From assembly GCA_902525075.1 (NCBI GenBank), contig CABZFV010000009.1:1-64000 (forward strand): 64,000 nt of DNA. The letters run 5' to 3'. The notes below the pieces were generated by a model. The model saw only the letters and a list, made by a program, of their open reading frames with translations, was not told where the DNA came from and did no database searches. Position 1 is the first letter of the stretch. Each line of letters starts with the position of its first letter. Shown here in pieces: positions 1 to 64,000 of the stretch. Source of the stretch: an uncultured Prochlorococcus sp. (GTDB taxonomy: Bacteria; Cyanobacteriota; Cyanobacteriia; PCC-6307; Cyanobiaceae). A program made the translations under genes and the position numbers.

Positions 1-19
1 AGATTAAATTTAATCTAAA

Positions 20-268
20 TTATGCTACGTGTGGAGGCGTAGGACTACTAAACGAATTTAAAGGAAGTATTAGAGTAGCGATATTTTGATTCTTTTCAGG
101 CCTTTTTTTCTTTGAAAATTTTTTACCAAAAGGCACTCTTATAACATTAGTTCCCTCAATAGAACGAATATTTGAGTTATCACCTGAAAAATTATTGACA
201 AAATTTGGTAAGTCGACATTTTTAACTGGCAGGTGCTTAACATTACCAGATTTAAAATCTTTGGTCAT
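20..268 (-). CDS. small basic hypothetical protein
   Basis: I do not recognise this 82-aa product. It is rich in Lys, Asn, Pro and Ser, has a basic patch (KKFSKKKRPEK) in its middle and no evident membrane segment or enzyme motif. It lies downstream of gcvP on the same strand but beyond the gcvP hairpin terminator, so it probably has its own promoter in the AT-rich gap 269-381. A T-rich stretch there contains TATAGA- and TATTAAAAT-like sequences, but no convincing -35. No Shine-Dalgarno sequence is visible before the ATG. The frame reads cleanly and the composition resembles its neighbours, so a real lineage-specific gene is more likely than a chance ORF, but this is not certain. Confidence 0.5.
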   Translation of the reverse strand: MTKDFKSGNVKHLPVKNVDLPNFVNNFSGDNSNIRSIEGTNVIRVPFGKKFSKKKRPEKNQNIATLILPLNSFSSPTPPHVA

Positions 269-381
269 AGCTTCAAATACCCCAAAAAATTTGATGCTCG
301 ATTATTTTAATAAAAAAATTTAAAAAAATTCTATAAGAAAATATTAAATTTTTATTCTCACTGATAATAACTAAGTAAATA

Positions 382-399
382 AAAGGACGCTAGTCCTTT
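382..399 (-). terminator. hairpin terminator after gcvP
   Basis: The sequence AAAGGAC-GCTA-GTCCTTT forms a perfect 7-bp stem with a 4-base loop. It begins on the last two bases of the gcvP stop codon. On the minus strand it is followed by TTTATTTACTTAG, which is moderately T-rich, so a Rho-independent terminator of the gcvHP operon is the natural reading. Confidence 0.7.
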
Positions 400-3307
400 A
401 AGCACATTTTTTTTCTTTGAAAGTCTCTCCTTGATTTATATTGCACGAACAAATTAAATTGCGATCGCCATATGCATTATTGATCCTAGAAACTGAAGAC
501 CAAAACTTGATAGATGTTGGAGTTTTATAAGGAAAAGAAGCTTTTTCTTTTGAATAAGGATAATGCCAATTATCAGCAATTAACTCTTTCAGAGTATGGG
601 GAGCGTTACTGATTACATTGTTATTCTTTAATTTAATATTTTTTTCTATTTCGCTAATTTCTTCTCCAATCAAAAGCATAGCCTCACAAAATCTCTCCAA
701 TTCAACCAAACTTTCACTTTCAGTAGGCTCTATCATTATCGTCTCTGGAACAGGCCAACTTATAGTTGGGGCATGAAAACTATAATCTATTAATCGTTTA
801 GCTAAATCATTTACACTCAAGCCAGTTCTAGATTTTAAATCTCTAAAATCTAAAATACATTCATGTGCGACAAAATTATTTTTCCCTTTATAAAGAATCT
901 TGAATTTATGCTTTAAAGAATGTGCAATATAATTTGCAGATAAAATTGCATGCGCAGTTGCTTTCCTAAGACCACTAAAGCCAGACATTTTTATGTACAT
1001 CCAACTTATTGGAAGAATACTTGCACTCCCATGCTTGGCAGATGATACGTAATTAGAACTATTAGATAAATTATTATCAATTAAAGAATGAGTAGGAAGA
1101 AATGGACTTAAAGTTTCTGATGCGGCAACTGGACCAACTCCTGGGCCACCTCCTCCATGTGGAATGCAGAATGTTTTATGTAAATTCAAATGACAAACAT
1201 CAACACCATAATTTCCCGGTTTGCATAATCCAACCTGAGCGTTCAAATTTGCTCCATCTAAATAGACAAATCCTCCAACAGAGTGAATTAAGTCACATAT
1301 CTCTCTGATTTGCAATTCAAAAACTCCATGTGTAGAAGGGTAGGTCAACATCAGGGCTCCTATTTGGTTATCAAATTTCTTGACCTTGATCGACAAATCT
1401 TGAAAATCAATGTTTCCTTCGTCATCACATTCCACCGTTAAAACATCAAATCCTGCCATAACTGCACTAGCAGGATTTGTTCCATGAGCACTTTTAGGAA
1501 TTAAACATTTTTTTCTTAAAAGTTCACCTTTTGATTCAAAATAAGAATTTATTGCTAACAATCCTGCAAACTCTCCTTGAGAGCCTGCATTTGGTTGAAA
1601 AGAAACTGATTTTAAACCAACAATATCACTTATCCATTTTTCTAGATCAGTTATTATTTTTGAATAGCCCTTAGTTTGATCTAGTGGAGAAAAAGGATGA
1701 ATAGAAGATAAATTAGCCCAAGAGACTGGATTTAACTCAGCTGCAGAATTTAACTTCATGGTACAGCTTCCTAATGGCATCATTCCATCTACCAGAGAAA
1801 AATCTTTTTCAGCAAGTCGGAATATATATCTCATTAATTCCGTTTCATTTCGGTAATTCGTGAATATATCTTGCTGCATCCATCCACTAGATCTCAAAGC
1901 TAAACTTTCAAGGTGAAACCTTTTATCAAATTTTATATGCTCTAAATCTTCTTTTTTTCCTATAACGTTTGCTATAAAAGTCAAAATATCTTTGATTTCT
2001 TTTTCATTACTAAGCTCATCTAAAGAGATCCCGAAGCCAGTTGAATTTTCAATAGTTGATCCCAACGGCAAAATTCTTAAGTTATACCCATTTTTTAAAG
2101 CTTCATTATGGATCCTCTTGGAATGCCTAGAATAAACATCAACACTATCAAATCTAATCCCATCAGGAATATCGAAACCTAAATCAGCTAAACATGATTC
2201 TAAATTTATTCTCAACTCCACTAATCTCTTAGCAATTTGTGTTAATCCAAAAGGTCCGTGATAAATAGCATAAAAAGATGAAATTATAGCTAACAAAGAT
2301 TGAGCAGTACAAATGTTACTAGTGGCCTTTTCCCTTCTAATATGTTGCTCTCTTGTTTGCAATGCTAATCTTAAAGACTTTTCGCCATTTTTAGAGAGAG
2401 TTTGCCCAACAATTCTTCCAGGTATCAGCCTTTTATATTTTTCGCTACAGGCGAAATATGCTGCATGGGGTCCACCAAAACCCATTGGAACACCAAATCT
2501 TTGCATACTACCAACTGCAACATCAACACCAAATTCAGAAATTGGTTTAATTAAAACTTGTGCCAGTGGATCAATACATGCAGTTACAATAATTTCTGAT
2601 CTATGTGCTTGGGATATTAAGAATGTGGGATCATATAATTGCCCATTTTTACCGGGTAATTGCAACAACATTCCAAAAACATCATCATTATTAGGAAGGT
2701 TGCTTTGAGTAAAGCGTTTTAAGGATATTCCCAAAGGTTTTGCTCTGGTTTGTAGAACATTAAAAGTATGATCAAAAACATTTGATTCCACTAAATAAAC
2801 TTTTGAAGATTTATTTTTTCTTGAGGAAAAACTCATTGCCATAGCTTCTGCAGCAGCAGTACCCTCATCTAACAAAGATGCATTGGCGACAGGGAATCCT
2901 GTTAGTTCACAAACAATAGTCTGAAAATTAAATAGAGCTTCTAATCTTCCCTGTGCAATTTCTGCTTGATATGGAGTATAAGACGTGTACCACCTTGGAT
3001 TTTCAAGAACATGCCTTTGGATTACTTTAGGCATGTGATTGTCATAATAACCAAGGCCTATTAGTGATCTCATTTTAATATTTTCTTTCGCAATCTCTTC
3101 TAATTCATTTAAAGCCTCAATTTCTGAACAACCTTGGGGCAATATTTCTGAAAATTTATCTTTAAGCTGAATATCTTCAGGAATAACTTGTTTTAAAAAT
3201 TGATCAATATTATTAAAACCAAGCTTGTTCAGCATAATTCTTTCATCATTATCTGCTAACCCAAGGTGCCTATTTATAAACAAATCAGACCCAAATTTAG
3301 ATGTCAT
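398..3307 (-). CDS. gcvP: glycine dehydrogenase (decarboxylating), P-protein
   Basis: This is the PLP-dependent P-protein of the glycine cleavage complex. It decarboxylates glycine and passes the aminomethyl group to lipoyl-GcvH. The 969-aa length is that of the fused (alpha plus beta) bacterial form. The N-terminal half starts RHLG and carries the GY-YDNH-PKVIQRH block. The C-terminal half has the MMPLGSCTMKLN motif and the PLP-lysine site NLHKTFCIPHGGGGPG, with the Schiff-base lysine at about residue 711. It follows gcvH by 45 bp on the same strand and ends in a hairpin terminator. GcvT is encoded about 18 kb away on the other strand. In a cyanobacterium the complex handles photorespiratory glycine and supplies C1-tetrahydrofolate for purU/pur genes nearby. 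Confidence 0.97.
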   Translation of the reverse strand: MTSKFGSDLFINRHLGLADNDERIMLNKLGFNNIDQFLKQVIPEDIQLKDKFSEILPQGCSEIEALNELEEIAKENIKMRSLIGLGYYDNHMPKVIQRHVLENPRWYTSYTPYQAEIAQGRLEALFNFQTIVCELTGFPVANASLLDEGTAAAEAMAMSFSSRKNKSSKVYLVESNVFDHTFNVLQTRAKPLGISLKRFTQSNLPNNDDVFGMLLQLPGKNGQLYDPTFLISQAHRSEIIVTACIDPLAQVLIKPISEFGVDVAVGSMQRFGVPMGFGGPHAAYFACSEKYKRLIPGRIVGQTLSKNGEKSLRLALQTREQHIRREKATSNICTAQSLLAIISSFYAIYHGPFGLTQIAKRLVELRINLESCLADLGFDIPDGIRFDSVDVYSRHSKRIHNEALKNGYNLRILPLGSTIENSTGFGISLDELSNEKEIKDILTFIANVIGKKEDLEHIKFDKRFHLESLALRSSGWMQQDIFTNYRNETELMRYIFRLAEKDFSLVDGMMPLGSCTMKLNSAAELNPVSWANLSSIHPFSPLDQTKGYSKIITDLEKWISDIVGLKSVSFQPNAGSQGEFAGLLAINSYFESKGELLRKKCLIPKSAHGTNPASAVMAGFDVLTVECDDEGNIDFQDLSIKVKKFDNQIGALMLTYPSTHGVFELQIREICDLIHSVGGFVYLDGANLNAQVGLCKPGNYGVDVCHLNLHKTFCIPHGGGGPGVGPVAASETLSPFLPTHSLIDNNLSNSSNYVSSAKHGSASILPISWMYIKMSGFSGLRKATAHAILSANYIAHSLKHKFKILYKGKNNFVAHECILDFRDLKSRTGLSVNDLAKRLIDYSFHAPTISWPVPETIMIEPTESESLVELERFCEAMLLIGEEISEIEKNIKLKNNNVISNAPHTLKELIADNWHYPYSKEKASFPYKTPTSIKFWSSVSRINNAYGDRNLICSCNINQGETFKEKKCA

Positions 3308-3352
3308 ATTAAAATATTTTTCTTTAAAATAGCTCTTTTTAAAAAGTTTGCC

Positions 3353-3742
3353 TTATTTTGGTACAACCTTTGATTGATATTCCTCAGAAGTCATCAAATC
3401 AGCAATTGATGCTTTTGATTCTGGTTTCAAAATAACTAACCAACCGTCTCCAATCGGATCATTCTGTAAAAGCTCAGGGTTCTCAATAACACTTTCATTT
3501 ACAGATACTATTTCCCCTGAAAAAGGTAAATAGACTTCCTCAACGGCCTTAACTGATTCTATTGTTCCAAAAGTCTCTCCTTTCTCTAAAGTCGCCCCTT
3601 CATCAGCTAATTCAACAAAAACAATATCTCCTAATTGATCTATAGCGAATTCACTAACTCCAATTTTTAATAATCCATTTTCTTCCAAGACATATTCATG
3701 AGTATCAGCATAGTTGAGGTTGTCTGGAAACTTGTAAGACAT
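3353..3742 (-). CDS. gcvH: glycine cleavage system H protein
   Basis: This 129-aa lipoyl carrier shuttles the aminomethyl intermediate between the P, T and L proteins. The lipoylation motif is visible as GTIESVKAVEEV, with the modified lysine at residue 65. The fold-defining HEYV, IGVSEFAIDQLGDIVFVELP-like region and C-terminal GDGWL are in the expected places. The ATG lies only 2 bp after the stop of the upstream aluminium-resistance-like gene, and gcvP follows 45 bp downstream, so the genes are almost certainly cotranscribed. Confidence 0.97.
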   Translation of the reverse strand: MSYKFPDNLNYADTHEYVLEENGLLKIGVSEFAIDQLGDIVFVELADEGATLEKGETFGTIESVKAVEEVYLPFSGEIVSVNESVIENPELLQNDPIGDGWLVILKPESKASIADLMTSEEYQSKVVPK

Positions 3743-3744
3743 GA

Positions 3745-5037
3745 TTAAGTAGATAAAGGAAGTAGAGAATCCTTTGAAATTAATTTTTCCTCTAATAATT
3801 CAAATAATAATCGAATTAATGCAATTTTGATGTGAGCTATGTGAGAACCACCTTGAACAAAAATATTATAAGGATCTCTTAGAGGGGCATCAGCAGAAAA
3901 TTCACTTGTACTACCTTCAATAAAGGTACCTCCTGCCATTAATAATTTTGAATCATATCCATCCATTGATGATGGAACAACATTAAGAAAAGAATCTACT
4001 GGTGAAGAATTTTGAAAAGATTGACAAACTTTTTGTACCAAATCAGGATTATTCAATCTTACTGACTGAATAAGATCAGATCTATAAGTTGCTGGCTCTG
4101 GTAAAACCTTAAATCCCAAATTTTTAAAGACTGCTGCAACCATATCAGCACCTTTTAGTGATTCGTGAACAATTTGTGGTGCTAAAAACAAACCCTGCAA
4201 AATTAATCTTCCTAATCCAAAATTTATTCCTGCAGAAGAACCAATGCCTGGTGAGGTTAATCTAGAACATGCCATCTCAACTAACTCTGCATCTCCTGCA
4301 ACGTACCCACCAGTAGGAACTATTGTTCCTCCCAAATTTTTAATCAATGATCCAGCAATTATATTTGCCCCTTTAGAAATTGGTTCACTATCTTCAACAA
4401 GCTCCCCGTAACAGTTATCAACAAAACATATACAGTTAGGATCAATAGAATGAATAAGACTACAAATTTTCTCTATCTGATGATTCGTCAGAGACTTTCT
4501 CCAACTATATCCACAACTTTTTTGTATGAATACTAATTTGCATGAATTTTCTTTAAAAGAATGAACAATTTTTTCTTCAAAAGAATCAAAATTGTCGCAG
4601 ATATTTATTTGCTGATATTCAATGTCAAAATCTTTAAGTGAGCCTTTTCCTCCTCCCCTTATTCCTATGACTTCTTCTAAAGTGTCATATGGTTTTCCTG
4701 TAAGAGATAACATCACATCTCCAGGTCGAAGAATTCCAAATAAGACAGAACTTATTGCATGTGTTCCACTTACAAATTGCATCCTCACAGCAGCCTTTTC
4801 AGCAAGAAACAATCTTGCAAAAACCGCATCAATTTTTTCTCTAGATATATCATCATGACCACTACCAGAAGATTGATTAAAATGACTAGTTGAAACTTTT
4901 TCTTCCTTAAAAATTGTCAAAATATTTTCTAATTTCTGAAAAACCTGATTGGACCTTTGTTGAAAAACTTTACTTAAACTCTCTTCGACAGAAAGAACAG
5001 CGTTTTCAGCCAGTTTTAAGTTATTGTCAAGAGTCAT
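3745..5037 (-). CDS. PLP-dependent methionine gamma-lyase-like / aluminium resistance family protein
   Basis: The 430-aa protein matches the fold type I PLP family often annotated as 'aluminium resistance protein' (Met_gamma_lyase family, related to cystathionine beta-lyases). An SGTHA motif near residue 90 binds the cofactor phosphate. FVDNCYGE around residue 207 gives the Asp that contacts the pyridine nitrogen. GSLIKNLGG places the Schiff-base lysine at about 233. The true substrate is not established. A carbon-sulfur lyase is inferred from the family, and the metal-resistance name comes from a plant-associated homologue. It sits between an HTH-like protein (3 bp upstream) and gcvH (2 bp downstream) in one operon, which hints at amino-acid or sulfur/glycine metabolism rather than metal resistance. 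Confidence 0.85.
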   Translation of the reverse strand: MTLDNNLKLAENAVLSVEESLSKVFQQRSNQVFQKLENILTIFKEEKVSTSHFNQSSGSGHDDISREKIDAVFARLFLAEKAAVRMQFVSGTHAISSVLFGILRPGDVMLSLTGKPYDTLEEVIGIRGGGKGSLKDFDIEYQQINICDNFDSFEEKIVHSFKENSCKLVFIQKSCGYSWRKSLTNHQIEKICSLIHSIDPNCICFVDNCYGELVEDSEPISKGANIIAGSLIKNLGGTIVPTGGYVAGDAELVEMACSRLTSPGIGSSAGINFGLGRLILQGLFLAPQIVHESLKGADMVAAVFKNLGFKVLPEPATYRSDLIQSVRLNNPDLVQKVCQSFQNSSPVDSFLNVVPSSMDGYDSKLLMAGGTFIEGSTSEFSADAPLRDPYNIFVQGGSHIAHIKIALIRLLFELLEEKLISKDSLLPLST

Positions 5038-5040
5038 TTA

Positions 5041-5754
5041 TTATGAGAAGTCATGTGATTTTTCAGAAGCTAAATTTCTTAATTCTGTGAGGAAAGAATT
5101 AGGTCCCCTACCATGAAAATAAGAAAGTTTTTTTGAAGCCTCATATAAATCAAGAAGTTCCCCATCTAATTCTTCTGCCGTATAATCTCTAATTCCTGCA
5201 ATTACTTCAGCAAAACGTTCTCTACGGGCAGATTTATTGACAGCATAGGCTTCCATTACTTGAAATTTACATGATCTCCAAGCCTTATTCTGACAAAAAT
5301 GCACTGAAAGAGCATCACTTAAAGCAGAAGCTTCTTCATCTTCTATGTACCAGTCAAAAGATGAAGGTAGAGGTTTTAATCCTGAAAATATCTCGAATAA
5401 CTCCCCGGCCGACAATGGATTACCAGAATCATTTTTTAGGGGTAATGCAGACTCTTCCAAAGATTTCCATAACTCTGGGTAATCACTTTCAAAACGATCC
5501 CTGATTTTTTCAATACCTTGATCAAGAATCGTATTAACTTGAGCTAAAGCGAGAAAAACTTCAGGACCTGGCGAAGATAGCTTCCCATTCCTAAGATTAG
5601 AAATTTGCGAATTATGAACTTTACCCAGATCAAGAACTTCTGAAAGTAATGGCAATACTCTGTGAGACCATCCATTTCTTTCATGCCAGAGGTGTATCAA
5701 ATGAGCCATAGCCCTTCGACCTCTAGATAATTTATCGCGATATCCGAGACTCAC
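5041..5754 (-). CDS. conserved cyanobacterial-type protein with HTH-like N-terminus
   Basis: I cannot name this 237-aa protein. Residues about 37-75 (EVLDLGKVHNSQISNLRNGKLSSPGPEVF) resemble an XRE/Cro-type helix-turn-helix: a helix, a short turn and a recognition helix followed by a pass through 'LALAQVN'. The C-terminal two thirds is soluble, acidic and unrecognised, with a WYIEDEEASALSDAL segment. The start is GTG at 5754. A later ATG (residue 16) is possible but would leave the leader long. It heads the operon leading to the PLP lyase, gcvH and gcvP, and is divergent from the desaturase across 75 bp of AT-rich DNA holding TATAGT/GATAAT-like boxes. Its position makes it a candidate local regulator, which is inference only. 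Confidence 0.7.
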   Translation of the reverse strand: MSLGYRDKLSRGRRAMAHLIHLWHERNGWSHRVLPLLSEVLDLGKVHNSQISNLRNGKLSSPGPEVFLALAQVNTILDQGIEKIRDRFESDYPELWKSLEESALPLKNDSGNPLSAGELFEIFSGLKPLPSSFDWYIEDEEASALSDALSVHFCQNKAWRSCKFQVMEAYAVNKSARRERFAEVIAGIRDYTAEELDGELLDLYEASKKLSYFHGRGPNSFLTELRNLASEKSHDFS

Positions 5755-5829
5755 AGATAATTAAACTTATCAATAGTATAGTATGATAATATTACATATC
5801 GGTAATTTTGAAAATAGTATTTCAATATC

Positions 5830-6768
5830 ATGAATTCAGTAATTTTCCAAGAAACAGCAAAATTAAAAAAACCTGTTCCAGCTGAAAAAGTTTTAGAACT
5901 CTCTGAAAAATTACTGGAACCTTCCAGTCATTCAAAAAGATATCCTCCGAGACTACATAAAACGTGGGGAACGATAGTTTTTATGGTTGCAATTCATATT
6001 CTTTCTCTTGTAGCTATACAACCAAAATTTTGGAGTCTCCCTGCAGTCACTTCATTATTATTTTTTTATTGGGTAACTGCTTGTCTAGGAGTCACCCTTG
6101 GATATCACAGATTGTTATCACACAGATCGTTCATTGTACCAAGATGGTTGGAAAGATTTTTTGCTACCTGTGGAGCCATAAGTTGCCAGCATGGACCAAT
6201 AGATTGGGTAGGTTTACATAGACATCACCACTCTTTTTCAGATACTGAAGTAGATCATCACAATAGTCAAAAGGGTTTTTGGTGGAGTCATATGGGTTGG
6301 ATGTTTAAAGATGTAGAAGCACTAAAAGCTGTTCCAAAACTAAGTGCAGATTTAATCAAGGATCCATACTATAGATTTTTAAATAAATATTTTTTATTCT
6401 TACAAATTCCTATTGGACTTTCATTGTACGCAATCGGGCAAAAATTAGGAGTTGGAGGATGGGCTCTAGTCCTTTGGGGAATTCCTTTAAGGCTTGTGAT
6501 TGTTTATCACGTGACTTGGCTAGTCAACTCCGCAACGCATTGTTGGGGTAAAGCACCATTTGAAAGTGGTGATTCATCTAAAAATAATGCGTGGGTTGCT
6601 GCATTAACATTTGGAGAAGGTTGGCATAATAACCATCATGCATTTCCCAATTCGGCAAAACAAGGATTATTTAAAGGTCAGATAGACATAACATGGGAAC
6701 ATATTAAGATTCTTGCGAAATTTGGTTTTGCAAAAAAAGTAAAGTTACCCTCTAGGTCTTATTATTAA
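5830..6768 (+). CDS. desC: acyl-lipid desaturase (delta-9 type)
   Basis: This membrane di-iron desaturase inserts a double bond in lipid-bound fatty acyl chains. All three histidine boxes are present: HRLLSH (residues 93-98), HRHHH (130-134) and HNNHH (266-270), in the spacing of the DesC/stearoyl desaturase family. Hydrophobic membrane segments precede the first box and lie between the second and third. Length 312 aa is normal for the group. The ATG at 5830 is preceded by a short AT-rich leader and no strong Shine-Dalgarno sequence. rplI starts 20 bp downstream, so the two may share a transcript. The delta-9 position is assigned from family resemblance only, since regiospecificity cannot be read from the motifs. 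Confidence 0.9.
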
Positions 6769-6788
6769 CTATATTGTTCAATATTTTC

Positions 6789-7244
6789 ATGGCTAAAAGA
6801 GTACAAGTCGCATTAACTGAATCAATCGCATCATTAGGTAAAGAAGGAGATCTAGTTGATGTAGCACCAGGATACGCAAGAAATTTTCTATTGCCTTATG
6901 GCAAGGCAATTAATGTAACACCAGCAGTCCTTAAACAAATTGAGAGGAAAAAAGAAAAAGAAAAAATTGCTGCTGATAAATTAAAGCAAGAAGCTTTAGA
7001 TTTCCAAACTGCATTATCTACAATAGGTAGATTCACTATCAAAAAACAAGTTGGAGAAGATGGTGTCCTTTTTGGAACGGTTACCAATGGGGATGTTGCC
7101 GAAGCGATAGAAGCCGCAACTAAAAAAGAAATTGACAGAAGAAACATTACTGTTCCTGATATTCATAATTTAGGTTCCTTTACTGCAAAAATAAAATTAC
7201 ATCCAGAAGTAAATGCAGAAGTAAATATTGAAGTAACAAGTTAA
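6789..7244 (+). CDS. rplI: 50S ribosomal protein L9
   Basis: L9 binds 23S rRNA at the base of the L1 stalk. The protein starts MAKRVQVAL and has the typical N-domain motif [24 protein letters not shown], a long charged connecting helix ([17 protein letters not shown]) and the C-terminal rRNA-binding domain. The ORF track begins at a TTG (6774), but the ATG at 6789 gives the family-standard N-terminus and 151 aa, so I moved the start. It lies between desC and dnaB, an association of rplI with dnaB that is common in bacteria. Confidence 0.96.
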
Positions 7245-7302
7245 TCAATTTGTTGCATTATTTTGAAAAGTAGTCAGAGTATATATCTAAGCAATTAAAG
7301 AT

Positions 7303-8685
7303 ATGGTTTCCGTACCTTTTCCAAATAATGGGCAAAATAAAAATTTTAAAAAGGATTTTAATAGTGAAAATTCTGGATTAGTACCTCCTCAAAACGTTCA
7401 AGCAGAGGAAGCTGTTCTTGGAGGTATACTTCTTGATCCAGACGCAATCGGAAGAATTGCAGACTTAATTAAACCTGAAGCTTTTTATATAAATGCCCAT
7501 CAAGAGATTTATAGAACAGCATTAATGTTGCATGCCCAGGGTAAACCAACTGATTTAACATCAATGAGTGCTTGGTTGGCAGATAATGGATCACTAGAAA
7601 AAATTGGAGGAAACAGCAAACTGGTAGAACTTGTTGAAAATGTTTCCTCTACAGCTTCTATAGAACAAGTTGCTAATTTAATTAACGACAAATTTATGAG
7701 AAGGCAACTTATCAGATCTGGGAATGAAGTGGTTCAACTAGGTTTTGATCAAACTCAAGATACTAATGAAGTTCTAGATAAAGCAGAGCAAAAAATATTT
7801 GAAATCAGCCAAGAGAAACCTTCAAAAGGCCTGACTCAAGCAGCTGAAATCCTTACAAGTACTTTTAATGAAATAGAGTCAAGATCATTAGGTACTTCAG
7901 TAGCTGGTATCCCAGTAAATTTCTACGATCTTGATGCAATGACTCAAGGTTTTCAAAGAAGTGATTTAATAATTGTTGCTGGAAGACCTTCAATGGGGAA
8001 AACTTCAATAGTTCTTAATCTCGCTAAAAATGTTGCACAATCGCAAGATTTGCCTGTGTGTGTATTTAGCCTTGAAATGAGTAAAGAACAATTGACATAT
8101 AGATTGCTCTCTATGGAAGTTGGAATCGAGAGTGGCAGGCTAAGAACAGGAAGATTACAGCAAGATGAATGGCCATTACTCGGAGAAGGTATCAATTCAT
8201 TAGGTCAATTACCAATATTTATAGATGACAAACCTAACTTAAGTGTTTTAGAGATGAGATCTCTTTGCAGAAGATTAATAGCTGAACAAAAAAAAGAACT
8301 TGGATTAATTGTGATTGATTACCTCCAGTTAATGGAAGGATCAACCCCTGATAATAGAGTGCAAGAACTTTCACGAATAACAAGAGGTCTTAAAAGCATG
8401 GCTAGAGAATTAAAAGTACCGGTAGTAGCTTTATCTCAGCTTAGTAGAGGCGTGGAGTCTAGAACAAATAAAAGACCAATGTTAAGCGATCTAAGAGAAT
8501 CAGGATCTATTGAACAAGACGCAGATTTAGTATTAATGATTTATAGAGATGAATACTATAATCCAGAGACTGAAGATAGAGGAATTACAGAAATCATTGT
8601 CACTAAACATAGAAATGGACCCGTAGGAACTGTTAAATTATTATTTGAACCTCAATTTACGAGATTTAGGAATTTAGCTAACTAA
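7303..8685 (+). CDS. dnaB: replicative DNA helicase DnaB
   Basis: The 460-aa hexameric helicase unwinds DNA at the replication fork. The N-terminal domain (about 28-150) begins [14 protein letters not shown]. The RecA-like domain has Walker [10 protein letters not shown] with lysine at about 233 and Walker [11 protein letters not shown]. Further conserved segments include [14 protein letters not shown] and [13 protein letters not shown]. There is no intein in the Walker A or downstream motifs, which some cyanobacterial dnaB genes carry. It follows rplI by 58 bp and is followed 13 bp later by mnmG. Confidence 0.97.
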
Positions 8686-8698
8686 ATCGATCCTTAAA

Positions 8699-10666
8699 AT
8701 GCAAGATCATTACTCAACAAATGAATCTTTTGATGTCATCGTTATTGGTGGAGGACATGCAGGATGCGAAGCAGCCATAACAACAGCAAAATTAGGATTT
8801 TCTACAGCCTTATTTACAATCAATTTAGATAGGATTGCCTGGCAGCCTTGCAACCCTGCAGTTGGCGGACCGGCAAAAAGTCAGTTGGTACATGAAGTTG
8901 ATGCATTAGGTGGAATTATTGGTAAATTAGCTGATGAGACAGCAATACAAAAAAGAATATTAAATGCAAGTAGAGGTCCAGCTGTATGGGCATTAAGAGC
9001 TCAAACAGATAAAAGAGAATACTCAAAAAAGATGATTGAAATACTTCAAAATACAGATAATTTATCTTTAAAAGAAGCAATGATTACTGAACTGGATATT
9101 TCAAAAACTGAAGAAATTGGATTGAACTCCAAAAAAACCTTAAAAAAAAGAATAAAGGGTGTAAGGACTTTCTTTGGTAGTTATTATTCAGCAAGATCAG
9201 TTATCATCACAGCTGGAACCTTCTTAGAAGGAAGAATATGGATAGGAAATAAATCAATGTCAGCGGGTAGATCGGGAGAACAAGCAGCAAAAGGTCTTAC
9301 TCAAAATTTGCACGAAATTGGTATTAAAACAGAACGTTTAAAAACAGGAACTCCAGCAAGAGTTGATAAAAGAAGTATCATTTTTGATGAATTAGATATT
9401 CAACCAAGCACTGCAGCAGATAAATATTTTTCGTTTGACCCAGATATAAAAAATAATATGCCTCAAGTTAGTTGTCACATCACAAGAACAACTACCAAAA
9501 CACATCAACTAATTCGAGATAATTTGCATTTAACTCCAATTTACGGCGGTTTTATTGATAGTAAGGGACCAAGATATTGTCCATCAATTGAAGATAAAAT
9601 CGTTAAATTTGCCGATAAAGAATCACATCAAATTTTCTTAGAACCAGAAGGAATTAATACCCCTGAAATATATGTACAAGGATTTTCTACAGGTTTACCC
9701 GAAAATATTCAATTAGAACTTTTAAGAACCTTACCTGGATTGAATGAATGTAAAATGTTGCGACCAGCATATGCTGTTGAGTATGACTATATACCTGCAA
9801 CACAGCTCCAAACATCACTCGAAACGAAAGAAATTGAATATTTATTTAGCGCAGGACAAATTAATGGGACCACTGGTTATGAAGAAGCAGCAGCACAAGG
9901 ATTAGTTGCAGGAATCAATGCGATAAGAAAACTAAGCAAAAAAGATCCAATAATTTTTACTAGAGAGAGCAGTTATATAGGAACAATGATCAATGATTTA
10001 ATTACCAAAGATCTTAAAGAACCATACAGAGTTTTAACTAGTAGGAGTGAATATAGGTTAACTCTTAGAGGAGATAATGCGGATAGGAGATTAACACCAT
10101 TAGGTTATCAAGTAGGGCTAATTAATGAGAAAAGATGGTCTGCCTATCAAGAAAAAATGAAACTCCTCGAGGAAGAGAAATTTAGATTAAATAACACTCG
10201 TTTAAAAAATACCGAAGAAATATCAAAAAAAATAGAATTAGAAACGGGATCAAAAATCAAAGGCTCAACAACTTTAAATGAACTCTTAAAAAGACCAAAC
10301 TTTCATTATTCGGATCTAATTAAATATAATTTGACTGAAAAAAATCTAGGTTCTTCAATACAGGAAGGTGTTGAAATAGATATTAAATATGAGGGTTACC
10401 TTAAAAGACAAAAAAACAACATTGAACAAATAAATCGTCAAAGCTGTAAATCTCTTCCTCAAGAAATAAATTATGAAAAGATAGATACATTATCTTTAGA
10501 AGCTAGAGAAAATTTGAATAAGATAAAGCCAAAAAATTTTGGTGATGCTTCAAAAATTCCTGGAGTAAGCAAAGCTGATTTAACTGCATTACTTGTTTGG
10601 CTAAAAATAAGAGAAATAAAAAAAGAAAAGGCAAATATTTTTGTCGAAAAAAAGTTATCATCTTAA
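8699..10666 (+). CDS. mnmG: tRNA uridine 5-carboxymethylaminomethyl modification enzyme MnmG (GidA)
   Basis: With MnmE, this FAD enzyme makes (c)mnm5U34 in tRNAs reading split codon boxes. The FAD-binding motif [10 protein letters not shown] is at residues 17-26. The family signatures [46 protein letters not shown] and RAEYRL-like [19 protein letters not shown] are all visible. Length 655 aa is normal. The C-terminal helical domain ends with the expected [12 protein letters not shown] block. It lies 13 bp after dnaB. Confidence 0.97.
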
Positions 10667-10747
10667 AAGCATTCCGTCTAAGCACTGAATAATAAACTTT
10701 TTAACTCACCAAAAATTTTATGGGAAGAAAAAGCCTCTACTTTTTTA

Positions 10748-11290
10748 GTGAAAAATTCACTACCCAAAATATCTGGTCCATGGAAATTAATGTTGCTTGG
10801 GGATGGAAGTCCGACTAGACATTTACAGCTTTTAACTAATAAAGAGACAAAAATTAAGTTAATTTCAATGCGAGATGATCCTCTATTCATTGAAGAAGGC
10901 CCTAAAGAATTAAATCAATTAAATGGACCTTTAATTAGAAGACAAGTATGGATTAAAAACAATAATAAAAACCTAGCATGGGCTGAAAGTTGGTGGAATG
11001 CAGAACAAGTTAATGAAAATTTAAAAGCCAAAGAAGAACCAATTTGGAAGAATTTGACACAAGACAGATCAGAATTGTTTAGAGAAGTTGACCGAATTTC
11101 ACTTGTTAATTCAAATTGGTTAGAGGATCAATTTTGTTTTAAAGGTCCATTCTGGTCAAGAAATTATAGATTTTTTCGAGACAAAAAGCCCCTCACAATT
11201 ATTAGAGAAGTATTCAATCCACATTTAGAAAGTTTATTAGGCTATTCAGGAATTAAAGAATTTAGGAAACTATACTCTTCTTCTTCTTGA
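10748..11290 (+). CDS. chorismate-lyase-like (Ycf21/DUF98-type) protein, start uncertain
   Basis: The 180-aa product resembles the cyanobacterial/plastid Ycf21 family, some members of which are chorismate pyruvate-lyases making 4-hydroxybenzoate for plastoquinone. Visible family-like segments are GDGSPTRHLQLLT, PLIRRQVWI, LAWAESWW and the C-terminal LTIIREVFNPHLESLLG. The ORF track starts at GTG 10748, but the frame is open back to 10682 and the extra residues (LFNSPKILWEEKASTFLV) look like genuine protein. No ATG, GTG or TTG lies in that part, only a CTG at 10685. The 3' end overlaps the convergent gene by 21 bp in a TCTTCTTCT tract that encodes a terminal SSSS. The enzymatic assignment is moderate. 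Confidence 0.75.
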   Translation: MKNSLPKISGPWKLMLLGDGSPTRHLQLLTNKETKIKLISMRDDPLFIEEGPKELNQLNGPLIRRQVWIKNNNKNLAWAESWWNAEQVNENLKAKEEPIWKNLTQDRSELFREVDRISLVNSNWLEDQFCFKGPFWSRNYRFFRDKKPLTIIREVFNPHLESLLGYSGIKEFRKLYSSSS

Positions 11291-11833
11291 TCTGGGAAGA
11301 TTTCTTGATTTTGATTGAATTTGTTGGTTTGATTGAACTCTCGAAGTATTATTTTCTTTTTCTGAAGCTCTTTGCCATCTTTCAACTTTGAAATTCATTT
11401 CATCTGGCCAATCTTCTTCCTTACTCTCTTTCACATAAGGTAATTTTTTTTGCTCAGTTGTATGTATATTTTTTGGTTGCCTTAAAGATATTGCTTCTAA
11501 AGGTCTTTTTGAGTGCTGTTTAGCAAATTCATAAGAATTTGATACTCTAGAAAATGTCTTAATATCACTATTATCATCGTAAAAATTCTCATCATTCCAA
11601 TCATCATTATCTTCATCAAAAAATAAATCCACTTTTTCAGATACCCATCTTCCTACTTTTTTCACACTCTTACTTGTTATTCCTTGAAAATCTGAGTTCC
11701 TTCTTTTTCCTGGTCTAGCCCCAGATACTCCATCAACAAATTGTCTTCCAGTTTCGAAAATTTTATCAAACTTTTTATCAACAATATTTTTATCAAAACT
11801 ATTTCTAAGATTTCTAATTCTCCTTGAATCCAT
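11270..11833 (-). CDS. hypothetical charged protein
   Basis: I do not recognise this 187-aa protein. It is soluble, very rich in Arg, Lys, Asp, Asn and Ser, and probably largely disordered. It has a basic N-terminal 60 residues with a GARPGKRR segment, a strongly acidic block (FFDEDNDDWNDENFYDD) at about 71-88, and a C-terminal tail ending RSRRRRV. The arrangement of charge blocks suggests binding of nucleic acid or another protein, but no domain is evident. It starts at ATG 11833 and its last codons overlap the preceding convergent gene by 21 bp. A TATATT-like box lies in the 82-bp gap after the SprT-like gene. Confidence 0.75.
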   Translation of the reverse strand: MDSRRIRNLRNSFDKNIVDKKFDKIFETGRQFVDGVSGARPGKRRNSDFQGITSKSVKKVGRWVSEKVDLFFDEDNDDWNDENFYDDNSDIKTFSRVSNSYEFAKQHSKRPLEAISLRQPKNIHTTEQKKLPYVKESKEEDWPDEMNFKVERWQRASEKENNTSRVQSNQQIQSKSRNLPRSRRRRV

Positions 11834-11915
11834 AAATTATTTTGCTTTTAAAATATAAATTACATTAAAAAAATAAATAATTCCAAATATAGAAACAAAA
11901 ACACATCTAATATTT

Positions 11916-12443
11916 TTAATCAAACAAAATTAAACAGTTTTTATTCCATGATCCATTATAGAAATTTACACAACATTTTTTACAGGCAATATTATTTATC
12001 CTTTTCCTGTAGAAAAATTTCTCACCACAATTTTGACAAATTCCTATGTATTTTAATTCTCTCCTTTCAACAGGAAATGAGTGCCTCACAGAAATTTGAA
12101 AATTCTTCTCTTTTTCATTAATTTCATTCATCTTTTGTATGAAATTTGGACCATGTATCTCATTTTTTTTTAATATCCTATCTACCCATGCATGAATCAT
12201 TTCATGACATAAAGTACTGTTTATTTCACTAGTAGATAATTTACTGAAAATAGGTTTCGATAAGATAATTTCAGAATCTACAAGACCATTAATTCGTTTT
12301 CTTTTATAAAAACCAGCAGTAGTTTTTAATCTATTATCACTCCATCTAACTTTTACTAAAGGTTGATTATTAACCGCTAGAGAATTTTCAAAATATTGGC
12401 TATTAAATTTATGAAATAAAGGTAAAAGAGGAATTACAGGCAT
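11916..12443 (-). CDS. SprT-like zinc metalloprotein
   Basis: The 175-aa protein belongs to the SprT-like family. The gluzincin motif HEMIH is at residues 80-84, a third candidate zinc ligand is His97 in NEIHGPNF, and a C-terminal zinc ribbon has Cys136/Cys139 and Cys154/Cys157. The domain order (metalloprotease-like core then zinc ribbon) fits SprT/Spartan relatives, some of which cleave DNA-protein crosslinks. In bacteria the role is largely untested. It starts at ATG 12443 and is divergent from the one-TM protein and DNA ligase pair. A DNA-repair link is inference. Confidence 0.88.
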   Translation of the reverse strand: MPVIPLLPLFHKFNSQYFENSLAVNNQPLVKVRWSDNRLKTTAGFYKRKRINGLVDSEIILSKPIFSKLSTSEINSTLCHEMIHAWVDRILKKNEIHGPNFIQKMNEINEKEKNFQISVRHSFPVERRELKYIGICQNCGEKFFYRKRINNIACKKCCVNFYNGSWNKNCLILFD

Positions 12444-12528
12444 TATGGATTAAAATTAGTATTATTTTGACAAAAAAAGCCATCAAAAACGATTTCTTTT
12501 CTTAAAGTAATAAAAAACCCAAATCAAC

Positions 12529-12948
12529 ATGGATGCAACACTAGTTAAAGATATTGGAATCAAAGCATTAATAGTTGGCGGAGCTTTACTAGTTTCTTTT
12601 TGGACTTTTAATGCAGTCAAATTAGTTATAAGCGCCAGAGGAATTAATCCATTAGTAAGAAAGTTTTTTGATCAAATAGCTGCTGGCAGAATTGATGCAG
12701 CGTATGGTTTAACTACAAAAACATATAAAACTCATGTTAAGCGACAAGACTTTCTTAAATTTTTAGCTAGTTTAAACCTCAATAAATACAAAAATTTAAA
12801 ATCAGGAAGACCTAGAGTCCAAGAAGATCAAATCATAATAACTTTGAATTTAAAATCAGAAGATAAACAAGATGATCTCCCATTAGATTTTACTTTCGCA
12901 AAAACTGACAATGATTGGAAAATAGACAGAATAGCAAAAGTGAATTAA
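12529..12948 (+). CDS. hypothetical protein, one N-terminal membrane segment, NTF2-like C-terminal region possible
   Basis: This 139-aa protein has one hydrophobic helix near the N-terminus (about residues 10-33, KALIVGGALLVSFWTFNAVKLVI). About 100 soluble residues follow, with the pattern PLVRKFFDQIAAGRIDAAYGLT...QDFLKFL...DLPLDFTFAKTDNDWKIDRI. That pattern is typical of small DUF4864/NTF2-like domains that end in a W-KI-RI strand. It is probably anchored to a membrane. No active-site motif is evident. The stop codon is 9 bp before the GTG start of the ATP-dependent DNA ligase, so the two are likely cotranscribed. A perfect TTGACA lies at 12467-12472 upstream, but I see no good -10 at the right distance. 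Confidence 0.75.
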   Translation: MDATLVKDIGIKALIVGGALLVSFWTFNAVKLVISARGINPLVRKFFDQIAAGRIDAAYGLTTKTYKTHVKRQDFLKFLASLNLNKYKNLKSGRPRVQEDQIIITLNLKSEDKQDDLPLDFTFAKTDNDWKIDRIAKVN

Positions 12949-12957
12949 TAATTTCTT

Positions 12958-14286
12958 GTGAGGCAAAAAGAATTGTTTAAAGAAGAGATAATACATCAAC
13001 TAGAATTACACCCAAGTAGATTAGATAAAGAAAAAATCATCTCAGAAGCAATGGAACAAGGTCTAGATGATTTTTTTGAGGGCATCCGCATGGCACTTGA
13101 TCCGTTGGTAACTTTTGGTGTAAAAATTGTTCCTGAAAAAGATAACGAAAAAAGTCAAAATTTTTTATGGAAAGATTTTAAAAAATTAGCAAATAAGCTT
13201 ATTCAAAGAGAACTTACTGGTCACGCTGCGCGCGATGCAATTATTACGGCTATGGAATCTGCCACGAAAGAAGAGTGGAATGGTTTTTATAGACGAGTTT
13301 TAATTAAAGATCTTAGATGTGGTGTATCTGAAAAAACAATCAACAAGATAGCCAAGAAATTTCCCAAGTATGCGATTCCTATTTTTTCTTGTCCTTTAGC
13401 CCATGACAGTGCAAATCATGAAAAAAAAATGATAGGAAAAAAGCAAATTGAAATCAAATTAGATGGTGTGCGCGTCTTAACTATTATTAGACAAAATAAA
13501 GTAGAAATGTTTTCTCGCAATGGGAAACAATTCCATAATTTTGGTCATATTATCTCGGAAATAGAAAACGTCTTAAAAGAGGATCCTCCACCTCATGACT
13601 TAGTCCTAGATGGTGAAGTAATGAGCGCTAACTTTCAGGATTTAATGAAACAAGTTCATAGAAAAGATGGCAAGCAAACAAAAGACGCAGTTCTACACCT
13701 ATTTGACTTATGTCCCCTTGAAAACTTCCAAAAAGGAAGATGGAACACTAGTCAAACAGCAAGAAGTTTATTAGTTAAAGAATGGGTAGCAAAACATTAT
13801 ATGCTTCTACGACATATAAAAACACTTGAATGGGAAAATATAGATCTCGATACCATTGAGGGACAGAAAAGATTTGTAGAGCTTAATAAATCTGCAGTGG
13901 AAGGTGGTTATGAAGGAGTAATGATTAAAGATCCTGATGCTATTTATGAATGTAAAAGAACGCACAGTTGGTTAAAAGCAAAACCTTTCATTGAAGTCAC
14001 TTTAAAGGTTGTATCTGTTGAGGAAGGCACAGGTCGCAATAAAGGTAGACTAGGAGCCTTCCTAGTAGAAGGGGTAGATGATGGATATGAATACAGTCTT
14101 AATTGTGGAAGCGGATTTAGTGATATCCAACGTGAAGAATATTGGTCAAAACGGAATCAACTTATTGGTCAACTTGTAGAAATCAGAGCTGATGCTAAAA
14201 CTAAATCCAAGGATGCGGTAGCTTTTAGTCTTAGGTTTCCTAGATTCAAATGCTTTAGAGGATTTAAAGCTGGAGAAAAAGTTTAA
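12958..14286 (+). CDS. ATP-dependent DNA ligase, phage-like
   Basis: This 442-aa ligase seals nicks through an enzyme-AMP intermediate. The adenylation motif I is EIKLDGVR, with the nucleophilic lysine at about residue 167. LVLDGEVM (motif III), EGVMIKDP (motif IV) and WLKAKP (motif V) follow. A C-terminal OB-fold runs from about residue 340, and FPRFKCFRGFK ends it. The N-terminal domain (ELTGHAARDAI...DLRCGVSEKTINKI) is of the type seen in T4-like and similar phage ligases, not LigD/LigC of NHEJ systems. Start is GTG at 12958. Cyanobacteria use NAD-dependent LigA for replication, so this is an extra ligase. Around 13,220 the sequence is slightly richer in GC (CACGCTGCGCGCGATGC) than its surroundings. 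A phage origin is inference. Confidence 0.93.
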   Translation: MRQKELFKEEIIHQLELHPSRLDKEKIISEAMEQGLDDFFEGIRMALDPLVTFGVKIVPEKDNEKSQNFLWKDFKKLANKLIQRELTGHAARDAIITAMESATKEEWNGFYRRVLIKDLRCGVSEKTINKIAKKFPKYAIPIFSCPLAHDSANHEKKMIGKKQIEIKLDGVRVLTIIRQNKVEMFSRNGKQFHNFGHIISEIENVLKEDPPPHDLVLDGEVMSANFQDLMKQVHRKDGKQTKDAVLHLFDLCPLENFQKGRWNTSQTARSLLVKEWVAKHYMLLRHIKTLEWENIDLDTIEGQKRFVELNKSAVEGGYEGVMIKDPDAIYECKRTHSWLKAKPFIEVTLKVVSVEEGTGRNKGRLGAFLVEGVDDGYEYSLNCGSGFSDIQREEYWSKRNQLIGQLVEIRADAKTKSKDAVAFSLRFPRFKCFRGFKAGEKV

Positions 14287-14356
14287 ATTATAAAAAATAA
14301 TATTCAACAAAGTAGTCAATAAAAAATATGGTTTTTAAGTAAATAAACTGAAAATC

Positions 14357-14386
14357 TTGACTATAAAATGTAAGAATAATTATAAG
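14357..14386 (+). promoter_or_regulatory. candidate sigma-70 promoter before the 50-codon gene
   Basis: TTGACT at 14357-14362 and TATAAG at 14381-14386 are 18 bp apart. The shifted TTATAA reading gives 17 bp. The predicted transcript start would be only about a dozen bases before the ATG at 14404. This is one of the best -35/-10 pairs in the window. Confidence 0.5.
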
Positions 14387-14403
14387 GACTTTTTGAGAGA
14401 CTT

Positions 14404-14556
14404 ATGACGAAGAAAACAGTTTTCAACTTCATAAAAACACCTTGTGGACAGGCAAAATATATCGAATTAGAAGCCAACAAAACTTTACTAGGTAAATTTA
14501 GACTTTTGTGGTTTATCTTAATTGCATCTATTAGAGATTGGAATATTAAAGAGTAA
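14404..14556 (+). CDS. 50-aa hypothetical protein (below the ORF-track cut-off)
   Basis: An ATG-initiated frame of 50 codons begins MTKKTVFNF and ends DWNIKE. It has a hydrophobic stretch RLLWFILIASI at about residues 33-43, so it may associate with a membrane. A purine-rich GAGAG precedes the ATG by a few bases, and a good promoter-like pair lies just upstream. Its stop is 4 bp from the stop of the convergent TVP38-like gene, the same tight convergent packing seen for proven genes here. I do not recognise the protein. Confidence 0.6.
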   Translation: MTKKTVFNFIKTPCGQAKYIELEANKTLLGKFRLLWFILIASIRDWNIKE

Positions 14557-14560
14557 ATTC

Positions 14561-15157
14561 TTAGGAGTTTTGAAAATATTCTCTGGAGTATTTAGCAGAG
14601 AAATATACAACTAAAGAAGTTGAGATAATTCCAACAATAGTGATATATAAATTATTTGGTGATTGCACATTTTTTAACTCCTGGATACTTTTTGCCAAAC
14701 TGCCTATTGAGCAATAAAGAAAAGTTCCTGGAATTATTCCAAGAAGACCAAGAGCGAAATCTCTAAATTTAACATTATTCAAACCATAAAAATAATTAAG
14801 AATACTGAAGGGAAATATCGGGGATAATCTTGCTAAAAAAATTAATTTAAGTCCGCCTTTTTCTACTACTTTTTCCATAACACTTAATTTTGGATAACGG
14901 CTAAAAAGATTTTTTAGCTTTTTTGCAAAAAAACTTTTTGATACAAAAAAAGCAACTGATGCTCCTATGGAAGCAGAAATGAAAACGATAATTGAACCAA
15001 AATATGAGCCATATAAAAACCCTGATAATAAAGATAGCCAAGAAGCTGGAAGTATTAATAAAACAATTAAAATATAAATGCAAACAAACGAAAAGATCCC
15101 AATTCCAGTATTAAAAAAAAAAGAAAGATTATAAATATTTTCAAGAAATATATTCAT
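14561..15157 (-). CDS. TVP38/TMEM64 (DedA-superfamily) membrane protein
   Basis: The 198-aa protein is an inner-membrane protein of the VTT/SNARE-associated family. Membrane segments flank the signature LPASWLSLLSGFLYGSYFGSIIVFISASIGASVAF. The second conserved part is FLARLSPIFPFSILNYFYGLNNVKFRDFALGLLGIIPGTFLY. Members are thought to scramble or transport lipids, and the substrate of this one is unknown. The ORF track begins at a TTG (15163) overlapping the valS stop, but the ATG at 15157 lies 2 bp after that stop and is the more likely start. It is cotranscribed with valS. Confidence 0.85.
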   Translation of the reverse strand: MNIFLENIYNLSFFFNTGIGIFSFVCIYILIVLLILPASWLSLLSGFLYGSYFGSIIVFISASIGASVAFFVSKSFFAKKLKNLFSRYPKLSVMEKVVEKGGLKLIFLARLSPIFPFSILNYFYGLNNVKFRDFALGLLGIIPGTFLYCSIGSLAKSIQELKNVQSPNNLYITIVGIISTSLVVYFSAKYSREYFQNS

Positions 15158-15159
15158 TC

Positions 15160-17919
15160 TCAATTCAAAAGTTCAAGTTTTTTAGTAATTCTCTCCATTT
15201 GTACCGAACCTTCGTTTAATTTAAATCTACATTCATCAACAATATCTTTTGGAGCCTTATCCACGAAATTTTTATTAGATAATCTCTTATTTAAATTATC
15301 TAATTCAACAGTCACCTTTTTTAAATCCTTGTTTAACCTTTCCTTTAATGCATCTGTATTTACAAAATCCTGAAAAGGTAAGTAAACCTCTAGATCACTA
15401 ATTATCCCAGAAAAAGATTTAGCAAACTCTTTTTTATCAACAGCATTAGGTTTAAAAATAAATACTTCAGAAGATTTAGTTAAGGTTTGAATATCATCAA
15501 GTAAAATTTTTAGAAAATCAATCAATTCATCATTATCTGAAATTAAGTAAACAGGAACTTTTTCTGATGGCTTGAGGCCTAATTCAGCTCTCAAATTTCT
15601 AATCAATCTAATAATTTCAAAGAGTTGCTGAAAAGAATTATCAAGCTTATTATCAACAAATTTATTTTCTTGGGTTGGCCATTTTTGAAGAGATAATAAT
15701 TCTTTATCTGATTTAAGTTGAAGTACATGCCAAAGTTCTTCAGTAATGTGAGGCATAAAAGGATGAATCATCACCAAAATATCATTGAGCACTTTTATTA
15801 AAACCTTTTCAGATATTTGTCTATTATTAATCTCTTTATTATTAAACCTTTGTTTAGCAAATTCTACATACCAGTCACAAAAATCATTCCACGTAAATTC
15901 ATATAGAAGTTTCGCAGATTCCCCCAATTTATATTCTTTCAACAAAGCAGCGACTTTTATATTTACCTGATTCAATTTCGATAAAATCCACTTATCACAT
16001 AACTCTAAAGAAGTTTCATCACTCTCTTTAAGCGAATTATTATTAGAAGTTTTATTGATTAACACAAATTTAGTTGCATTCCATAATTTATTCGCAAAAT
16101 TTCTTGAGGCTTCAACAGTTGAAGATGTATCTTTTTTTCTGTCAAAATCAAGCCGGATATCTTGTCCAGCGCCTGCAACCTCTCGAATTAAAGCAAATCG
16201 TAGAGCATCAGAACCATATTTATCAATTAATAGTATTGGATCAATACCATTACCTGAACTTTTACTCATTTTTTTATTGTTTTCATCTCGAACTAGACCA
16301 TGAATATAAACATCCTTAAAAGGAATATTATTCGTAAAAGTATTACCCATCATTGTCATTCTGGCCACCCAGAAGAAAATAATATCGAAACCAGTAACAA
16401 GAACGCTATTTGGATACCATTTTTTAAAATCCAGATCATTTGTATTTGGCCAACCAAGGGTTGAGAAAGGCCATAAACCACTTGAAAACCATGTATCCAA
16501 AACATCTTTATCACGCACCAATTTAATATTGAGGCCAAATTTTTTATTAGCTTCGATTAAGGCATCCTCTTCATTTCTTGCAACGATATATGGAGTATTT
16601 TGTTCTATTGAGTCTTGAGATTCATCTAAAACATACCATGCTGGTATTTGGTGCCCCCACCACAATTGCCGACTGATACACCAGTCATTAATTTTCTCTA
16701 ACCAATCCTTATAAACTTTCTCCCAGCGTGAAGGAATAAACGATGGTTTTTTAAAATCAATTTCATTAAGACATCCTTTTGATATTTCATCCATTTTCAA
16801 AAACCATTGTGTTGACAATAAAGGTTCAATTGGAACCTTACCTCTATCAGAAAAAGGAACAGTATGTTTATAATCCTCTATCTTTGTCAAAAGGCCTAAG
16901 TTATCCAATTCTTTGATAATTTTCTTTCTAGCCTCATATCTATCTAAATTTTGAAAAATACCTGCATTAATATTTAAAGTTCCATCTTTGTTCATTACAT
17001 TAATCTGTTTTAAATTATGCCTTTTTCCTATTGCAAAATCATTTGGATCATGGGCTGGAGTAACCTTTACACAACCAGTACCAAAATCTTTATCAACATG
17101 TGAATCAGCGATAATAGGTATTTCTCTATCAACGAAAGGGACTTTTACTTTGTCACCAATAAATTCTTTATATCTATCATCATCAGGATTAACTGCCACA
17201 GCGGTATCACCCAAAAGAGTTTCTGGTCTTGTTGTTGCAACTTCTAAGTACTTATCTAACTGTTCACCACTTTCAGAAATTAAAGGGTATTTAAAATGCC
17301 ATAAATGACCATTTACTTCTTGCATTTCAACTTCAAGATCACTTACAGCAGATTGAGATTCAGGACACCAATTAACCAAATATTCGCCTCTATAAATTAA
17401 ATTCTTTTTATAGAGAATATTAAAAGCCTCAATAACTGCTTCATTTAATTTTTGATCAAGAGTAAATCTTTCTCTAGTCCAGTCAACTGAATATCCTATC
17501 CTTTTTAATTGAGAAACTATTCTTCCACCACTTTGTTCTTTCCAGTTCCATGCTCTTTTAAGAAATTCATCTCTTCCAATATCCTCGCTTGTTTTGCCTT
17601 CACTTTTTAATTGTTTTTCAAGAATAGTTTGAACAGCTATTGAAGCATGATCAGTACCTGGTAAGCACAAAACATTCTTACCTAAAAGTCTTTGAAAACG
17701 TACTACAACATCTATCAAAGCCGTATTAAATGCATGCCCCATATGCAAAGATCCAGTTACATTTGGTGGTGGAATAACAATACAAAAGGGCTCCCCATCA
17801 TCCTCAGGGTTAGGACTAAACGCTTTTAGACTTTCCCATTTTTCTTGCCACTTTTTCTCTACTTCAAAAGGTGAATAATTCTCTAAAGATAATTGATCAT
17901 TAATCTCTGTCATGTCCAA
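15160..17919 (-). CDS. valS: valyl-tRNA synthetase
   Basis: This class I synthetase charges tRNA-Val. The HIGH motif appears as PPPNVTGSLHMGHAFN and the KMSKS motif as NKKMSKSSGNG. The CP1 editing domain (TTRPETLLGDTAVAV) and the C-terminal coiled-coil arm ending near VQMERITKKLELLN are in place. Length 919 aa is normal. The second Met (residue 3) is an alternative start. A tRNA-Val gene lies about 450 bp upstream on the same strand, which puts the enzyme and one of its substrates next to each other. The TVP38-like gene follows immediately. Confidence 0.97.
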   Translation of the reverse strand: MDMTEINDQLSLENYSPFEVEKKWQEKWESLKAFSPNPEDDGEPFCIVIPPPNVTGSLHMGHAFNTALIDVVVRFQRLLGKNVLCLPGTDHASIAVQTILEKQLKSEGKTSEDIGRDEFLKRAWNWKEQSGGRIVSQLKRIGYSVDWTRERFTLDQKLNEAVIEAFNILYKKNLIYRGEYLVNWCPESQSAVSDLEVEMQEVNGHLWHFKYPLISESGEQLDKYLEVATTRPETLLGDTAVAVNPDDDRYKEFIGDKVKVPFVDREIPIIADSHVDKDFGTGCVKVTPAHDPNDFAIGKRHNLKQINVMNKDGTLNINAGIFQNLDRYEARKKIIKELDNLGLLTKIEDYKHTVPFSDRGKVPIEPLLSTQWFLKMDEISKGCLNEIDFKKPSFIPSRWEKVYKDWLEKINDWCISRQLWWGHQIPAWYVLDESQDSIEQNTPYIVARNEEDALIEANKKFGLNIKLVRDKDVLDTWFSSGLWPFSTLGWPNTNDLDFKKWYPNSVLVTGFDIIFFWVARMTMMGNTFTNNIPFKDVYIHGLVRDENNKKMSKSSGNGIDPILLIDKYGSDALRFALIREVAGAGQDIRLDFDRKKDTSSTVEASRNFANKLWNATKFVLINKTSNNNSLKESDETSLELCDKWILSKLNQVNIKVAALLKEYKLGESAKLLYEFTWNDFCDWYVEFAKQRFNNKEINNRQISEKVLIKVLNDILVMIHPFMPHITEELWHVLQLKSDKELLSLQKWPTQENKFVDNKLDNSFQQLFEIIRLIRNLRAELGLKPSEKVPVYLISDNDELIDFLKILLDDIQTLTKSSEVFIFKPNAVDKKEFAKSFSGIISDLEVYLPFQDFVNTDALKERLNKDLKKVTVELDNLNKRLSNKNFVDKAPKDIVDECRFKLNEGSVQMERITKKLELLN

Positions 17920-17929
17920 ATTTTATTTC

Positions 17930-17948
17930 AATAAACTTTTTGTTTATT
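17930..17948. repeat. AT-rich hairpin upstream of valS
   Basis: AATAAAC-TTTTT-GTTTATT is a 7-bp stem with a 5-base loop, 11 bp upstream of the valS ATG in the 91-bp gap after the HesB-like gene. It could form at the 5' end of the valS mRNA or end the upstream transcript, but the stem is weak (one GC pair). Confidence 0.3.
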
Positions 17949-18010
17949 TTATCTTGAGAGCAGCCAATTAATGAAAATAATATTAGTTTGCAAAAAAAGT
18001 CACATCCATT

Positions 18011-18352
18011 CTAAAAAAGTTTGAAGCCAGAACCGCAGGAACAACGTTTTGCGTTTTTTGGTGTTGAAATAAGAAATCCACCACCGCTCAAATCTCCGTA
18101 ATAATCTAATTTTAAATCTTTAAGTAAATTAAACTTTTTTAGATCCGCGTATAAAGTTACTCCTTCAGTTCTTGAAATAGGGGATCCATTACATTTACCT
18201 GGCCTTAATTTGATATGCATCCATCCTTCGGAACAATTTTTATCCTCTACCAAATCAATAGACATTTCTCCTGGAGAACCTCCAAAAGAAGCTTGCCTAG
18301 ATAGTTCTGAAGCAGCGCTTTGACTGATTGAAAGATTGACGATCTCAGTCAT
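18011..18352 (-). CDS. HesB/IscA-family iron-sulfur assembly protein
   Basis: A-type carrier proteins hold Fe-S clusters or iron on three cysteines. Here these are Cys40 (KNCSEGW) and Cys104/Cys106 in the C-terminal KRCSCGSGF, corresponding to the CxCG end of IscA/SufA. The 113-aa length is normal. The ORF track starts further upstream (18397), but that part runs into the tRNA-Val gene. The ATG at 18352 gives MTEIVNLSISQSA, which fits the family. The gene lies between tRNA-Val and valS on the minus strand. Confidence 0.9.
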   Translation of the reverse strand: MTEIVNLSISQSAASELSRQASFGGSPGEMSIDLVEDKNCSEGWMHIKLRPGKCNGSPISRTEGVTLYADLKKFNLLKDLKLDYYGDLSGGGFLISTPKNAKRCSCGSGFKLF

Positions 18353-18367
18353 TAGAAAAACAATAAA

Positions 18368-18439
<72 letters not shown>

Positions 18440-18468
18440 TTATAATAAATCATTCTAATAGATGAAGT

Positions 18469-18501
18469 TGAAATATTTATACTAAGTATTTAAATATTTC
18501 A
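18469..18501. repeat. 33-bp near-perfect palindrome between tRNA-Val and mazG
   Basis: TGAAATATTT (18469-18478) and AAATATTTCA (18492-18501) are perfect inverted copies. Inside them ATACT-A-AGTAT forms a second inverted pair, leaving only a 2-base bulge. It sits in the divergent gap between the tRNA-Val 5' end and mazG. It has no T-tail on either side, so an operator-like protein site is more likely than a terminator. Confidence 0.55.
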
Positions 18502-18537
18502 TGATTGAGGCAAAATTAAATTAATAAAATATATCCT

Positions 18538-19383
18538 ATGTCCTCAAACGATAGATATAACTTACAAAAAAATTCCGATTTAGAGACTTTAAAAAGCTTT
18601 AAAATTTTAATATCTAATATCAAATCATTAAAAGATAAAACATGGGGATGCCCTTGGCAGAAAATACAGTCTCATAAATCATTGATCCCATTTTTACATG
18701 AAGAAAGTAATGAGTTTATAGATGCGATATATGAAAAAAAGGCGGATAACATATGTGAAGAGTTAGGAGATCTTTTATTACAAGTAATGCTTCATGCTGA
18801 AATCGGTTGCGAAAAAAAAGAATTTGAACTAAATGATGTTATAAAAAATCTAAACAAAAAAATTATTAATAGACATCCATATATTTTTAAAAAAAAAGAG
18901 AAAGTATCTCTAGAAAAATCGCAAAAGATTTGGGAAAACATTAAAAATTCAGAAAAAGAAACACCTCATAAGGAATCATCAATTAGTAAAAATTTAAATA
19001 TGAAAATCAAAAATTTACCACCGATAGTTGGAACAGATAAAATCACAAATGTTGTTAAAGAATATGGTTTTAAATGGGAGAGTACGGATCAGATTTTTAA
19101 TAAGTTAGAAGAAGAGATTAATGAATTAAAGGAAGCAATTAAAAGTAATAATGATTCAGAAATAAAAAATGAATTTGGGGATATTTACTTTACCCTTCTG
19201 AATCTCTCAAACTTTTTAAAAATAAATCCTGAATCAGCTCTTCAAAAAACTAATAAAAAATTTTTAAACAGATTTTCAATCATTGAAGATCATGCAGGCG
19301 ATAATATTAAAAAACAAACTCCTAAAGACTTTCAACGGCTTTGGCAAATAGCCAAGCAAAAACTTAAAAGAAAAAATTCTTAA
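18538..19383 (+). CDS. mazG: nucleoside triphosphate pyrophosphohydrolase MazG
   Basis: MazG hydrolyses NTPs to NMPs and PPi, a house-cleaning or (p)ppGpp-linked role. The 281-aa protein has the typical two MazG folds. The first contains GCPWQKIQSHKSL and the metal-binding pattern EESNEF...EELGDLLLQ. The second has EEEINELKEAI...EFGDIYFTLLN. It starts at ATG 18538, 36 bp after the palindrome, and begins a long plus-strand run. speE starts 7 bp after its stop. Cyanophages of this host often carry their own mazG, but this one sits in a host operon. Confidence 0.95.
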   Translation: MSSNDRYNLQKNSDLETLKSFKILISNIKSLKDKTWGCPWQKIQSHKSLIPFLHEESNEFIDAIYEKKADNICEELGDLLLQVMLHAEIGCEKKEFELNDVIKNLNKKIINRHPYIFKKKEKVSLEKSQKIWENIKNSEKETPHKESSISKNLNMKIKNLPPIVGTDKITNVVKEYGFKWESTDQIFNKLEEEINELKEAIKSNNDSEIKNEFGDIYFTLLNLSNFLKINPESALQKTNKKFLNRFSIIEDHAGDNIKKQTPKDFQRLWQIAKQKLKRKNS

Positions 19384-19390
19384 AAAGCAA

Positions 19391-20242
19391 ATGACTAATG
19401 TTTCAATATGGATAGATGAATATCATAAAGGCTCAAGATTCGGTCTAAATGGAGATGTTTTAATTAAACAAAAATCACGATATCAAGAAATTATTGTTTT
19501 GGAAAATGAATACTATGGCCGAGCTTTAATGCTTGATGGTTGTTGGATGACATCACTAAAAGACGAGAAATATTATCATGAGTGTCTTGTACATCCAGCA
19601 TTAAGTAGCATTGACGAAAAATCTAATGTACTAATTATTGGTGGAGGAGACGGCGGTACAGCGAGAGAATGCGTTAAATATTCTCAAATATCAAAAATTG
19701 ATCTAGTAGAAATTGATGAGGAGGTAATCAAAATATCTAAAAAATTTTTAAAAGAAATTGGAGGCGAAGCATGGAATGATAAAAGATTAGAAATACATGT
19801 TGATGATGGTGTTAAATGGGTAAAAAAAACGAGAGATAATTTTTACGACGTTATTTTTATAGATTGTTCAGATCCCTCAGAATTTTCAAATTTATTATTT
19901 TCAGATTCTTTTTATAAAGAATGTAAAAGAATACTTACACCAAAGGGGATATTAGCAACGCAAAGCGAATCTCCTGAATCCTTCAAAAATATTCACATAA
20001 ATATTTTGAAAACCCTAAAAAATATATTTAAGGTTTCTGAAACTATGTATTCCTTTGTGCCTATATATCCAAGCGGGATTTGGAGTTGGACATTCGCTTC
20101 TTCAGAAGATCTAAATTTATCAAAGCAAAATTATGATGAAGTCCTAAAAATAGAAGAAGGATGTGAAATTTGGAATATAAATTTTCAAAATGCAGCATTC
20201 AAAATGATGCCAAATAAAATAGTAAAAGAACTAGATTCATAA
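19391..20242 (+). CDS. speE: spermidine synthase
   Basis: This enzyme transfers an aminopropyl group from decarboxylated AdoMet to putrescine. The 283-aa protein begins with the family WIDEYHKGSRFG segment and has YGRALMLDGCWMTS and the cofactor-binding motif IGGGDGGTARE. The catalytic region is FIDCSDPSE. It is followed by speB with only 1 bp between, so the pair forms a polyamine module (agmatine to putrescine to spermidine). Confidence 0.95.
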   Translation: MTNVSIWIDEYHKGSRFGLNGDVLIKQKSRYQEIIVLENEYYGRALMLDGCWMTSLKDEKYYHECLVHPALSSIDEKSNVLIIGGGDGGTARECVKYSQISKIDLVEIDEEVIKISKKFLKEIGGEAWNDKRLEIHVDDGVKWVKKTRDNFYDVIFIDCSDPSEFSNLLFSDSFYKECKRILTPKGILATQSESPESFKNIHINILKTLKNIFKVSETMYSFVPIYPSGIWSWTFASSEDLNLSKQNYDEVLKIEEGCEIWNINFQNAAFKMMPNKIVKELDS

Positions 20243-20243
20243 G

Positions 20244-21125
20244 ATGACAAAAAATTTATTTGATAACGAAGATGCAATTTATATGGGAGCAAAAAGAATT
20301 CCCGAGAATTGCTCAATTGGTATATTTGGAGTTAATTATGACGGGACATGTTCGTTTAAACCAGGAGCAAGATTTGGTCCAGAAGCAATAAGACAAGTCA
20401 GTTCTTGTTTAGAAACATATTGTCCAAAAATAAAAAAAGACTTAGAGGATATTATGTATGTTGATTTTGGATCAATACTAATTGATAAAAATGACTCAAA
20501 GTCCGTTATTGAATCGGTTAAATCAGCAACAAATTATTTAATTAGTAAACGCCTTAGTCCTATTATGCTTGGAGGTGAACACTCTATTACAAGAGGTGCT
20601 ATTGAAGCGTTAGTAAAAAAATATCCAGATTTGATATTGGTTCAACTTGATGCTCATGCAGATTTAAGAGAATCATATATAGGGAATGAACATAGTCATG
20701 CTTGTACTATGAAAAGATGCTTAGAAGTGCTACCTGAAAAAAAAATTTTGCAAGTGGGAATTAGAAGTGGGACTAAAGAAGAATTTGAAATTATGCATAA
20801 TAACAACCAATTAGTTAACTTTTGTCCAGGCGGAAATGCACATGAGTTAAAACAAGCTCTTCTACCATACACGAAGTCTCCAATCTATTTAACAATTGAT
20901 TTAGATTGGTTTGATCCCAGTTTACTGGCAGGGACAGGCACTCCAGAACCGGGAGGGTTTTTTTGGAATGATTTTGAAGAAATACTGAAAACTTTAAAAG
21001 ACCTTAGAATTGTGGCTTCAGATATTGTGGAATTATCTCCAGAAATTGATAAAAGCGGAGTAAGTAGCATAGTTGCAGCAAAAGTACTTAGAAGCTTAAT
21101 TTTGTCATTAGAAAATATGCAATAA
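20244..21125 (+). CDS. speB: agmatinase
   Basis: This ureohydrolase converts agmatine to putrescine and urea. Mn-binding motifs of the arginase family are present: GGEHS, QLDAHADLR and DLDWFDPS. The start PENCSIGIFGVNYDGT and the GARFGPEAIR box are typical. Length 293 aa is normal. Agmatinase rather than arginase or formiminoglutamase is inferred from the adjacent speE. Confidence 0.9.
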   Translation: MTKNLFDNEDAIYMGAKRIPENCSIGIFGVNYDGTCSFKPGARFGPEAIRQVSSCLETYCPKIKKDLEDIMYVDFGSILIDKNDSKSVIESVKSATNYLISKRLSPIMLGGEHSITRGAIEALVKKYPDLILVQLDAHADLRESYIGNEHSHACTMKRCLEVLPEKKILQVGIRSGTKEEFEIMHNNNQLVNFCPGGNAHELKQALLPYTKSPIYLTIDLDWFDPSLLAGTGTPEPGGFFWNDFEEILKTLKDLRIVASDIVELSPEIDKSGVSSIVAAKVLRSLILSLENMQ

Positions 21126-21175
21126 AAAATTTCTAAACTACAGTGTAAAAATACTAAATACAAACTAAATATTTC

Positions 21176-22288
21176 ATGGATTTGCTAAAAAGTCCTCTTT
21201 ATTCAAAATATGTTGAATCCAATGCAAAATTAGTGGATTTTGCAGGTTGGGAAATGCCCATATCATTTTCAGGATTAATTAAAGAGCATGAATCAGTTAG
21301 ATCTTCAGCAGGATTATTTGATATTTCTCACATGGGTGTGATTTCTATCAAGGGAATCAATCCAAAGGATTATATTCAAAAACTTTTTCCTACTAATTTA
21401 TACTCCTTTTCTGAAAGACAGGGACTTTATACAGTAATGCTCAATGATAAAGGAGGAATAATAGATGACTTAATAATTTATGACCTTGGTATACAAGAAA
21501 ATGACATATCAGAATTATTGTTAATAGTTAACGCAAGTAGATATAAAGAAGATTTTCAGTGGATAAAAAATAATTTAAATATCTCTGAAATTTCGATAAC
21601 AAACTTTAAAAAAGACAAAGTACTTTTAGCACTACAGGGAAAAAACTCATTCAATTTATTTGAAGAATGGATTGAATCTTCGATCTCACATATCCCTAAC
21701 TTTGGATGCGAATATAAAATTTTTGAACATATTTCGCCTAAAGAAAAAATTTTCTTTTCAAAGACAGGCTATACGGGAGAAAATGGTCTAGAAATACTTT
21801 TATCTAAAAAAGCAGCAATTAATTTATGGGATTTCTCAATTTCCAAAAATGTTGCACCTTGTGGTTTAGGAGCTAGAGATACTCTTAGACTTGAAGCAGG
21901 CATGCATCTTTATGGTCAAGACATAAATGAACAAACTTCTCCATATGAAGCAGGGTTAGGCTGGCTAGTACATCTAGAAAATAATCACGAATTCTTTGGA
22001 AGAAAATTTCTTGAAGAGCAGTCAAGATTAGGTATTCAAAAAAAGTTAGTTGGTCTTTCTATAGAAGGTAAAGCAATAGGAAGAAAAGGTTGCGCAGTTC
22101 TTAAAGGTGAAGAAAATATTGGTACTATCACCAGCGGCAGTTGGTCTCCAACTAAACAACAAGCTATAGCTTTTGCATACATCAATACTTCGCATGCCTT
22201 AATAAATAATGAAGTTCAAATATCAATAAGAGGCAAAAAATTCAAAGGGGTAATAACAAAGAGAGCGTTTTATAAAAAAAATTATTAA
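21176..22288 (+). CDS. gcvT: aminomethyltransferase (glycine cleavage T protein)
   Basis: GcvT moves the methylene group from lipoyl-GcvH to tetrahydrofolate and releases ammonia. The 370-aa protein shows [18 protein letters not shown], the [11 protein letters not shown] motif, [21 protein letters not shown] and the C-terminal [11 protein letters not shown]. It lies 50 bp after speB in a gap with no recognisable glycine riboswitch. It is separate from gcvHP, which is about 18 kb away. Confidence 0.96.
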
Positions 22289-22343
22289 CTAAATTTACCC
22301 TTAAAGAATTATTATAAGTTATTGATAAATAAATCATACTTAG

Positions 22344-24140
22344 ATGAGAAACAAAATTTGCAAAGAACTCAATAATACAGATATTGGTAAATTAGTTAAT
22401 TTATGCGGATGGGTAGATAGAAGAAGAGATCATGGTGGTGTAATTTTTATTGATTTAAGAGACCATAGTGGATTTCTACAAATAACAATTAACCCCGATG
22501 ATGGTGCAGATTTATTTAAACAGGCAGAAACTCTAAGAAATGAAACAGTAATAATGGTCAGCGGAATTATTAACGAAAGGCCAAAAGATTCAATAAATAA
22601 AAATTTAACTACTGGAGAGTTAGAGCTTAAAGTTAAAGATTTACAAATTCTCAACCAAATTAAAAAAAACCTACCTTTTCCAGTATCTATACATGATTAT
22701 GAAAATACAAAAGAGGAACTCAGATTAAAATATAGATACCTTGATTTAAGAAGAGGCAAATTACTAGAAAATTTAAAAACAAGACATAAACTTATTAAAG
22801 TTGCTAGAGAATTTCTTGATAATTTTGGATTTACAGAAGTAGAGACTCCATTACTTACAAAATCAACTCCAGAAGGCGCTCGCGATTTTCTTGTTCCTGC
22901 TCGTCTTTCTAATGGAGAATTTTTTGCTCTGCCTCAATCCCCACAACTATTTAAACAACTTTTAATGGTGGGAGGTTTAGATAAGTATTATCAAATCGCA
23001 AAATGTTTTCGTGATGAAGACTTAAGGGCAGATAGACAGCCAGAGTTTACGCAATTAGATATTGAAATGAGCTTTATTAGTGAAGAAGAAATAATCTCTT
23101 TTAATGAAAGTCTTATAAAAAAAATATGGAAAGAAGTATTAAATATTGATTTTGATAATGCTTTTCCAAGAATGTCATGGCAAGCAGCAATGGATAATTA
23201 CGGCACTGATAGACCAGACACTAGATATCAAATGTTATTAAAAGATTTAGGAGAAGTATTAGGTGATATTGGCTTTAATATTTTCACCAAAGCAATTAAG
23301 TCTGGAGGTTCTATAAAATCCATAACAGTCAAAGGAGGTAATTTAAGTATTAGCAACGTAAGAATTAAACCCGGAGGTGATATCTTCCAAGTAGCTCAAG
23401 ATGCAGGAGCTGGTGGTTTGGCCTTTATAAGGGTCAAAGGAGATGAGCTTGAGACTATTGGGGCAATTAAAAATAATCTAAATGAAGAGCATATAGCTGA
23501 TATTTTAAGAATCACCGAAGCGCAAGATGGAGACTTAATCCTCTTGGGTGCTGGAGATAAACAAATTGTCAACCAGTCATTAGATAGAGTGAGACAATAC
23601 ATCGCAAAAGACTTAAATCTCATAGATAAAAGTAAATGGAATTTCTTATGGGTAACTGATTTCCCGATGTTTGAGAGAAATGAAGAGGAAAATAGATATG
23701 AAGCTTTACATCATCCTTTTTGTTCTCCAAAAAATATAAAATCTAAAGATCCTGAAAACTTACAAAAAGAAATCGAGAACTCTATAGCAAATGCTTATGA
23801 CTTAGTTCTTAACGGCTTGGAATTAGGAGGTGGCTCTTTACGTATTCATGAAGCAAACTTGCAAAGAGAGGTTTTGAAAACGGTAGGACTTACTGCTAAT
23901 GAGATTAATGAAAAATTTGGATTTTTAATAGAAGCCTTAGAAATGGGTGCTCCTCCTCATGGTGGAATAGCGTTTGGATTAGATCGTATTACCATGCTGA
24001 TCATAGGTGCAGATTCAATCAGAGAAACAATAGCGTTTCCAAAAAATCAACAAGCAAAATGTCTTCTCACAAATGCGCCTTCAAATGTCTCAGAATCACA
24101 ATTAAAAGAATTAGATATTGAAATAACAATTGATGAATAA
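22344..24140 (+). CDS. aspS: aspartyl-tRNA synthetase
   Basis: This is a class II synthetase of the bacterial type. The N-terminal OB-fold carries [22 protein letters not shown]. Motif 1 and 2 regions are [10 protein letters not shown] and [20 protein letters not shown] bacterial GAD insert is in the middle, and motif 3 is [11 protein letters not shown]. Length 598 aa is normal. Because the long bacterial form is often non-discriminating, it might also charge tRNA-Asn, but this cannot be decided from sequence by eye. Confidence 0.97.
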
Positions 24141-24185
24141 GAATATATATGGATGTTCTAAAAGTTTTTTGTTTAAATAAAATAT

Positions 24186-24192
24186 AAGGAGG
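24186..24192 (+). promoter_or_regulatory. strong Shine-Dalgarno-like AAGGAGG 23 bases before the pyrG ATG
   Basis: AAGGAGG is a near-perfect anti-16S match, but the ATG of pyrG is at 24216, too far for normal use. The nearest start-like codon is GTG 24195, which opens only GTG CTT AAT TAA in the pyrG frame. The spacing suggests a leader mini-ORF or a structured leader, or it may be unused. Confidence 0.4.
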
Positions 24193-24215
24193 CAGTGCTT
24201 AATTAAAAATATTTA

Positions 24216-25826
24216 ATGTCAAAATTTGTTTTTGTCACAGGAGGAGTAGTTTCTAGCATTGGCAAAGGAATTGTAGCTGCAAGCTTAGGTAGATTATTAA
24301 AGTCTAGAGGATATAGTGTTTCAATATTAAAACTAGATCCATATCTAAATGTTGATCCAGGCACAATGAGCCCTTTTCAACATGGAGAAGTGTTTGTAAC
24401 CGAAGATGGGGCTGAAACCGATCTAGATTTAGGTCACTACGAAAGATTTACTGATACTGCAATGACTAGGTTAAATAGTGTAACAACGGGATCTATTTAT
24501 CAAGCAGTCATTAATAAAGAAAGAAGAGGTAATTATAACGGTGGAACTGTGCAAGTAATACCTCACATAACGGGAGAAATTAGAGAAAGGATTCATAGAG
24601 TAGCCGCTAACAGCAATGCAGATATTATTATTACTGAAATTGGTGGAACAGTTGGTGATATTGAATCTCTACCTTTTTTAGAGGCAATAAGAGAATTCAA
24701 AAATGATGTCAATAGGAACGATGTTACATACATACACGTAACATTACTTCCTTACATCAAAACCTCTGGCGAAATAAAAACAAAACCAACACAACATTCA
24801 GTGAAAGAATTAAGATCAATTGGAATTCAGCCAGATTTACTTGTATGCCGAAGTGATAAATCTATCAATGAAGCTCTTAAAAAAAAGCTTAGTGGTTTTT
24901 GCGGTGTCAGTATCAACTCTGTAATTGAAGCGTTAGACGCAGATAGTATTTATTCTGTACCTCTTTCTCTAAAAAAAGAAGGTTTATGCAAAGAAACCCT
25001 TAAATATTTAGACCTTGAAGATAAAAAATGTGATTTGAAAAATTGGGAGCAACTAATACACAACCTAAGAAATCCTGGAAATCCAATAAAAGTTGCCCTT
25101 GTAGGCAAATATATTGAACTTGGAGATGCATATTTATCCGTTGTTGAAGCTTTAAGACATGCATGCATTGAACAAAAGGCTTTATTAGATTTACATTGGG
25201 TAAGTGCTGAAATGATAGAAAAAAATTCAGCAGAAACTTACTTAAATGAAGTTGATGCAATTGTCGTACCCGGGGGATTTGGTAATAGAGGAGTCAATGG
25301 AAAAATTTCGGCCATAAAATTCGCAAGAGAAAATAAAATTCCCTTTTTAGGTTTGTGCCTTGGTATGCAATGTGCGGTTATAGAATGGGCCAGGAATGTA
25401 GCTAATCTTCCAGATGCATCTAGTTCAGAACTTGAACCAAACACTCCAAATCCAGTGATACATTTATTACCAGAACAGGAAGATGTAGTTGATTTAGGTG
25501 GGACAATGAGACTTGGAGTTTATCCATGTAGATTGACAAAAAATACAACTGGAAAAAACTTATATGATGAGGATGTCATTTATGAGAGACATCGACATAG
25601 ATACGAATTTAATAATTACTACAAACAAAGTTTTTTAGATTCTGGATACAAAATTAGTGGTACATCACCAGATGGCAGATTAGTTGAGTTAATTGAGTTA
25701 GAAAATCATCCATACTTCTTAGCCTGTCAATATCATCCTGAGTTTTTATCACGACCTGGCAAACCTCATCCTTTATTTAAAGGATTAATAAAAGCCGCTC
25801 AAGATAAGTTAACTCAATCAAATTAA
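24216..25826 (+). CDS. pyrG: CTP synthase
   Basis: CTP synthase makes CTP from UTP, ATP and glutamine. The N-terminal synthetase domain begins [16 protein letters not shown] and has [21 protein letters not shown]. The C-terminal class I glutaminase has the nucleophile in [10 protein letters not shown] and the His-Glu pair in CQYHPEF. Length 536 aa is normal. Its 5' leader contains a strong but distant Shine-Dalgarno-like sequence. Confidence 0.97.
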
Positions 25827-25844
25827 TATTCTTTATTTTTTTGA

Positions 25845-26522
25845 ATGAAAATGACAAATTTTTTACCCTTAGTCGAACAATTTCATTCATTACAAGGTGA
25901 AGGTTATCACGCTGGAAAAAGTGCTTTTTTTGTAAGATTAGCCGGATGTAAAGTTGGATGTTCATGGTGCGATACAAAGAATTCATGGGACGAGAAAAAA
26001 CACCCTTTTATATCAATTGAAAAAATAATAGATCGCATAAAAATTGCCAGAAAAAAAGGAGCATCTTTTTGCGTTATTACAGGTGGAGAACCTTTACAAC
26101 ATAACTTGGATAATTTTTGCAAAGCCATAAAAAAAATGACGATGGAAGAAGAACGAAAGCCAATGAAGATTCATATTGAGACAAGTGGAGTTAATTCGAT
26201 ATCAGGAAGCTATGACTGGATTACTTTATCTCCTAAAAGACACTCACCTCCAAAAAATTATTTTTTAAAAAACTGCAATGAAATCAAAATAATCATAAAT
26301 GAAATAGAAGATATTGAATTTGCTATTCAAATAAAAAAAGAAACTTTAAAACAATATCAACTCTCTAAAAGCGAAGATGGCTTAAAAAAAGAAGATAAAA
26401 TTTTTTATTTACAGCCAGCATGGAATAATGCGAATGGTTTTTCTCTTGCTATCGATTTCGTAAAAAATAACCCAGATTGGAAATTGAGCCTTCAAACTCA
26501 CAAATACTTAAAAATTAATTGA
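25845..26522 (+). CDS. queE: 7-carboxy-7-deazaguanine synthase (radical SAM)
   Basis: QueE catalyses the radical SAM ring contraction forming 7-carboxy-7-deazaguanine, a precursor of queuosine. The cluster motif is Cys35-x3-Cys39-x2-Cys42 (CKVGCSWC), preceded by the family FHSLQGEGYHAG. TGGEP and the ETSG segments follow. The 225-aa form is longer than minimal QueE. An internal ATG (residue 3) is an alternative start. queC follows 6 bp downstream. Confidence 0.93.
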   Translation: MKMTNFLPLVEQFHSLQGEGYHAGKSAFFVRLAGCKVGCSWCDTKNSWDEKKHPFISIEKIIDRIKIARKKGASFCVITGGEPLQHNLDNFCKAIKKMTMEEERKPMKIHIETSGVNSISGSYDWITLSPKRHSPPKNYFLKNCNEIKIIINEIEDIEFAIQIKKETLKQYQLSKSEDGLKKEDKIFYLQPAWNNANGFSLAIDFVKNNPDWKLSLQTHKYLKIN

Positions 26523-26528
26523 AAGCAT

Positions 26529-27203
26529 ATGACTCTTAAAAATAAATCGATAGTAGTTTTATTATCTGGAGGTTTAGATTCTTCTACAGTTACTGGTATC
26601 GCCAAAAAATCCGAAGCTAAAATTTTTGGCCTTTCATTTGACTACGGTCAACGTCATAAAAAAGAATTAAATTCTGCATCAATAATTGCAAAACACTTTG
26701 ATATCGAAGAATTTAAAATCATTAAGCTTGACTTATCTTTATGGGGAGGCTCGTCATTAACTGATACTCAAAAAAATATTCCAATGGAAGGAGTACAAAC
26801 TAATAAAATTCCTAATACTTATGTTCCTGGGAGAAATACTATATTTATTTCCGTTGCACTAAGTTATGCCGAAGCAATAGATGCTGATTTGATTGGATTA
26901 GGAGTTAATGCACTAGATTATTCTGGTTATCCAGATTGCAGACCTGACTACATCAAAAAATTTCAAGAATTAGCAGAGTTAGCCAATAAAAGAGGAAGAG
27001 AAAATAATCCAATAAAACTTTGGACACCACTATTAGATTTAAATAAAGAGGAAATTATTCAATTAGCTTTTGCTAATCATGTCCCTTTAGATAAAACATG
27101 GAGTTGTTATTCGGGTAATTCAAAACCATGCGGTAAGTGTGATAGCTGCAGAATTAGAAATGCCGCTTATGAACAATGGCTTAATAACAATAATAAAAAA
27201 TGA
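26529..27203 (+). CDS. queC: 7-cyano-7-deazaguanine synthase
   Basis: QueC converts 7-carboxy-7-deazaguanine to preQ0 with ATP and ammonia. The PP-loop SGGLDSST is at residues 13-20. The zinc site is Cys193, Cys201, Cys204 and Cys207 in SCYSGNSKPCGKCDSC. Length 224 aa is normal. It is paired with queE, and its stop overlaps the start of pabB by 4 bp (ATGA type). Confidence 0.95.
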   Translation: MTLKNKSIVVLLSGGLDSSTVTGIAKKSEAKIFGLSFDYGQRHKKELNSASIIAKHFDIEEFKIIKLDLSLWGGSSLTDTQKNIPMEGVQTNKIPNTYVPGRNTIFISVALSYAEAIDADLIGLGVNALDYSGYPDCRPDYIKKFQELAELANKRGRENNPIKLWTPLLDLNKEEIIQLAFANHVPLDKTWSCYSGNSKPCGKCDSCRIRNAAYEQWLNNNNKK

Positions 27204-28516
27204 AAATAAAAAAAATAATTCTAGAAAAATGGATAGATCCAGCACTGATTACACATGATCTAACAAGAAAATTCGGAGACAAAGGATTAGCTTGGCTAGA
27301 CAGTGATGGCAAAGAAAATGGGGAATGGTCAATAATAGGAATTAAACCTAAAAAAATAATCCAATCAAGAGATATCAATAACTTAGACAAAACTAATAAT
27401 CCATTTAACAATTTAAAAAATATTGAAAAAGGATTTTGGATCGGATGGTTAAGTTATGAAGCTGGAGTTTACATAGAACCAAAAAACCCATGGCGAAAAT
27501 CTAATATGGCAACTTTATGGATTGCATCATATGATCCAATCATTAAATGTAATCTAATAAAAAAAGAAATAATTATCGAAGGCACAAACTCATCTGAACT
27601 GATGAATTATAAAAACATAATCAACAATATAAAAAATATTGAAGAAGAAAATATTATTGAACCAAATTTAAATTTTGATTTTTCAAAAATAAATTTGGAC
27701 GAAATAGCTGAAAAATTTCAGGAAAATATTTTAAAATTAAAAAAATTAATTTCCCTAGGGGATATATTTCAAGCAAATCTAACAACTAAATGTGAAATTG
27801 AATCTTTCAAAAACTATAATCCTCTAGATATTTATTTGAAAATAAGAAGGAAATTAAGAGCTCCCTTTGGAGGAATAATAATAAATAATGATAATTATAA
27901 AGAGGCTGTATTATCTACCTCGCCAGAAAGATTTATAAAAATAGATAATAAAAATTTTGTAGAATCAAGACCTATTAAAGGAACTAGATCAAGAGATAAA
28001 GATTCAAATCAAGACGCACTTAATGCTATCGATTTAATAACGAACGAAAAAGATAGAGCCGAAAATATTATGATTGTTGACCTAATAAGAAATGATTTAA
28101 GTAAAGTTTGCGAAACAGGAAGTATTTTGGTGCCAGAAATATTAAAACTTGAAAGTTTCTTAAAAGTTCATCATCTAACTTCAGTAATCATAGGCAAATT
28201 AAAAAAAGACAAGAACTGGATAGATTTACTTAAAGCTTGTTGGCCTGGGGGGTCTATAACTGGAGCACCTAAATTAAGATCATGCCAGAGACTTTTTGAA
28301 TTAGAAGAATGTGAACGCGGACCATACTGTGGCTCATTTTTGAAACTTGACTGGAATGGAGAGTTTGACAGCAATATACTTATAAGATCATTTTTAATTA
28401 AAGACAAAAAAATCAATATATATGCTGGTTGCGGAATAGTTATTGACTCAAACCCTGAAGAGGAAACTGATGAACTAAAGTGGAAACTTTTACCGTTAAT
28501 TGATTCACTAAAATGA
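27200..28516 (+). CDS. pabB: aminodeoxychorismate synthase component I
   Basis: The chorismate-binding enzyme makes 4-amino-4-deoxychorismate for folate. The motif RPIKGTRSR carries the lysine (PIKGT) that marks PabB, whereas anthranilate synthase TrpE has PIAGT. Other core motifs are ENIMIVDLIRNDL and PGGSITGAPK. The 438-aa protein starts inside the queC stop and ends by overlapping pabC by 4 bp, so translation is probably coupled. Confidence 0.92.
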   Translation: MKIKKIILEKWIDPALITHDLTRKFGDKGLAWLDSDGKENGEWSIIGIKPKKIIQSRDINNLDKTNNPFNNLKNIEKGFWIGWLSYEAGVYIEPKNPWRKSNMATLWIASYDPIIKCNLIKKEIIIEGTNSSELMNYKNIINNIKNIEEENIIEPNLNFDFSKINLDEIAEKFQENILKLKKLISLGDIFQANLTTKCEIESFKNYNPLDIYLKIRRKLRAPFGGIIINNDNYKEAVLSTSPERFIKIDNKNFVESRPIKGTRSRDKDSNQDALNAIDLITNEKDRAENIMIVDLIRNDLSKVCETGSILVPEILKLESFLKVHHLTSVIIGKLKKDKNWIDLLKACWPGGSITGAPKLRSCQRLFELEECERGPYCGSFLKLDWNGEFDSNILIRSFLIKDKKINIYAGCGIVIDSNPEEETDELKWKLLPLIDSLK

Positions 28517-29340
28517 TTGAAACATTAGGCTGGCACAAGAATCAATGGTTGGATATTGATAGAATATTTATTTCTGCTAATAATAGAGGATTAAAATTTG
28601 CTGATGGTATATTTGAAACCATTTTGATAAAAGAAAACAAACCTATTCTTTTTGATGAACATCTGAAAAGATTAGAAAAAAGTAGCAAGATTTTAAATAT
28701 TAATCTCAAAATAAATAAATCAACTTTGAGACAACTTATTCACGATGGAATTAAAAAGTTATCACTTAAAAATGATCAATTTGCTTCAGTAAGAATAAAC
28801 TATAGTCGAGGAACTAATGAAGGTCGAAGACTAACAATTGATAGCACTTCAAAGACAAAAGATTTGGATAATTTATGGCTTGAGTTCTATAGAATCAAAC
28901 CAAATTTTAATCCGATAAGCGTTTGCATTAGTCAAACGGAAAAAATAAATGAATTCAGTCTTATAAGTAAATGCAAAACCTTTTCATATAATCAGGCGAT
29001 ACAAGTTTTGACAGAAGCCAATGAAAAATCATTTGATGATTCTATCCTTTTGAATACGTCAGGTGAACTTTGTTGTGGAAGTACATTTAATCTTCTAATT
29101 AAAAGAAATAATCAATGGATAACTCCTAGAAAAAAGAGCGGCTGTTTTGAGGGGATTATGGTTTCTGAAGCTTTAAAATTGAAAATTGTAAAAGAAGAAT
29201 TAATTCCTCCAGAATTTCAAAATGATGACATAATAGTTGCAATTAATAGCTTATCTTGCAGACAAATTAATCAAGTTAATGATTTAGTGCTTAAACCTAA
29301 ATTCGATCCAATTTACTTTTGGGATTTATTATATAATTGA
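28513..29340 (+). CDS. pabC: class IV aminotransferase-fold protein, probable aminodeoxychorismate lyase
   Basis: The 275-aa protein has the class IV PLP fold: FADGIFETILI near the N-terminus, the lysine-bearing SKCKTFSYNQA segment, and the GELCCGSTFNLLI and ITP...GCFEGIM segments. Its 4-bp overlap with pabB supports a role releasing 4-aminobenzoate and pyruvate. A branched-chain or D-amino acid aminotransferase is the alternative. Its last 28 bp overlap the 3' end of the convergent cobA. Confidence 0.85.
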   Translation: MIETLGWHKNQWLDIDRIFISANNRGLKFADGIFETILIKENKPILFDEHLKRLEKSSKILNINLKINKSTLRQLIHDGIKKLSLKNDQFASVRINYSRGTNEGRRLTIDSTSKTKDLDNLWLEFYRIKPNFNPISVCISQTEKINEFSLISKCKTFSYNQAIQVLTEANEKSFDDSILLNTSGELCCGSTFNLLIKRNNQWITPRKKSGCFEGIMVSEALKLKIVKEELIPPEFQNDDIIVAINSLSCRQINQVNDLVLKPKFDPIYFWDLLYN

Positions 29341-30128
29341 ACTTTATTAATATCTGGTAAAAAGACATCAGATACTTTAGTTATATTGTTATTAACCTTA
29401 AATTCAACAATTTTCCCAATAATTATAATAGATGGAGCTAAAAATTCTTTATCTTTGATTTGATCTGGAAGATTATCTAATTTCTCTATCAAACATTTTT
29501 GATTTTTTAAAGTAGCTTCTTGAATAACAGCGCATTTAGTACTCTTATCTAAACCACCTAGAATTAATTCTTCCACAATAAATTCAATATTTTTGATACC
29601 CATAAAAATTACTAAGCTATCTGATGATTTAGCTAAATCTCTCCAATTCACTGTCTTTTTTTCCTTATCTACACGCTCATGTCCAGTGACAAAAGTTACG
29701 GAACTCGCAGCATCTCTATGGGTTAGTGGAATACCAAAATATGTGGGAGCAGCTATACCAGAAGTAATACCAGGAACAATTTCAACTGAAATTCCATTTT
29801 TTTCTAAAATCGATACCTCTTCACCACCTCTAGAAAAAACGAATGGATCGCCCCCTTTAAGCCTTACAACATTTTTGCCTTCTTTTGCTAATTTCAAAAT
29901 AAGATCATTAGTTTCAGCCTGAGGTACAGAACACTTCCCAGCCCTTTTGCCTACATGGAAAATTTCTGTATTTTTTCCTGCCTCTTTTGTTATTTCATCT
30001 GGGATTAAAGCATCATGAACTAATGCATCACAATTTTTTATTAGGCGTAAAGCTTTAAGAGTCAAAAGCTCAGGGTCACCAGGACCTGCTCCAACTAAAT
30101 AAACAATGCCGGGCACAATAATCTCCAT
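29313..30128 (-). CDS. cobA: uroporphyrinogen-III C-methyltransferase
   Basis: This SAM-dependent enzyme methylates uroporphyrinogen III to precorrin-2 for siroheme and cobalamin. The motifs GAGPGDPELLTLKALR, VHDALIP and RLKGGDPFVFSRGGEE, with GITSGIAAP, are the SUMT signature. The ORF track begins at a TTG two codons upstream. ATG 30128 is the better start (271 aa). It is a single-domain enzyme, not the CysG fusion. The gene is convergent with pabC (28-bp overlap) and divergent from the MFS gene across only 30 bp. Confidence 0.95.
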   Translation of the reverse strand: MEIIVPGIVYLVGAGPGDPELLTLKALRLIKNCDALVHDALIPDEITKEAGKNTEIFHVGKRAGKCSVPQAETNDLILKLAKEGKNVVRLKGGDPFVFSRGGEEVSILEKNGISVEIVPGITSGIAAPTYFGIPLTHRDAASSVTFVTGHERVDKEKKTVNWRDLAKSSDSLVIFMGIKNIEFIVEELILGGLDKSTKCAVIQEATLKNQKCLIEKLDNLPDQIKDKEFLAPSIIIIGKIVEFKVNNNITKVSDVFLPDINKVQLYNKSQK

Positions 30129-30158
30129 TAACAAGTATGGTAGTAAAAGTTAATCGCA

Positions 30159-31442
30159 ATGAAGGTAAATATTGTGAAAGAAAGTTTATTAAAACCAAAT
30201 AAAAAATTTACTCTCCTTAGTGCGTTTATTACTCTCCTAAATGATCGTTTAAGTGAAAGTATACTGTTACCAATATTACCCTCTTTTGTTTTACTTTTTG
30301 ACTCTCAAGCAAGTACATATGGTTTATTATCATGCACTTACCAATTAGCCCAATTTACAGCTTCTCCTTTTATAGGACTTATGAGTGATAGATATGGAAG
30401 AAGACCTGTCACTCTTTTTTGTATTACTGGTTCAGTAATAGGAATATCTATATTATCTTTTACAGTTCTTTTTAATTGGTCAAATTCAATAGCCACTATC
30501 CCGTTATTTTTATTATTTTTAGCCAGACTAATTGATGGTTTAAGTGGGGGCACTGCAGCTACTGCAACAACAATTCTTGCAGATATTTCAAGCCCTGAAA
30601 ACAGAGCAAAAACATTTGGTCTTATTGGTGTAGCTTTTGGTTTAAGTTTTTTCTTAGGTAATATTTTTGTTGTAATTTTTGCAAGAAATACAAATAATAA
30701 TTTTATTATTCCAGTTTTGATAGCCTCAATCATTCCAATAATAAATTTTCTGCTTGTATTCTTTTACTTACCAGAAACCAAGCCTAATAGTGCAATAAAT
30801 AAATCAAAAACTGTTTTAAAAAACCCTTTAAAAGCTCTATTTACAGTTTTCAAAGAAGAAAAGATTAAAAAATTATCATTAGCTTTTTTTATTTACTTTA
30901 TTGCTTTTACTGGATTGACTAATATCCTTATATTTTTCCTTCAAGAATCATTAAACTGGACGACCAAAGCATCCAGTGGAACTCTTGTTGTAGTAGGAAT
31001 AATTGCAATTATCGTTCAAGGAGGACTAATAGGGCCTCTGGTAAAGCAATTTGGCGAAATGCGATTAACACTTATCGGATCAGGCTTCATTCTTGTAGCA
31101 TGTACTCTTTTAATAACTGCTCCAAAAGAAAATGCGACACTTAATATTTATTCAGCTGTTTCATTTTTAGCCGTTGGGGCAGGATTAATTACGCCCACTT
31201 TAAGAGCATTAATATCAAAGAAATTAGACGTTGATAAACAAGGATCAATTTTAAGTAACCTTCAGGGTCTACAGAGTCTTGGAGGGGTTTTAGGAATTGC
31301 AATGGCTGGAAGGGTTTATGATAGTTTTGGTCCTAAATCACCTTTTATAGCTGGTTCCGTTATTTTACTTTTCATGATATACCTTATTGCAGAGGGTAAA
31401 AATAAAAATTCTTTTAAAAATCAGAATTCAAAAGTATCCTAA
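30159..31442 (+). CDS. major facilitator superfamily transporter
   Basis: This is a hydrophobic 427-aa protein with about twelve membrane spans by eye and the MFS A-motif GLMSDRYGRRPVTL between the second and third. DGLSGGTAATATTILADI resembles the motif C region of TetA/drug-efflux type antiporters. The substrate is unknown. Its divergent neighbour cobA leaves only 30 bp, so any promoter must lie partly in cobA. ppk begins with its ATG overlapping the stop (TAATG), which suggests coupling. Confidence 0.88.
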   Translation: MKVNIVKESLLKPNKKFTLLSAFITLLNDRLSESILLPILPSFVLLFDSQASTYGLLSCTYQLAQFTASPFIGLMSDRYGRRPVTLFCITGSVIGISILSFTVLFNWSNSIATIPLFLLFLARLIDGLSGGTAATATTILADISSPENRAKTFGLIGVAFGLSFFLGNIFVVIFARNTNNNFIIPVLIASIIPIINFLLVFFYLPETKPNSAINKSKTVLKNPLKALFTVFKEEKIKKLSLAFFIYFIAFTGLTNILIFFLQESLNWTTKASSGTLVVVGIIAIIVQGGLIGPLVKQFGEMRLTLIGSGFILVACTLLITAPKENATLNIYSAVSFLAVGAGLITPTLRALISKKLDVDKQGSILSNLQGLQSLGGVLGIAMAGRVYDSFGPKSPFIAGSVILLFMIYLIAEGKNKNSFKNQNSKVS

Positions 31443-33520
31443 TGAAAATCCAGGCTGATGTTTTTATTAATAGAGAATTAAGTTGGATTGAATTCAATAA
31501 AAGAGTACTCCTAACTGGTATGGAAAAGGAGTACAAAATCCTAGATAAAGTAAAATTTTGTTCAATTTTTAGTAATAATCTAGATGAATTTTTTATGGTA
31601 AGGGTAGCTTCGTTAAAGGCTCAAGTTGAAGCAGGTATTACAAAAAAAAGTATTGATGGACTTACCCCTAAACAGCAATTAACAAAAATAAATAAAGAAG
31701 TAAAGAATTTAACTAACCTACAAGAAAACTATATAAATGATGAATTAAATAATGAACTTAAAGAAAAAGGTATTGTTTTAAAAAAATATAAGGACCTAAG
31801 TGAAAATCAAAGAAATTGGTGTGATAACTATTTTACTTCATCTATTTTCCCTTTATTAACTCCATTAGTTGTTGATCCAGCACATCCATTTCCTTTTATA
31901 AGTAATTTAAGTCTAAATTTGGCAGCCCTTATAAGTAATGGGGAAGATTCTAAAAATCAGTTTGTAAGAGTAAAAATACCAACAAAAAATATAAATAGAT
32001 TTATACAAATTCCAAATGAAATCATTCAACATATTGATGAAACTACGTATGTTTTCATAAGTGTTGAAGATTTAATTGGGAATAATATAAATACTTTATT
32101 TAATGGAATGGAATGTATAAATTACTCTTTTTTCAGAGTTACAAGAGATGCGGATTTAGAATTAAAAGAACTTGAAGCTGATGATCTTCTTTTAGCAGTT
32201 GAACAAAGTTTGCAAAAGAGAAGATTAGGTGGAGACGTAGTTAGATTAGAAGTCGAATCAGACATGCCAGAAAATATTCTTAAATTACTCATTGAAAGTA
32301 TCTCAATACAAAAAGAGTATATTTACTTTTGCAAAAGTTTTTTAGGCCTTGATGATTTAAATGAGCTTACAAAAATTAATAGGAATGATTTAAAAGAAAA
32401 TCTTCTAATTGGGAAAACTCATCCGAAATTAAAAAATTTAGATTTACCTTCAAACAAAAACTTTAATTCTATTTTTCATATACTTAGAAAAAAAAATATT
32501 TTGCTTCATCATCCATACGACTTATTTAGAACTTCAGTTGAAGAATTTATAAACAAAGCAGCTGATGATCCACTTGTTATGGCTATAAAAATTACTTTAT
32601 ATCGAGTTTCCAAGGATTCACCTATAATCGCAGCTTTAATGAGAGCTGCAGAGAATGGAAAAGAAGTAATGACCCTTGTTGAACTAAAAGCAAGATTTGA
32701 TGAAGATAATAATATTCAATGGGCAAAACAACTTGAACAAGCTGGAATTCATGTTGTATATGGAATCATAGGATTTAAAACACATACAAAAATAGCTTTG
32801 ATAGTAAGAAAAGAAAAAGGACGATTAAGGAATTATTTCCATATTGGAACAGGAAACTATAACTCTAATACTTCAAAGTTTTATACAGATTTAGGATTAC
32901 TTTCAACTGATCCTGTTATTGCATCAGATTTACTTGAGTTATTTAACTTCCTATCAGGTTTTTCTAAACAAAAAAATTATCAAAAGTTATTAGTTTCTCC
33001 CTCATCGATGAGAGAGAAATTTATATTTCTGATAAAGAGAGAAATTAAAAATGCAGAAGAAGGCAAAAAGGCAGAAATAATTGCAAAAATGAATTCTTTA
33101 GTAGACCCAGAAATAATTAAACTTCTTTATTTAGCTTCAGACACAGGCGTAAAAATTAGTCTTATTATAAGAGGTATTTGTTGCTTGTATCCCCAAAGAA
33201 AAAACTTAAGTGAAAACATTAAAGTTATAAGCATTATTGGCCATTTTCTTGAACACTCAAGAATTTTTTGGTTTTGTAATAACGGTGATAATGAGGTTTT
33301 TATTGGGAGTGCAGATTGGATGAGGAGAAATCTTGATAGAAGAATAGAAGCTATTACTCCTATAGAGGATTACGAATTGAAATCTAAAATATACTCACTC
33401 TTGCAAACTTATATAAAAGATGATTTCTTTTCTTGGATAATGAATGAAGATGGTTCTTATTCGAAATACAAATTAGATTCATCGGATAATCGTTCGCAAA
33501 TTGACCTAATAGAAAAATAA
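31442..33520 (+). CDS. ppk: polyphosphate kinase 1
   Basis: The enzyme polymerises the ATP gamma-phosphate to polyphosphate. The 692-aa protein begins FINRELSWIEFNKRVL, a PPK1 signature. It has the autophosphorylated histidine (about 467) in YFHIGTGNYN, and SADWMRRNLDRRIE in its C-terminal domain. It overlaps the MFS gene by 1 bp. A link between that transporter and phosphate storage is possible but unproven. Confidence 0.96.
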   Translation: MKIQADVFINRELSWIEFNKRVLLTGMEKEYKILDKVKFCSIFSNNLDEFFMVRVASLKAQVEAGITKKSIDGLTPKQQLTKINKEVKNLTNLQENYINDELNNELKEKGIVLKKYKDLSENQRNWCDNYFTSSIFPLLTPLVVDPAHPFPFISNLSLNLAALISNGEDSKNQFVRVKIPTKNINRFIQIPNEIIQHIDETTYVFISVEDLIGNNINTLFNGMECINYSFFRVTRDADLELKELEADDLLLAVEQSLQKRRLGGDVVRLEVESDMPENILKLLIESISIQKEYIYFCKSFLGLDDLNELTKINRNDLKENLLIGKTHPKLKNLDLPSNKNFNSIFHILRKKNILLHHPYDLFRTSVEEFINKAADDPLVMAIKITLYRVSKDSPIIAALMRAAENGKEVMTLVELKARFDEDNNIQWAKQLEQAGIHVVYGIIGFKTHTKIALIVRKEKGRLRNYFHIGTGNYNSNTSKFYTDLGLLSTDPVIASDLLELFNFLSGFSKQKNYQKLLVSPSSMREKFIFLIKREIKNAEEGKKAEIIAKMNSLVDPEIIKLLYLASDTGVKISLIIRGICCLYPQRKNLSENIKVISIIGHFLEHSRIFWFCNNGDNEVFIGSADWMRRNLDRRIEAITPIEDYELKSKIYSLLQTYIKDDFFSWIMNEDGSYSKYKLDSSDNRSQIDLIEK

Positions 33521-33587
33521 AATTAATATTGATTTTTACAACATTTAAAAAAATAGTTAACATTTTAAATTTTTTTTAATTTTTATA

Positions 33588-33611
33588 AAATCCTCTCATG
33601 TCAAAGGATTT
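33588..33611. repeat. leader hairpin upstream of the sigma factor
   Basis: AAATCCT and AGGATTT make a perfect 7-bp stem around a 10-base loop in the 205-bp gap between ppk and the sigma factor. A TATAAAAT box overlaps the 5' arm. The hairpin lacks a T-tail, so it is not a typical terminator. It could be an operator or leader structure. Confidence 0.4.
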
Positions 33612-33714
33612 CGAGAAATAAGCTTTAAAAAAGAAATTTTTGTCTTTAAAATTTCAAAGTAAAAGTAGTTTTTATTTCAATTTCAGTGCTAGCTTTTTAA
33701 AAAATCCATTAATT

Positions 33715-33720
33715 AGGAGG
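33715..33720 (+). promoter_or_regulatory. strong Shine-Dalgarno of the sigma factor gene
   Basis: AGGAGG lies 5 bases before GTG 33726 and 8 bases before ATG 33729. The spacing favours the ATG. Most genes in this window lack a visible Shine-Dalgarno, so this one is unusual. Confidence 0.7.
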
Positions 33721-33728
33721 CCAGGGTG

Positions 33729-34748
33729 ATGGGGATCCCTCTGGAATCTACGAAAAGCTCTTCAGATAATAATTTTGATGAGCCAAGATTACCAAACACT
33801 GCGGGCAAATCTCGCAAATCGAAATCCAGTCTTACGGCAAAACAAAGCCAAAAAAAATCTGGCAGACTTGCTTCAGATTCTATTGGCTATTACTTAAGTA
33901 GCATTGGAAGAGTACCTCTTTTGACTCCAGCAGAGGAAATAGAGTTAGCTCATCATGTTCAGAACATGAAAAAGTTGCTACAAATTCCTGAAACTGATAG
34001 AACACAACGAAATCTTTATCAAATTAAGATTGGCAAAAGAGCCAGAGATAGAATGATGGCAGCTAATCTAAGGCTTGTTGTATCCGTTGCAAAAAAATAC
34101 CAAAATCAAGGACTTGAATTATTAGATCTTGTCCAAGAGGGAGCTATTGGCCTTGAAAGAGCTGTTGATAAATTTGATCCTGCTATGGGATATAAATTCT
34201 CAACTTATGCTTACTGGTGGATAAGGCAAGGAATGACAAGAGCTATTGATAACAGTGCAAGAACAATCCGTTTGCCTATTCACATAAGTGAAAAACTATC
34301 CAAAATGAGAAAAGTCTCTAGAGAATTATCACATAAATTTGGTAGACAACCTACCAGATTGGAAATGGCAACTGAAATGGGAATTGATCAAAAAGATTTA
34401 GAAGATTTAATTTCGCAAAGCGCTCCTTGCGCTTCTCTAGATGCTCACGCAAGAGGCGAAGAAGATAGAAGTACTCTTGGTGAACTTATACCTGATCCAA
34501 ACTGTGAAGAGCCTATGGAAGGTATGGATAGAACAATTCAAAAAGAGCATTTAGGAACTTGGCTTTCTCAATTAAATGAAAGAGAACAAAAAATAATGAA
34601 GCTTAGATTTGGCTTAGATGGTGAAGAACCATTAACACTCGCAGAAATAGGAAGACAAATTAATGTTTCACGAGAAAGAGTTAGGCAACTAGAAGCTAAA
34701 GCAATATTAAAACTTAGAGTAATGACAACTCATCAAAAAGCAGCTTAA
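33729..34748 (+). CDS. group 2 sigma-70 family RNA polymerase sigma factor
   Basis: The 339-aa protein has regions 1.2 to 4.2 without the long region 1.1 of the primary sigma factor. Visible are DSIGYYLSSIGRVPLL (1.2), ANLRLVVSVAKKYQNQGLELLDLVQEG (2.1-2.2), YKFSTYAYWWIRQGMTRAI (2.3-2.4, which reads the -10) and LAEIGRQINVSRERVRQLEAKAI (4.2, which reads the -35). The N-terminus is a Ser/Lys-rich tail of about 45 residues. It is one of the alternative, non-essential-type cyanobacterial sigmas. I cannot assign a letter by eye. A 205-bp leader with a hairpin and strong ribosome-binding site suggests regulated expression. Start chosen at ATG; GTG 33726 is possible. Confidence 0.93.
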   Translation: MGIPLESTKSSSDNNFDEPRLPNTAGKSRKSKSSLTAKQSQKKSGRLASDSIGYYLSSIGRVPLLTPAEEIELAHHVQNMKKLLQIPETDRTQRNLYQIKIGKRARDRMMAANLRLVVSVAKKYQNQGLELLDLVQEGAIGLERAVDKFDPAMGYKFSTYAYWWIRQGMTRAIDNSARTIRLPIHISEKLSKMRKVSRELSHKFGRQPTRLEMATEMGIDQKDLEDLISQSAPCASLDAHARGEEDRSTLGELIPDPNCEEPMEGMDRTIQKEHLGTWLSQLNEREQKIMKLRFGLDGEEPLTLAEIGRQINVSRERVRQLEAKAILKLRVMTTHQKAA

Positions 34749-34753
34749 TCAAA

Positions 34754-35395
34754 TTGATAAAATTTACTGTAATTTTATTATATTTATTTTCAATTTTTTT
34801 AATATCAATAGTTTTTAAAAAATATAATGAAGATAGTAGAGAAATCGTCAGAAAAATAATACATATTGGAATAGGACCTTTAATACCTATTGCTCAATTT
34901 TTAAAAATTAATCAAAACTCGGCTCTAATTTTTACAGGAATTGTCTCATTAATGGTTTTTATTAATTATTGGTATAAATTATTTCCAACAATTGAGGATG
35001 TTGAGAGAAAGAGTTATGGAACATTGTTTTATTGTCTAAGTTTATTTATTTTGATTTATCTTTTCTGGGATAAAGATCCATATGCATTAATCAGCGGATT
35101 TTTCATAATGACTTTTGGTGATGGATTAGCTGGGTTAATAGGAAAAAGCTTTGACTCGAAGAGTTGGATTTTTTTTAAACAAAAAAAATCTTTATTTGGT
35201 ACTATGACAATGTTTTTAACAAGTTTGATAGTAGTTTGCTCAATAGGATACGCCCAACAAAATAGTTTAAATTTAAATTATTTTACAATAGCTTTTTTTG
35301 CGACTTTACTCGAACAATTTAGTGTTTTAGGAATAGATAATTTCGTTGTTCCAATTTCTTCAGCATTATTTTTTAATTTTTTTATAACAAGCTAA
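34754..35395 (+). CDS. phytol/dolichol kinase-like membrane protein
   Basis: The 213-aa polytopic protein belongs to the CTP-dependent polyprenol kinase family (phytol kinase VTE5, dolichol kinase). The family motifs are EIVRKIIHIGIG at the first loop, FGDGLAGLIGK and KSLFGT. In a chlorophyll-containing cell the likely role is salvage of phytol for tocopherol or chlorophyll. That is inferred from the family, not shown here. The start is TTG at 34754, 5 bp after the sigma factor stop, and no better start exists nearby. The 3' end overlaps DAHP synthase by 14 bp. Confidence 0.83.
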   Translation: MIKFTVILLYLFSIFLISIVFKKYNEDSREIVRKIIHIGIGPLIPIAQFLKINQNSALIFTGIVSLMVFINYWYKLFPTIEDVERKSYGTLFYCLSLFILIYLFWDKDPYALISGFFIMTFGDGLAGLIGKSFDSKSWIFFKQKKSLFGTMTMFLTSLIVVCSIGYAQQNSLNLNYFTIAFFATLLEQFSVLGIDNFVVPISSALFFNFFITS

Positions 35396-36455
35396 GTGAA
35401 TTGTATAAAATAGCGAGTAATTCTTTTGTTGTTTCTATATCTATACATGCATCAGTAATGCTTCTACCAAACTGGAGATCTTCTTTTTTTAAAAGTTTTT
35501 GATTTCCTTCCTTCAAATGACTTTCAAGCATAACTCCTAAAATATTTTTTTCACCATTACTAATTTGAGAAGCTACATTTCTTAGTACTTCCGACTGTTT
35601 TCGGAAGTCTTTATTCGAATTTCCATGACTACAATCGATCATCACTTTATGAGGAAGATTACATTGCCTCAATTCAGCTGAAATTCTTTTAACATGATCA
35701 CTTTCGAAATTTGGGCCTTTTGAACCGCCCCTTAAAACTATATGTCCATCAGGATTTCCTGTAGTATTAACTATAGAAGCCATTCCGTTTTCATTTACAC
35801 CTAAAAAATGATGGGATTTTGAAGCTGACTGCATTGCATTAATTGCAGTATTAAAAGAACCATCCGTTCCATTTTTAAAACCTATAGGCATTGATAATCC
35901 TGATGCCATTTCCCTATGAGTTTGACTTTCTGTAGTCCGCGCACCTATAGCTGTCCAACTTATTAAATCGGCGATGTATTGAGGAACGATGGGATCTAAT
36001 AATTCTGTAGCAGAAGGTATACCCCGAGTTGCTAAATATGAAAGTAAACTTCTTGCCCTTCTTAAACCAGTATTAATATCATAAGAATCATCTAGATGAG
36101 GATCATTTATCAATCCCTTCCAACCAATAGTTGTTCTTGGTTTTTCAAAATATACTCTCATGATTATTTCTAATTTATCTTTATAGATTTCTCGGAAATT
36201 TTGAATATATTTTGAATATTCCTTTGCCGCCTCTAGATCATGAATTGAACATGGGCCCACAATGACTAAAAGCTTATGATCATTATGATGCAAAATATTT
36301 TGTATCGATCTTCTTGTTTTAGATACTGTATTAGCAGAGGTGTGATCCAAAGGTATATCATTATGTAATCTGCTTGGAGGTATTAATGGACGTGTTTCAA
36401 CAACATGTAAATCTGATGTCTTTTCTAAAGCTGAATTATTTGATGATGTCGTCAT
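35382..36455 (-). CDS. 3-deoxy-7-phosphoheptulonate (DAHP) synthase, class I alpha
   Basis: This enzyme starts the shikimate pathway from PEP and erythrose 4-phosphate. The 357-aa protein shows LLVIVGPCSIHD, MRVYFEKPRTTIGWKG, ARTTESQTHREMASGLS and DCSHGNSNKDFRKQ, the AroF/G/H-type motifs. The metal-binding residues are in these motifs (Cys, His, Glu, Asp). aroE is 8 kb away. It is divergent from acnB across 97 bp of AT-rich DNA. The gene overlaps the phytol-kinase-like gene at the 3' end by 14 bp. Confidence 0.96.
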   Translation of the reverse strand: MTTSSNNSALEKTSDLHVVETRPLIPPSRLHNDIPLDHTSANTVSKTRRSIQNILHHNDHKLLVIVGPCSIHDLEAAKEYSKYIQNFREIYKDKLEIIMRVYFEKPRTTIGWKGLINDPHLDDSYDINTGLRRARSLLSYLATRGIPSATELLDPIVPQYIADLISWTAIGARTTESQTHREMASGLSMPIGFKNGTDGSFNTAINAMQSASKSHHFLGVNENGMASIVNTTGNPDGHIVLRGGSKGPNFESDHVKRISAELRQCNLPHKVMIDCSHGNSNKDFRKQSEVLRNVASQISNGEKNILGVMLESHLKEGNQKLLKKEDLQFGRSITDACIDIETTKELLAILYNSLSLL

Positions 36456-36552
36456 TGATTAATTAAGAAGTTTGAATATTTAAAAAAGCATTTATGAATA
36501 CTCTCCTTTTCAATATTAAAAATAACAATAGATTAGGCATTAAACCTTACTA

Positions 36553-39126
36553 ATGAAGAATTTGGAAACATTGCTAAAAGATTATGCGGATCACGTAGCT
36601 GAAAGAGCCACCAAAGGTATACCTCCTTTACCTTTAAATGCTGAGCAAACAAATTGTATTACACAATTATTGGAACAAAATAGTAAGTACGATTCATCAT
36701 ATTTACTTGATTTACTAGTAAATAGAGTACCACCAGGAGTTGATGAGGCTGCTTATGTAAAAGCAAGCTGGCTTACAGCTATTGTTAATTCCGAAAAATT
36801 TTGCAAATCAATTAGTCCCGAAAAAGCAATTGAAATACTAGGAACAATGATAGGTGGATACAATGTAAATTCTTTGGTTGAAATACTTAAAGGAGAAAAT
36901 AGTTTACTCGCAAAAAAAGCAGCAGAAGTTTTAAAAAATATTATTCTTGTTTACGACTCAGCTAATGAAATTTATGAATTATCTCAAAATAATATTTATG
37001 CAAAAGAGGTTGTAAATAGTTGGGCAAATGCAGAATGGTTCATAAATAAAAAAGTTCTGGAGAAAGAGATTACTTGTTTAGTGTTTAAAGTTGACGGTGA
37101 GACAAATACAGATGACTTATCTCCAGCTGTACATGCAACAACACGCCCGGATATTCCGATGCATGCATTAGCTATGTTGGAATTTAAAAAACCTGATGGA
37201 CTAAAGATTCTTGAAAATTTAAAAAAACAAAATTTGCCGATAGCTTATGTTGGAGATGTTGTTGGAACAGGGAGTTCTAGAAAATCTGCTATTAATTCAC
37301 TCATTTGGCATATAGGAGAAGATATCGCTTTTGTGCCCAACAAAAAAACAGGTGGAATAATAATTGGTAGCAAAATAGCCCCGATTTTCTTTAATACTGC
37401 ACAAGATTCAGGAGCTTTACCTATAGAAGCTGACGTATCTAATTTGACAACTGGAGACGTTATTAAAATATATCCATATAAAGGCATTATTAAAAAAATT
37501 GAAAAAGACTCAAATACTGAAGAATTAATAAGCAAATTCGACTTATATCCATCAACTCTTACTGATGAAATTCAGGCTGGCGGAAGAATTAATCTTATGA
37601 TTGGAAGATCTCTTACAGACAAAATTAGAAACAAATTAGATTATCAACCAAGTGAAATATTTATCAGACCACAAAATCCAACCGAAAGTAGTGCGGGCTT
37701 TACTCAGGCTCAAAAAATAGTAGGCAAAGCTTGCGGTTTAGATGGAGTTAGGCCAGGAATGACCTGTGAACCAATTATGACCACAGTTGGTAGTCAGGAT
37801 ACTACTGGGCCAATGACTAGAGATGAACTAAAAGAACTAGCTTGTTTAGGATTTACTGCAGATTTAGTGATGCAAAGTTTTTGTCATACAGCTGCATATC
37901 CTAAACCAGTAGATCTAGTTACCCATAAAGAATTACCTGATTTTATATCTCAAAGAGGTGGAGTAGCTCTTAAGCCTGGAGACGGCATAATTCATAGCTG
38001 GCTTAACAGAATGCTTCTTCCTGATACTGTAGGCACAGGTGGAGATAGTCATACAAGATTTCCTCTTGGCATTTCATTTCCTGGAGGCTCAGGCATTGTT
38101 GCCTTTGCCGCTGCAATAGGATCAATGCCATTAAATATGCCTGAATCTGTGCTGGTTAAATTTAAGGGAGAATTATTACCAGGAATTACTCTTAGAGATT
38201 TAGTAAATGCAATCCCTCTCTTTGCAATTAAAAAAGAACTCTTAACTGTTGAGAAAGAAAATAAAAAAAATATATTCAACGGGAAAATTATGGAGATTGA
38301 GGGATTACCAAACCTAAAACTTGAACAAGCTTTTGAACTTACTGATGCTACTGCGGAACGCTCATGCGCTGGTAGCACAATACTTTTATCCCAAAAAACA
38401 GTTCAAGAATATTTAAGAAGCAATATTTGCCTGTTAGAAAAAATGATCGAGAGTAATTATGAAGATTCAAAATCGATTTCAAGAAGAATAAATGATATGA
38501 AAAATTGGTTAAAAAAACCTACATTAATTCAACCAGATTCAAACGCTCAGTATGAAGAAATCATTGAAATTGATTTAGCAAAAGTAACTCAACCTATAGT
38601 TGCTTGCCCTAATGATCCAGATAACGTAAAAGAAATCACTGATGTTGCAAATACAAATATTGACGAGGTTTTTATAGGTTCTTGTATGACAAATATTGGT
38701 CATTACAGGGCAGCTGCGAAAGTTCTTGAAGGTGTACAAAATTTAAAGGCTAAATTATGGATTTGTCCACCAACAAAAATGGATGAAGAAACTCTTAAAG
38801 ATGAAGGTTATTATAAAATATTCGAAAATTGTGGTGCAAGATTAGAGTTGCCAGGCTGTTCATTATGTATGGGAAATCAAGCTAGAGTAGATGAAGGTTC
38901 TGTAGTATTTTCTACAAGTACAAGAAATTTTGACAATAGGCTTGGAAAAAATGCGCAAGTATTTTTAGGTAGTGCAGAATTAGCAGCAGTTTGCGCACTG
39001 CTAGGAAAAATACCTGAAATAGAAGAATATCAGGATATTACTAAAAATAAAATCAATCCATATTCAGAAGAACTTTATCGTTATCTTCAATTTGATGAAT
39101 TAAACGATTTCAGCTTGTCACAATAA
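36553..39126 (+). CDS. acnB: aconitate hydratase B
   Basis: AcnB isomerises citrate to isocitrate. The 857-aa protein has the AcnB domain order: HEAT-like helical domain, swivel domain (NTDDLSPAVHATTRPDIPMHALAM) and catalytic core. Cluster cysteines lie in FIGSCMTNIGHYRAA and CSLCMGNQARV, with FCHTAAYPKP in the core. The 4Fe-4S centre is the usual iron-sensing site. ClC follows 9 bp downstream. Confidence 0.97.
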   Translation: MKNLETLLKDYADHVAERATKGIPPLPLNAEQTNCITQLLEQNSKYDSSYLLDLLVNRVPPGVDEAAYVKASWLTAIVNSEKFCKSISPEKAIEILGTMIGGYNVNSLVEILKGENSLLAKKAAEVLKNIILVYDSANEIYELSQNNIYAKEVVNSWANAEWFINKKVLEKEITCLVFKVDGETNTDDLSPAVHATTRPDIPMHALAMLEFKKPDGLKILENLKKQNLPIAYVGDVVGTGSSRKSAINSLIWHIGEDIAFVPNKKTGGIIIGSKIAPIFFNTAQDSGALPIEADVSNLTTGDVIKIYPYKGIIKKIEKDSNTEELISKFDLYPSTLTDEIQAGGRINLMIGRSLTDKIRNKLDYQPSEIFIRPQNPTESSAGFTQAQKIVGKACGLDGVRPGMTCEPIMTTVGSQDTTGPMTRDELKELACLGFTADLVMQSFCHTAAYPKPVDLVTHKELPDFISQRGGVALKPGDGIIHSWLNRMLLPDTVGTGGDSHTRFPLGISFPGGSGIVAFAAAIGSMPLNMPESVLVKFKGELLPGITLRDLVNAIPLFAIKKELLTVEKENKKNIFNGKIMEIEGLPNLKLEQAFELTDATAERSCAGSTILLSQKTVQEYLRSNICLLEKMIESNYEDSKSISRRINDMKNWLKKPTLIQPDSNAQYEEIIEIDLAKVTQPIVACPNDPDNVKEITDVANTNIDEVFIGSCMTNIGHYRAAAKVLEGVQNLKAKLWICPPTKMDEETLKDEGYYKIFENCGARLELPGCSLCMGNQARVDEGSVVFSTSTRNFDNRLGKNAQVFLGSAELAAVCALLGKIPEIEEYQDITKNKINPYSEELYRYLQFDELNDFSLSQ

Positions 39127-39135
39127 TCATGAACT

Positions 39136-40494
39136 ATGCCAAACCTTATAAAAGATAATATTCAAAAAACAAGTAATAATTCTTCTCGTACCATCAAAAA
39201 ATTATTAAAACAAAGATCCCTAGTCGTTGTATTTTCGCTCTTATTAACAGGTTTAGGAGCCTCAATTACAAGCATATTTTTTAAAACTGGAATTTACTTT
39301 ATTAATAATTGGAGATTAGCATTATTAGACCAATTCCCATCTATTGCGGTTTTACCTATTTTTGGAGCTCTTGGAGGGGCCATTGCAGGATATTTGATTA
39401 AAAATGTAGCACCTGCAGCAAAAGGTTCAGGTGTGAGTCAAATCATGGGTTTCTTAAGGCATAAAAAAGTTCCAATGAATATTAAAGTAGGATTAGTAAA
39501 GCTCATATCAGGAATTATTGCTATTGGTAGTGGATTCCCTTTGGGACCTGAAGGTCCATCAGTTCAAATGGGAGGATCAGTTGCTTGGCAGATGGCCAAG
39601 TGGCTCAAAGCGCCTACAGCTTTCAGAAGAGTAATAGTAGCAGCAGGTGGTGGTGCTGGAATAGCTGCAGTATTTAGCGCCCCATTAGGAGGATTTGTCT
39701 ATGCAATAGAAGAGTTATTAAACTCTGCTAGACCAGTAATTTTACTACTAGTAGTAATCACAACTTTCATTGCAGATTCATCTGCTGATATTATTCAAGC
39801 CTTGGGTTTAGATCCTAAAGCAGGAGGCTTCGATTTTAACCTCGGATTTTTAATCCAAAAAGAATATGACCCATCAGTTTTTTTCTTACCTATAGATTTT
39901 ATTTACCTAGTTTTACTAGGAATAATTATTGGAATTTTTGCAGAATTGTACAGCAGATTTGTTTTGTTAATGCAAAGTCTTGGAAAAAAGTGGTATAAAA
40001 ATAAATTTGTTTTAAAAATGAGTATCTGTGGACTTATTTTAGGAAGTATCTATGCTTTTTTACCCAGTACATTTCATAATTTAGATGAATTACAGAAAAT
40101 AATAGCTGAAAAAAATACAAGTATTGGAATTGCTTTATTAGCAGTTTTAGTATTATTTATCACGACAGGTTTAGCTGCAGCATCTGGAGCTCCTGGAGGA
40201 TTGTTCTATCCAATGCTTACTTTAGGAGGGTCAATCGGACTAATAATGGGGAGCTGGGTGGAAATTTTGACAGGACATGCACCAAGTACATACATTTTTG
40301 CGGGAATGGGAGCTTTTGTAGCAGGATGTTCGCGAACACCAATAACAGCAATGTTTTTAGCTTTTGCTTTAACAAAAAATTTACTAATAATGAAACCTGT
40401 GTTAATAAGCTGCATTGCCAGTTTCTTGATAGCAAGGGCTTTTAATGAAGAATCAATTTATGAAAGACAAATTCAAATAGAATTAGAAGAATAA
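39136..40494 (+). CDS. ClC-family chloride channel/antiporter
   Basis: The 452-aa membrane protein has the ClC signatures in order. GSGVSQIMGF corresponds to GSGIP and GSGFPLGPEGPSVQ to GxEGP, so the gating glutamate is present. APLGGFVYAIEE carries the second proton-path glutamate, and GAPGGLFYPMLTLGG is the third. Having both glutamates suggests a H+/anion antiporter rather than a pure channel, which is inference. The GSGIP proline is replaced by serine. It follows acnB by 9 bp. Confidence 0.9.
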   Translation: MPNLIKDNIQKTSNNSSRTIKKLLKQRSLVVVFSLLLTGLGASITSIFFKTGIYFINNWRLALLDQFPSIAVLPIFGALGGAIAGYLIKNVAPAAKGSGVSQIMGFLRHKKVPMNIKVGLVKLISGIIAIGSGFPLGPEGPSVQMGGSVAWQMAKWLKAPTAFRRVIVAAGGGAGIAAVFSAPLGGFVYAIEELLNSARPVILLLVVITTFIADSSADIIQALGLDPKAGGFDFNLGFLIQKEYDPSVFFLPIDFIYLVLLGIIIGIFAELYSRFVLLMQSLGKKWYKNKFVLKMSICGLILGSIYAFLPSTFHNLDELQKIIAEKNTSIGIALLAVLVLFITTGLAAASGAPGGLFYPMLTLGGSIGLIMGSWVEILTGHAPSTYIFAGMGAFVAGCSRTPITAMFLAFALTKNLLIMKPVLISCIASFLIARAFNEESIYERQIQIELEE

Positions 40495-40504
40495 TAAACT
40501 ATCT

Positions 40505-41359
40505 TTAATCAAAAACAGCAGTTTTACTGTTATAAACAAATACTTGATGATTCAAATGTAATCTAACTGCTCTTGCTAAAGCTATTCTTTCAATATCTCT
40601 TCCTTTTCTAATCAAATCATCAATTTCATCCCTATGACTTACATTAACTGTGCATTGCTCTATTATTGGGCCTTCATCAAGATCTTCAGTAACATAGTGA
40701 GCAGTAGCACCGATTAATTTAACACCTCTCTTCCATGCTCGATGATATGGTTGCCCTCCCTTAAATGCAGGTAAGAAAGAATGATGAATATTTATTATTG
40801 AAGAAAACTTTTTTAAAAAAGAATCACTCAAAATTTGCATATATTTGGCTAAAACAACAAGATCAATTTCATATTCTTTTAGTAAATTTAAACATTGATC
40901 TTCAACAATAGATTTATCACTTTTAAGAATATCAACATGTACAAATTTTGCATTAAAATCATTTGCGATATTTTCAAGATCAGAATGATTTGAAATTATT
41001 AACGGGACTTTCATTTTGAGTTCACCATTTCTTACTCGCCAAAGTAAATCAATTAAACAATGATTTTGTTTACTCACGAAAATAGCAACATTTGGAATTT
41101 CATCAGAATAATTTATGTTAAATTTTCCATTTACTGCATCTGCAATTTTTTCAAATTCTTTATAAATTTCATCTCTATTAAAAGATTCATTGCTACTATT
41201 CCATTCAATTCGACTAAGAAACAAACCCGCATCTTGATCTGTATGATGGTCAGAATGTTTTATGTTACCACCGTAATTTGAAATCCAGCTTGTAAGTAAA
41301 CTTACAAGGCCAGGACGATCGGGACAAACAATTTTGAATATAATTGAAGGATGTTCCAA
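40505..41359 (-). CDS. purU: formyltetrahydrofolate deformylase
   Basis: PurU hydrolyses 10-formyl-THF to THF and formate, balancing C1 units with the glycine cleavage system. The 284-aa protein has an N-terminal ACT domain (CPDRPGLVSLLTSWI) and a formyltransferase-like catalytic part with INIHHSFLPAFKGGQPY and GATAHYVTEDLDEGPII. The start is TTG 41359 (TTGGAACATCC). The frame is open further, but no standard start lies there. It is convergent with the ClC gene (10-bp gap) and divergent from the oxidoreductase (48 bp). Confidence 0.92.
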   Translation of the reverse strand: MEHPSIIFKIVCPDRPGLVSLLTSWISNYGGNIKHSDHHTDQDAGLFLSRIEWNSSNESFNRDEIYKEFEKIADAVNGKFNINYSDEIPNVAIFVSKQNHCLIDLLWRVRNGELKMKVPLIISNHSDLENIANDFNAKFVHVDILKSDKSIVEDQCLNLLKEYEIDLVVLAKYMQILSDSFLKKFSSIINIHHSFLPAFKGGQPYHRAWKRGVKLIGATAHYVTEDLDEGPIIEQCTVNVSHRDEIDDLIRKGRDIERIALARAVRLHLNHQVFVYNSKTAVFD

Positions 41360-41407
41360 AAAATCTTTAACTATTAAGTCAGATAAGCAAGTATATCTAA
41401 TATATCA

Positions 41408-42490
41408 ATGAAAAGCTTAAAAGAAAATTTTCAAAAAGCACACATAGTTATTGTTGGATCAGGTATTATTGGAAAATTTAACGCATTAGAATTATTAGAA
41501 TTAGGATTCCATGTAACGATAATAGATCCAGCTCAACACCAAAATAGTAGCAATGCAGCTTTAGGATTACTAATGGGAAATATGTATCAAAAAAGAAGAG
41601 GTAGAAGCTGGGATCTCAGAAAACAAAGCATTGAATTATGGCCACAATGGATTACATTCCTACAAAAATTTAATTATGAATTAAATATAGACAAACCATT
41701 AATACAACTAACTACTAATGAAGAAAAGTTTAAAAAATTAGAGAAATTTGTTTATGAGAATAATGATAAAAACTTGCAAATTTTAGAAAAAGACTCAATA
41801 TTTATCACGAATATAAATAAAGCCTTCCAAGCAAAAAATATAAAAGGAATGATCTCGTTCAAAGATGGAAGAATAAATCCTTTTTCTTTACTTCAAACAT
41901 TAGATAAATATCTAAAACATAAAAAAGTAAATTATTTGCGAGAAAAAATAATAAAAATAAGAAAATCAAACAATCAATGGATTTCTACAACAAGAAATAA
42001 TGAAAATATCAAATCTGACATGGTTATTTTGTGTAATTCACTAAAAGCGATTGAATTAATAGATAACCTATCTCACAACATCAAATTAAAACCTGTTTTA
42101 GGTCAAGCCATAGAAATTGAGATAAATGATGCAGAAGTTGATTTATTATCGCTGCCAAAACAATTCAATATAAATGGTAAAAATATAATTCCAAAATCAA
42201 ACAATAAGCTAATTATTGGATCGACTGACGAATATAGTACTAAGCCAGAAGAAAATACATTCGAAAAACTCACAAATTTTCTCGATAAAAGACCAAATTG
42301 GCTGATGAGAGGAAAAATTGCTAAAAAATGGTACGGAATAAGGTCGAGACCAGATGGTGAGCCTTCACCAATAATGAAAAATCTTGAAAATGGAGTAATT
42401 ATATGTACAGGTTTTTATAAAAATGGAATTTTACTGGCTCCGGCTTGTTCCAAATGGGTTGCTAATGAGATTAAAAATTACCTTTACTAA
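41408..42490 (+). CDS. FAD-dependent oxidoreductase of the DAO family (ThiO/glycine oxidase-like)
   Basis: The 360-aa protein starts with a dinucleotide-binding [20 protein letters not shown] and the acidic end of strand 2 (IIDP). It ends with [24 protein letters not shown], the C-terminal FAD site of D-amino acid oxidase relatives. ThiO supplies the iminoglycine for thiamin synthesis in bacteria. Here the assignment is moderate because no thi gene is adjacent. Its last 4 bp overlap the 3' end of dnaK. Confidence 0.82.
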
Positions 42491-44394
42491 TCTTTTGTTT
42501 CAGTAAAGTCTGCATCAATTACATCATCTCCACCTTTTTCGTTTGAATCGCCCTGATCAGAACCGCCTGCAGCACCAGGTGATGGTGGCTGATTACCTGG
42601 TTGCTGATAAACAGATGAACCAACTGCATAAAGTTCTTGCTGAAGTTCTTCAAGAAGTTTTTTCATTGATTCATAATCTTCTTTTGAAGTTGCTTCTTTT
42701 AAAGCATTACTTTTTTCTTCAACTTTAGACTTTGCTGCAGCATCAATTTTATCTCCTAACTCACCAAGTTGCTTTTCTGTCTGATATACGAGTGTTTCAG
42801 CTTGATTTTTTAAATCGATTTTTTCTCTTTTTTCTTTATCTGCAGATGCATTTGATTCAGCATCCTTTACCATTTTTTCTACCTCATTATCAGATAGAGT
42901 TGAAGCTCCAGTAATTGAAATACTTTGTTCTTTACCACTTCCTTTGTCTTTAGCGGTAACACTAAGAATACCATTTGCATCGATATCAAATGTAACTTCA
43001 ATTTGCGGAACTCCTCTTGGTGCTGAAGGTATACCATCCAATCTAAATGTTCCTAAGCTTTTGTTATCAGAAGCCATTTCTCTTTCACCCTGTAAAACGT
43101 GTATTTCAACATTTGTTTGACCGTCTACAGCAGTTGAATATGTTTCAGATTTCTTGGTGGGTACTGTAGTATTTCGATTTATCATTTTTGTCATTACTCC
43201 CCCTAAAGTCTCTACTCCTAAAGATAGGGGAGTAACGTCAAGCAACAATATATCTTTAACTTCTCCAGCTAAAACTCCTCCCTGAATTGCAGCTCCAACA
43301 GCTACTACTTCGTCAGGATTAACAGTTTGATTTGGTTCTTTACCAATTATTTTTTTAACTAAATCTAAAACAGCAGGTATTCTAGATGAGCCACCAACCA
43401 TAACTACTTCATCAATTTCACTAGTAGAAATTTTTGCATCACTAATAGCCCTTTCAACTGGGGTCTTACACCTATCAATTAAAGAAGTTGCTAATTCCTC
43501 GAACTTTGCTCTAGTAAGGTTCAAATCCAAATGTTTTGGTCCTTCAGGAGTCGCTGTAATAAAAGGTAAATTTATTTCACTTTGCGTAGCATTTGAGAGC
43601 TCTATTTTTGCTTTTTCTGCAGCTTCAGTCAATCTTTGCAAAGCTTGCTTATCTTGTCTGAGATCAATTCCCTCATTAGATTTAAAAGTATTGGCTAAGT
43701 GATCTACGATGCATCTATCAAAATCATCACCACCTAAATGTGTATCTCCAGATGTAGATAGAACTTCAGTTACTCCATCGCCAGCTTCAATAACTGAAAC
43801 ATCAAATGTACCTCCCCCTAAATCAAAAACAAGAATTTTTTCATTTTCTTTATCCAAACCATATGCCAAAGCAGCAGCAGTTGGCTCATTAACAATTCTG
43901 AGAACTTCTAAACCTGCAATCTTTCCAGCATCTTTCGTAGCCTGTCTTTGGGAATCATTAAAATATGCTGGAACTGTAATTACAGCCTGTGTAACTTTGT
44001 CACCAAGATATTTACCTGCATCATCTGCTAGCTTTCTTAAAACTTGAGAACTCACCTCTTCAGGAGAAAACTGTTTATCCAAAATAGGACATTTTAATTT
44101 GACACTAGAACCAGATTTTTCAACAGAATAACTAACTTCTTTAGATTCTTCATTAACTTCATCAACTCTTCTACCAACAAAACGCTTTGCAGAATAAAAA
44201 GTATTTTCAGGATTCATTACAGCTTGTCTTTTTGCAATTTGTCCAACAAGCTGATCTTGATTTTTTGTATATGCAACAACAGATGGAGTAGTTCTGAAAC
44301 CCTCAGCATTTGCTATTACAGTAGGCTTACCACCTTCCATTACAGCGACACAACTATTAGTTGTTCCTAAATCGATTCCTACTACCTTACCCAT
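42487..44394 (-). CDS. dnaK: molecular chaperone DnaK (Hsp70)
   Basis: The 635-aa Hsp70 has the N-terminal ATPase signature [27 protein letters not shown] and [11 protein letters not shown]. The substrate-binding domain has [17 protein letters not shown] Gln/Gly/Asp-rich tail ends [12 protein letters not shown]. The ORF track starts 63 bp earlier, but the ATG at 44394 gives the family start [11 protein letters not shown] see no CIRCE element in the 117-bp divergent gap to aroE. A TATAAATAAT box lies just before the ATG on the minus strand. Confidence 0.97.
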
Positions 44395-44511
44395 GGGTAA
44401 ATTATTTATATTTGTTATTCTCCATAATCGGTCATTGACGTCATTATTGTTACTCAAAGACGGGGTGTGGTTCCCGAACAGATCATCACTTTTAAGGTTA
44501 AAATTCTAAAC

Positions 44512-45372
44512 ATGATTTCAAGTAAGACATCTTTTATCGCATTAATTGGCAATCCAGTAAGCCATTCATTATCCCCAATTATGCAAAATGCTGCCCTTCA
44601 ATATTTAGGCCTAGATTTAATTTATATTGCTGTTCCCTGTAAAGATGAAGATCTAGAATTAGTTCTTAATTCTTTTAAAAAGATTAATTGCAAAGGTTTA
44701 AACATTACAATTCCACACAAAGAAAAAGTATTTAACCTTTGTAGTGAAATCTCCCCTATTGCTAACAAACTTAAAGCAATTAATACTCTGAAATTAAATT
44801 CTGAAAAAAAATGGAGCGCAACTAATACCGATGTAGAGGGATTTATTTATCCATTAAAAAATTTAAACTTAGCAAAGAAAAAATCAATAGTTCTTGGCTC
44901 CGGGGGCGCAGCAAGATCTGTTATTCAAGGTTTAATAAATTTAAATCTTTCAACAATTTCAGTAATATCACGTAACAAATCATCACTAGATGAATTAATA
45001 AAAAACTTTGATAATCAAATTCAACTGCAGGGTTTATTGAGTAGTAATGATCAAGCTCAAATTTTAATTCGTGAAGCAGATTTGATTGTAAATACAACAC
45101 CAGCAGGGATGAAAACAACTAAATATGAAAATAATGTAATTCCATATGGCGAAGCATTTTGGAGATCTCTTAACTCGCAAACAATTGTTTACGATTTAAT
45201 ATACAATCCTGCCCCAACTACTTTACTGAAATTTAGCGCCAAAAAAGGATGCATGACTATAGATGGTTTGGAAATGCTTGTTGCCCAAGGGATAAAATCA
45301 TTATCATTTTGGACAGATGGTTTAGAAGTACCTTTTCATGTAATGAATGACGCACTAAAAAAATATCTTTAA
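44512..45372 (+). CDS. aroE: shikimate dehydrogenase
   Basis: AroE reduces 3-dehydroshikimate with NADPH. The 286-aa protein has the substrate motif GNPVSHSLSP, GLNITIPHKE with the catalytic lysine, and a glycine-rich NADP motif LGSGGAARSV. The C-terminal GLEMLVAQG segment follows. The track starts at GTG 44467, but ATG 44512 gives a standard N-terminus and leaves room for the divergent dnaK promoter. A 104-bp leader region separates it from rpsF. Confidence 0.95.
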   Translation: MISSKTSFIALIGNPVSHSLSPIMQNAALQYLGLDLIYIAVPCKDEDLELVLNSFKKINCKGLNITIPHKEKVFNLCSEISPIANKLKAINTLKLNSEKKWSATNTDVEGFIYPLKNLNLAKKKSIVLGSGGAARSVIQGLINLNLSTISVISRNKSSLDELIKNFDNQIQLQGLLSSNDQAQILIREADLIVNTTPAGMKTTKYENNVIPYGEAFWRSLNSQTIVYDLIYNPAPTTLLKFSAKKGCMTIDGLEMLVAQGIKSLSFWTDGLEVPFHVMNDALKKYL

Positions 45373-45402
45373 AAAAATAATCCTACTTGTCAAGAAATTG
45401 CC

Positions 45403-45420
45403 TATCGTAATGTATCGTAA
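45403..45420 (+). repeat. tandem TATCGTAA repeat upstream of rpsF
   Basis: TATCGTAA occurs at 45403-45410 and again at 45413-45420, with 10-bp periodicity, in the aroE-rpsF gap. Side-by-side copies on one helix face could be a binding site, or may be chance. Confidence 0.35.
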
Positions 45421-45450
45421 GTAATGAACAGACGCTCATCACATCAATTT

Positions 45451-45480
45451 ATGAGCCAAAGACCTTGTCTGAAACTATGA
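45451..45480 (+). CDS. possible 9-codon upstream ORF coupled to rpsF
   Basis: ATG 45451 opens MSQRPCLKL and stops at TGA 45478-45480. That stop overlaps the rpsF ATG (45477) in the ATGA arrangement typical of translational coupling. There is no strong Shine-Dalgarno before it. It could be a leader peptide or chance. Confidence 0.3.
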
Positions 45481-45938
45481 ACGATCAACAATCTTATTAC
45501 GAAACCATGTATATCCTCCGCCCAGACATTGCGGAAGATGAAGTAACTAATCACATCGATAAATACAACAAGCTTTTAGAGGAATTTGGCGGTACTATTC
45601 TTGATAGTCAAATGAGAGGTAAGAGGAGATTAGCCTATCAAATAGCAAAACATAGAGAAGGTATTTACGTGCAACTAAGTCATCAAGGTGATGGGCAACA
45701 TATTTTTAAAATTGAAAAAACAATGAGACTAAGTGAAGATGTTATTAGATACATGACTGTTAAACAAGAGGGTCCTTTACCAGCCCCAAGGCCTTCGAAC
45801 AAGAGTACATCTCAATCAGAGAATAAAGATAATCCAGAGGCGAGAGTTGAATCTAAAGAAAAACAACCAGTAGCAAGTGCAGATACTTCAACTTCGAGCA
45901 AAGATGATGCTGAAACTAAAGAAAATGCTGAATCTTAA
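45477..45938 (+). CDS. rpsF: 30S ribosomal protein S6
   Basis: S6 binds the 16S platform next to S18. The N-terminal [17 protein letters not shown] and the [20 protein letters not shown] region are standard. The last 45 residues form a long Ser/Glu/Lys-rich tail ([17 protein letters not shown]), longer than the minimal protein. The TTG at 45465 in the track is an alternative start. The ATG is preferred. It ends 3 bp from the stop of the convergent argG. Confidence 0.95.
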
Positions 45939-45941
45939 ATG

Positions 45942-47156
45942 TTAATCTTTTGTTTTTGCATTTAACTCAGCCCATATTTTATTAGACATACCCCACATAT
46001 AAATAAAACCCTCTGCTAAAGAATGATTAAAGACGTCATCTTTGCTGTAAGTTGCCAAATCTTCCCTGTAAAGTGAATTATTTTCCGACATTCTCCCAAT
46101 GACTATTGCATTCCCCTTATAGAGTCTAATCTTTACTCTTCCATTAACTGAAGTTTGAGTCGATGATATAAATGCATCTAAACTTTCTTTAAGAGGTCCA
46201 AACCAAAAACCTTGATAAACTAATTGACCCCATTTTTTTTCCAATATTCCTTTAAAATCGATAACATCGGGGTTTAATGTTATGCTCTCTAATTCTTTAT
46301 GAGCTTTGATTAAAAGTGAGAGGCCAGGTGTTTCATAAATCTCTCTACTTTTAATACCTACTACTCGATCCTCAATCATATCTATTCTTCCAAAACCGTG
46401 ATTACCTGCAAGATCATTAGCTTTTTGAATGATCTCTACTGGAGTTAAAAATTCATCATTAATTCCAACTGGAAACCCATTTTTGAAAACAATTTCTATA
46501 TCTTGATGGAAATCAGGTGAATTATTAACTGATGATGTCATCGAAAATATATCCTCAGGTGCTTCTTGCATTGGATCTTCTAATATACCTGCTTCAATAC
46601 TTCTACCAAGTAAATTAACGTCAACTGAATATGGTGATTTTTTTGATACTGGCGCAGGTATACCAAATTTTTCTCCGTACACTATTGCATCTTCTCTACT
46701 CATATTCCACTCCCTTGCAGGAGTAATTATTTTTAAATCAGGACCTAAAGCGTTAATTGCCAAATCGAACCGAACTTGATCATTCCCTTTACCAGTGCAT
46801 CCATGAGCTACTGCATCGGCATTAATTTCTCTAGCAATATTAACAAGATTTTCAGCAATTAAAGGCCTCGCAAGAGCAGTAGATAAAGGATATTTATCTA
46901 AATATAATGCGTTTGCTCTAATGGCTGGAAAAGCGTATCTCTCAACAAAACTATTAACTAAATTGCCAACGATTGATTTAGATGCTCCAGAGTTTAAAGC
47001 TTTTTGCCTAATAAGTTCTAAATCCTCGCCTTGTCCAAGATCTGCTACAAAAGCAACCACTTCTGCAATTCCATATTCATTCTTTAAATATGGAATACAA
47101 ACGCTGGTATCTACGCCACCAGAATAAGCTAGTACAACTTTTTTTACCTGCTGCAT
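45942..47156 (-). CDS. argG: argininosuccinate synthase
   Basis: ArgG joins citrulline and aspartate using ATP. The 404-aa protein has the PP-loop-type [11 protein letters not shown] at the N-terminus, [30 protein letters not shown] and [23 protein letters not shown], all characteristic. Length matches the family. It lies alone between convergent rpsF and the small membrane protein gene (36 bp upstream). Confidence 0.97.
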
Positions 47157-47192
47157 CTAAATTTGCTCCATAAATTTAAATTTTTGACGTAA

Positions 47193-47387
47193 TTAAGAAT
47201 TTGAATACTTATTAAACACTAATACTATTGTAACTAAAAGAGCTGGACCAAAAACTAGTAATAAGAGAAGAAAGTTATTAATTATTAAAAGATTGGGATT
47301 CAAATATCCAATAAGTTTTAATAATCCAGATAGCAACAATGAAAGTAACCAGATAAAAAGGTATTTTAAATTTCCTTTATCAAACAA
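47193..47387 (-). CDS. hypothetical small membrane protein
   Basis: The 64-aa ORF encodes a short basic N-terminus, then two hydrophobic stretches (FIWLLSLLLSGLLKLIGYL and FLLLLLVFGPALLVTIVLVF). It is probably a two-TM protein. The start would be TTG 47387, with no Shine-Dalgarno, and no ATG is available. It shares a strand with argG and is divergent from the DUF3134 gene. Unrecognised. Confidence 0.5.
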   Translation of the reverse strand: MFDKGNLKYLFIWLLSLLLSGLLKLIGYLNPNLLIINNFLLLLLVFGPALLVTIVLVFNKYSNS

Positions 47388-47440
47388 AGTTTTAAGTGTG
47401 CATCATTATGTATTATCTTATATATAGAACAAAACCTTTA

Positions 47441-47722
47441 ATGGATTCAAATAAATTAAAACTTAGATTAGACGAAATTTCTGAAGTCAATCCTGCTTTA
47501 ACTTGTTACCACAGAGATGATCCAGCTCCTGTGTTGCCGCTAAGAGAAGAACCTGATCTACTATCTTGGCTCGAAAATACAGGTAGACTTGTTTCAGAAA
47601 AAGATGGAGATTCACAAGAGATAAGTACAATAGAAGAAGAAGAACTTTCAGCACTTATGGGAGAAAAGGAAGATTATAAAATTGAAGAAGATCCTTCATT
47701 AGAAGATGATTGGGAAGATTAA
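47441..47722 (+). CDS. DUF3134-family cyanobacterial protein
   Basis: This is a small acidic protein (93 aa from ATG 47441) with the family-like segment NPALTCYHRDDPAPVLPLREEPDLLSWLENTGRL. A Glu/Asp-rich tail ends EEDPSLEDDWED. The track starts 45 bp earlier, but the later ATG gives a better N-terminus. Upstream is a TATATA box (in TTATATATAG). It overlaps the start of mraY by 17 bp in another frame, so the two are probably cotranscribed. Function unknown. Confidence 0.8.
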   Translation: MDSNKLKLRLDEISEVNPALTCYHRDDPAPVLPLREEPDLLSWLENTGRLVSEKDGDSQEISTIEEEELSALMGEKEDYKIEEDPSLEDDWED

Positions 47723-48782
47723 AAAGTTTAACTTTGAATCTTTATTTATATTAAATACTTTTGCTTTAATAGTTACCTCCTATTTTTTTAATAATTTTAT
47801 TTTTATAGGAATTTACATACTATTCTTCTTTATTTCTATTTTTACAACGAAAAATGGTCTAAAGATTATCAAAAAATTTAACTTACTTCAAAATATTAGG
47901 AATGAAGGCCCAGCTAATCACTTTAAAAAAAGTGATACTCCAACAATGGGTGGAATTTTTATGACAATCCCTTTTTTAATTTTACTTTTGATAATAACTA
48001 TCAATTTAGGTTCTCTAAAATTATTTCTTTTATTCCTTACTATTTTTGGTTTCTTTATCATAGGATTTTTAGATGATTATTTAAGCATTAAAAGAAAAGA
48101 GAACACAGGTTTAAAAACAAATGAGAAATTTATCTTACAAAGTGTCATCTCAATAATTTTTATATTTTTAGCCTATGAAAAAAATTTAATCAGTCCATTA
48201 ATAACAGTTTCTGATTCCTGGGGAATAAATATTAATATTTTCATTTTGCCAGTATCTTTTATAGTACTTGTGGGCATAAGTAATTCAGTAAATTTGACTG
48301 ACGGACTAGATGGATTAGCAGCTGGATGCAGTGGGATCGTCTTTTATGGATTAGGAACAGAAATATTACTGAAAGAACAGCAAGAACTTTTTGTTTTTAG
48401 CATCTTATGTTTTTCGATGTGCGGCATATGCTTAGGATTTCTAAACTATAATAGATATCCTGCAAAAATATTTATGGGCGACACAGGATCTCTAAGTATT
48501 GGAGCAATTCTGGGTTCTATAGCTTTATTAACTAATAGTGTTTTTACCTTATCTATTTTCTCAGGAATATTTATTGTTGAATCGTTATCAGTAATGATTC
48601 AAGTAGGGTTTTTTAAAATTACAAAAAAATTATTTCATAGAGGTAAACGCTTATTTTTAATGGCTCCTCTACACCACCACTTTGAACTTAAAGGAATGAA
48701 AGAACAAAAAATAGTTGAAAATTTTTGGAAAATCAACATTTTACTTGTAATTTTAGGTATAGTTTTAAAAATCAATCTTTGA
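47706..48782 (+). CDS. mraY: phospho-N-acetylmuramoyl-pentapeptide transferase
   Basis: MraY transfers phospho-MurNAc-pentapeptide to undecaprenyl phosphate, making lipid I for peptidoglycan. The 358-aa multi-spanning protein has DTPTMGGIF, the Asp pair GFLDDYLSIKRKENTGL, NLTDGLDGLAAG, FMGDTGSLSIG and PLHHHFELKGMKE, all MraY signatures. The gene is isolated from other mur genes and instead is coupled to the DUF3134 gene by a 17-bp overlap. Confidence 0.95.
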   Translation: MIGKIKKFNFESLFILNTFALIVTSYFFNNFIFIGIYILFFFISIFTTKNGLKIIKKFNLLQNIRNEGPANHFKKSDTPTMGGIFMTIPFLILLLIITINLGSLKLFLLFLTIFGFFIIGFLDDYLSIKRKENTGLKTNEKFILQSVISIIFIFLAYEKNLISPLITVSDSWGININIFILPVSFIVLVGISNSVNLTDGLDGLAAGCSGIVFYGLGTEILLKEQQELFVFSILCFSMCGICLGFLNYNRYPAKIFMGDTGSLSIGAILGSIALLTNSVFTLSIFSGIFIVESLSVMIQVGFFKITKKLFHRGKRLFLMAPLHHHFELKGMKEQKIVENFWKINILLVILGIVLKINL

Positions 48783-48792
48783 AAAATTTGTT

Positions 48793-49038
48793 ATGAATTT
48801 TTTTACATGGAAAGATAATGGATTAACAAGCGACTGCTCAAGTCTTGATGCAATGGCATCAAGATTTGAAGAAACTGCTAACTTAATGAAAAAACTTTCT
48901 AAGAAGGGCTTTAAACTAAAGAAAACTCAAAATAATCAACTAATTCTTCACCCTGATCCTGAGGTCTTTGATCAATGGGGTTTTATAAGTGAAGAAGTCC
49001 CTTTTAAACAACTTTGTTTAATGTCAGATGAAGAATAA
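48793..49038 (+). CDS. conserved hypothetical 81-aa protein
   Basis: This small soluble protein has a helical Lys-rich centre (ANLMKKLSKKGFKLKKTQN) and a patterned C-terminal part (LHPDPEVFDQWGFISEEVPFKQL). It looks like a real conserved cyanobacterial gene, although I cannot name it. It follows mraY by 10 bp. Its last 67 bp are also coding on the minus strand, as the tail of the sucrose-phosphate synthase. Confidence 0.75.
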   Translation: MNFFTWKDNGLTSDCSSLDAMASRFEETANLMKKLSKKGFKLKKTQNNQLILHPDPEVFDQWGFISEEVPFKQLCLMSDEE

Positions 49039-50381
49039 CTATTTGAATTTGAAAATTCTTCAGTAAGTACTGATAAATAATTGCGTACATGAGTGTTCCA
49101 ACTAAAATGTCTGTTAACGCCCTCAATTCCATTTCTGCTCCATAATTTCCACTGATTATTATTTGATATTCCTTTTTCAAGAATAACTTTTAACTCATTA
49201 ATATCATTAACATCTACTAAAAGTCCATTTTCACATTTTGAACGAATTTCTTTTGGCCCTCCATCATTTGTTGAGATAATTGGCAATCCACATGAAGAAG
49301 CTTCAAGAAGAGTTAAACCAAAAGGCTCTGTTAAGGCTGGATTTACAAATACACCACCTCTGCTAGCAGCCCACCTATATAAAGCAGGAATCTGACTTGG
49401 AAGATGTTTTTTTGGATAAGCTACCTTTCCATACAAATTATATTTATCAATTGTTTCAAAAATATTATTGAAAACATCTTTTTGTTGAGGGTCAAGTTTT
49501 GAAGTATTCTCTCTACAACCTAAAATCAAAATTAAATTAGTTTTTCTTTTTAATTTTTCAGATCTTCCATATGCTTCAATCAAAGTTGGAATATTTTTTC
49601 TTCGTACAGCTCTAGAAATAGTCAAAAATGGAGGTTTAGTAGAATCCTTTAGAAAAGGTTTCATCATATTATCAATTTCGGCTGTCTCGCTTGTAGAGTG
49701 AATATGGTGAAATTTATTATGATCAACACCTGGAGGAATAACTTTAGCTTTGTGAGGTGAAAAAGAAGAATATTGGGAATATTGATAAACTGATTCTTGT
49801 TTAGTGCTTGTAACGATAATATCTGCAGACTTCAATGCTTTTTCTTCTGCCTCAATTCTTTTACTTATAAAATAAAGTTTTTCTATTTGATTATTTTTTA
49901 AACCAGTATCAAGCAATTTCCTTTTTTTCTCTCTTCCTAAAGAATGACCAGTAAAAATAAGAGGAACATTTAACGATTTACTTAGTTTAACTCCTACATA
50001 TCCAGCATCTGCATAATGTGCATGAATGAAATTAGGCTTTTTGTTTTTTTTATAGTAAGAAATTAGTCTTTCAGTTAAATGATCTAAATAAGGCCAAAGC
50101 AATTCCTTTCTTAAATATTTATTAGGTCCAAATTTGAATCTTAAAATTCTAACTCCAGGTTCTACAAATTCTTCTTCTTGAGAATATTCATCGTCTACTT
50201 TTGGGTCATTTATTAAACGAGTAACTAAATCTACTTGATCAACTTCTGAAGTATTAGCCAAACTTTTAATTAACTCTAAAACGTATTGTGTTTGCCCTCC
50301 TGTATCTGCATCCCTGCCTAACTCAAGATTTTTAGAACGTATAAGACCATGTAAATGTAAGTGTAAAAATTTCAACCTCAT
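48972..50381 (-). CDS. sucrose-phosphate synthase (glycosyltransferase domain only)
   Basis: The 469-aa GT4-family enzyme forms sucrose 6-phosphate from UDP-glucose and fructose 6-phosphate. Motifs are GRDADTGGQTQYVLEL near the N-terminus, FIHAHYADAGYVG, FTGHSLGREKKRKLL and the donor-binding PALTEPFGLTLLEASSCG. The GT domain ends about residue 439 (HFSWNTHVRNYLSVL), followed by a non-conserved 30-residue tail. The C-terminal SPP-like domain found in many unicellular cyanobacterial SPS proteins is absent. The last 21 codons are antisense to the 81-aa gene. A strong GGAGGT precedes the ATG by 7 bases, unusual here. Sucrose is a compatible solute in these organisms. Confidence 0.9.
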   Translation of the reverse strand: MRLKFLHLHLHGLIRSKNLELGRDADTGGQTQYVLELIKSLANTSEVDQVDLVTRLINDPKVDDEYSQEEEFVEPGVRILRFKFGPNKYLRKELLWPYLDHLTERLISYYKKNKKPNFIHAHYADAGYVGVKLSKSLNVPLIFTGHSLGREKKRKLLDTGLKNNQIEKLYFISKRIEAEEKALKSADIIVTSTKQESVYQYSQYSSFSPHKAKVIPPGVDHNKFHHIHSTSETAEIDNMMKPFLKDSTKPPFLTISRAVRRKNIPTLIEAYGRSEKLKRKTNLILILGCRENTSKLDPQQKDVFNNIFETIDKYNLYGKVAYPKKHLPSQIPALYRWAASRGGVFVNPALTEPFGLTLLEASSCGLPIISTNDGGPKEIRSKCENGLLVDVNDINELKVILEKGISNNNQWKLWSRNGIEGVNRHFSWNTHVRNYLSVLTEEFSNSNSYSSSDIKQSCLKGTSSLIKPH

Positions 50382-50388
50382 TCAGTAA

Positions 50389-50394
50389 ACCTCC
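50389..50394 (-). promoter_or_regulatory. strong Shine-Dalgarno before sucrose-phosphate synthase
   Basis: On the minus strand GGAGGT lies 7 bases upstream of the ATG at 50381. The 199-bp gap to uvrA contains further CATAAT- and TATAAA-like boxes, but no pair I would call a promoter. Confidence 0.7.
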
Positions 50395-50580
50395 GATAGA
50401 CGGCCTTTAATACAAATAAGCTGAATTTTCTAAGGAAATATTAAGAAAGCATTATGATTTGAAATTTTTTAATATGGAAGTTTTCCAAAAAGCAGTTATA
50501 GAGTAGTTTTATAACCCTTTAAAAAAGAATTTCGTATTGCTGAAATAATTAAAATAAAAAGAAATACAACTAAGATTTTC

Positions 50581-53508
50581 TTATTTCAGAACCTTTTTAA
50601 GATATTTTGCTGTATGACTTGTAGGATTATTAGCTACATCCTCGGGAATACCTTCTGCAATGATTTCTCCTCCTTTATCTCCTCCGTCAGGTCCTAGATC
50701 GATAATCCAATCTGAACATCTAATAACATCTAAATTATGTTCAATAACAATTACTGAATTACCTTTATCTACCAAACGTTGTATCACATCCATTAATTTA
50801 TGAACATCATAAAAACTTAACCCTGTAGTTGGTTCATCAATCAAATATAAAGTTTTTCCAGTAGCCCTTTTTGACAATTCCGTAGCTAACTTAACTCTTT
50901 GAGCCTCTCCACCAGATAATGTAGGAGCTGGCTGACCTAATTTGACATATCCTAAGCCAACATCAACCAATGTAGATAATCTATCAGCAGCTTGAGGTAT
51001 AGCAGAAAAAGTTTCTGCAGCTTGTTCAACAGTCATCTCTAAAACGTCAGATATATTGAAACCTTTATATTTCACCTGTAGAGTTTCTCTATTAAAACGA
51101 GCTCCTTTACATACTTCACATTGAACATACACATCAGGTAAAAAATTCATTTCAATTACATTAACTCCCTGACCTTTACAAGCTTCGCATCTACCTCCTT
51201 TCACATTAAAACTAAATTGACCAGCCTGATAACCTCTTGCTTTTGCTTCTACTGTGGCAGTAAATATCTGCCTTATAGGATCAAAAGCACCAGTATATGT
51301 AGCAGGATTTGATCTTGGAGTTCTTCCTATTGGAGATTGATCAATAACGATAACTTTATCAATTGCCTTTATACCCTTTAACTCTTTTACACCTTGAGGA
51401 AAAGGGACTTTTAATCCTAGAGAATGACATAATGCAGGATGAAGTAATTCATTTATCAAAGTACTCTTACCACTTCCACTCACACCAGTTACAGAAACTA
51501 ATCTGCCTAAAGGAAATTCAACAGAAATATTTTTTAAATTATTTTTAGAGCAATTATTTAAAATTAAACTTTTTTTTACAGATGATCTACGTTCTTTTGG
51601 AGTAGGAATCGATTTCCTACCACTAAGATAAGCTCCAGTTAATGACTTTTCTGAATTTAAGACATCTTGATAAGATCCTTTAGCAATAATTTCCCCACCA
51701 TAAACACCTGCCCCTGGACCAATATCTACTAAATAATCTGCGGATTTCATAGTATCTTCATCATGTTCAACCACAACCAAAGTATTTCCCAAGTCTCTTA
51801 AGCTCTTTAATGTTTCTAATAATCTGTCATTATCTCTCTGATGCAAACCAATGCTTGGTTCATCTAATACATATAAAACGCCAGTAAGACCTGCACCTAT
51901 TTGTGTAGCCAATCTGATACGCTGAGCCTCACCACCAGACAAAGTCATAGCTGGTCTATCTAAAGTCAAATAATCTAAGCCTACATTAATTAAAAACTTC
52001 AAACGTAAACGAATCTCTTTCAAAACCAATTCACCTATCTGCTTTTGTTTTTCTGATAAAGATATATTTTCTTTCTTCGTCTTACCTAAGCCCATGATGC
52101 GCTCTACGTGATTTAAGGTTTCAGAAACGCTTATAGAAGTTAAATCAGTAATGTTGTATGGACCAAGTTTAACTGCCAAAGCCTCAGGTCTTAATCTTTT
52201 TCCAGAACATGTCTTACAGGGAACTAATTCTTGATACTTTTCTAATTTTTGTTTAACTAATTCTCCATTGGCTTCATTCAATTGCCTTTCTAATATTGGC
52301 AAAATCCCCTCAAAAGGTCTTTCAAAACCACTAGAAGTTTTAAAACGACTATCAGCCTGAATTAATATTGGTTTATCTGATCCCAAAAGTAGAACTTTTT
52401 TTTGCAAATCACTTAAATCTTTCCAAGGAGTTTTTAATTCAAAACCATAAGCTTGTCCTACAGAATAAAGTAAAGAGAAGTAATAAGTATTATCTTTTTC
52501 ACTCCAAGGAGCTATTGCAGCATAAACAGGTAATGTTTTATCAGGTATAACTCTATCCGCAGTAAATTTTTTTAAATAACCAATCCCATGACAATCTGGA
52601 CAGGCCCCATATGGGCTATTAAAAGAAAATAATCTAGGAGAAAGTTCTTCAACAATAGATCCATGTACAGGACATGCATAATTTTCTGAGTAAAGTTTTT
52701 CTCTTTCTAAGTTAGATGGTAAATTTTCTCCTTTTTTTGGAACAACTTCTACTATTGCTAAGCCATCGCCTCTTTTTAGACAAGTTTGTAGAGAATCATT
52801 TAATCTTTCTTGTATACCTTCTCTTGCAATTAATCTATCGACTACCACCTCAATATTATGAATTTGATTTTTATCTAATTCGATACTATCAGCAAGTTCT
52901 CTTACCTCTCCATTGATTCTTACCCTAGCAAATCCTTCAGCAGCTAGTCCGCTTATTAATTTTATATGTGTTCCTTTCTTACCTCTTACAACAGGAGCCA
53001 ACAATTGGTACCTTGTTCCTTCTGGTAAAAGAAGAATTTGATCCACCATTTCATCAATTGTTTGAGGCGCAATTGGAATCCCACAATGGTGACAATGAGG
53101 CTCACCAGCACGACCAAACAATAATCTTAAATAATCTTGTATTTCCGTTACTGTTCCAACTGTTGATCGAGGATTATGACTTGTAGATTTTTGATCAATT
53201 GAAATAGCAGGTGATAAACCTTCAATATTGTCAACATCTGGTTTATCTACTTGACCCAAAAATTGCCTTGCATATGCAGAAAGACTCTCAACATATCTTC
53301 TTTGTCCTTCAGCAAAAATAGTATCAAAGGCCAGAGAACTTTTACCACTTCCACTCACACCTGTAAAAACTATAAATTTATTCCTTGGTAGAGAAAGATC
53401 AATATTTTTTAAATTATGCTGACGAGCTCCCCTAATATTAATTGAGTTATCTTCTCCAAAACTACTATCAACTTTATTAACCATGTTTAAATCTAAATTA
53501 TGGTTCAA
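50581..53508 (-). CDS. uvrA: excinuclease ABC subunit A
   Basis: UvrA is the DNA-damage sensor of nucleotide excision repair. The 975-aa protein has two ABC modules, with Walker A GVSGSGKSSLAFDT near residue 54 and GVSGSGKSTLINEL in the second half. The signature motifs TLSGGEAQRI and TLSGGEAQRV, and the zinc finger CEACKGQGV...CEVC, are also present. The stop is at 50581 and recN lies 30 bp upstream on the same strand. Early Met codons (M1, M9) leave the exact start open. Confidence 0.97.
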   Translation of the reverse strand: MNHNLDLNMVNKVDSSFGEDNSINIRGARQHNLKNIDLSLPRNKFIVFTGVSGSGKSSLAFDTIFAEGQRRYVESLSAYARQFLGQVDKPDVDNIEGLSPAISIDQKSTSHNPRSTVGTVTEIQDYLRLLFGRAGEPHCHHCGIPIAPQTIDEMVDQILLLPEGTRYQLLAPVVRGKKGTHIKLISGLAAEGFARVRINGEVRELADSIELDKNQIHNIEVVVDRLIAREGIQERLNDSLQTCLKRGDGLAIVEVVPKKGENLPSNLEREKLYSENYACPVHGSIVEELSPRLFSFNSPYGACPDCHGIGYLKKFTADRVIPDKTLPVYAAIAPWSEKDNTYYFSLLYSVGQAYGFELKTPWKDLSDLQKKVLLLGSDKPILIQADSRFKTSSGFERPFEGILPILERQLNEANGELVKQKLEKYQELVPCKTCSGKRLRPEALAVKLGPYNITDLTSISVSETLNHVERIMGLGKTKKENISLSEKQKQIGELVLKEIRLRLKFLINVGLDYLTLDRPAMTLSGGEAQRIRLATQIGAGLTGVLYVLDEPSIGLHQRDNDRLLETLKSLRDLGNTLVVVEHDEDTMKSADYLVDIGPGAGVYGGEIIAKGSYQDVLNSEKSLTGAYLSGRKSIPTPKERRSSVKKSLILNNCSKNNLKNISVEFPLGRLVSVTGVSGSGKSTLINELLHPALCHSLGLKVPFPQGVKELKGIKAIDKVIVIDQSPIGRTPRSNPATYTGAFDPIRQIFTATVEAKARGYQAGQFSFNVKGGRCEACKGQGVNVIEMNFLPDVYVQCEVCKGARFNRETLQVKYKGFNISDVLEMTVEQAAETFSAIPQAADRLSTLVDVGLGYVKLGQPAPTLSGGEAQRVKLATELSKRATGKTLYLIDEPTTGLSFYDVHKLMDVIQRLVDKGNSVIVIEHNLDVIRCSDWIIDLGPDGGDKGGEIIAEGIPEDVANNPTSHTAKYLKKVLK

Positions 53509-53538
53509 GGAGATTATTATAGTAGAATTTTTTTTATT

Positions 53539-55218
53539 TTACGCAGCTGAACGATCAAGAAGTCTAGAAGCATATTCGTTAACCTCGCATGAACCTCCAC
53601 CTATAAGTTCTATTAGTTCATTTTTTCTTTGATCTCTTGTAGTTAGTTTTGCGATTGAAGTATAAGTTATCCCGTTAATTACATTTTTATTAACTTTGAA
53701 ATGAGCTGATCCCCTAGCAGCGAGCAATGGCTGATGTGTAATACATAAGACTTGTTGATTTTTAGAAATTTCTTTTATAAGCTCCACCAAAGAAAATAGG
53801 GATTTACCACTTAAACCACTATCAATTTCATCTAAAAAGAAAGTATTGGGTTTTTTAGAAATACTAGATTTAATAGCTAACAAGAATCTTGACATTTCTC
53901 CGCCAGAAATAACATTTGATAATGGAGCAAGCTTCTGATCAGGATTAGCCGAAAACAAAAAATTTATATCGTCAATTCCATCGCCAGAAGGCTTGCACTC
54001 AGAAAATTGAATTGAAAAATTTGCATTTTCTAAACCTAAATTGCTTAAAATTGACATTACTGAATTTTGTAACTGTTTAGCAATTTTTTTTCTTTCAGTA
54101 GATTGAATAACGAATAAAGAATTTAGTTTACTTTGTAAATTCTCAATTTGAGCTTTAATCATGGAAATCTCATTACCTTGATCATTTTGTTGAAAATACG
54201 TTTTTAATTGATCGCGCTTTTCAATTAATTGAGTTAAGTCCAATGAAAAAGTTCTCTCTAAGTTTTTTAAAAAGAATAATCTTTTTTGTATTTCTGGAAG
54301 ATTAGATTCATAGTTTTCTATTTCTTGCAAATATGATTTTAAATCAAAAATTAAATCTTCAACATCAGCATGAATATTTAATAACTTCTCTCTAAATTTT
54401 TGAATCTTTAAATCGAAATCTGCTGTTTTATTTAAAATCTTTAGTGATTGATTTATAAAAGAAGTTACTGAAGGTTCATCGTGACTGAAATTATTTAAAT
54501 TTTTTAATGATGATTGAATTGAATTATTAATTTCAAGATTATTTACAAGTTTATTTTCTAATAACTCTAGTTCTAAAATTTCTTCACTTGAATTTAAATC
54601 AGCTTCTTCTAAACTCTTCAACATATGTTTAATTGCCAAATTTTTTTCTTCTTGCTTCCTAGAAAATTCAATTTTTTCATCCATTAAGTCTTTTAAAACT
54701 TTAGTTTCTCCCCATATACTTTTAATCCTTTCGCTAGTATCTCTTGATTCTTGAGAACATAAGTCATCAATAATTAGTCTTCTTTTATCTAAAGAATCAA
54801 AGATAAAAGTATCAGATTGACCTGCAAAATCTATTAGAAATCCTCCAATTTTTTCTAATGATTGTTTATTAATTGGTAGATCATTAAGGCTATATTTGGA
54901 TATGATTTTTTTATTTTTTTTATAAGATTTTCTTTTAATTTGTAGTTCAGAAGAAGTTATTTCAAAACCATTACTAATTAACCAATCGTTAATTTGGGAA
55001 GAAGAAGAAAATATGGCCTCGATAACACAAAAATCTTTTCCTGGACGTATTAAATGTTTTAGAGGTATATTAGTTCCACCAAATAAAGCATTTAGAGAAT
55101 CCACAATTAACGATTTTCCTGAACCTGAATCTCCAGTTATGATATTCAAACCTTTTTCGAAATTAATTTCTATAATTTCTATTAAGGCAATATTTTCTAT
55201 TTTTAGTTGTATTAACAT
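53539..55218 (-). CDS. recN: DNA repair protein RecN
   Basis: This SMC-like ATPase acts in double-strand break repair. The 559-aa protein begins MLIQLKIENIALIE, with Walker A ITGDSGSGKSLIVDSL. A long coiled-coil middle (about 160-360) follows, then the signature VISGGEMSRFLLAI and Walker B FFLDEIDSGLSG near the C-terminus. It lies upstream of uvrA on the same strand, so the two repair genes may be cotranscribed. Confidence 0.95.
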   Translation of the reverse strand: MLIQLKIENIALIEIIEINFEKGLNIITGDSGSGKSLIVDSLNALFGGTNIPLKHLIRPGKDFCVIEAIFSSSSQINDWLISNGFEITSSELQIKRKSYKKNKKIISKYSLNDLPINKQSLEKIGGFLIDFAGQSDTFIFDSLDKRRLIIDDLCSQESRDTSERIKSIWGETKVLKDLMDEKIEFSRKQEEKNLAIKHMLKSLEEADLNSSEEILELELLENKLVNNLEINNSIQSSLKNLNNFSHDEPSVTSFINQSLKILNKTADFDLKIQKFREKLLNIHADVEDLIFDLKSYLQEIENYESNLPEIQKRLFFLKNLERTFSLDLTQLIEKRDQLKTYFQQNDQGNEISMIKAQIENLQSKLNSLFVIQSTERKKIAKQLQNSVMSILSNLGLENANFSIQFSECKPSGDGIDDINFLFSANPDQKLAPLSNVISGGEMSRFLLAIKSSISKKPNTFFLDEIDSGLSGKSLFSLVELIKEISKNQQVLCITHQPLLAARGSAHFKVNKNVINGITYTSIAKLTTRDQRKNELIELIGGGSCEVNEYASRLLDRSAA

Positions 55219-55286
55219 GATAAATCTTCCATATAAAAAAATTAACTTCTTTTTTAAAAAAATAAAGGTTTTAAATATATAAAGTT

Positions 55287-57143
55287 ATGAAAGAAGATTT
55301 TACTGATTTTATTGAGGTATCTGGACTCTTAAATTATGATCCAGATACAATTTCTAAAATTTACAAAAAAAATCCTAAAAGACTTTTAAAAAGACTTTGG
55401 CAAACACTCCTACCTATTTTTGCTTACATCTTTTCCGTTGGATGGGATAAATTAACTGGAAGACTAAAAAATGAACAGCAAGCAAGATTTAGAGCAAGAG
55501 AATTAACAAGTTTGTTAGTAGAACTTGGACCTGCATTTGTTAAAGCAGGCCAAGCTTTATCAACAAGACCAGATATAATCCCAGGGATTCTTCTAGAAGA
55601 ATTATCTGAATTGCAAGATCAACTCCCTGGTTTTGATGGAGATAAAGCTATGGAATTAATAGAAGAAGATTTAGGAAACAAAATAGATGAGATTTTTTTA
55701 GAAATTGATAAAGAGCCAATTTCAGCTGCTTCTTTAGGTCAAGTTCATAAAGCTAAATTAAAAAATGAAGAGATAGTTGCAATAAAAGTACAAAGGCCAG
55801 GTTTAAGAGAACAAATAACCTTAGATCTTTACATTGTTAGAAATATTGCTTATTGGCTAAAAAACAATATCGGATTGATAAGAAGCGATCTAGTTGCTTT
55901 GATTGATGAATTAGGCAAGAGAGTTTTTGAAGAGATGGATTATCTAAACGAAGCTGCAAATGCAGAAAAATTTAGAGATATGCATAAACATAACAAAATG
56001 ATTGCCGTACCAAAAATTTATAAAGAAATAACTTCAAGAAGAGTTTTAGCAATGGAATGGATAGACGGTACAAAATTAACAAATTTAGAAGACGTTAAAA
56101 AATTAGGAATTAATCCTGATGAAATGATTGATATAGGGGTGCAATGCAGTTTAGAACAGCTTTTAGAACATGGTTTTTTTCATGCAGACCCGCATCCAGG
56201 TAATTTATTAGCTTTGGAAGATGGAAGATTATGTTATCTAGATTTTGGAATGATGAGCGAAGTATCCAGAGAATCTAGGTCAGGATTAATTCAAGCAGTA
56301 GTTCATTTAGTAAATAAAAACTTCGATAAATTATCTCAAGATTTCGTAAAATTAGGATTTTTATCAGAGGAAGTTAATCTAGAACCCATTGTTCCAGCAT
56401 TTCAAGATGTTTTCATTAACGCCGTTGAACAAGGAGTTTCGAAAATGGATTTTAAAAGCGTTACTGACGATATGTCTGGTGTTATGTATAAATTCCCTTT
56501 CAGACTACCTCCATATTATGCGCTTATAATTAGATCGTTACTTACATTAGAAGGAATAGCTTTAAGCGTAGATCCAAACTTCAAAATATTAGGCGCAGCT
56601 TATCCATATTTTGCAAGGAGATTAATGGAAGATCCTGATCCACAATTGAGGGAAAGCCTTAAAGAAATGCTTTTTGATAATAAAAAATTTAAATGGGATC
56701 GTTTAGAAGATCTGCTTTCTAATGCTGCAAAGCAAACAAATCTCGATTTAGAAAAACTTTTAGATGAAGTTATAAATCTTCTTTTTTCTCCAAATGGAGG
56801 ATTTCTTAGAAATGAGATAGTTGAAGGCTTAACAAATCAGATAGATTTACTTAGTCTAAAAATATTGAAAAATTTAAATAATTATCTTCCACAATCAATT
56901 AAATTAAATACTATTAACGAAAATAATAACTTGAGTGACCTTATAATATACATTGAGCCATTAAGAAACTTTTTAGAAATTTTACAAAAAGTACCAGGAT
57001 ATTCAATTGACATTTTTCTAAAAAGGTTACCAAGACTTATAAATGAGCCCTATACAAAAGAAATGGGTATAAAAATAGCAAAAAAAGTAACAGAAAAAGG
57101 AGTAGTAAGACTTGTTAAGATTGCCGCTGGTGCAAATATATAA
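55287..57143 (+). CDS. UbiB/ABC1 (ADCK)-family protein kinase-like protein
   Basis: The 618-aa protein has the atypical kinase motif FVKAGQALSTRPD (KxGQ), the A-rich loop AASLGQVHKA, the VAIKVQRP lysine and the catalytic HADPHPGN and LDFGMMSE. Homologues support quinone synthesis in bacteria and act in plastid lipid and prenylquinone biology. The role in this cell is not determined. It abuts the next ORF with no intervening base. It is divergent from recN over 68 bp. Confidence 0.93.
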   Translation: MKEDFTDFIEVSGLLNYDPDTISKIYKKNPKRLLKRLWQTLLPIFAYIFSVGWDKLTGRLKNEQQARFRARELTSLLVELGPAFVKAGQALSTRPDIIPGILLEELSELQDQLPGFDGDKAMELIEEDLGNKIDEIFLEIDKEPISAASLGQVHKAKLKNEEIVAIKVQRPGLREQITLDLYIVRNIAYWLKNNIGLIRSDLVALIDELGKRVFEEMDYLNEAANAEKFRDMHKHNKMIAVPKIYKEITSRRVLAMEWIDGTKLTNLEDVKKLGINPDEMIDIGVQCSLEQLLEHGFFHADPHPGNLLALEDGRLCYLDFGMMSEVSRESRSGLIQAVVHLVNKNFDKLSQDFVKLGFLSEEVNLEPIVPAFQDVFINAVEQGVSKMDFKSVTDDMSGVMYKFPFRLPPYYALIIRSLLTLEGIALSVDPNFKILGAAYPYFARRLMEDPDPQLRESLKEMLFDNKKFKWDRLEDLLSNAAKQTNLDLEKLLDEVINLLFSPNGGFLRNEIVEGLTNQIDLLSLKILKNLNNYLPQSIKLNTINENNNLSDLIIYIEPLRNFLEILQKVPGYSIDIFLKRLPRLINEPYTKEMGIKIAKKVTEKGVVRLVKIAAGANI

Positions 57144-57716
57144 ATGAAATTTAGTAAATTTTTAATATCTAAAATATTTTTTATATTAATGATTTCTCCA
57201 TTATTTTTTAATGTATCAAAAGCGTATTCTGCTGAAGAAATTAAAATCACATACAGCATATTTTCTAGAACAATTAAAGTAAACTCTTTAAAAACTTTTG
57301 CTAAAGAAGGTAAATCTACAAGACAATTAAAAAGAATTTTGAAAGCAACCGGGTCTCCAGATAAAGAAATTAGAGAAGTTTTGAATAAAGATTTTGAAAT
57401 TCCTATTACCATTGCAAGCAAACTAGTATATTCTGAAATAGGAAAAGTTTTTTTAACAAGACTTTCATCTATTATCCACCCACCAAGAGCAACTGATGAA
57501 AGAACAGGCATGCTGGCGCTTAGAGCAAGCGTAATTCAAGGAATTAATATAGGAAATGGAAAAATAAATCTAATAAAATTTTTTGAAGGATATCCAACTA
57601 AAACTGTAATTTTAGATGTCAGCGCTTTGAGCAAAGTTATGAATAAAGTAGAATCGATTTCAGAATTATTAACATTTTTCACCAACTCACCTCTAGAAAA
57701 AATCAAAACGAATTAA
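57144..57716 (+). CDS. secreted DUF1400-type protein
   Basis: The 190-aa product has a signal peptide (KIFFILMISPLFFNVSKAYSA, cleavage likely after about residue 29) and the cyanobacterial DUF1400 pattern EEIKITYSIFSRTIKVNSLKTFAKEGK...LRASVIQG. In some cyanobacteria this domain precedes an alpha/beta hydrolase, but none is present here. The gene starts on the base after the UbiB-like stop and ends 6 bp before thrC. Periplasmic function unknown. Confidence 0.78.
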   Translation: MKFSKFLISKIFFILMISPLFFNVSKAYSAEEIKITYSIFSRTIKVNSLKTFAKEGKSTRQLKRILKATGSPDKEIREVLNKDFEIPITIASKLVYSEIGKVFLTRLSSIIHPPRATDERTGMLALRASVIQGINIGNGKINLIKFFEGYPTKTVILDVSALSKVMNKVESISELLTFFTNSPLEKIKTN

Positions 57717-57722
57717 ACAACC

Positions 57723-58826
57723 ATGGTGTTATTCAATAAAATAAAAAATAAACTGCGTATTAATTACAGAAAAAAAAGATGGCCAGGTCTAATAGAAGCT
57801 TATAAACAATATCTTCCAGTTACAAAGAAAACTCCTATTATTTCCCTAAATGAAGGAAATACACCACTAATTCTAAGCGAGTCAATTAGCAACTTAATTG
57901 GAAATGGAACAAAAGTTTTTTTAAAATATGATGGCCTTAATCCAACAGGATCTTTTAAAGATCGTGGAATGACTATGGCAATTAGCAAAGCAAAAGAAGA
58001 AGGCCGTGAAGCAGTAATTTGTGCAAGTACTGGAAATACCTCTGCAGCAGCAGCTGCATATGCCTCGAGAGGGGGATTAAAACCTTATGTTTTAATCCCA
58101 GAAGGATTTGTTGCACAAGGAAAGCTTGCGCAAGCATTAATGTATGGTGCTGAAATAATATCTATTAATGGAAACTTTGATAAGGCTCTTGAAATTGTTA
58201 GAGATTTATCCTCAGAACAACCTATAGAGCTTGTTAATTCTGTTAATCCATATCGAATACAAGGTCAAAAGACAGCAGCTTTTGAAATAGTTGATGACTT
58301 AGGTTATGCTCCTGATTGGCTTTGTATTCCAATGGGTAATGCAGGAAATATAACTGCTTATTGGATGGGATTTAAAGAATATTCAACAATAAAAAGGAAT
58401 TTGAAATTACCAATAATGATGGGTTTTCAGTCCGAAGGCTCTGCTCCATTAGTAAAAAATATAATAGTTAAGAATCCAGAAACAATTGCAACTGCAATAA
58501 GAATTGGAAATCCTGTAAATAGAGAAAAAGCAAAAAAAGTAAGAAAAGAAAGTAAAGGAGACTTTCAATCAGTTACAGATGAAGAAATAATCAATGCTTA
58601 TAAAATTCTTGCCAAAGAAGGAGTATTTTGTGAACCTGCCAGTGCAGCATCAGTTGCTGGACTGATTAAAAATAAAAATAGAATTCAGAAAGAATCGACT
58701 ATTGTTTGTGTTCTGACTGGAAATGGATTGAAAGATCCTGATTGCGCTATAAAAAACAACGATGCTATTTTCAGGAAAAATATTGAACCTTCATTAAAAA
58801 ATATAACTAAGATCTTAGGATATTAA
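57723..58826 (+). CDS. thrC: threonine synthase
   Basis: This PLP enzyme makes threonine from O-phosphohomoserine. The 367-aa protein has the cofactor lysine in [11 protein letters not shown] at residue 79, [15 protein letters not shown] and the glycine-rich loop region GNAGN. Length and motifs match the type without an N-terminal regulatory domain. The ATG lies 6 bp after the DUF1400 stop. It is the last gene before the origin-like gap. Confidence 0.95.
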
Positions 58827-58873
58827 AATCCAAAAAAAATAGTGTCTGTGGAAATCAATTAAAAATAAACCTC

Positions 58874-58958
58874 ATTTGTTGAAAAGTACATAACAAGAAA
58901 TTCTATTTGTTGAATAAATTTAAAATTTTCGAAAAAAATAAAAAATATTCAACAAATA
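58874..58958. repeat. ATTTGTTGAA repeats in the origin gap, including a 13-bp inverted repeat
   Basis: ATTTGTTGAA at 58874-58883 and TATTTGTTGAATA at 58904-58916 are direct copies about 31 bp apart (10-bp core). TATTCAACAAATA at 58946-58958 is the exact reverse complement of the second, with a 29-bp spacer. The motif is the most regular repeat in the window. Confidence 0.75.
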
Positions 58959-59108
58959 AAAAATGTTTTACACATATTCTTTTCTTCGTAAACTAAATAA
59001 ACAAGCTGTTTTATTGAAGAATTCCACAGTTCCCACAAAAACTACTATTACTAAATTTTTTATTTTATTATTTATTTTTATATTAGAAAACAGTGAAGAA
59101 TAAATTTA

Positions 59109-59137
59109 TTGAATTTAATTTACGAAAAAAGTATATT
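59109..59137 (+). promoter_or_regulatory. candidate dnaN promoter
   Basis: TTGAAT (59109-59114) and TATATT (59132-59137) are separated by exactly 17 bp. The predicted transcript would begin about 20 bases before the dnaN ATG at 59164. Confidence 0.55.
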
Positions 59138-59163
59138 GTATTTGTAAAAAGTTCCAAATTCTA

Positions 59164-60321
59164 ATGGAAATTATTTGTAATCAAAATGAATTAAATAATG
59201 CTATACAACTAGTAAGCAAGGCAGTTTCTTCAAGGCCAACGCATCCAATTCTTGCAAACATACTTTTAACAGCTGACGAAGGAACTAATAAAATTAGCGT
59301 CACAGGATTTGACTTGAATTTAGGAATTCAAACTTCTTTTGATGGAACTGTCAAAAATAGTGGAGCTATTACTATACCTTCAAAACTTTTATCCGAAATA
59401 GTAAACAAACTACCTAATGAAACTCCTGTTTCTCTAGAAGTAGACGAGAATTCAGATAATATCCTAATAAAAAGTGATAGAGGTTCTTTTAATCTAAAAG
59501 GTATCCCCTCTGATGAATATCCTAACTTGCCATTTGTTGAAAGCGGTACTTCTTTGAATATTGATCCTAGTTCTTTTTTAAAAGCTTTAAAATCTACCAT
59601 TTTTGCCAGTAGTAATGATGATTCAAAGCAACTACTAACAGGTGTTAACTTTACTTTCAAACCAAATTATTTAGAGTCTGCTTCCACAGATGGTCATAGA
59701 TTGGCTGTTGCCTTAATTGGTAATGAAGAACATATTAAAAATAAAGAAAACTTATCTTCAAATGTTGATGATTTATCGGTAACTATCCCAACTAGATCAT
59801 TGAGGGAAATTGAAAAACTAGTATCTTTGAGAACCTCAGAAAATTCAATTAAGCTTTTCTATGACAAAGGTCAAGTAGTATTTATATCTTCTAATCAAAT
59901 AATTACTACAAGAACTTTAGAAGGTACTTATCCTAATTATTCACAATTAATTCCTGATTCTTTTTCTAAAATTCTAAATTTTAATACAAAAAAATTAATT
60001 GATTCATTAGAAAGAATTGCTGTTTTGGCTGATCAGCAAAGTAGTGTTGTAAAGATTAAATTAGATGATACAGATTTAGCTTCAATTAGTGCAGATGCTC
60101 AAGATATTGGAAATGCAAATGAATCAATACCTGTTTCTTATTCTGGAGAAAATTTTGATATTGCATTTAACGTAAGATATTTATTAGAAGGTTTAAAAGT
60201 AATTGCTTCTGAAAATGTACTTTTAAAATGTAATATTGCAACTACTCCAGCGGTTTTTGTGCCAGAAGATAATCTTAATTCTTTTACTTATTTAGTTATG
60301 CCTGTGCAGGTTCGTTCTTAA
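59164..60321 (+). CDS. dnaN: DNA polymerase III beta subunit (sliding clamp)
   Basis: The 385-aa protein is the ring-shaped clamp that tethers the replicative polymerase. The three-domain pattern is visible: KAVSSRPTHPILANILL and the SVTGFDLNLGI segment of domain 1, STDGHRLAVA in domain 2, and the C-terminal end YLVMPVQVRS in the position of the usual MPMR(L/I). The start ATG gives a standard N-terminus. A 17-bp-spaced promoter lies just upstream. It is the first gene of the dnaN block that marks genome position 1 in related strains. dnaA is not adjacent. Confidence 0.97.
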   Translation: MEIICNQNELNNAIQLVSKAVSSRPTHPILANILLTADEGTNKISVTGFDLNLGIQTSFDGTVKNSGAITIPSKLLSEIVNKLPNETPVSLEVDENSDNILIKSDRGSFNLKGIPSDEYPNLPFVESGTSLNIDPSSFLKALKSTIFASSNDDSKQLLTGVNFTFKPNYLESASTDGHRLAVALIGNEEHIKNKENLSSNVDDLSVTIPTRSLREIEKLVSLRTSENSIKLFYDKGQVVFISSNQIITTRTLEGTYPNYSQLIPDSFSKILNFNTKKLIDSLERIAVLADQQSSVVKIKLDDTDLASISADAQDIGNANESIPVSYSGENFDIAFNVRYLLEGLKVIASENVLLKCNIATTPAVFVPEDNLNSFTYLVMPVQVRS

Positions 60322-60322
60322 T

Positions 60323-61030
60323 TTGAAATTACCTAAAGAAATTTTATTAAGTGAATTATTAAATTATAGTGTTAAGGGTAATATGGTCCTTAATTATGGA
60401 AATGGTGAAAATGTTTGGATGCATCCTCCAGTTCACCGGATTCTAGGATGGTACTCTCGTCCTTCAAATTTTGATTTAAAAAGAAATGTTTGGCGATTAA
60501 ATCAAATTACTCAAATAATAGATAATGAAATTTATGTTAAAGGTGATCCAGCTATTTCGGATTTAGCAACTTTAAATAGGTTTCCAACTCTAATAGAAGC
60601 TAATCTTATAAATATAAATGGATCAAAAATAGGATTCATTGCAGATTTTTTATTTGAAATGAAAACGGGAAAAATTAAATATTACTTAGTTTCTAGATCT
60701 AATCCTAAGATTCCAGGTTCTAGTAGATGGAAATTAACTATTGATAATATCAATGACCAACAACCGGGATTGGTATTTTGTGAAAGTAATTCTTTAGATG
60801 ATTTACCTTTAATAAAATCAAGTATTAAAAATGAATTTATGCAAAAAGGGAAAAAAATTTTTGATAGATTTGATGATATGAAAAATATTGCTTCTAATAG
60901 ATTAGAGGAATGGCTTGAAGAAGATGAAGATATTAGCCAAAACTTAGATTTTAAACAAAAAAGTTTTTATAATAATCACAAAACATCTATACCGTCTAGT
61001 GAAAAAAAAGAAGATGACCCTTGGATATAA
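60323..61030 (+). CDS. PRC-barrel-like conserved protein
   Basis: This 235-aa cyanobacterial-type protein probably contains a PRC-barrel-like beta domain in the middle (LIEANLININGSKIGFIADFLFEMKTGKIKYYLVSR). That pattern resembles PRC-barrels of RimM and photosynthetic reaction centre H subunits. The C-terminal third is charged. The start is TTG at 60323, 1 bp after dnaN, so it is coupled to dnaN. No catalytic motif is evident. Function unknown. Confidence 0.8.
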   Translation: MKLPKEILLSELLNYSVKGNMVLNYGNGENVWMHPPVHRILGWYSRPSNFDLKRNVWRLNQITQIIDNEIYVKGDPAISDLATLNRFPTLIEANLININGSKIGFIADFLFEMKTGKIKYYLVSRSNPKIPGSSRWKLTIDNINDQQPGLVFCESNSLDDLPLIKSSIKNEFMQKGKKIFDRFDDMKNIASNRLEEWLEEDEDISQNLDFKQKSFYNNHKTSIPSSEKKEDDPWI

Positions 61031-61033
61031 ATA

Positions 61034-63373
61034 ATGATAAATCAAGAAAATAATGATCTATATGATCTTAATGAAGCACTGCAAGTTGAAAATTTAACAC
61101 TTAAAGATTACGAAGAAATTTGCAAAAGATTAAAGAGAAAACCTAACAGAACGGAATTAGGTATGTTTGGCGTTATGTGGTCAGAACATTGTTGTTATAG
61201 AAATTCAAAACCTTTACTATCTAAGTTTCCTATTAAAGGTAAAAATGTTTTAGTTGGACCTGGAGAAAATGCTGGCGTTATTGATGTTGGAAATAATCAA
61301 AAACTTGTTTTTAAAATAGAAAGTCATAATCATCCTTCTGCTATTGAACCTTTTCAAGGCGCAGCAACAGGTGTAGGAGGGATTTTAAGAGATATATTCA
61401 CAATGGGTGCTAGGCCAATCGCAGTCTTGAATTCATTGAGATTCGGCAACCTTGATAAATCATCAAATGTTGATTTACTACGAGGAGTTGTATCCGGTAT
61501 TTCATATTATGGGAATTGCGTAGGTGTGCCGACTGTTGGAGGTGAAATTGACTTCGATGATAGTTACTCTGGAAATCCTCTAGTGAATGTTATGGCTTTA
61601 GGACTTTTAGAGACTGAGGAAATCGTTTGTTCTGGAGCTAAAAATGTAGGATCACCAGTTTTATATGTTGGAAATACAACTGGGAGAGATGGTGTTGGTG
61701 GTGCTAGTTTTGCTAGTTCAGAATTAACTACAACTTCATTGGATGACAGACCTGCTGTTCAGGTAGGTGATCCATTTGTTGAGAAAAGTCTTATTGAAGC
61801 TTGTTTGGATGCTTTTAAGACAGGGGATGTAATTGCAGCTCAAGATATGGGTGCTGCAGGTTTAACATGCAGTAGCGCAGAAATGGCTGCAAATGGAAAT
61901 TTAGGGATATCTATCGATTTAGATTTGGTCCCTTCTAGAGAAGATGATATGTCTTCATACCAGTATTTATTATCTGAATCGCAAGAAAGAATGTTATTTG
62001 TCGTTAAAGAAGAAAAAATTAATGATCTTATTGAAAAATTTAATAAATGGGGATTATATGCCAGTGTTATAGGTGAAGTGATAGGAACTAATGAAGTAAT
62101 TATTTCTCATAAAGGTAAAATTGTGGCCCAAATACCTACTTCTGCCTTATCTGATGATACTCCTGTCAATTTTCACAATGTGATTAATAATCCACCAGAT
62201 GATCTTTTAAATAAATGGGAATGGAAAGAAAATGATTTACCAGAAATTCATGAGCAAAAAATATTTTCATTGAAGGAAAATAAGAATTTTTCTTTTTCAG
62301 AAATAATTTTAAAACTACTCTCTAATCCATCAATAGCTTCTAAACGATGGATTTATAAACAATATGATTCTCAAGTTCAAGCAAATACAGTTTTTAAACC
62401 TGGAAAATCAGATGCAGCCGTAGTAAGACTAAGAGAACAAAATAAAAAAAATAAAAGTAAAGTATTTTCTGGTGTCGCTGCTTCAGTTGATTGCAATAGT
62501 AGATGGGTTGCGCTTGATCCTTTTAGAGGATCTATCGCTGCCGTTGCAGAGTCCGCTAGAAATGTTAGTTGTGTTGGTGCTGAACCAGTAGCAATTACAA
62601 ATAATTTAAATTTTTCTTCCCCTGAGAATGAAATAGGATATTGGCAACTTTCATCTTCATGTAATGGAATTGCTGAAGCCTGTAAAGCTTTAGAAACTCC
62701 TGTTACAGGAGGTAATGTATCTTTATATAATGAATCGAAAAATAAAGATAATCTAATTACTCCTATCAATCCTACACCTGTTATTGGAATGGTTGGAAAG
62801 ATAGATAATGTCGAAAAAGCTATAAGTAGTGAATGGAAAAATATTGAAGATGAAATCTGGTTAATTGGTTCTTCCAAATCAGAAATAAAAATTGCAGCTA
62901 GTTCTTATCTGGAATATTTTCATGGAGAAATTACAGGTCGGCCTCCAAAAATAGATTTGTTGGATGAAAAGTTTTGTCAGAGTTTTTTAAGAAATGCGAT
63001 TTTAAATAGTCTTGTAGTTTCTTCGCACGATATCAGCGACGGAGGTTTAGCTATAGCTTTAGCAGAGTCTTGCATTTTGTCCTCAAAGGGCGCAACTCTA
63101 GAATTAGAGAAAGATGTAAATAGAGTTGATAATTTATTGTTTGCCGAAGGGGGGTCAAGAATTATTTTTTCAATTAGTAAAATGAAACAAAATGAATGGT
63201 TTAATTATTTAAAACAAAATCAAATAAATTTCCCGTCAAGTGTTTTTGTAAAAAAAATAGGATACGTATCTAGTGACACGCTGAAGATAAAAATCAACGA
63301 AAAAAATATTTGCAATATTAGGGTTGAGGAATTAACCGAAAAATTTAATAATAGTATTTCAGGTTACTTTTAA
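61034..63373 (+). CDS. purL: phosphoribosylformylglycinamidine synthase II
   Basis: The small-type PurL forms FGAM from FGAR with ATP, working with separate PurQ and PurS subunits. The 779-aa protein has MWSEHCCYRNSKPLL near the N-terminus. The nucleotide-binding and catalytic loops are VGPGENAGV and ESHNHPSAIEPFQGAATGVGG, and AAQDMGAAGLTCSS follows. It lies 3 bp after the PRC-barrel gene and 47 bp before purF. Confidence 0.96.
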   Translation: MINQENNDLYDLNEALQVENLTLKDYEEICKRLKRKPNRTELGMFGVMWSEHCCYRNSKPLLSKFPIKGKNVLVGPGENAGVIDVGNNQKLVFKIESHNHPSAIEPFQGAATGVGGILRDIFTMGARPIAVLNSLRFGNLDKSSNVDLLRGVVSGISYYGNCVGVPTVGGEIDFDDSYSGNPLVNVMALGLLETEEIVCSGAKNVGSPVLYVGNTTGRDGVGGASFASSELTTTSLDDRPAVQVGDPFVEKSLIEACLDAFKTGDVIAAQDMGAAGLTCSSAEMAANGNLGISIDLDLVPSREDDMSSYQYLLSESQERMLFVVKEEKINDLIEKFNKWGLYASVIGEVIGTNEVIISHKGKIVAQIPTSALSDDTPVNFHNVINNPPDDLLNKWEWKENDLPEIHEQKIFSLKENKNFSFSEIILKLLSNPSIASKRWIYKQYDSQVQANTVFKPGKSDAAVVRLREQNKKNKSKVFSGVAASVDCNSRWVALDPFRGSIAAVAESARNVSCVGAEPVAITNNLNFSSPENEIGYWQLSSSCNGIAEACKALETPVTGGNVSLYNESKNKDNLITPINPTPVIGMVGKIDNVEKAISSEWKNIEDEIWLIGSSKSEIKIAASSYLEYFHGEITGRPPKIDLLDEKFCQSFLRNAILNSLVVSSHDISDGGLAIALAESCILSSKGATLELEKDVNRVDNLLFAEGGSRIIFSISKMKQNEWFNYLKQNQINFPSSVFVKKIGYVSSDTLKIKINEKNICNIRVEELTEKFNNSISGYF

Positions 63374-63376
63374 ATA

Positions 63377-63392
63377 TGAAAAATATTTTTCA
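63377..63392. repeat. 16-bp perfect palindrome between purL and purF
   Basis: TGAAAAATATTTTTCA is a perfect palindrome 3 bp after the purL stop. It has no loop, so it is more likely a symmetric DNA site than an RNA hairpin, and AT-rich sequence makes chance occurrence possible. Confidence 0.45.
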
Positions 63393-63420
63393 ACTATTAA
63401 TCATTTTGAGATATTAAGTT

Positions 63421-64000
63421 ATGTGCGGAATAGTTGGAATTGTTTCTTCAAATGATGTAAATCAACAAATTTACGATAGTCTTTTGCTTTTGCAGCATAG
63501 AGGTCAAGACTCAACAGGCATAGCAACAATGGAAAATACTGTTTTTCATATACATAAGGTTAAAGGTCAGGTTAATACAGCTTATAGAACTAGAGATATG
63601 AGGAATTTAATTGGCAAAATTGGATTGGGTCATGTTAGGTATGCAACAAAGGGATCAGCAGAAAGTGTAGAAGAAGCACAGCCTTTTTATGTTAATGCTC
63701 CTTATGGAATTGTTTTGATACATAATGGAAATTTGACTAATACCAGAGATTTAGAAAAACAGTTATTTAATGTAGACAAGCGGCATACAAATTCTTCAAG
63801 TGATACTGAAATGTTGTTAAATGTATTTGCGACAGAATTACAAGAACAAATTCATAATCAAGAATTAGAACCTGATATTATTTTTAATGCGGTCAAATCT
63901 CTACATAAAAGAATTCAGGGGTCATATGCTTCAATTGCGTTAATTTCAGGACATGGTTTATTAGCATTTAGAGATCCTTTTGGTATTAGGCCTTTAGTCA
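63421..64000 (+). CDS. purF: amidophosphoribosyltransferase, 5' part (runs off the window)
   Basis: The first 193 codons encode the N-terminal glutaminase domain of PurF, the first committed step of purine synthesis. It starts MCGIVGIVSS, so the nucleophile Cys is residue 2 with no propeptide. LQHRGQDSTGIA, GHVRYATKGS, HNGNLTN, SDTE and FRDPFGIRPL follow. The gene is truncated only by the window end and not in the ORF track because no stop is reached. Confidence 0.97.
   Translation, partial: MCGIVGIVSSNDVNQQIYDSLLLLQHRGQDSTGIATMENTVFHIHKVKGQVNTAYRTRDMRNLIGKIGLGHVRYATKGSAESVEEAQPFYVNAPYGIVLIHNGNLTNTRDLEKQLFNVDKRHTNSSSDTEMLLNVFATELQEQIHNQELEPDIIFNAVKSLHKRIQGSYASIALISGHGLLAFRDPFGIRPLV

Follow-up and report, generated by a model that had tools for sequence, protein, structure and literature searches.

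A predicted chromosomal replication origin between thrC and dnaN in Prochlorococcus

Our analysis of a 64,000-nucleotide stretch of DNA from an uncultured Prochlorococcus sp. (the window) leads us to propose, with high confidence, that this Prochlorococcus replicates its chromosome from a single origin (oriC) located in the 337-bp gene-free gap separating thrC from dnaN and fired through DnaA boxes, DnaA-trios and the opening of an A/T-only block. A sequence-only reading had already named this gap as a probable origin, and the strand switch located here, the conserved geometry of boxes and trios, and a box register shared with distant relatives all support that proposal. The core element of the gap, a module of tandem DnaA boxes followed by DnaA-trios, was overlooked in that reading.

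Because the same module has been characterized biochemically in other bacteria, we infer that the same opening mechanism operates in Prochlorococcus. DnaA, encoded far from the gap, would bind the diverged upstream boxes and the conserved abutting pair at 59020-59037. From this pair a DnaA filament would extend over the DnaA-trios (59042-59053, minus strand) and stretch that strand, and the adjoining A/T block (59052-59085) would open as a result. Helicase loading would then establish two forks, one moving rightward through dnaN-purL and the other leftward through thrC.

The locus

The window is contig 9 of a draft assembly (34 contigs, 1.40 Mb, 85.7% complete). Prochlorococcus single-cell genomes match it most closely, with DnaN identity of up to 99%; from these matches, which include MIT 9314 and MIT 9302, and from general knowledge, we take the window to be of the high-light type.

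57723..58826, plus strand: thrC, threonine synthase (TIGR00260, 322 bits, cut-off 167, NCBIfam)
58827..59163, no strand: predicted oriC, the thrC-dnaN intergenic region (strand switch at this boundary, conserved length)
59164..60321, plus strand: dnaN, DNA polymerase III beta clamp (TIGR00663, 331 bits, cut-off 138, NCBIfam)

Counting as gene-free any segment without an RNA gene or an ORF of at least 80 aa, the gap is the longest such stretch of the window, as had been claimed, with a runner-up of about 275 bp. Its length is held at roughly 336-346 bp across the genus (thrC stop codon counted in). A second copy that appeared on contig C12, 80% identical, was rejected as an A/T-rich chance match that carries neither boxes nor trios. 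Between dnaN and purL lies a 235-aa ORF (60323-61030) with no NCBIfam match, and the relative G095 has a 235-aa ORF at the equivalent position beside dnaN.

An adjoining dnaA is excluded, as the dnaA of this genome lies on contig C7 (G000:C7:60261-61601). The gene was found in all 21 near-complete genomes of the genus. Its product has an intact DNA-binding domain, judged by a comparison in which the recognition region, GGKDHTTVMYAI, is the same in high-light and other family members.

Strand composition switches at the gap

A change in strand composition at an intergenic region need not mark an origin; it may arise as a by-product of gene order combined with A/T-rich intergenic sequence. Raw skew in the window does follow gene direction, with several sign changes, and A/T runs reaching 34 nt are no rarity in the genus. 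We therefore discarded raw window-scale GC skew as evidence, since it reflects mostly gene orientation, and compared third codon positions strand by strand. Plus-strand genes left of the gap have a GC skew of -0.04 to +0.03 and a TA skew of -0.05 to -0.12, and those to the right have +0.13 and +0.105, respectively; minus-strand genes left of the gap have a GC skew of about +0.20 and a TA skew of +0.06 to +0.10. Normalized for gene strand, third-position skew thus shifts at the gap in the manner that had been noticed by eye.

Two complete relatives, G095 (1,641,879 bp) and G239 (1,738,790 bp), each sampled as twenty 20-kb stretches, stood in for the window's own incomplete genome at the scale of the whole chromosome. 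Both deposited records start just upstream of dnaN. In plus-strand genes, third-position GC skew lies mostly between +0.1 and +0.3 as far as about 0.8 Mb from dnaN, and from about 0.9 Mb onward most values are close to 0.1 or lower; minus-strand genes behave oppositely. The strand-normalized skew of both chromosomes is a single V with its foot at dnaN and the opposite switch near 0.85-0.9 Mb, the pattern of a chromosome with a single origin, at dnaN, and a single terminus on roughly the far side.

The boundary was then placed by a leading/lagging classifier that scores codon choice as log-odds conditional on the amino acid, trained on stretches of G095 and G239 away from origin and terminus; the training labels presuppose an origin near dnaN at whole-chromosome scale and leave the exact boundary free. 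Over the 51 genes of the window the cumulative score falls through the first 48, reaches its minimum exactly between thrC and dnaN, and then rises. To the left, 43 of the 48 genes clearly score with the plus strand lagging; to the right, all three score with the plus strand leading. Across the two ends of the G095 record the boundary falls at the same place, give or take one gene (thrC there scores +1.0). A skew minimum away from the gap, which the sequence-only reading had named as the result that would count against an origin, was thus looked for in the window and in two complete chromosomes, and the minimum fell at the thrC-dnaN gap and the foot of the V at dnaN. The switch remains when only genes on one strand are compared, when third codon positions are taken and when the amino acid is fixed. 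A second genome switches at the same boundary, and element spacing and box register (below) are conserved among relatives with DnaN only about 55% identical; an explanation by gene order and base composition, with no origin at the gap, is accordingly very hard to sustain.

A cluster of probable, diverged DnaA boxes

No exact TTTTCCACA occurs in 58827-59163. The near-matches to the cyanobacterial DnaA box that had been noticed there do exceed chance: three sites lie within one mismatch of TTTTCCACA/TTATCCACA (0.32 expected, P=0.002) and ten within two (3.9 expected, P=0.006, dinucleotide shuffles of the gap in both cases). Across the 64 kb as a whole there is no enrichment of near-matches (27 found, 36.5 expected). 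Clustering of DnaA boxes beyond chance, by which bacterial oriCs are recognized, is therefore a property of the gap. Five of the seven boxes that we distinguish lie upstream of the core module.

58847..58855, minus strand: DnaA-box-like site 1, ATTTCCACA (identical in 70 of 82 relatives; mean pairwise diversity of 58843-58856, 0.030)
58877..58885, minus strand: DnaA-box-like site 2, TTTTCAACA (identical in 74 of 82; most relatives keep it 30 bp from site 1)
58908..58916, minus strand: DnaA-box-like site 3, TATTCAACA (identical in 61 of 82; left arm of an inverted repeat)
58946..58954, plus strand: DnaA-box-like site 4, TATTCAACA (identical in 59 of 82; right arm of the inverted repeat)
58966..58974, plus strand: DnaA-box-like site 5, TTTTACACA (one mismatch to TTTTCCACA)

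We compared the registers of these boxes, measured from the trios, with 17 distant family sequences whose DnaN is about 55% identical, taking as a box any site with at most two mismatches (background 5%). The register of site 4 (-96, plus strand) holds a box in 13 of the 17, that of site 5 (-76, plus) in 12, that of box 6 (-22, plus) in 17 and that of box 7 (-13, plus) in 14, and several of these same-register boxes read TTTTCCACA or TTTTCCACT. Because the register is common to relatives so distant, boxes 4-7 are best read as homologous DnaA boxes that have drifted. Boxes 1 and 2 are conserved within the genus and probably correspond to the relatives' boxes at -207 and -175, shifted by 10-12 bp. 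Site 3, which has no same-register counterpart in the 17 distant relatives, is the least certain of the seven.

Exact TTTTCCACA-type boxes average 0.13 per gap in high-light genomes versus 0.82 in the 17 distant family members. As the recognition region of DnaA is unchanged, the boxes appear to have drifted without an obvious compensating change in specificity. The suspicion that the initiator sites are diverged is thus borne out, with four of the seven boxes in register with those of distant relatives and the recognition helix of DnaA unaltered.

Boxes 3 and 4, with two mismatches each, fall within a 13-bp inverted repeat (TATTTGTTGAATA/TATTCAACAAATA, 58904-58916 and 58946-58958). At least 12 of its 13 pairs are retained in 60 of 82 relatives, and its folding beats that of shuffles (z -3.0). 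No intrinsic terminator of thrC was found at the repeat. Few of the changes among relatives are compensatory, and some relatives break several of the pairs, which makes two facing weak boxes an equally good explanation. The repeat may represent such a pair of DnaA boxes, form a hairpin, or bind another protein.

The predicted core unwinding module

Rightward of the upstream boxes lie the following elements.

59020..59028, plus strand: DnaA box 6, AATTCCACA, upstream member of a tandem pair (identical in 73 of 82)
59029..59037, plus strand: DnaA box 7, GTTCCCACA, abutting box 6 (zero gap in 95 of 99 sequences)
59038..59041, no strand: 4-nt spacer, AAAA (length 4 in 95 of 99)
59042..59053, minus strand: DnaA-trios, plus-strand CTACTATTACTA, that is, minus-strand 3'-GAT/AAT-5' repeats (nearly every one of the 82 genus sequences has four triplets; mean diversity 0.025)
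59052..59085, no strand: A/T-only block of 34 nt, candidate DNA unwinding element (no longer A/T run exists in the 64 kb)
59109..59137, plus strand: predicted dnaN promoter, TTGAAT-17 nt-TATATT (diversity of 59108-59136, 0.020, the most conserved segment of the gap)

The geometry of two 9-bp boxes, a 4-nt spacer and trios is exact in 95 of the 99 aligned gaps (79 of 82 from the genus and 16 of 17 from distant family members). All 99 gaps contain a run of two or more CTA/TTA triplets, and in 97 the run is three or longer; the window has four, running into the A/T-only block, and reads CTACTATTACTA where most relatives read CTACTACTACTA. The spacer is fixed in length and free in sequence, and its GC content rises from 0.20 in the genus to 0.69 in distant family members and 0.92 in other cyanobacteria. 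Within the genus, the end of the trios lies 107-116 bp from the dnaN ATG.

The 34-bp A/T-only block that had been described in the gap is present, and the 30-bp duplex of lowest stability in the window (59055-59085) falls inside it; the 34 nt beyond the trios average 94% A+T over the 99 gaps. Because the genus has equally long runs at other places (11 of 34 nt or more in 800 kb), the block is suggestive through its position only, and we rejected it as evidence of an origin in its own right, being unexceptional genome-wide.

Constraint on the gap and a predicted promoter

Mean pairwise diversity was calculated over the 82 genus-level gaps, and because many of these are closely related, the values compare sites within the set and do not count independent events. 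Conservation is concentrated in islands: box 1 has a diversity of 0.030, boxes 2-5 have 0.10-0.13 and the tandem boxes 0.059, and the values for the CTA repeats and the dnaN promoter are 0.025 and 0.020. Between the boxes diversity reaches 0.18-0.29, and the four-fold sites of the flanking dnaN and thrC genes have 0.20-0.22. Positions in the tandem boxes, trios and promoter are thus far more conserved than synonymous sites. A promoter consensus scan of the gap gave no excess over shuffles; it is from conservation that we suggest the right-hand third of the gap doubles as the dnaN promoter.

That the most conserved segment should be a promoter would also fit a locus that is a relic, whose conserved blocks are kept for driving or regulating dnaN (for example with DnaA as a transcription factor) while replication proceeds independently of DnaA, as in Synechocystis. 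There is precedent, as some cyanobacteria that carry dnaA replicate without DnaA-oriC (PMC7198777). Such species, however, have irregular skew, and here there is one clean V at dnaN; the box-trio geometry, which plays no part in transcription, is fixed; and dnaA is kept in every near-complete genome of the genus. Published metagenomic sequencing coverage of ocean Prochlorococcus is bi-linear, which supports one origin and one terminus per chromosome (PMC9589681). We regard a relic as improbable, if slightly less so than a by-product of composition, and favor a working, DnaA-fired origin.

The core module across cyanobacteria

We surveyed sampled, unevenly complete genomes for a strict core pattern, written on the opposite strand as trios, 1-6 nt and TGWGG, with the backward pattern as control. 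Matches came from 85 of the 151 genomes of the genus, 31 of the 201 of the family and 86 of the 194 of the class (Cyanobacteriia), almost always one per genome, and the control gave a few scattered matches only. Outside the family, 49 of the 63 matches examined share the orientation of dnaN and are found no more than 1 kb upstream of it. Genomes with no match may still hold the module, because the strict pattern misses variants (all 99 aligned gaps carry triplets).

Several genomes (f26/g85, G493, G435, G455 and G409) have the core far from dnaN, mostly by hundreds of kb, and in most of them it is also distant from dnaA; their origins may be separated from both marker genes. In G493 one core sequence occurs four times and may be a repeat element. 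Families f15, f13 and f16 lack the strict pattern in all sampled genomes and have dnaA in nearly all, and they may have diverged trios or have lost their dependence on DnaA-oriC. In family genomes such as G161 and G039 the core, again next to dnaN, is reached only after more than 1 Mb of the deposited sequence (the G039 record begins at dnaA), so that the deposited start differs from the predicted origin.

Implications

The predicted origin of very abundant marine photosynthetic cells is narrowed here to a base-resolved module that a short oligonucleotide assay could test. The gap also offers an anchor for metagenomic methods that estimate replication rates, and the combination of tandem boxes, 4 nt and CTA repeats would serve as a simple marker of cyanobacterial origins, including those in draft genomes or with weak skew. 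It is tempting to speculate, although we consider it a minority prospect, that the high-light Prochlorococcus origin is a lineage-specific, weakened version of the cyanobacterial one, with an A-rich spacer, boxes drifted to TTTTCAACA/TATTCAACA under an unchanged DnaA, and boxes 1-2 about one helical turn nearer the trios. Firing of such an origin would depend more steeply on the level of DnaA, which would suit tightly timed, once-a-day replication.

Comparison with known origins

The basal unwinding system (BUS) of bacterial oriC, defined in B. subtilis, consists of DnaA boxes, DnaA-trios and a DNA unwinding element (PMC6669920, PMC8287927). DnaA bound to the box pair assembles along 3'-GAT-5' trios and stretches the strand in B. 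subtilis and a number of further species, Synechococcus elongatus among them (PMC6669920, PMC8287927), and S. elongatus DnaA unwinds its own BUS in vitro (PMC8287927). DnaA binding, filament formation and unwinding at the gap are what this biochemistry leads us to expect. BUS elements have been predicted in 85% of 2070 oriCs, a set that may well already include Prochlorococcus, with a typical box-to-trio distance of 10-13 bp (PMC8287927).

Like the BUS of B. subtilis, the gap has two tandem DnaA boxes, a short spacer, at least three 3'-GAT-5' trios and an A/T-rich unwinding site beside them. Where the BUS search rule asks for three or more DnaA-trios no farther than 16 bp from a box, the gap has box 7 at 4 bp and box 6 at 13 bp from four triplets, the latter distance falling within the published peak. 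It differs in its A-rich spacer (AAAA, where a GC-rich spacer is typical of BUS, though not required by the search rule) and in the distance to dnaA.

Among cyanobacteria, the oriC of S. elongatus PCC 7942 has been placed beside dnaN experimentally (PMC7198777), and Ori-Finder predicts dnaN-adjacent origins with TTTTCCACA boxes for most species (PMC4674748). The gap resembles these in lying directly upstream of dnaN and distant from dnaA, with a box cluster and a skew switch, and differs from them in having no perfect TTTTCCACA. The A-rich spacer and the drift of boxes in high-light genomes are the only details without a match in the literature cited here; in its overall design the gap is a further instance of a kind of module already known in bacteria.
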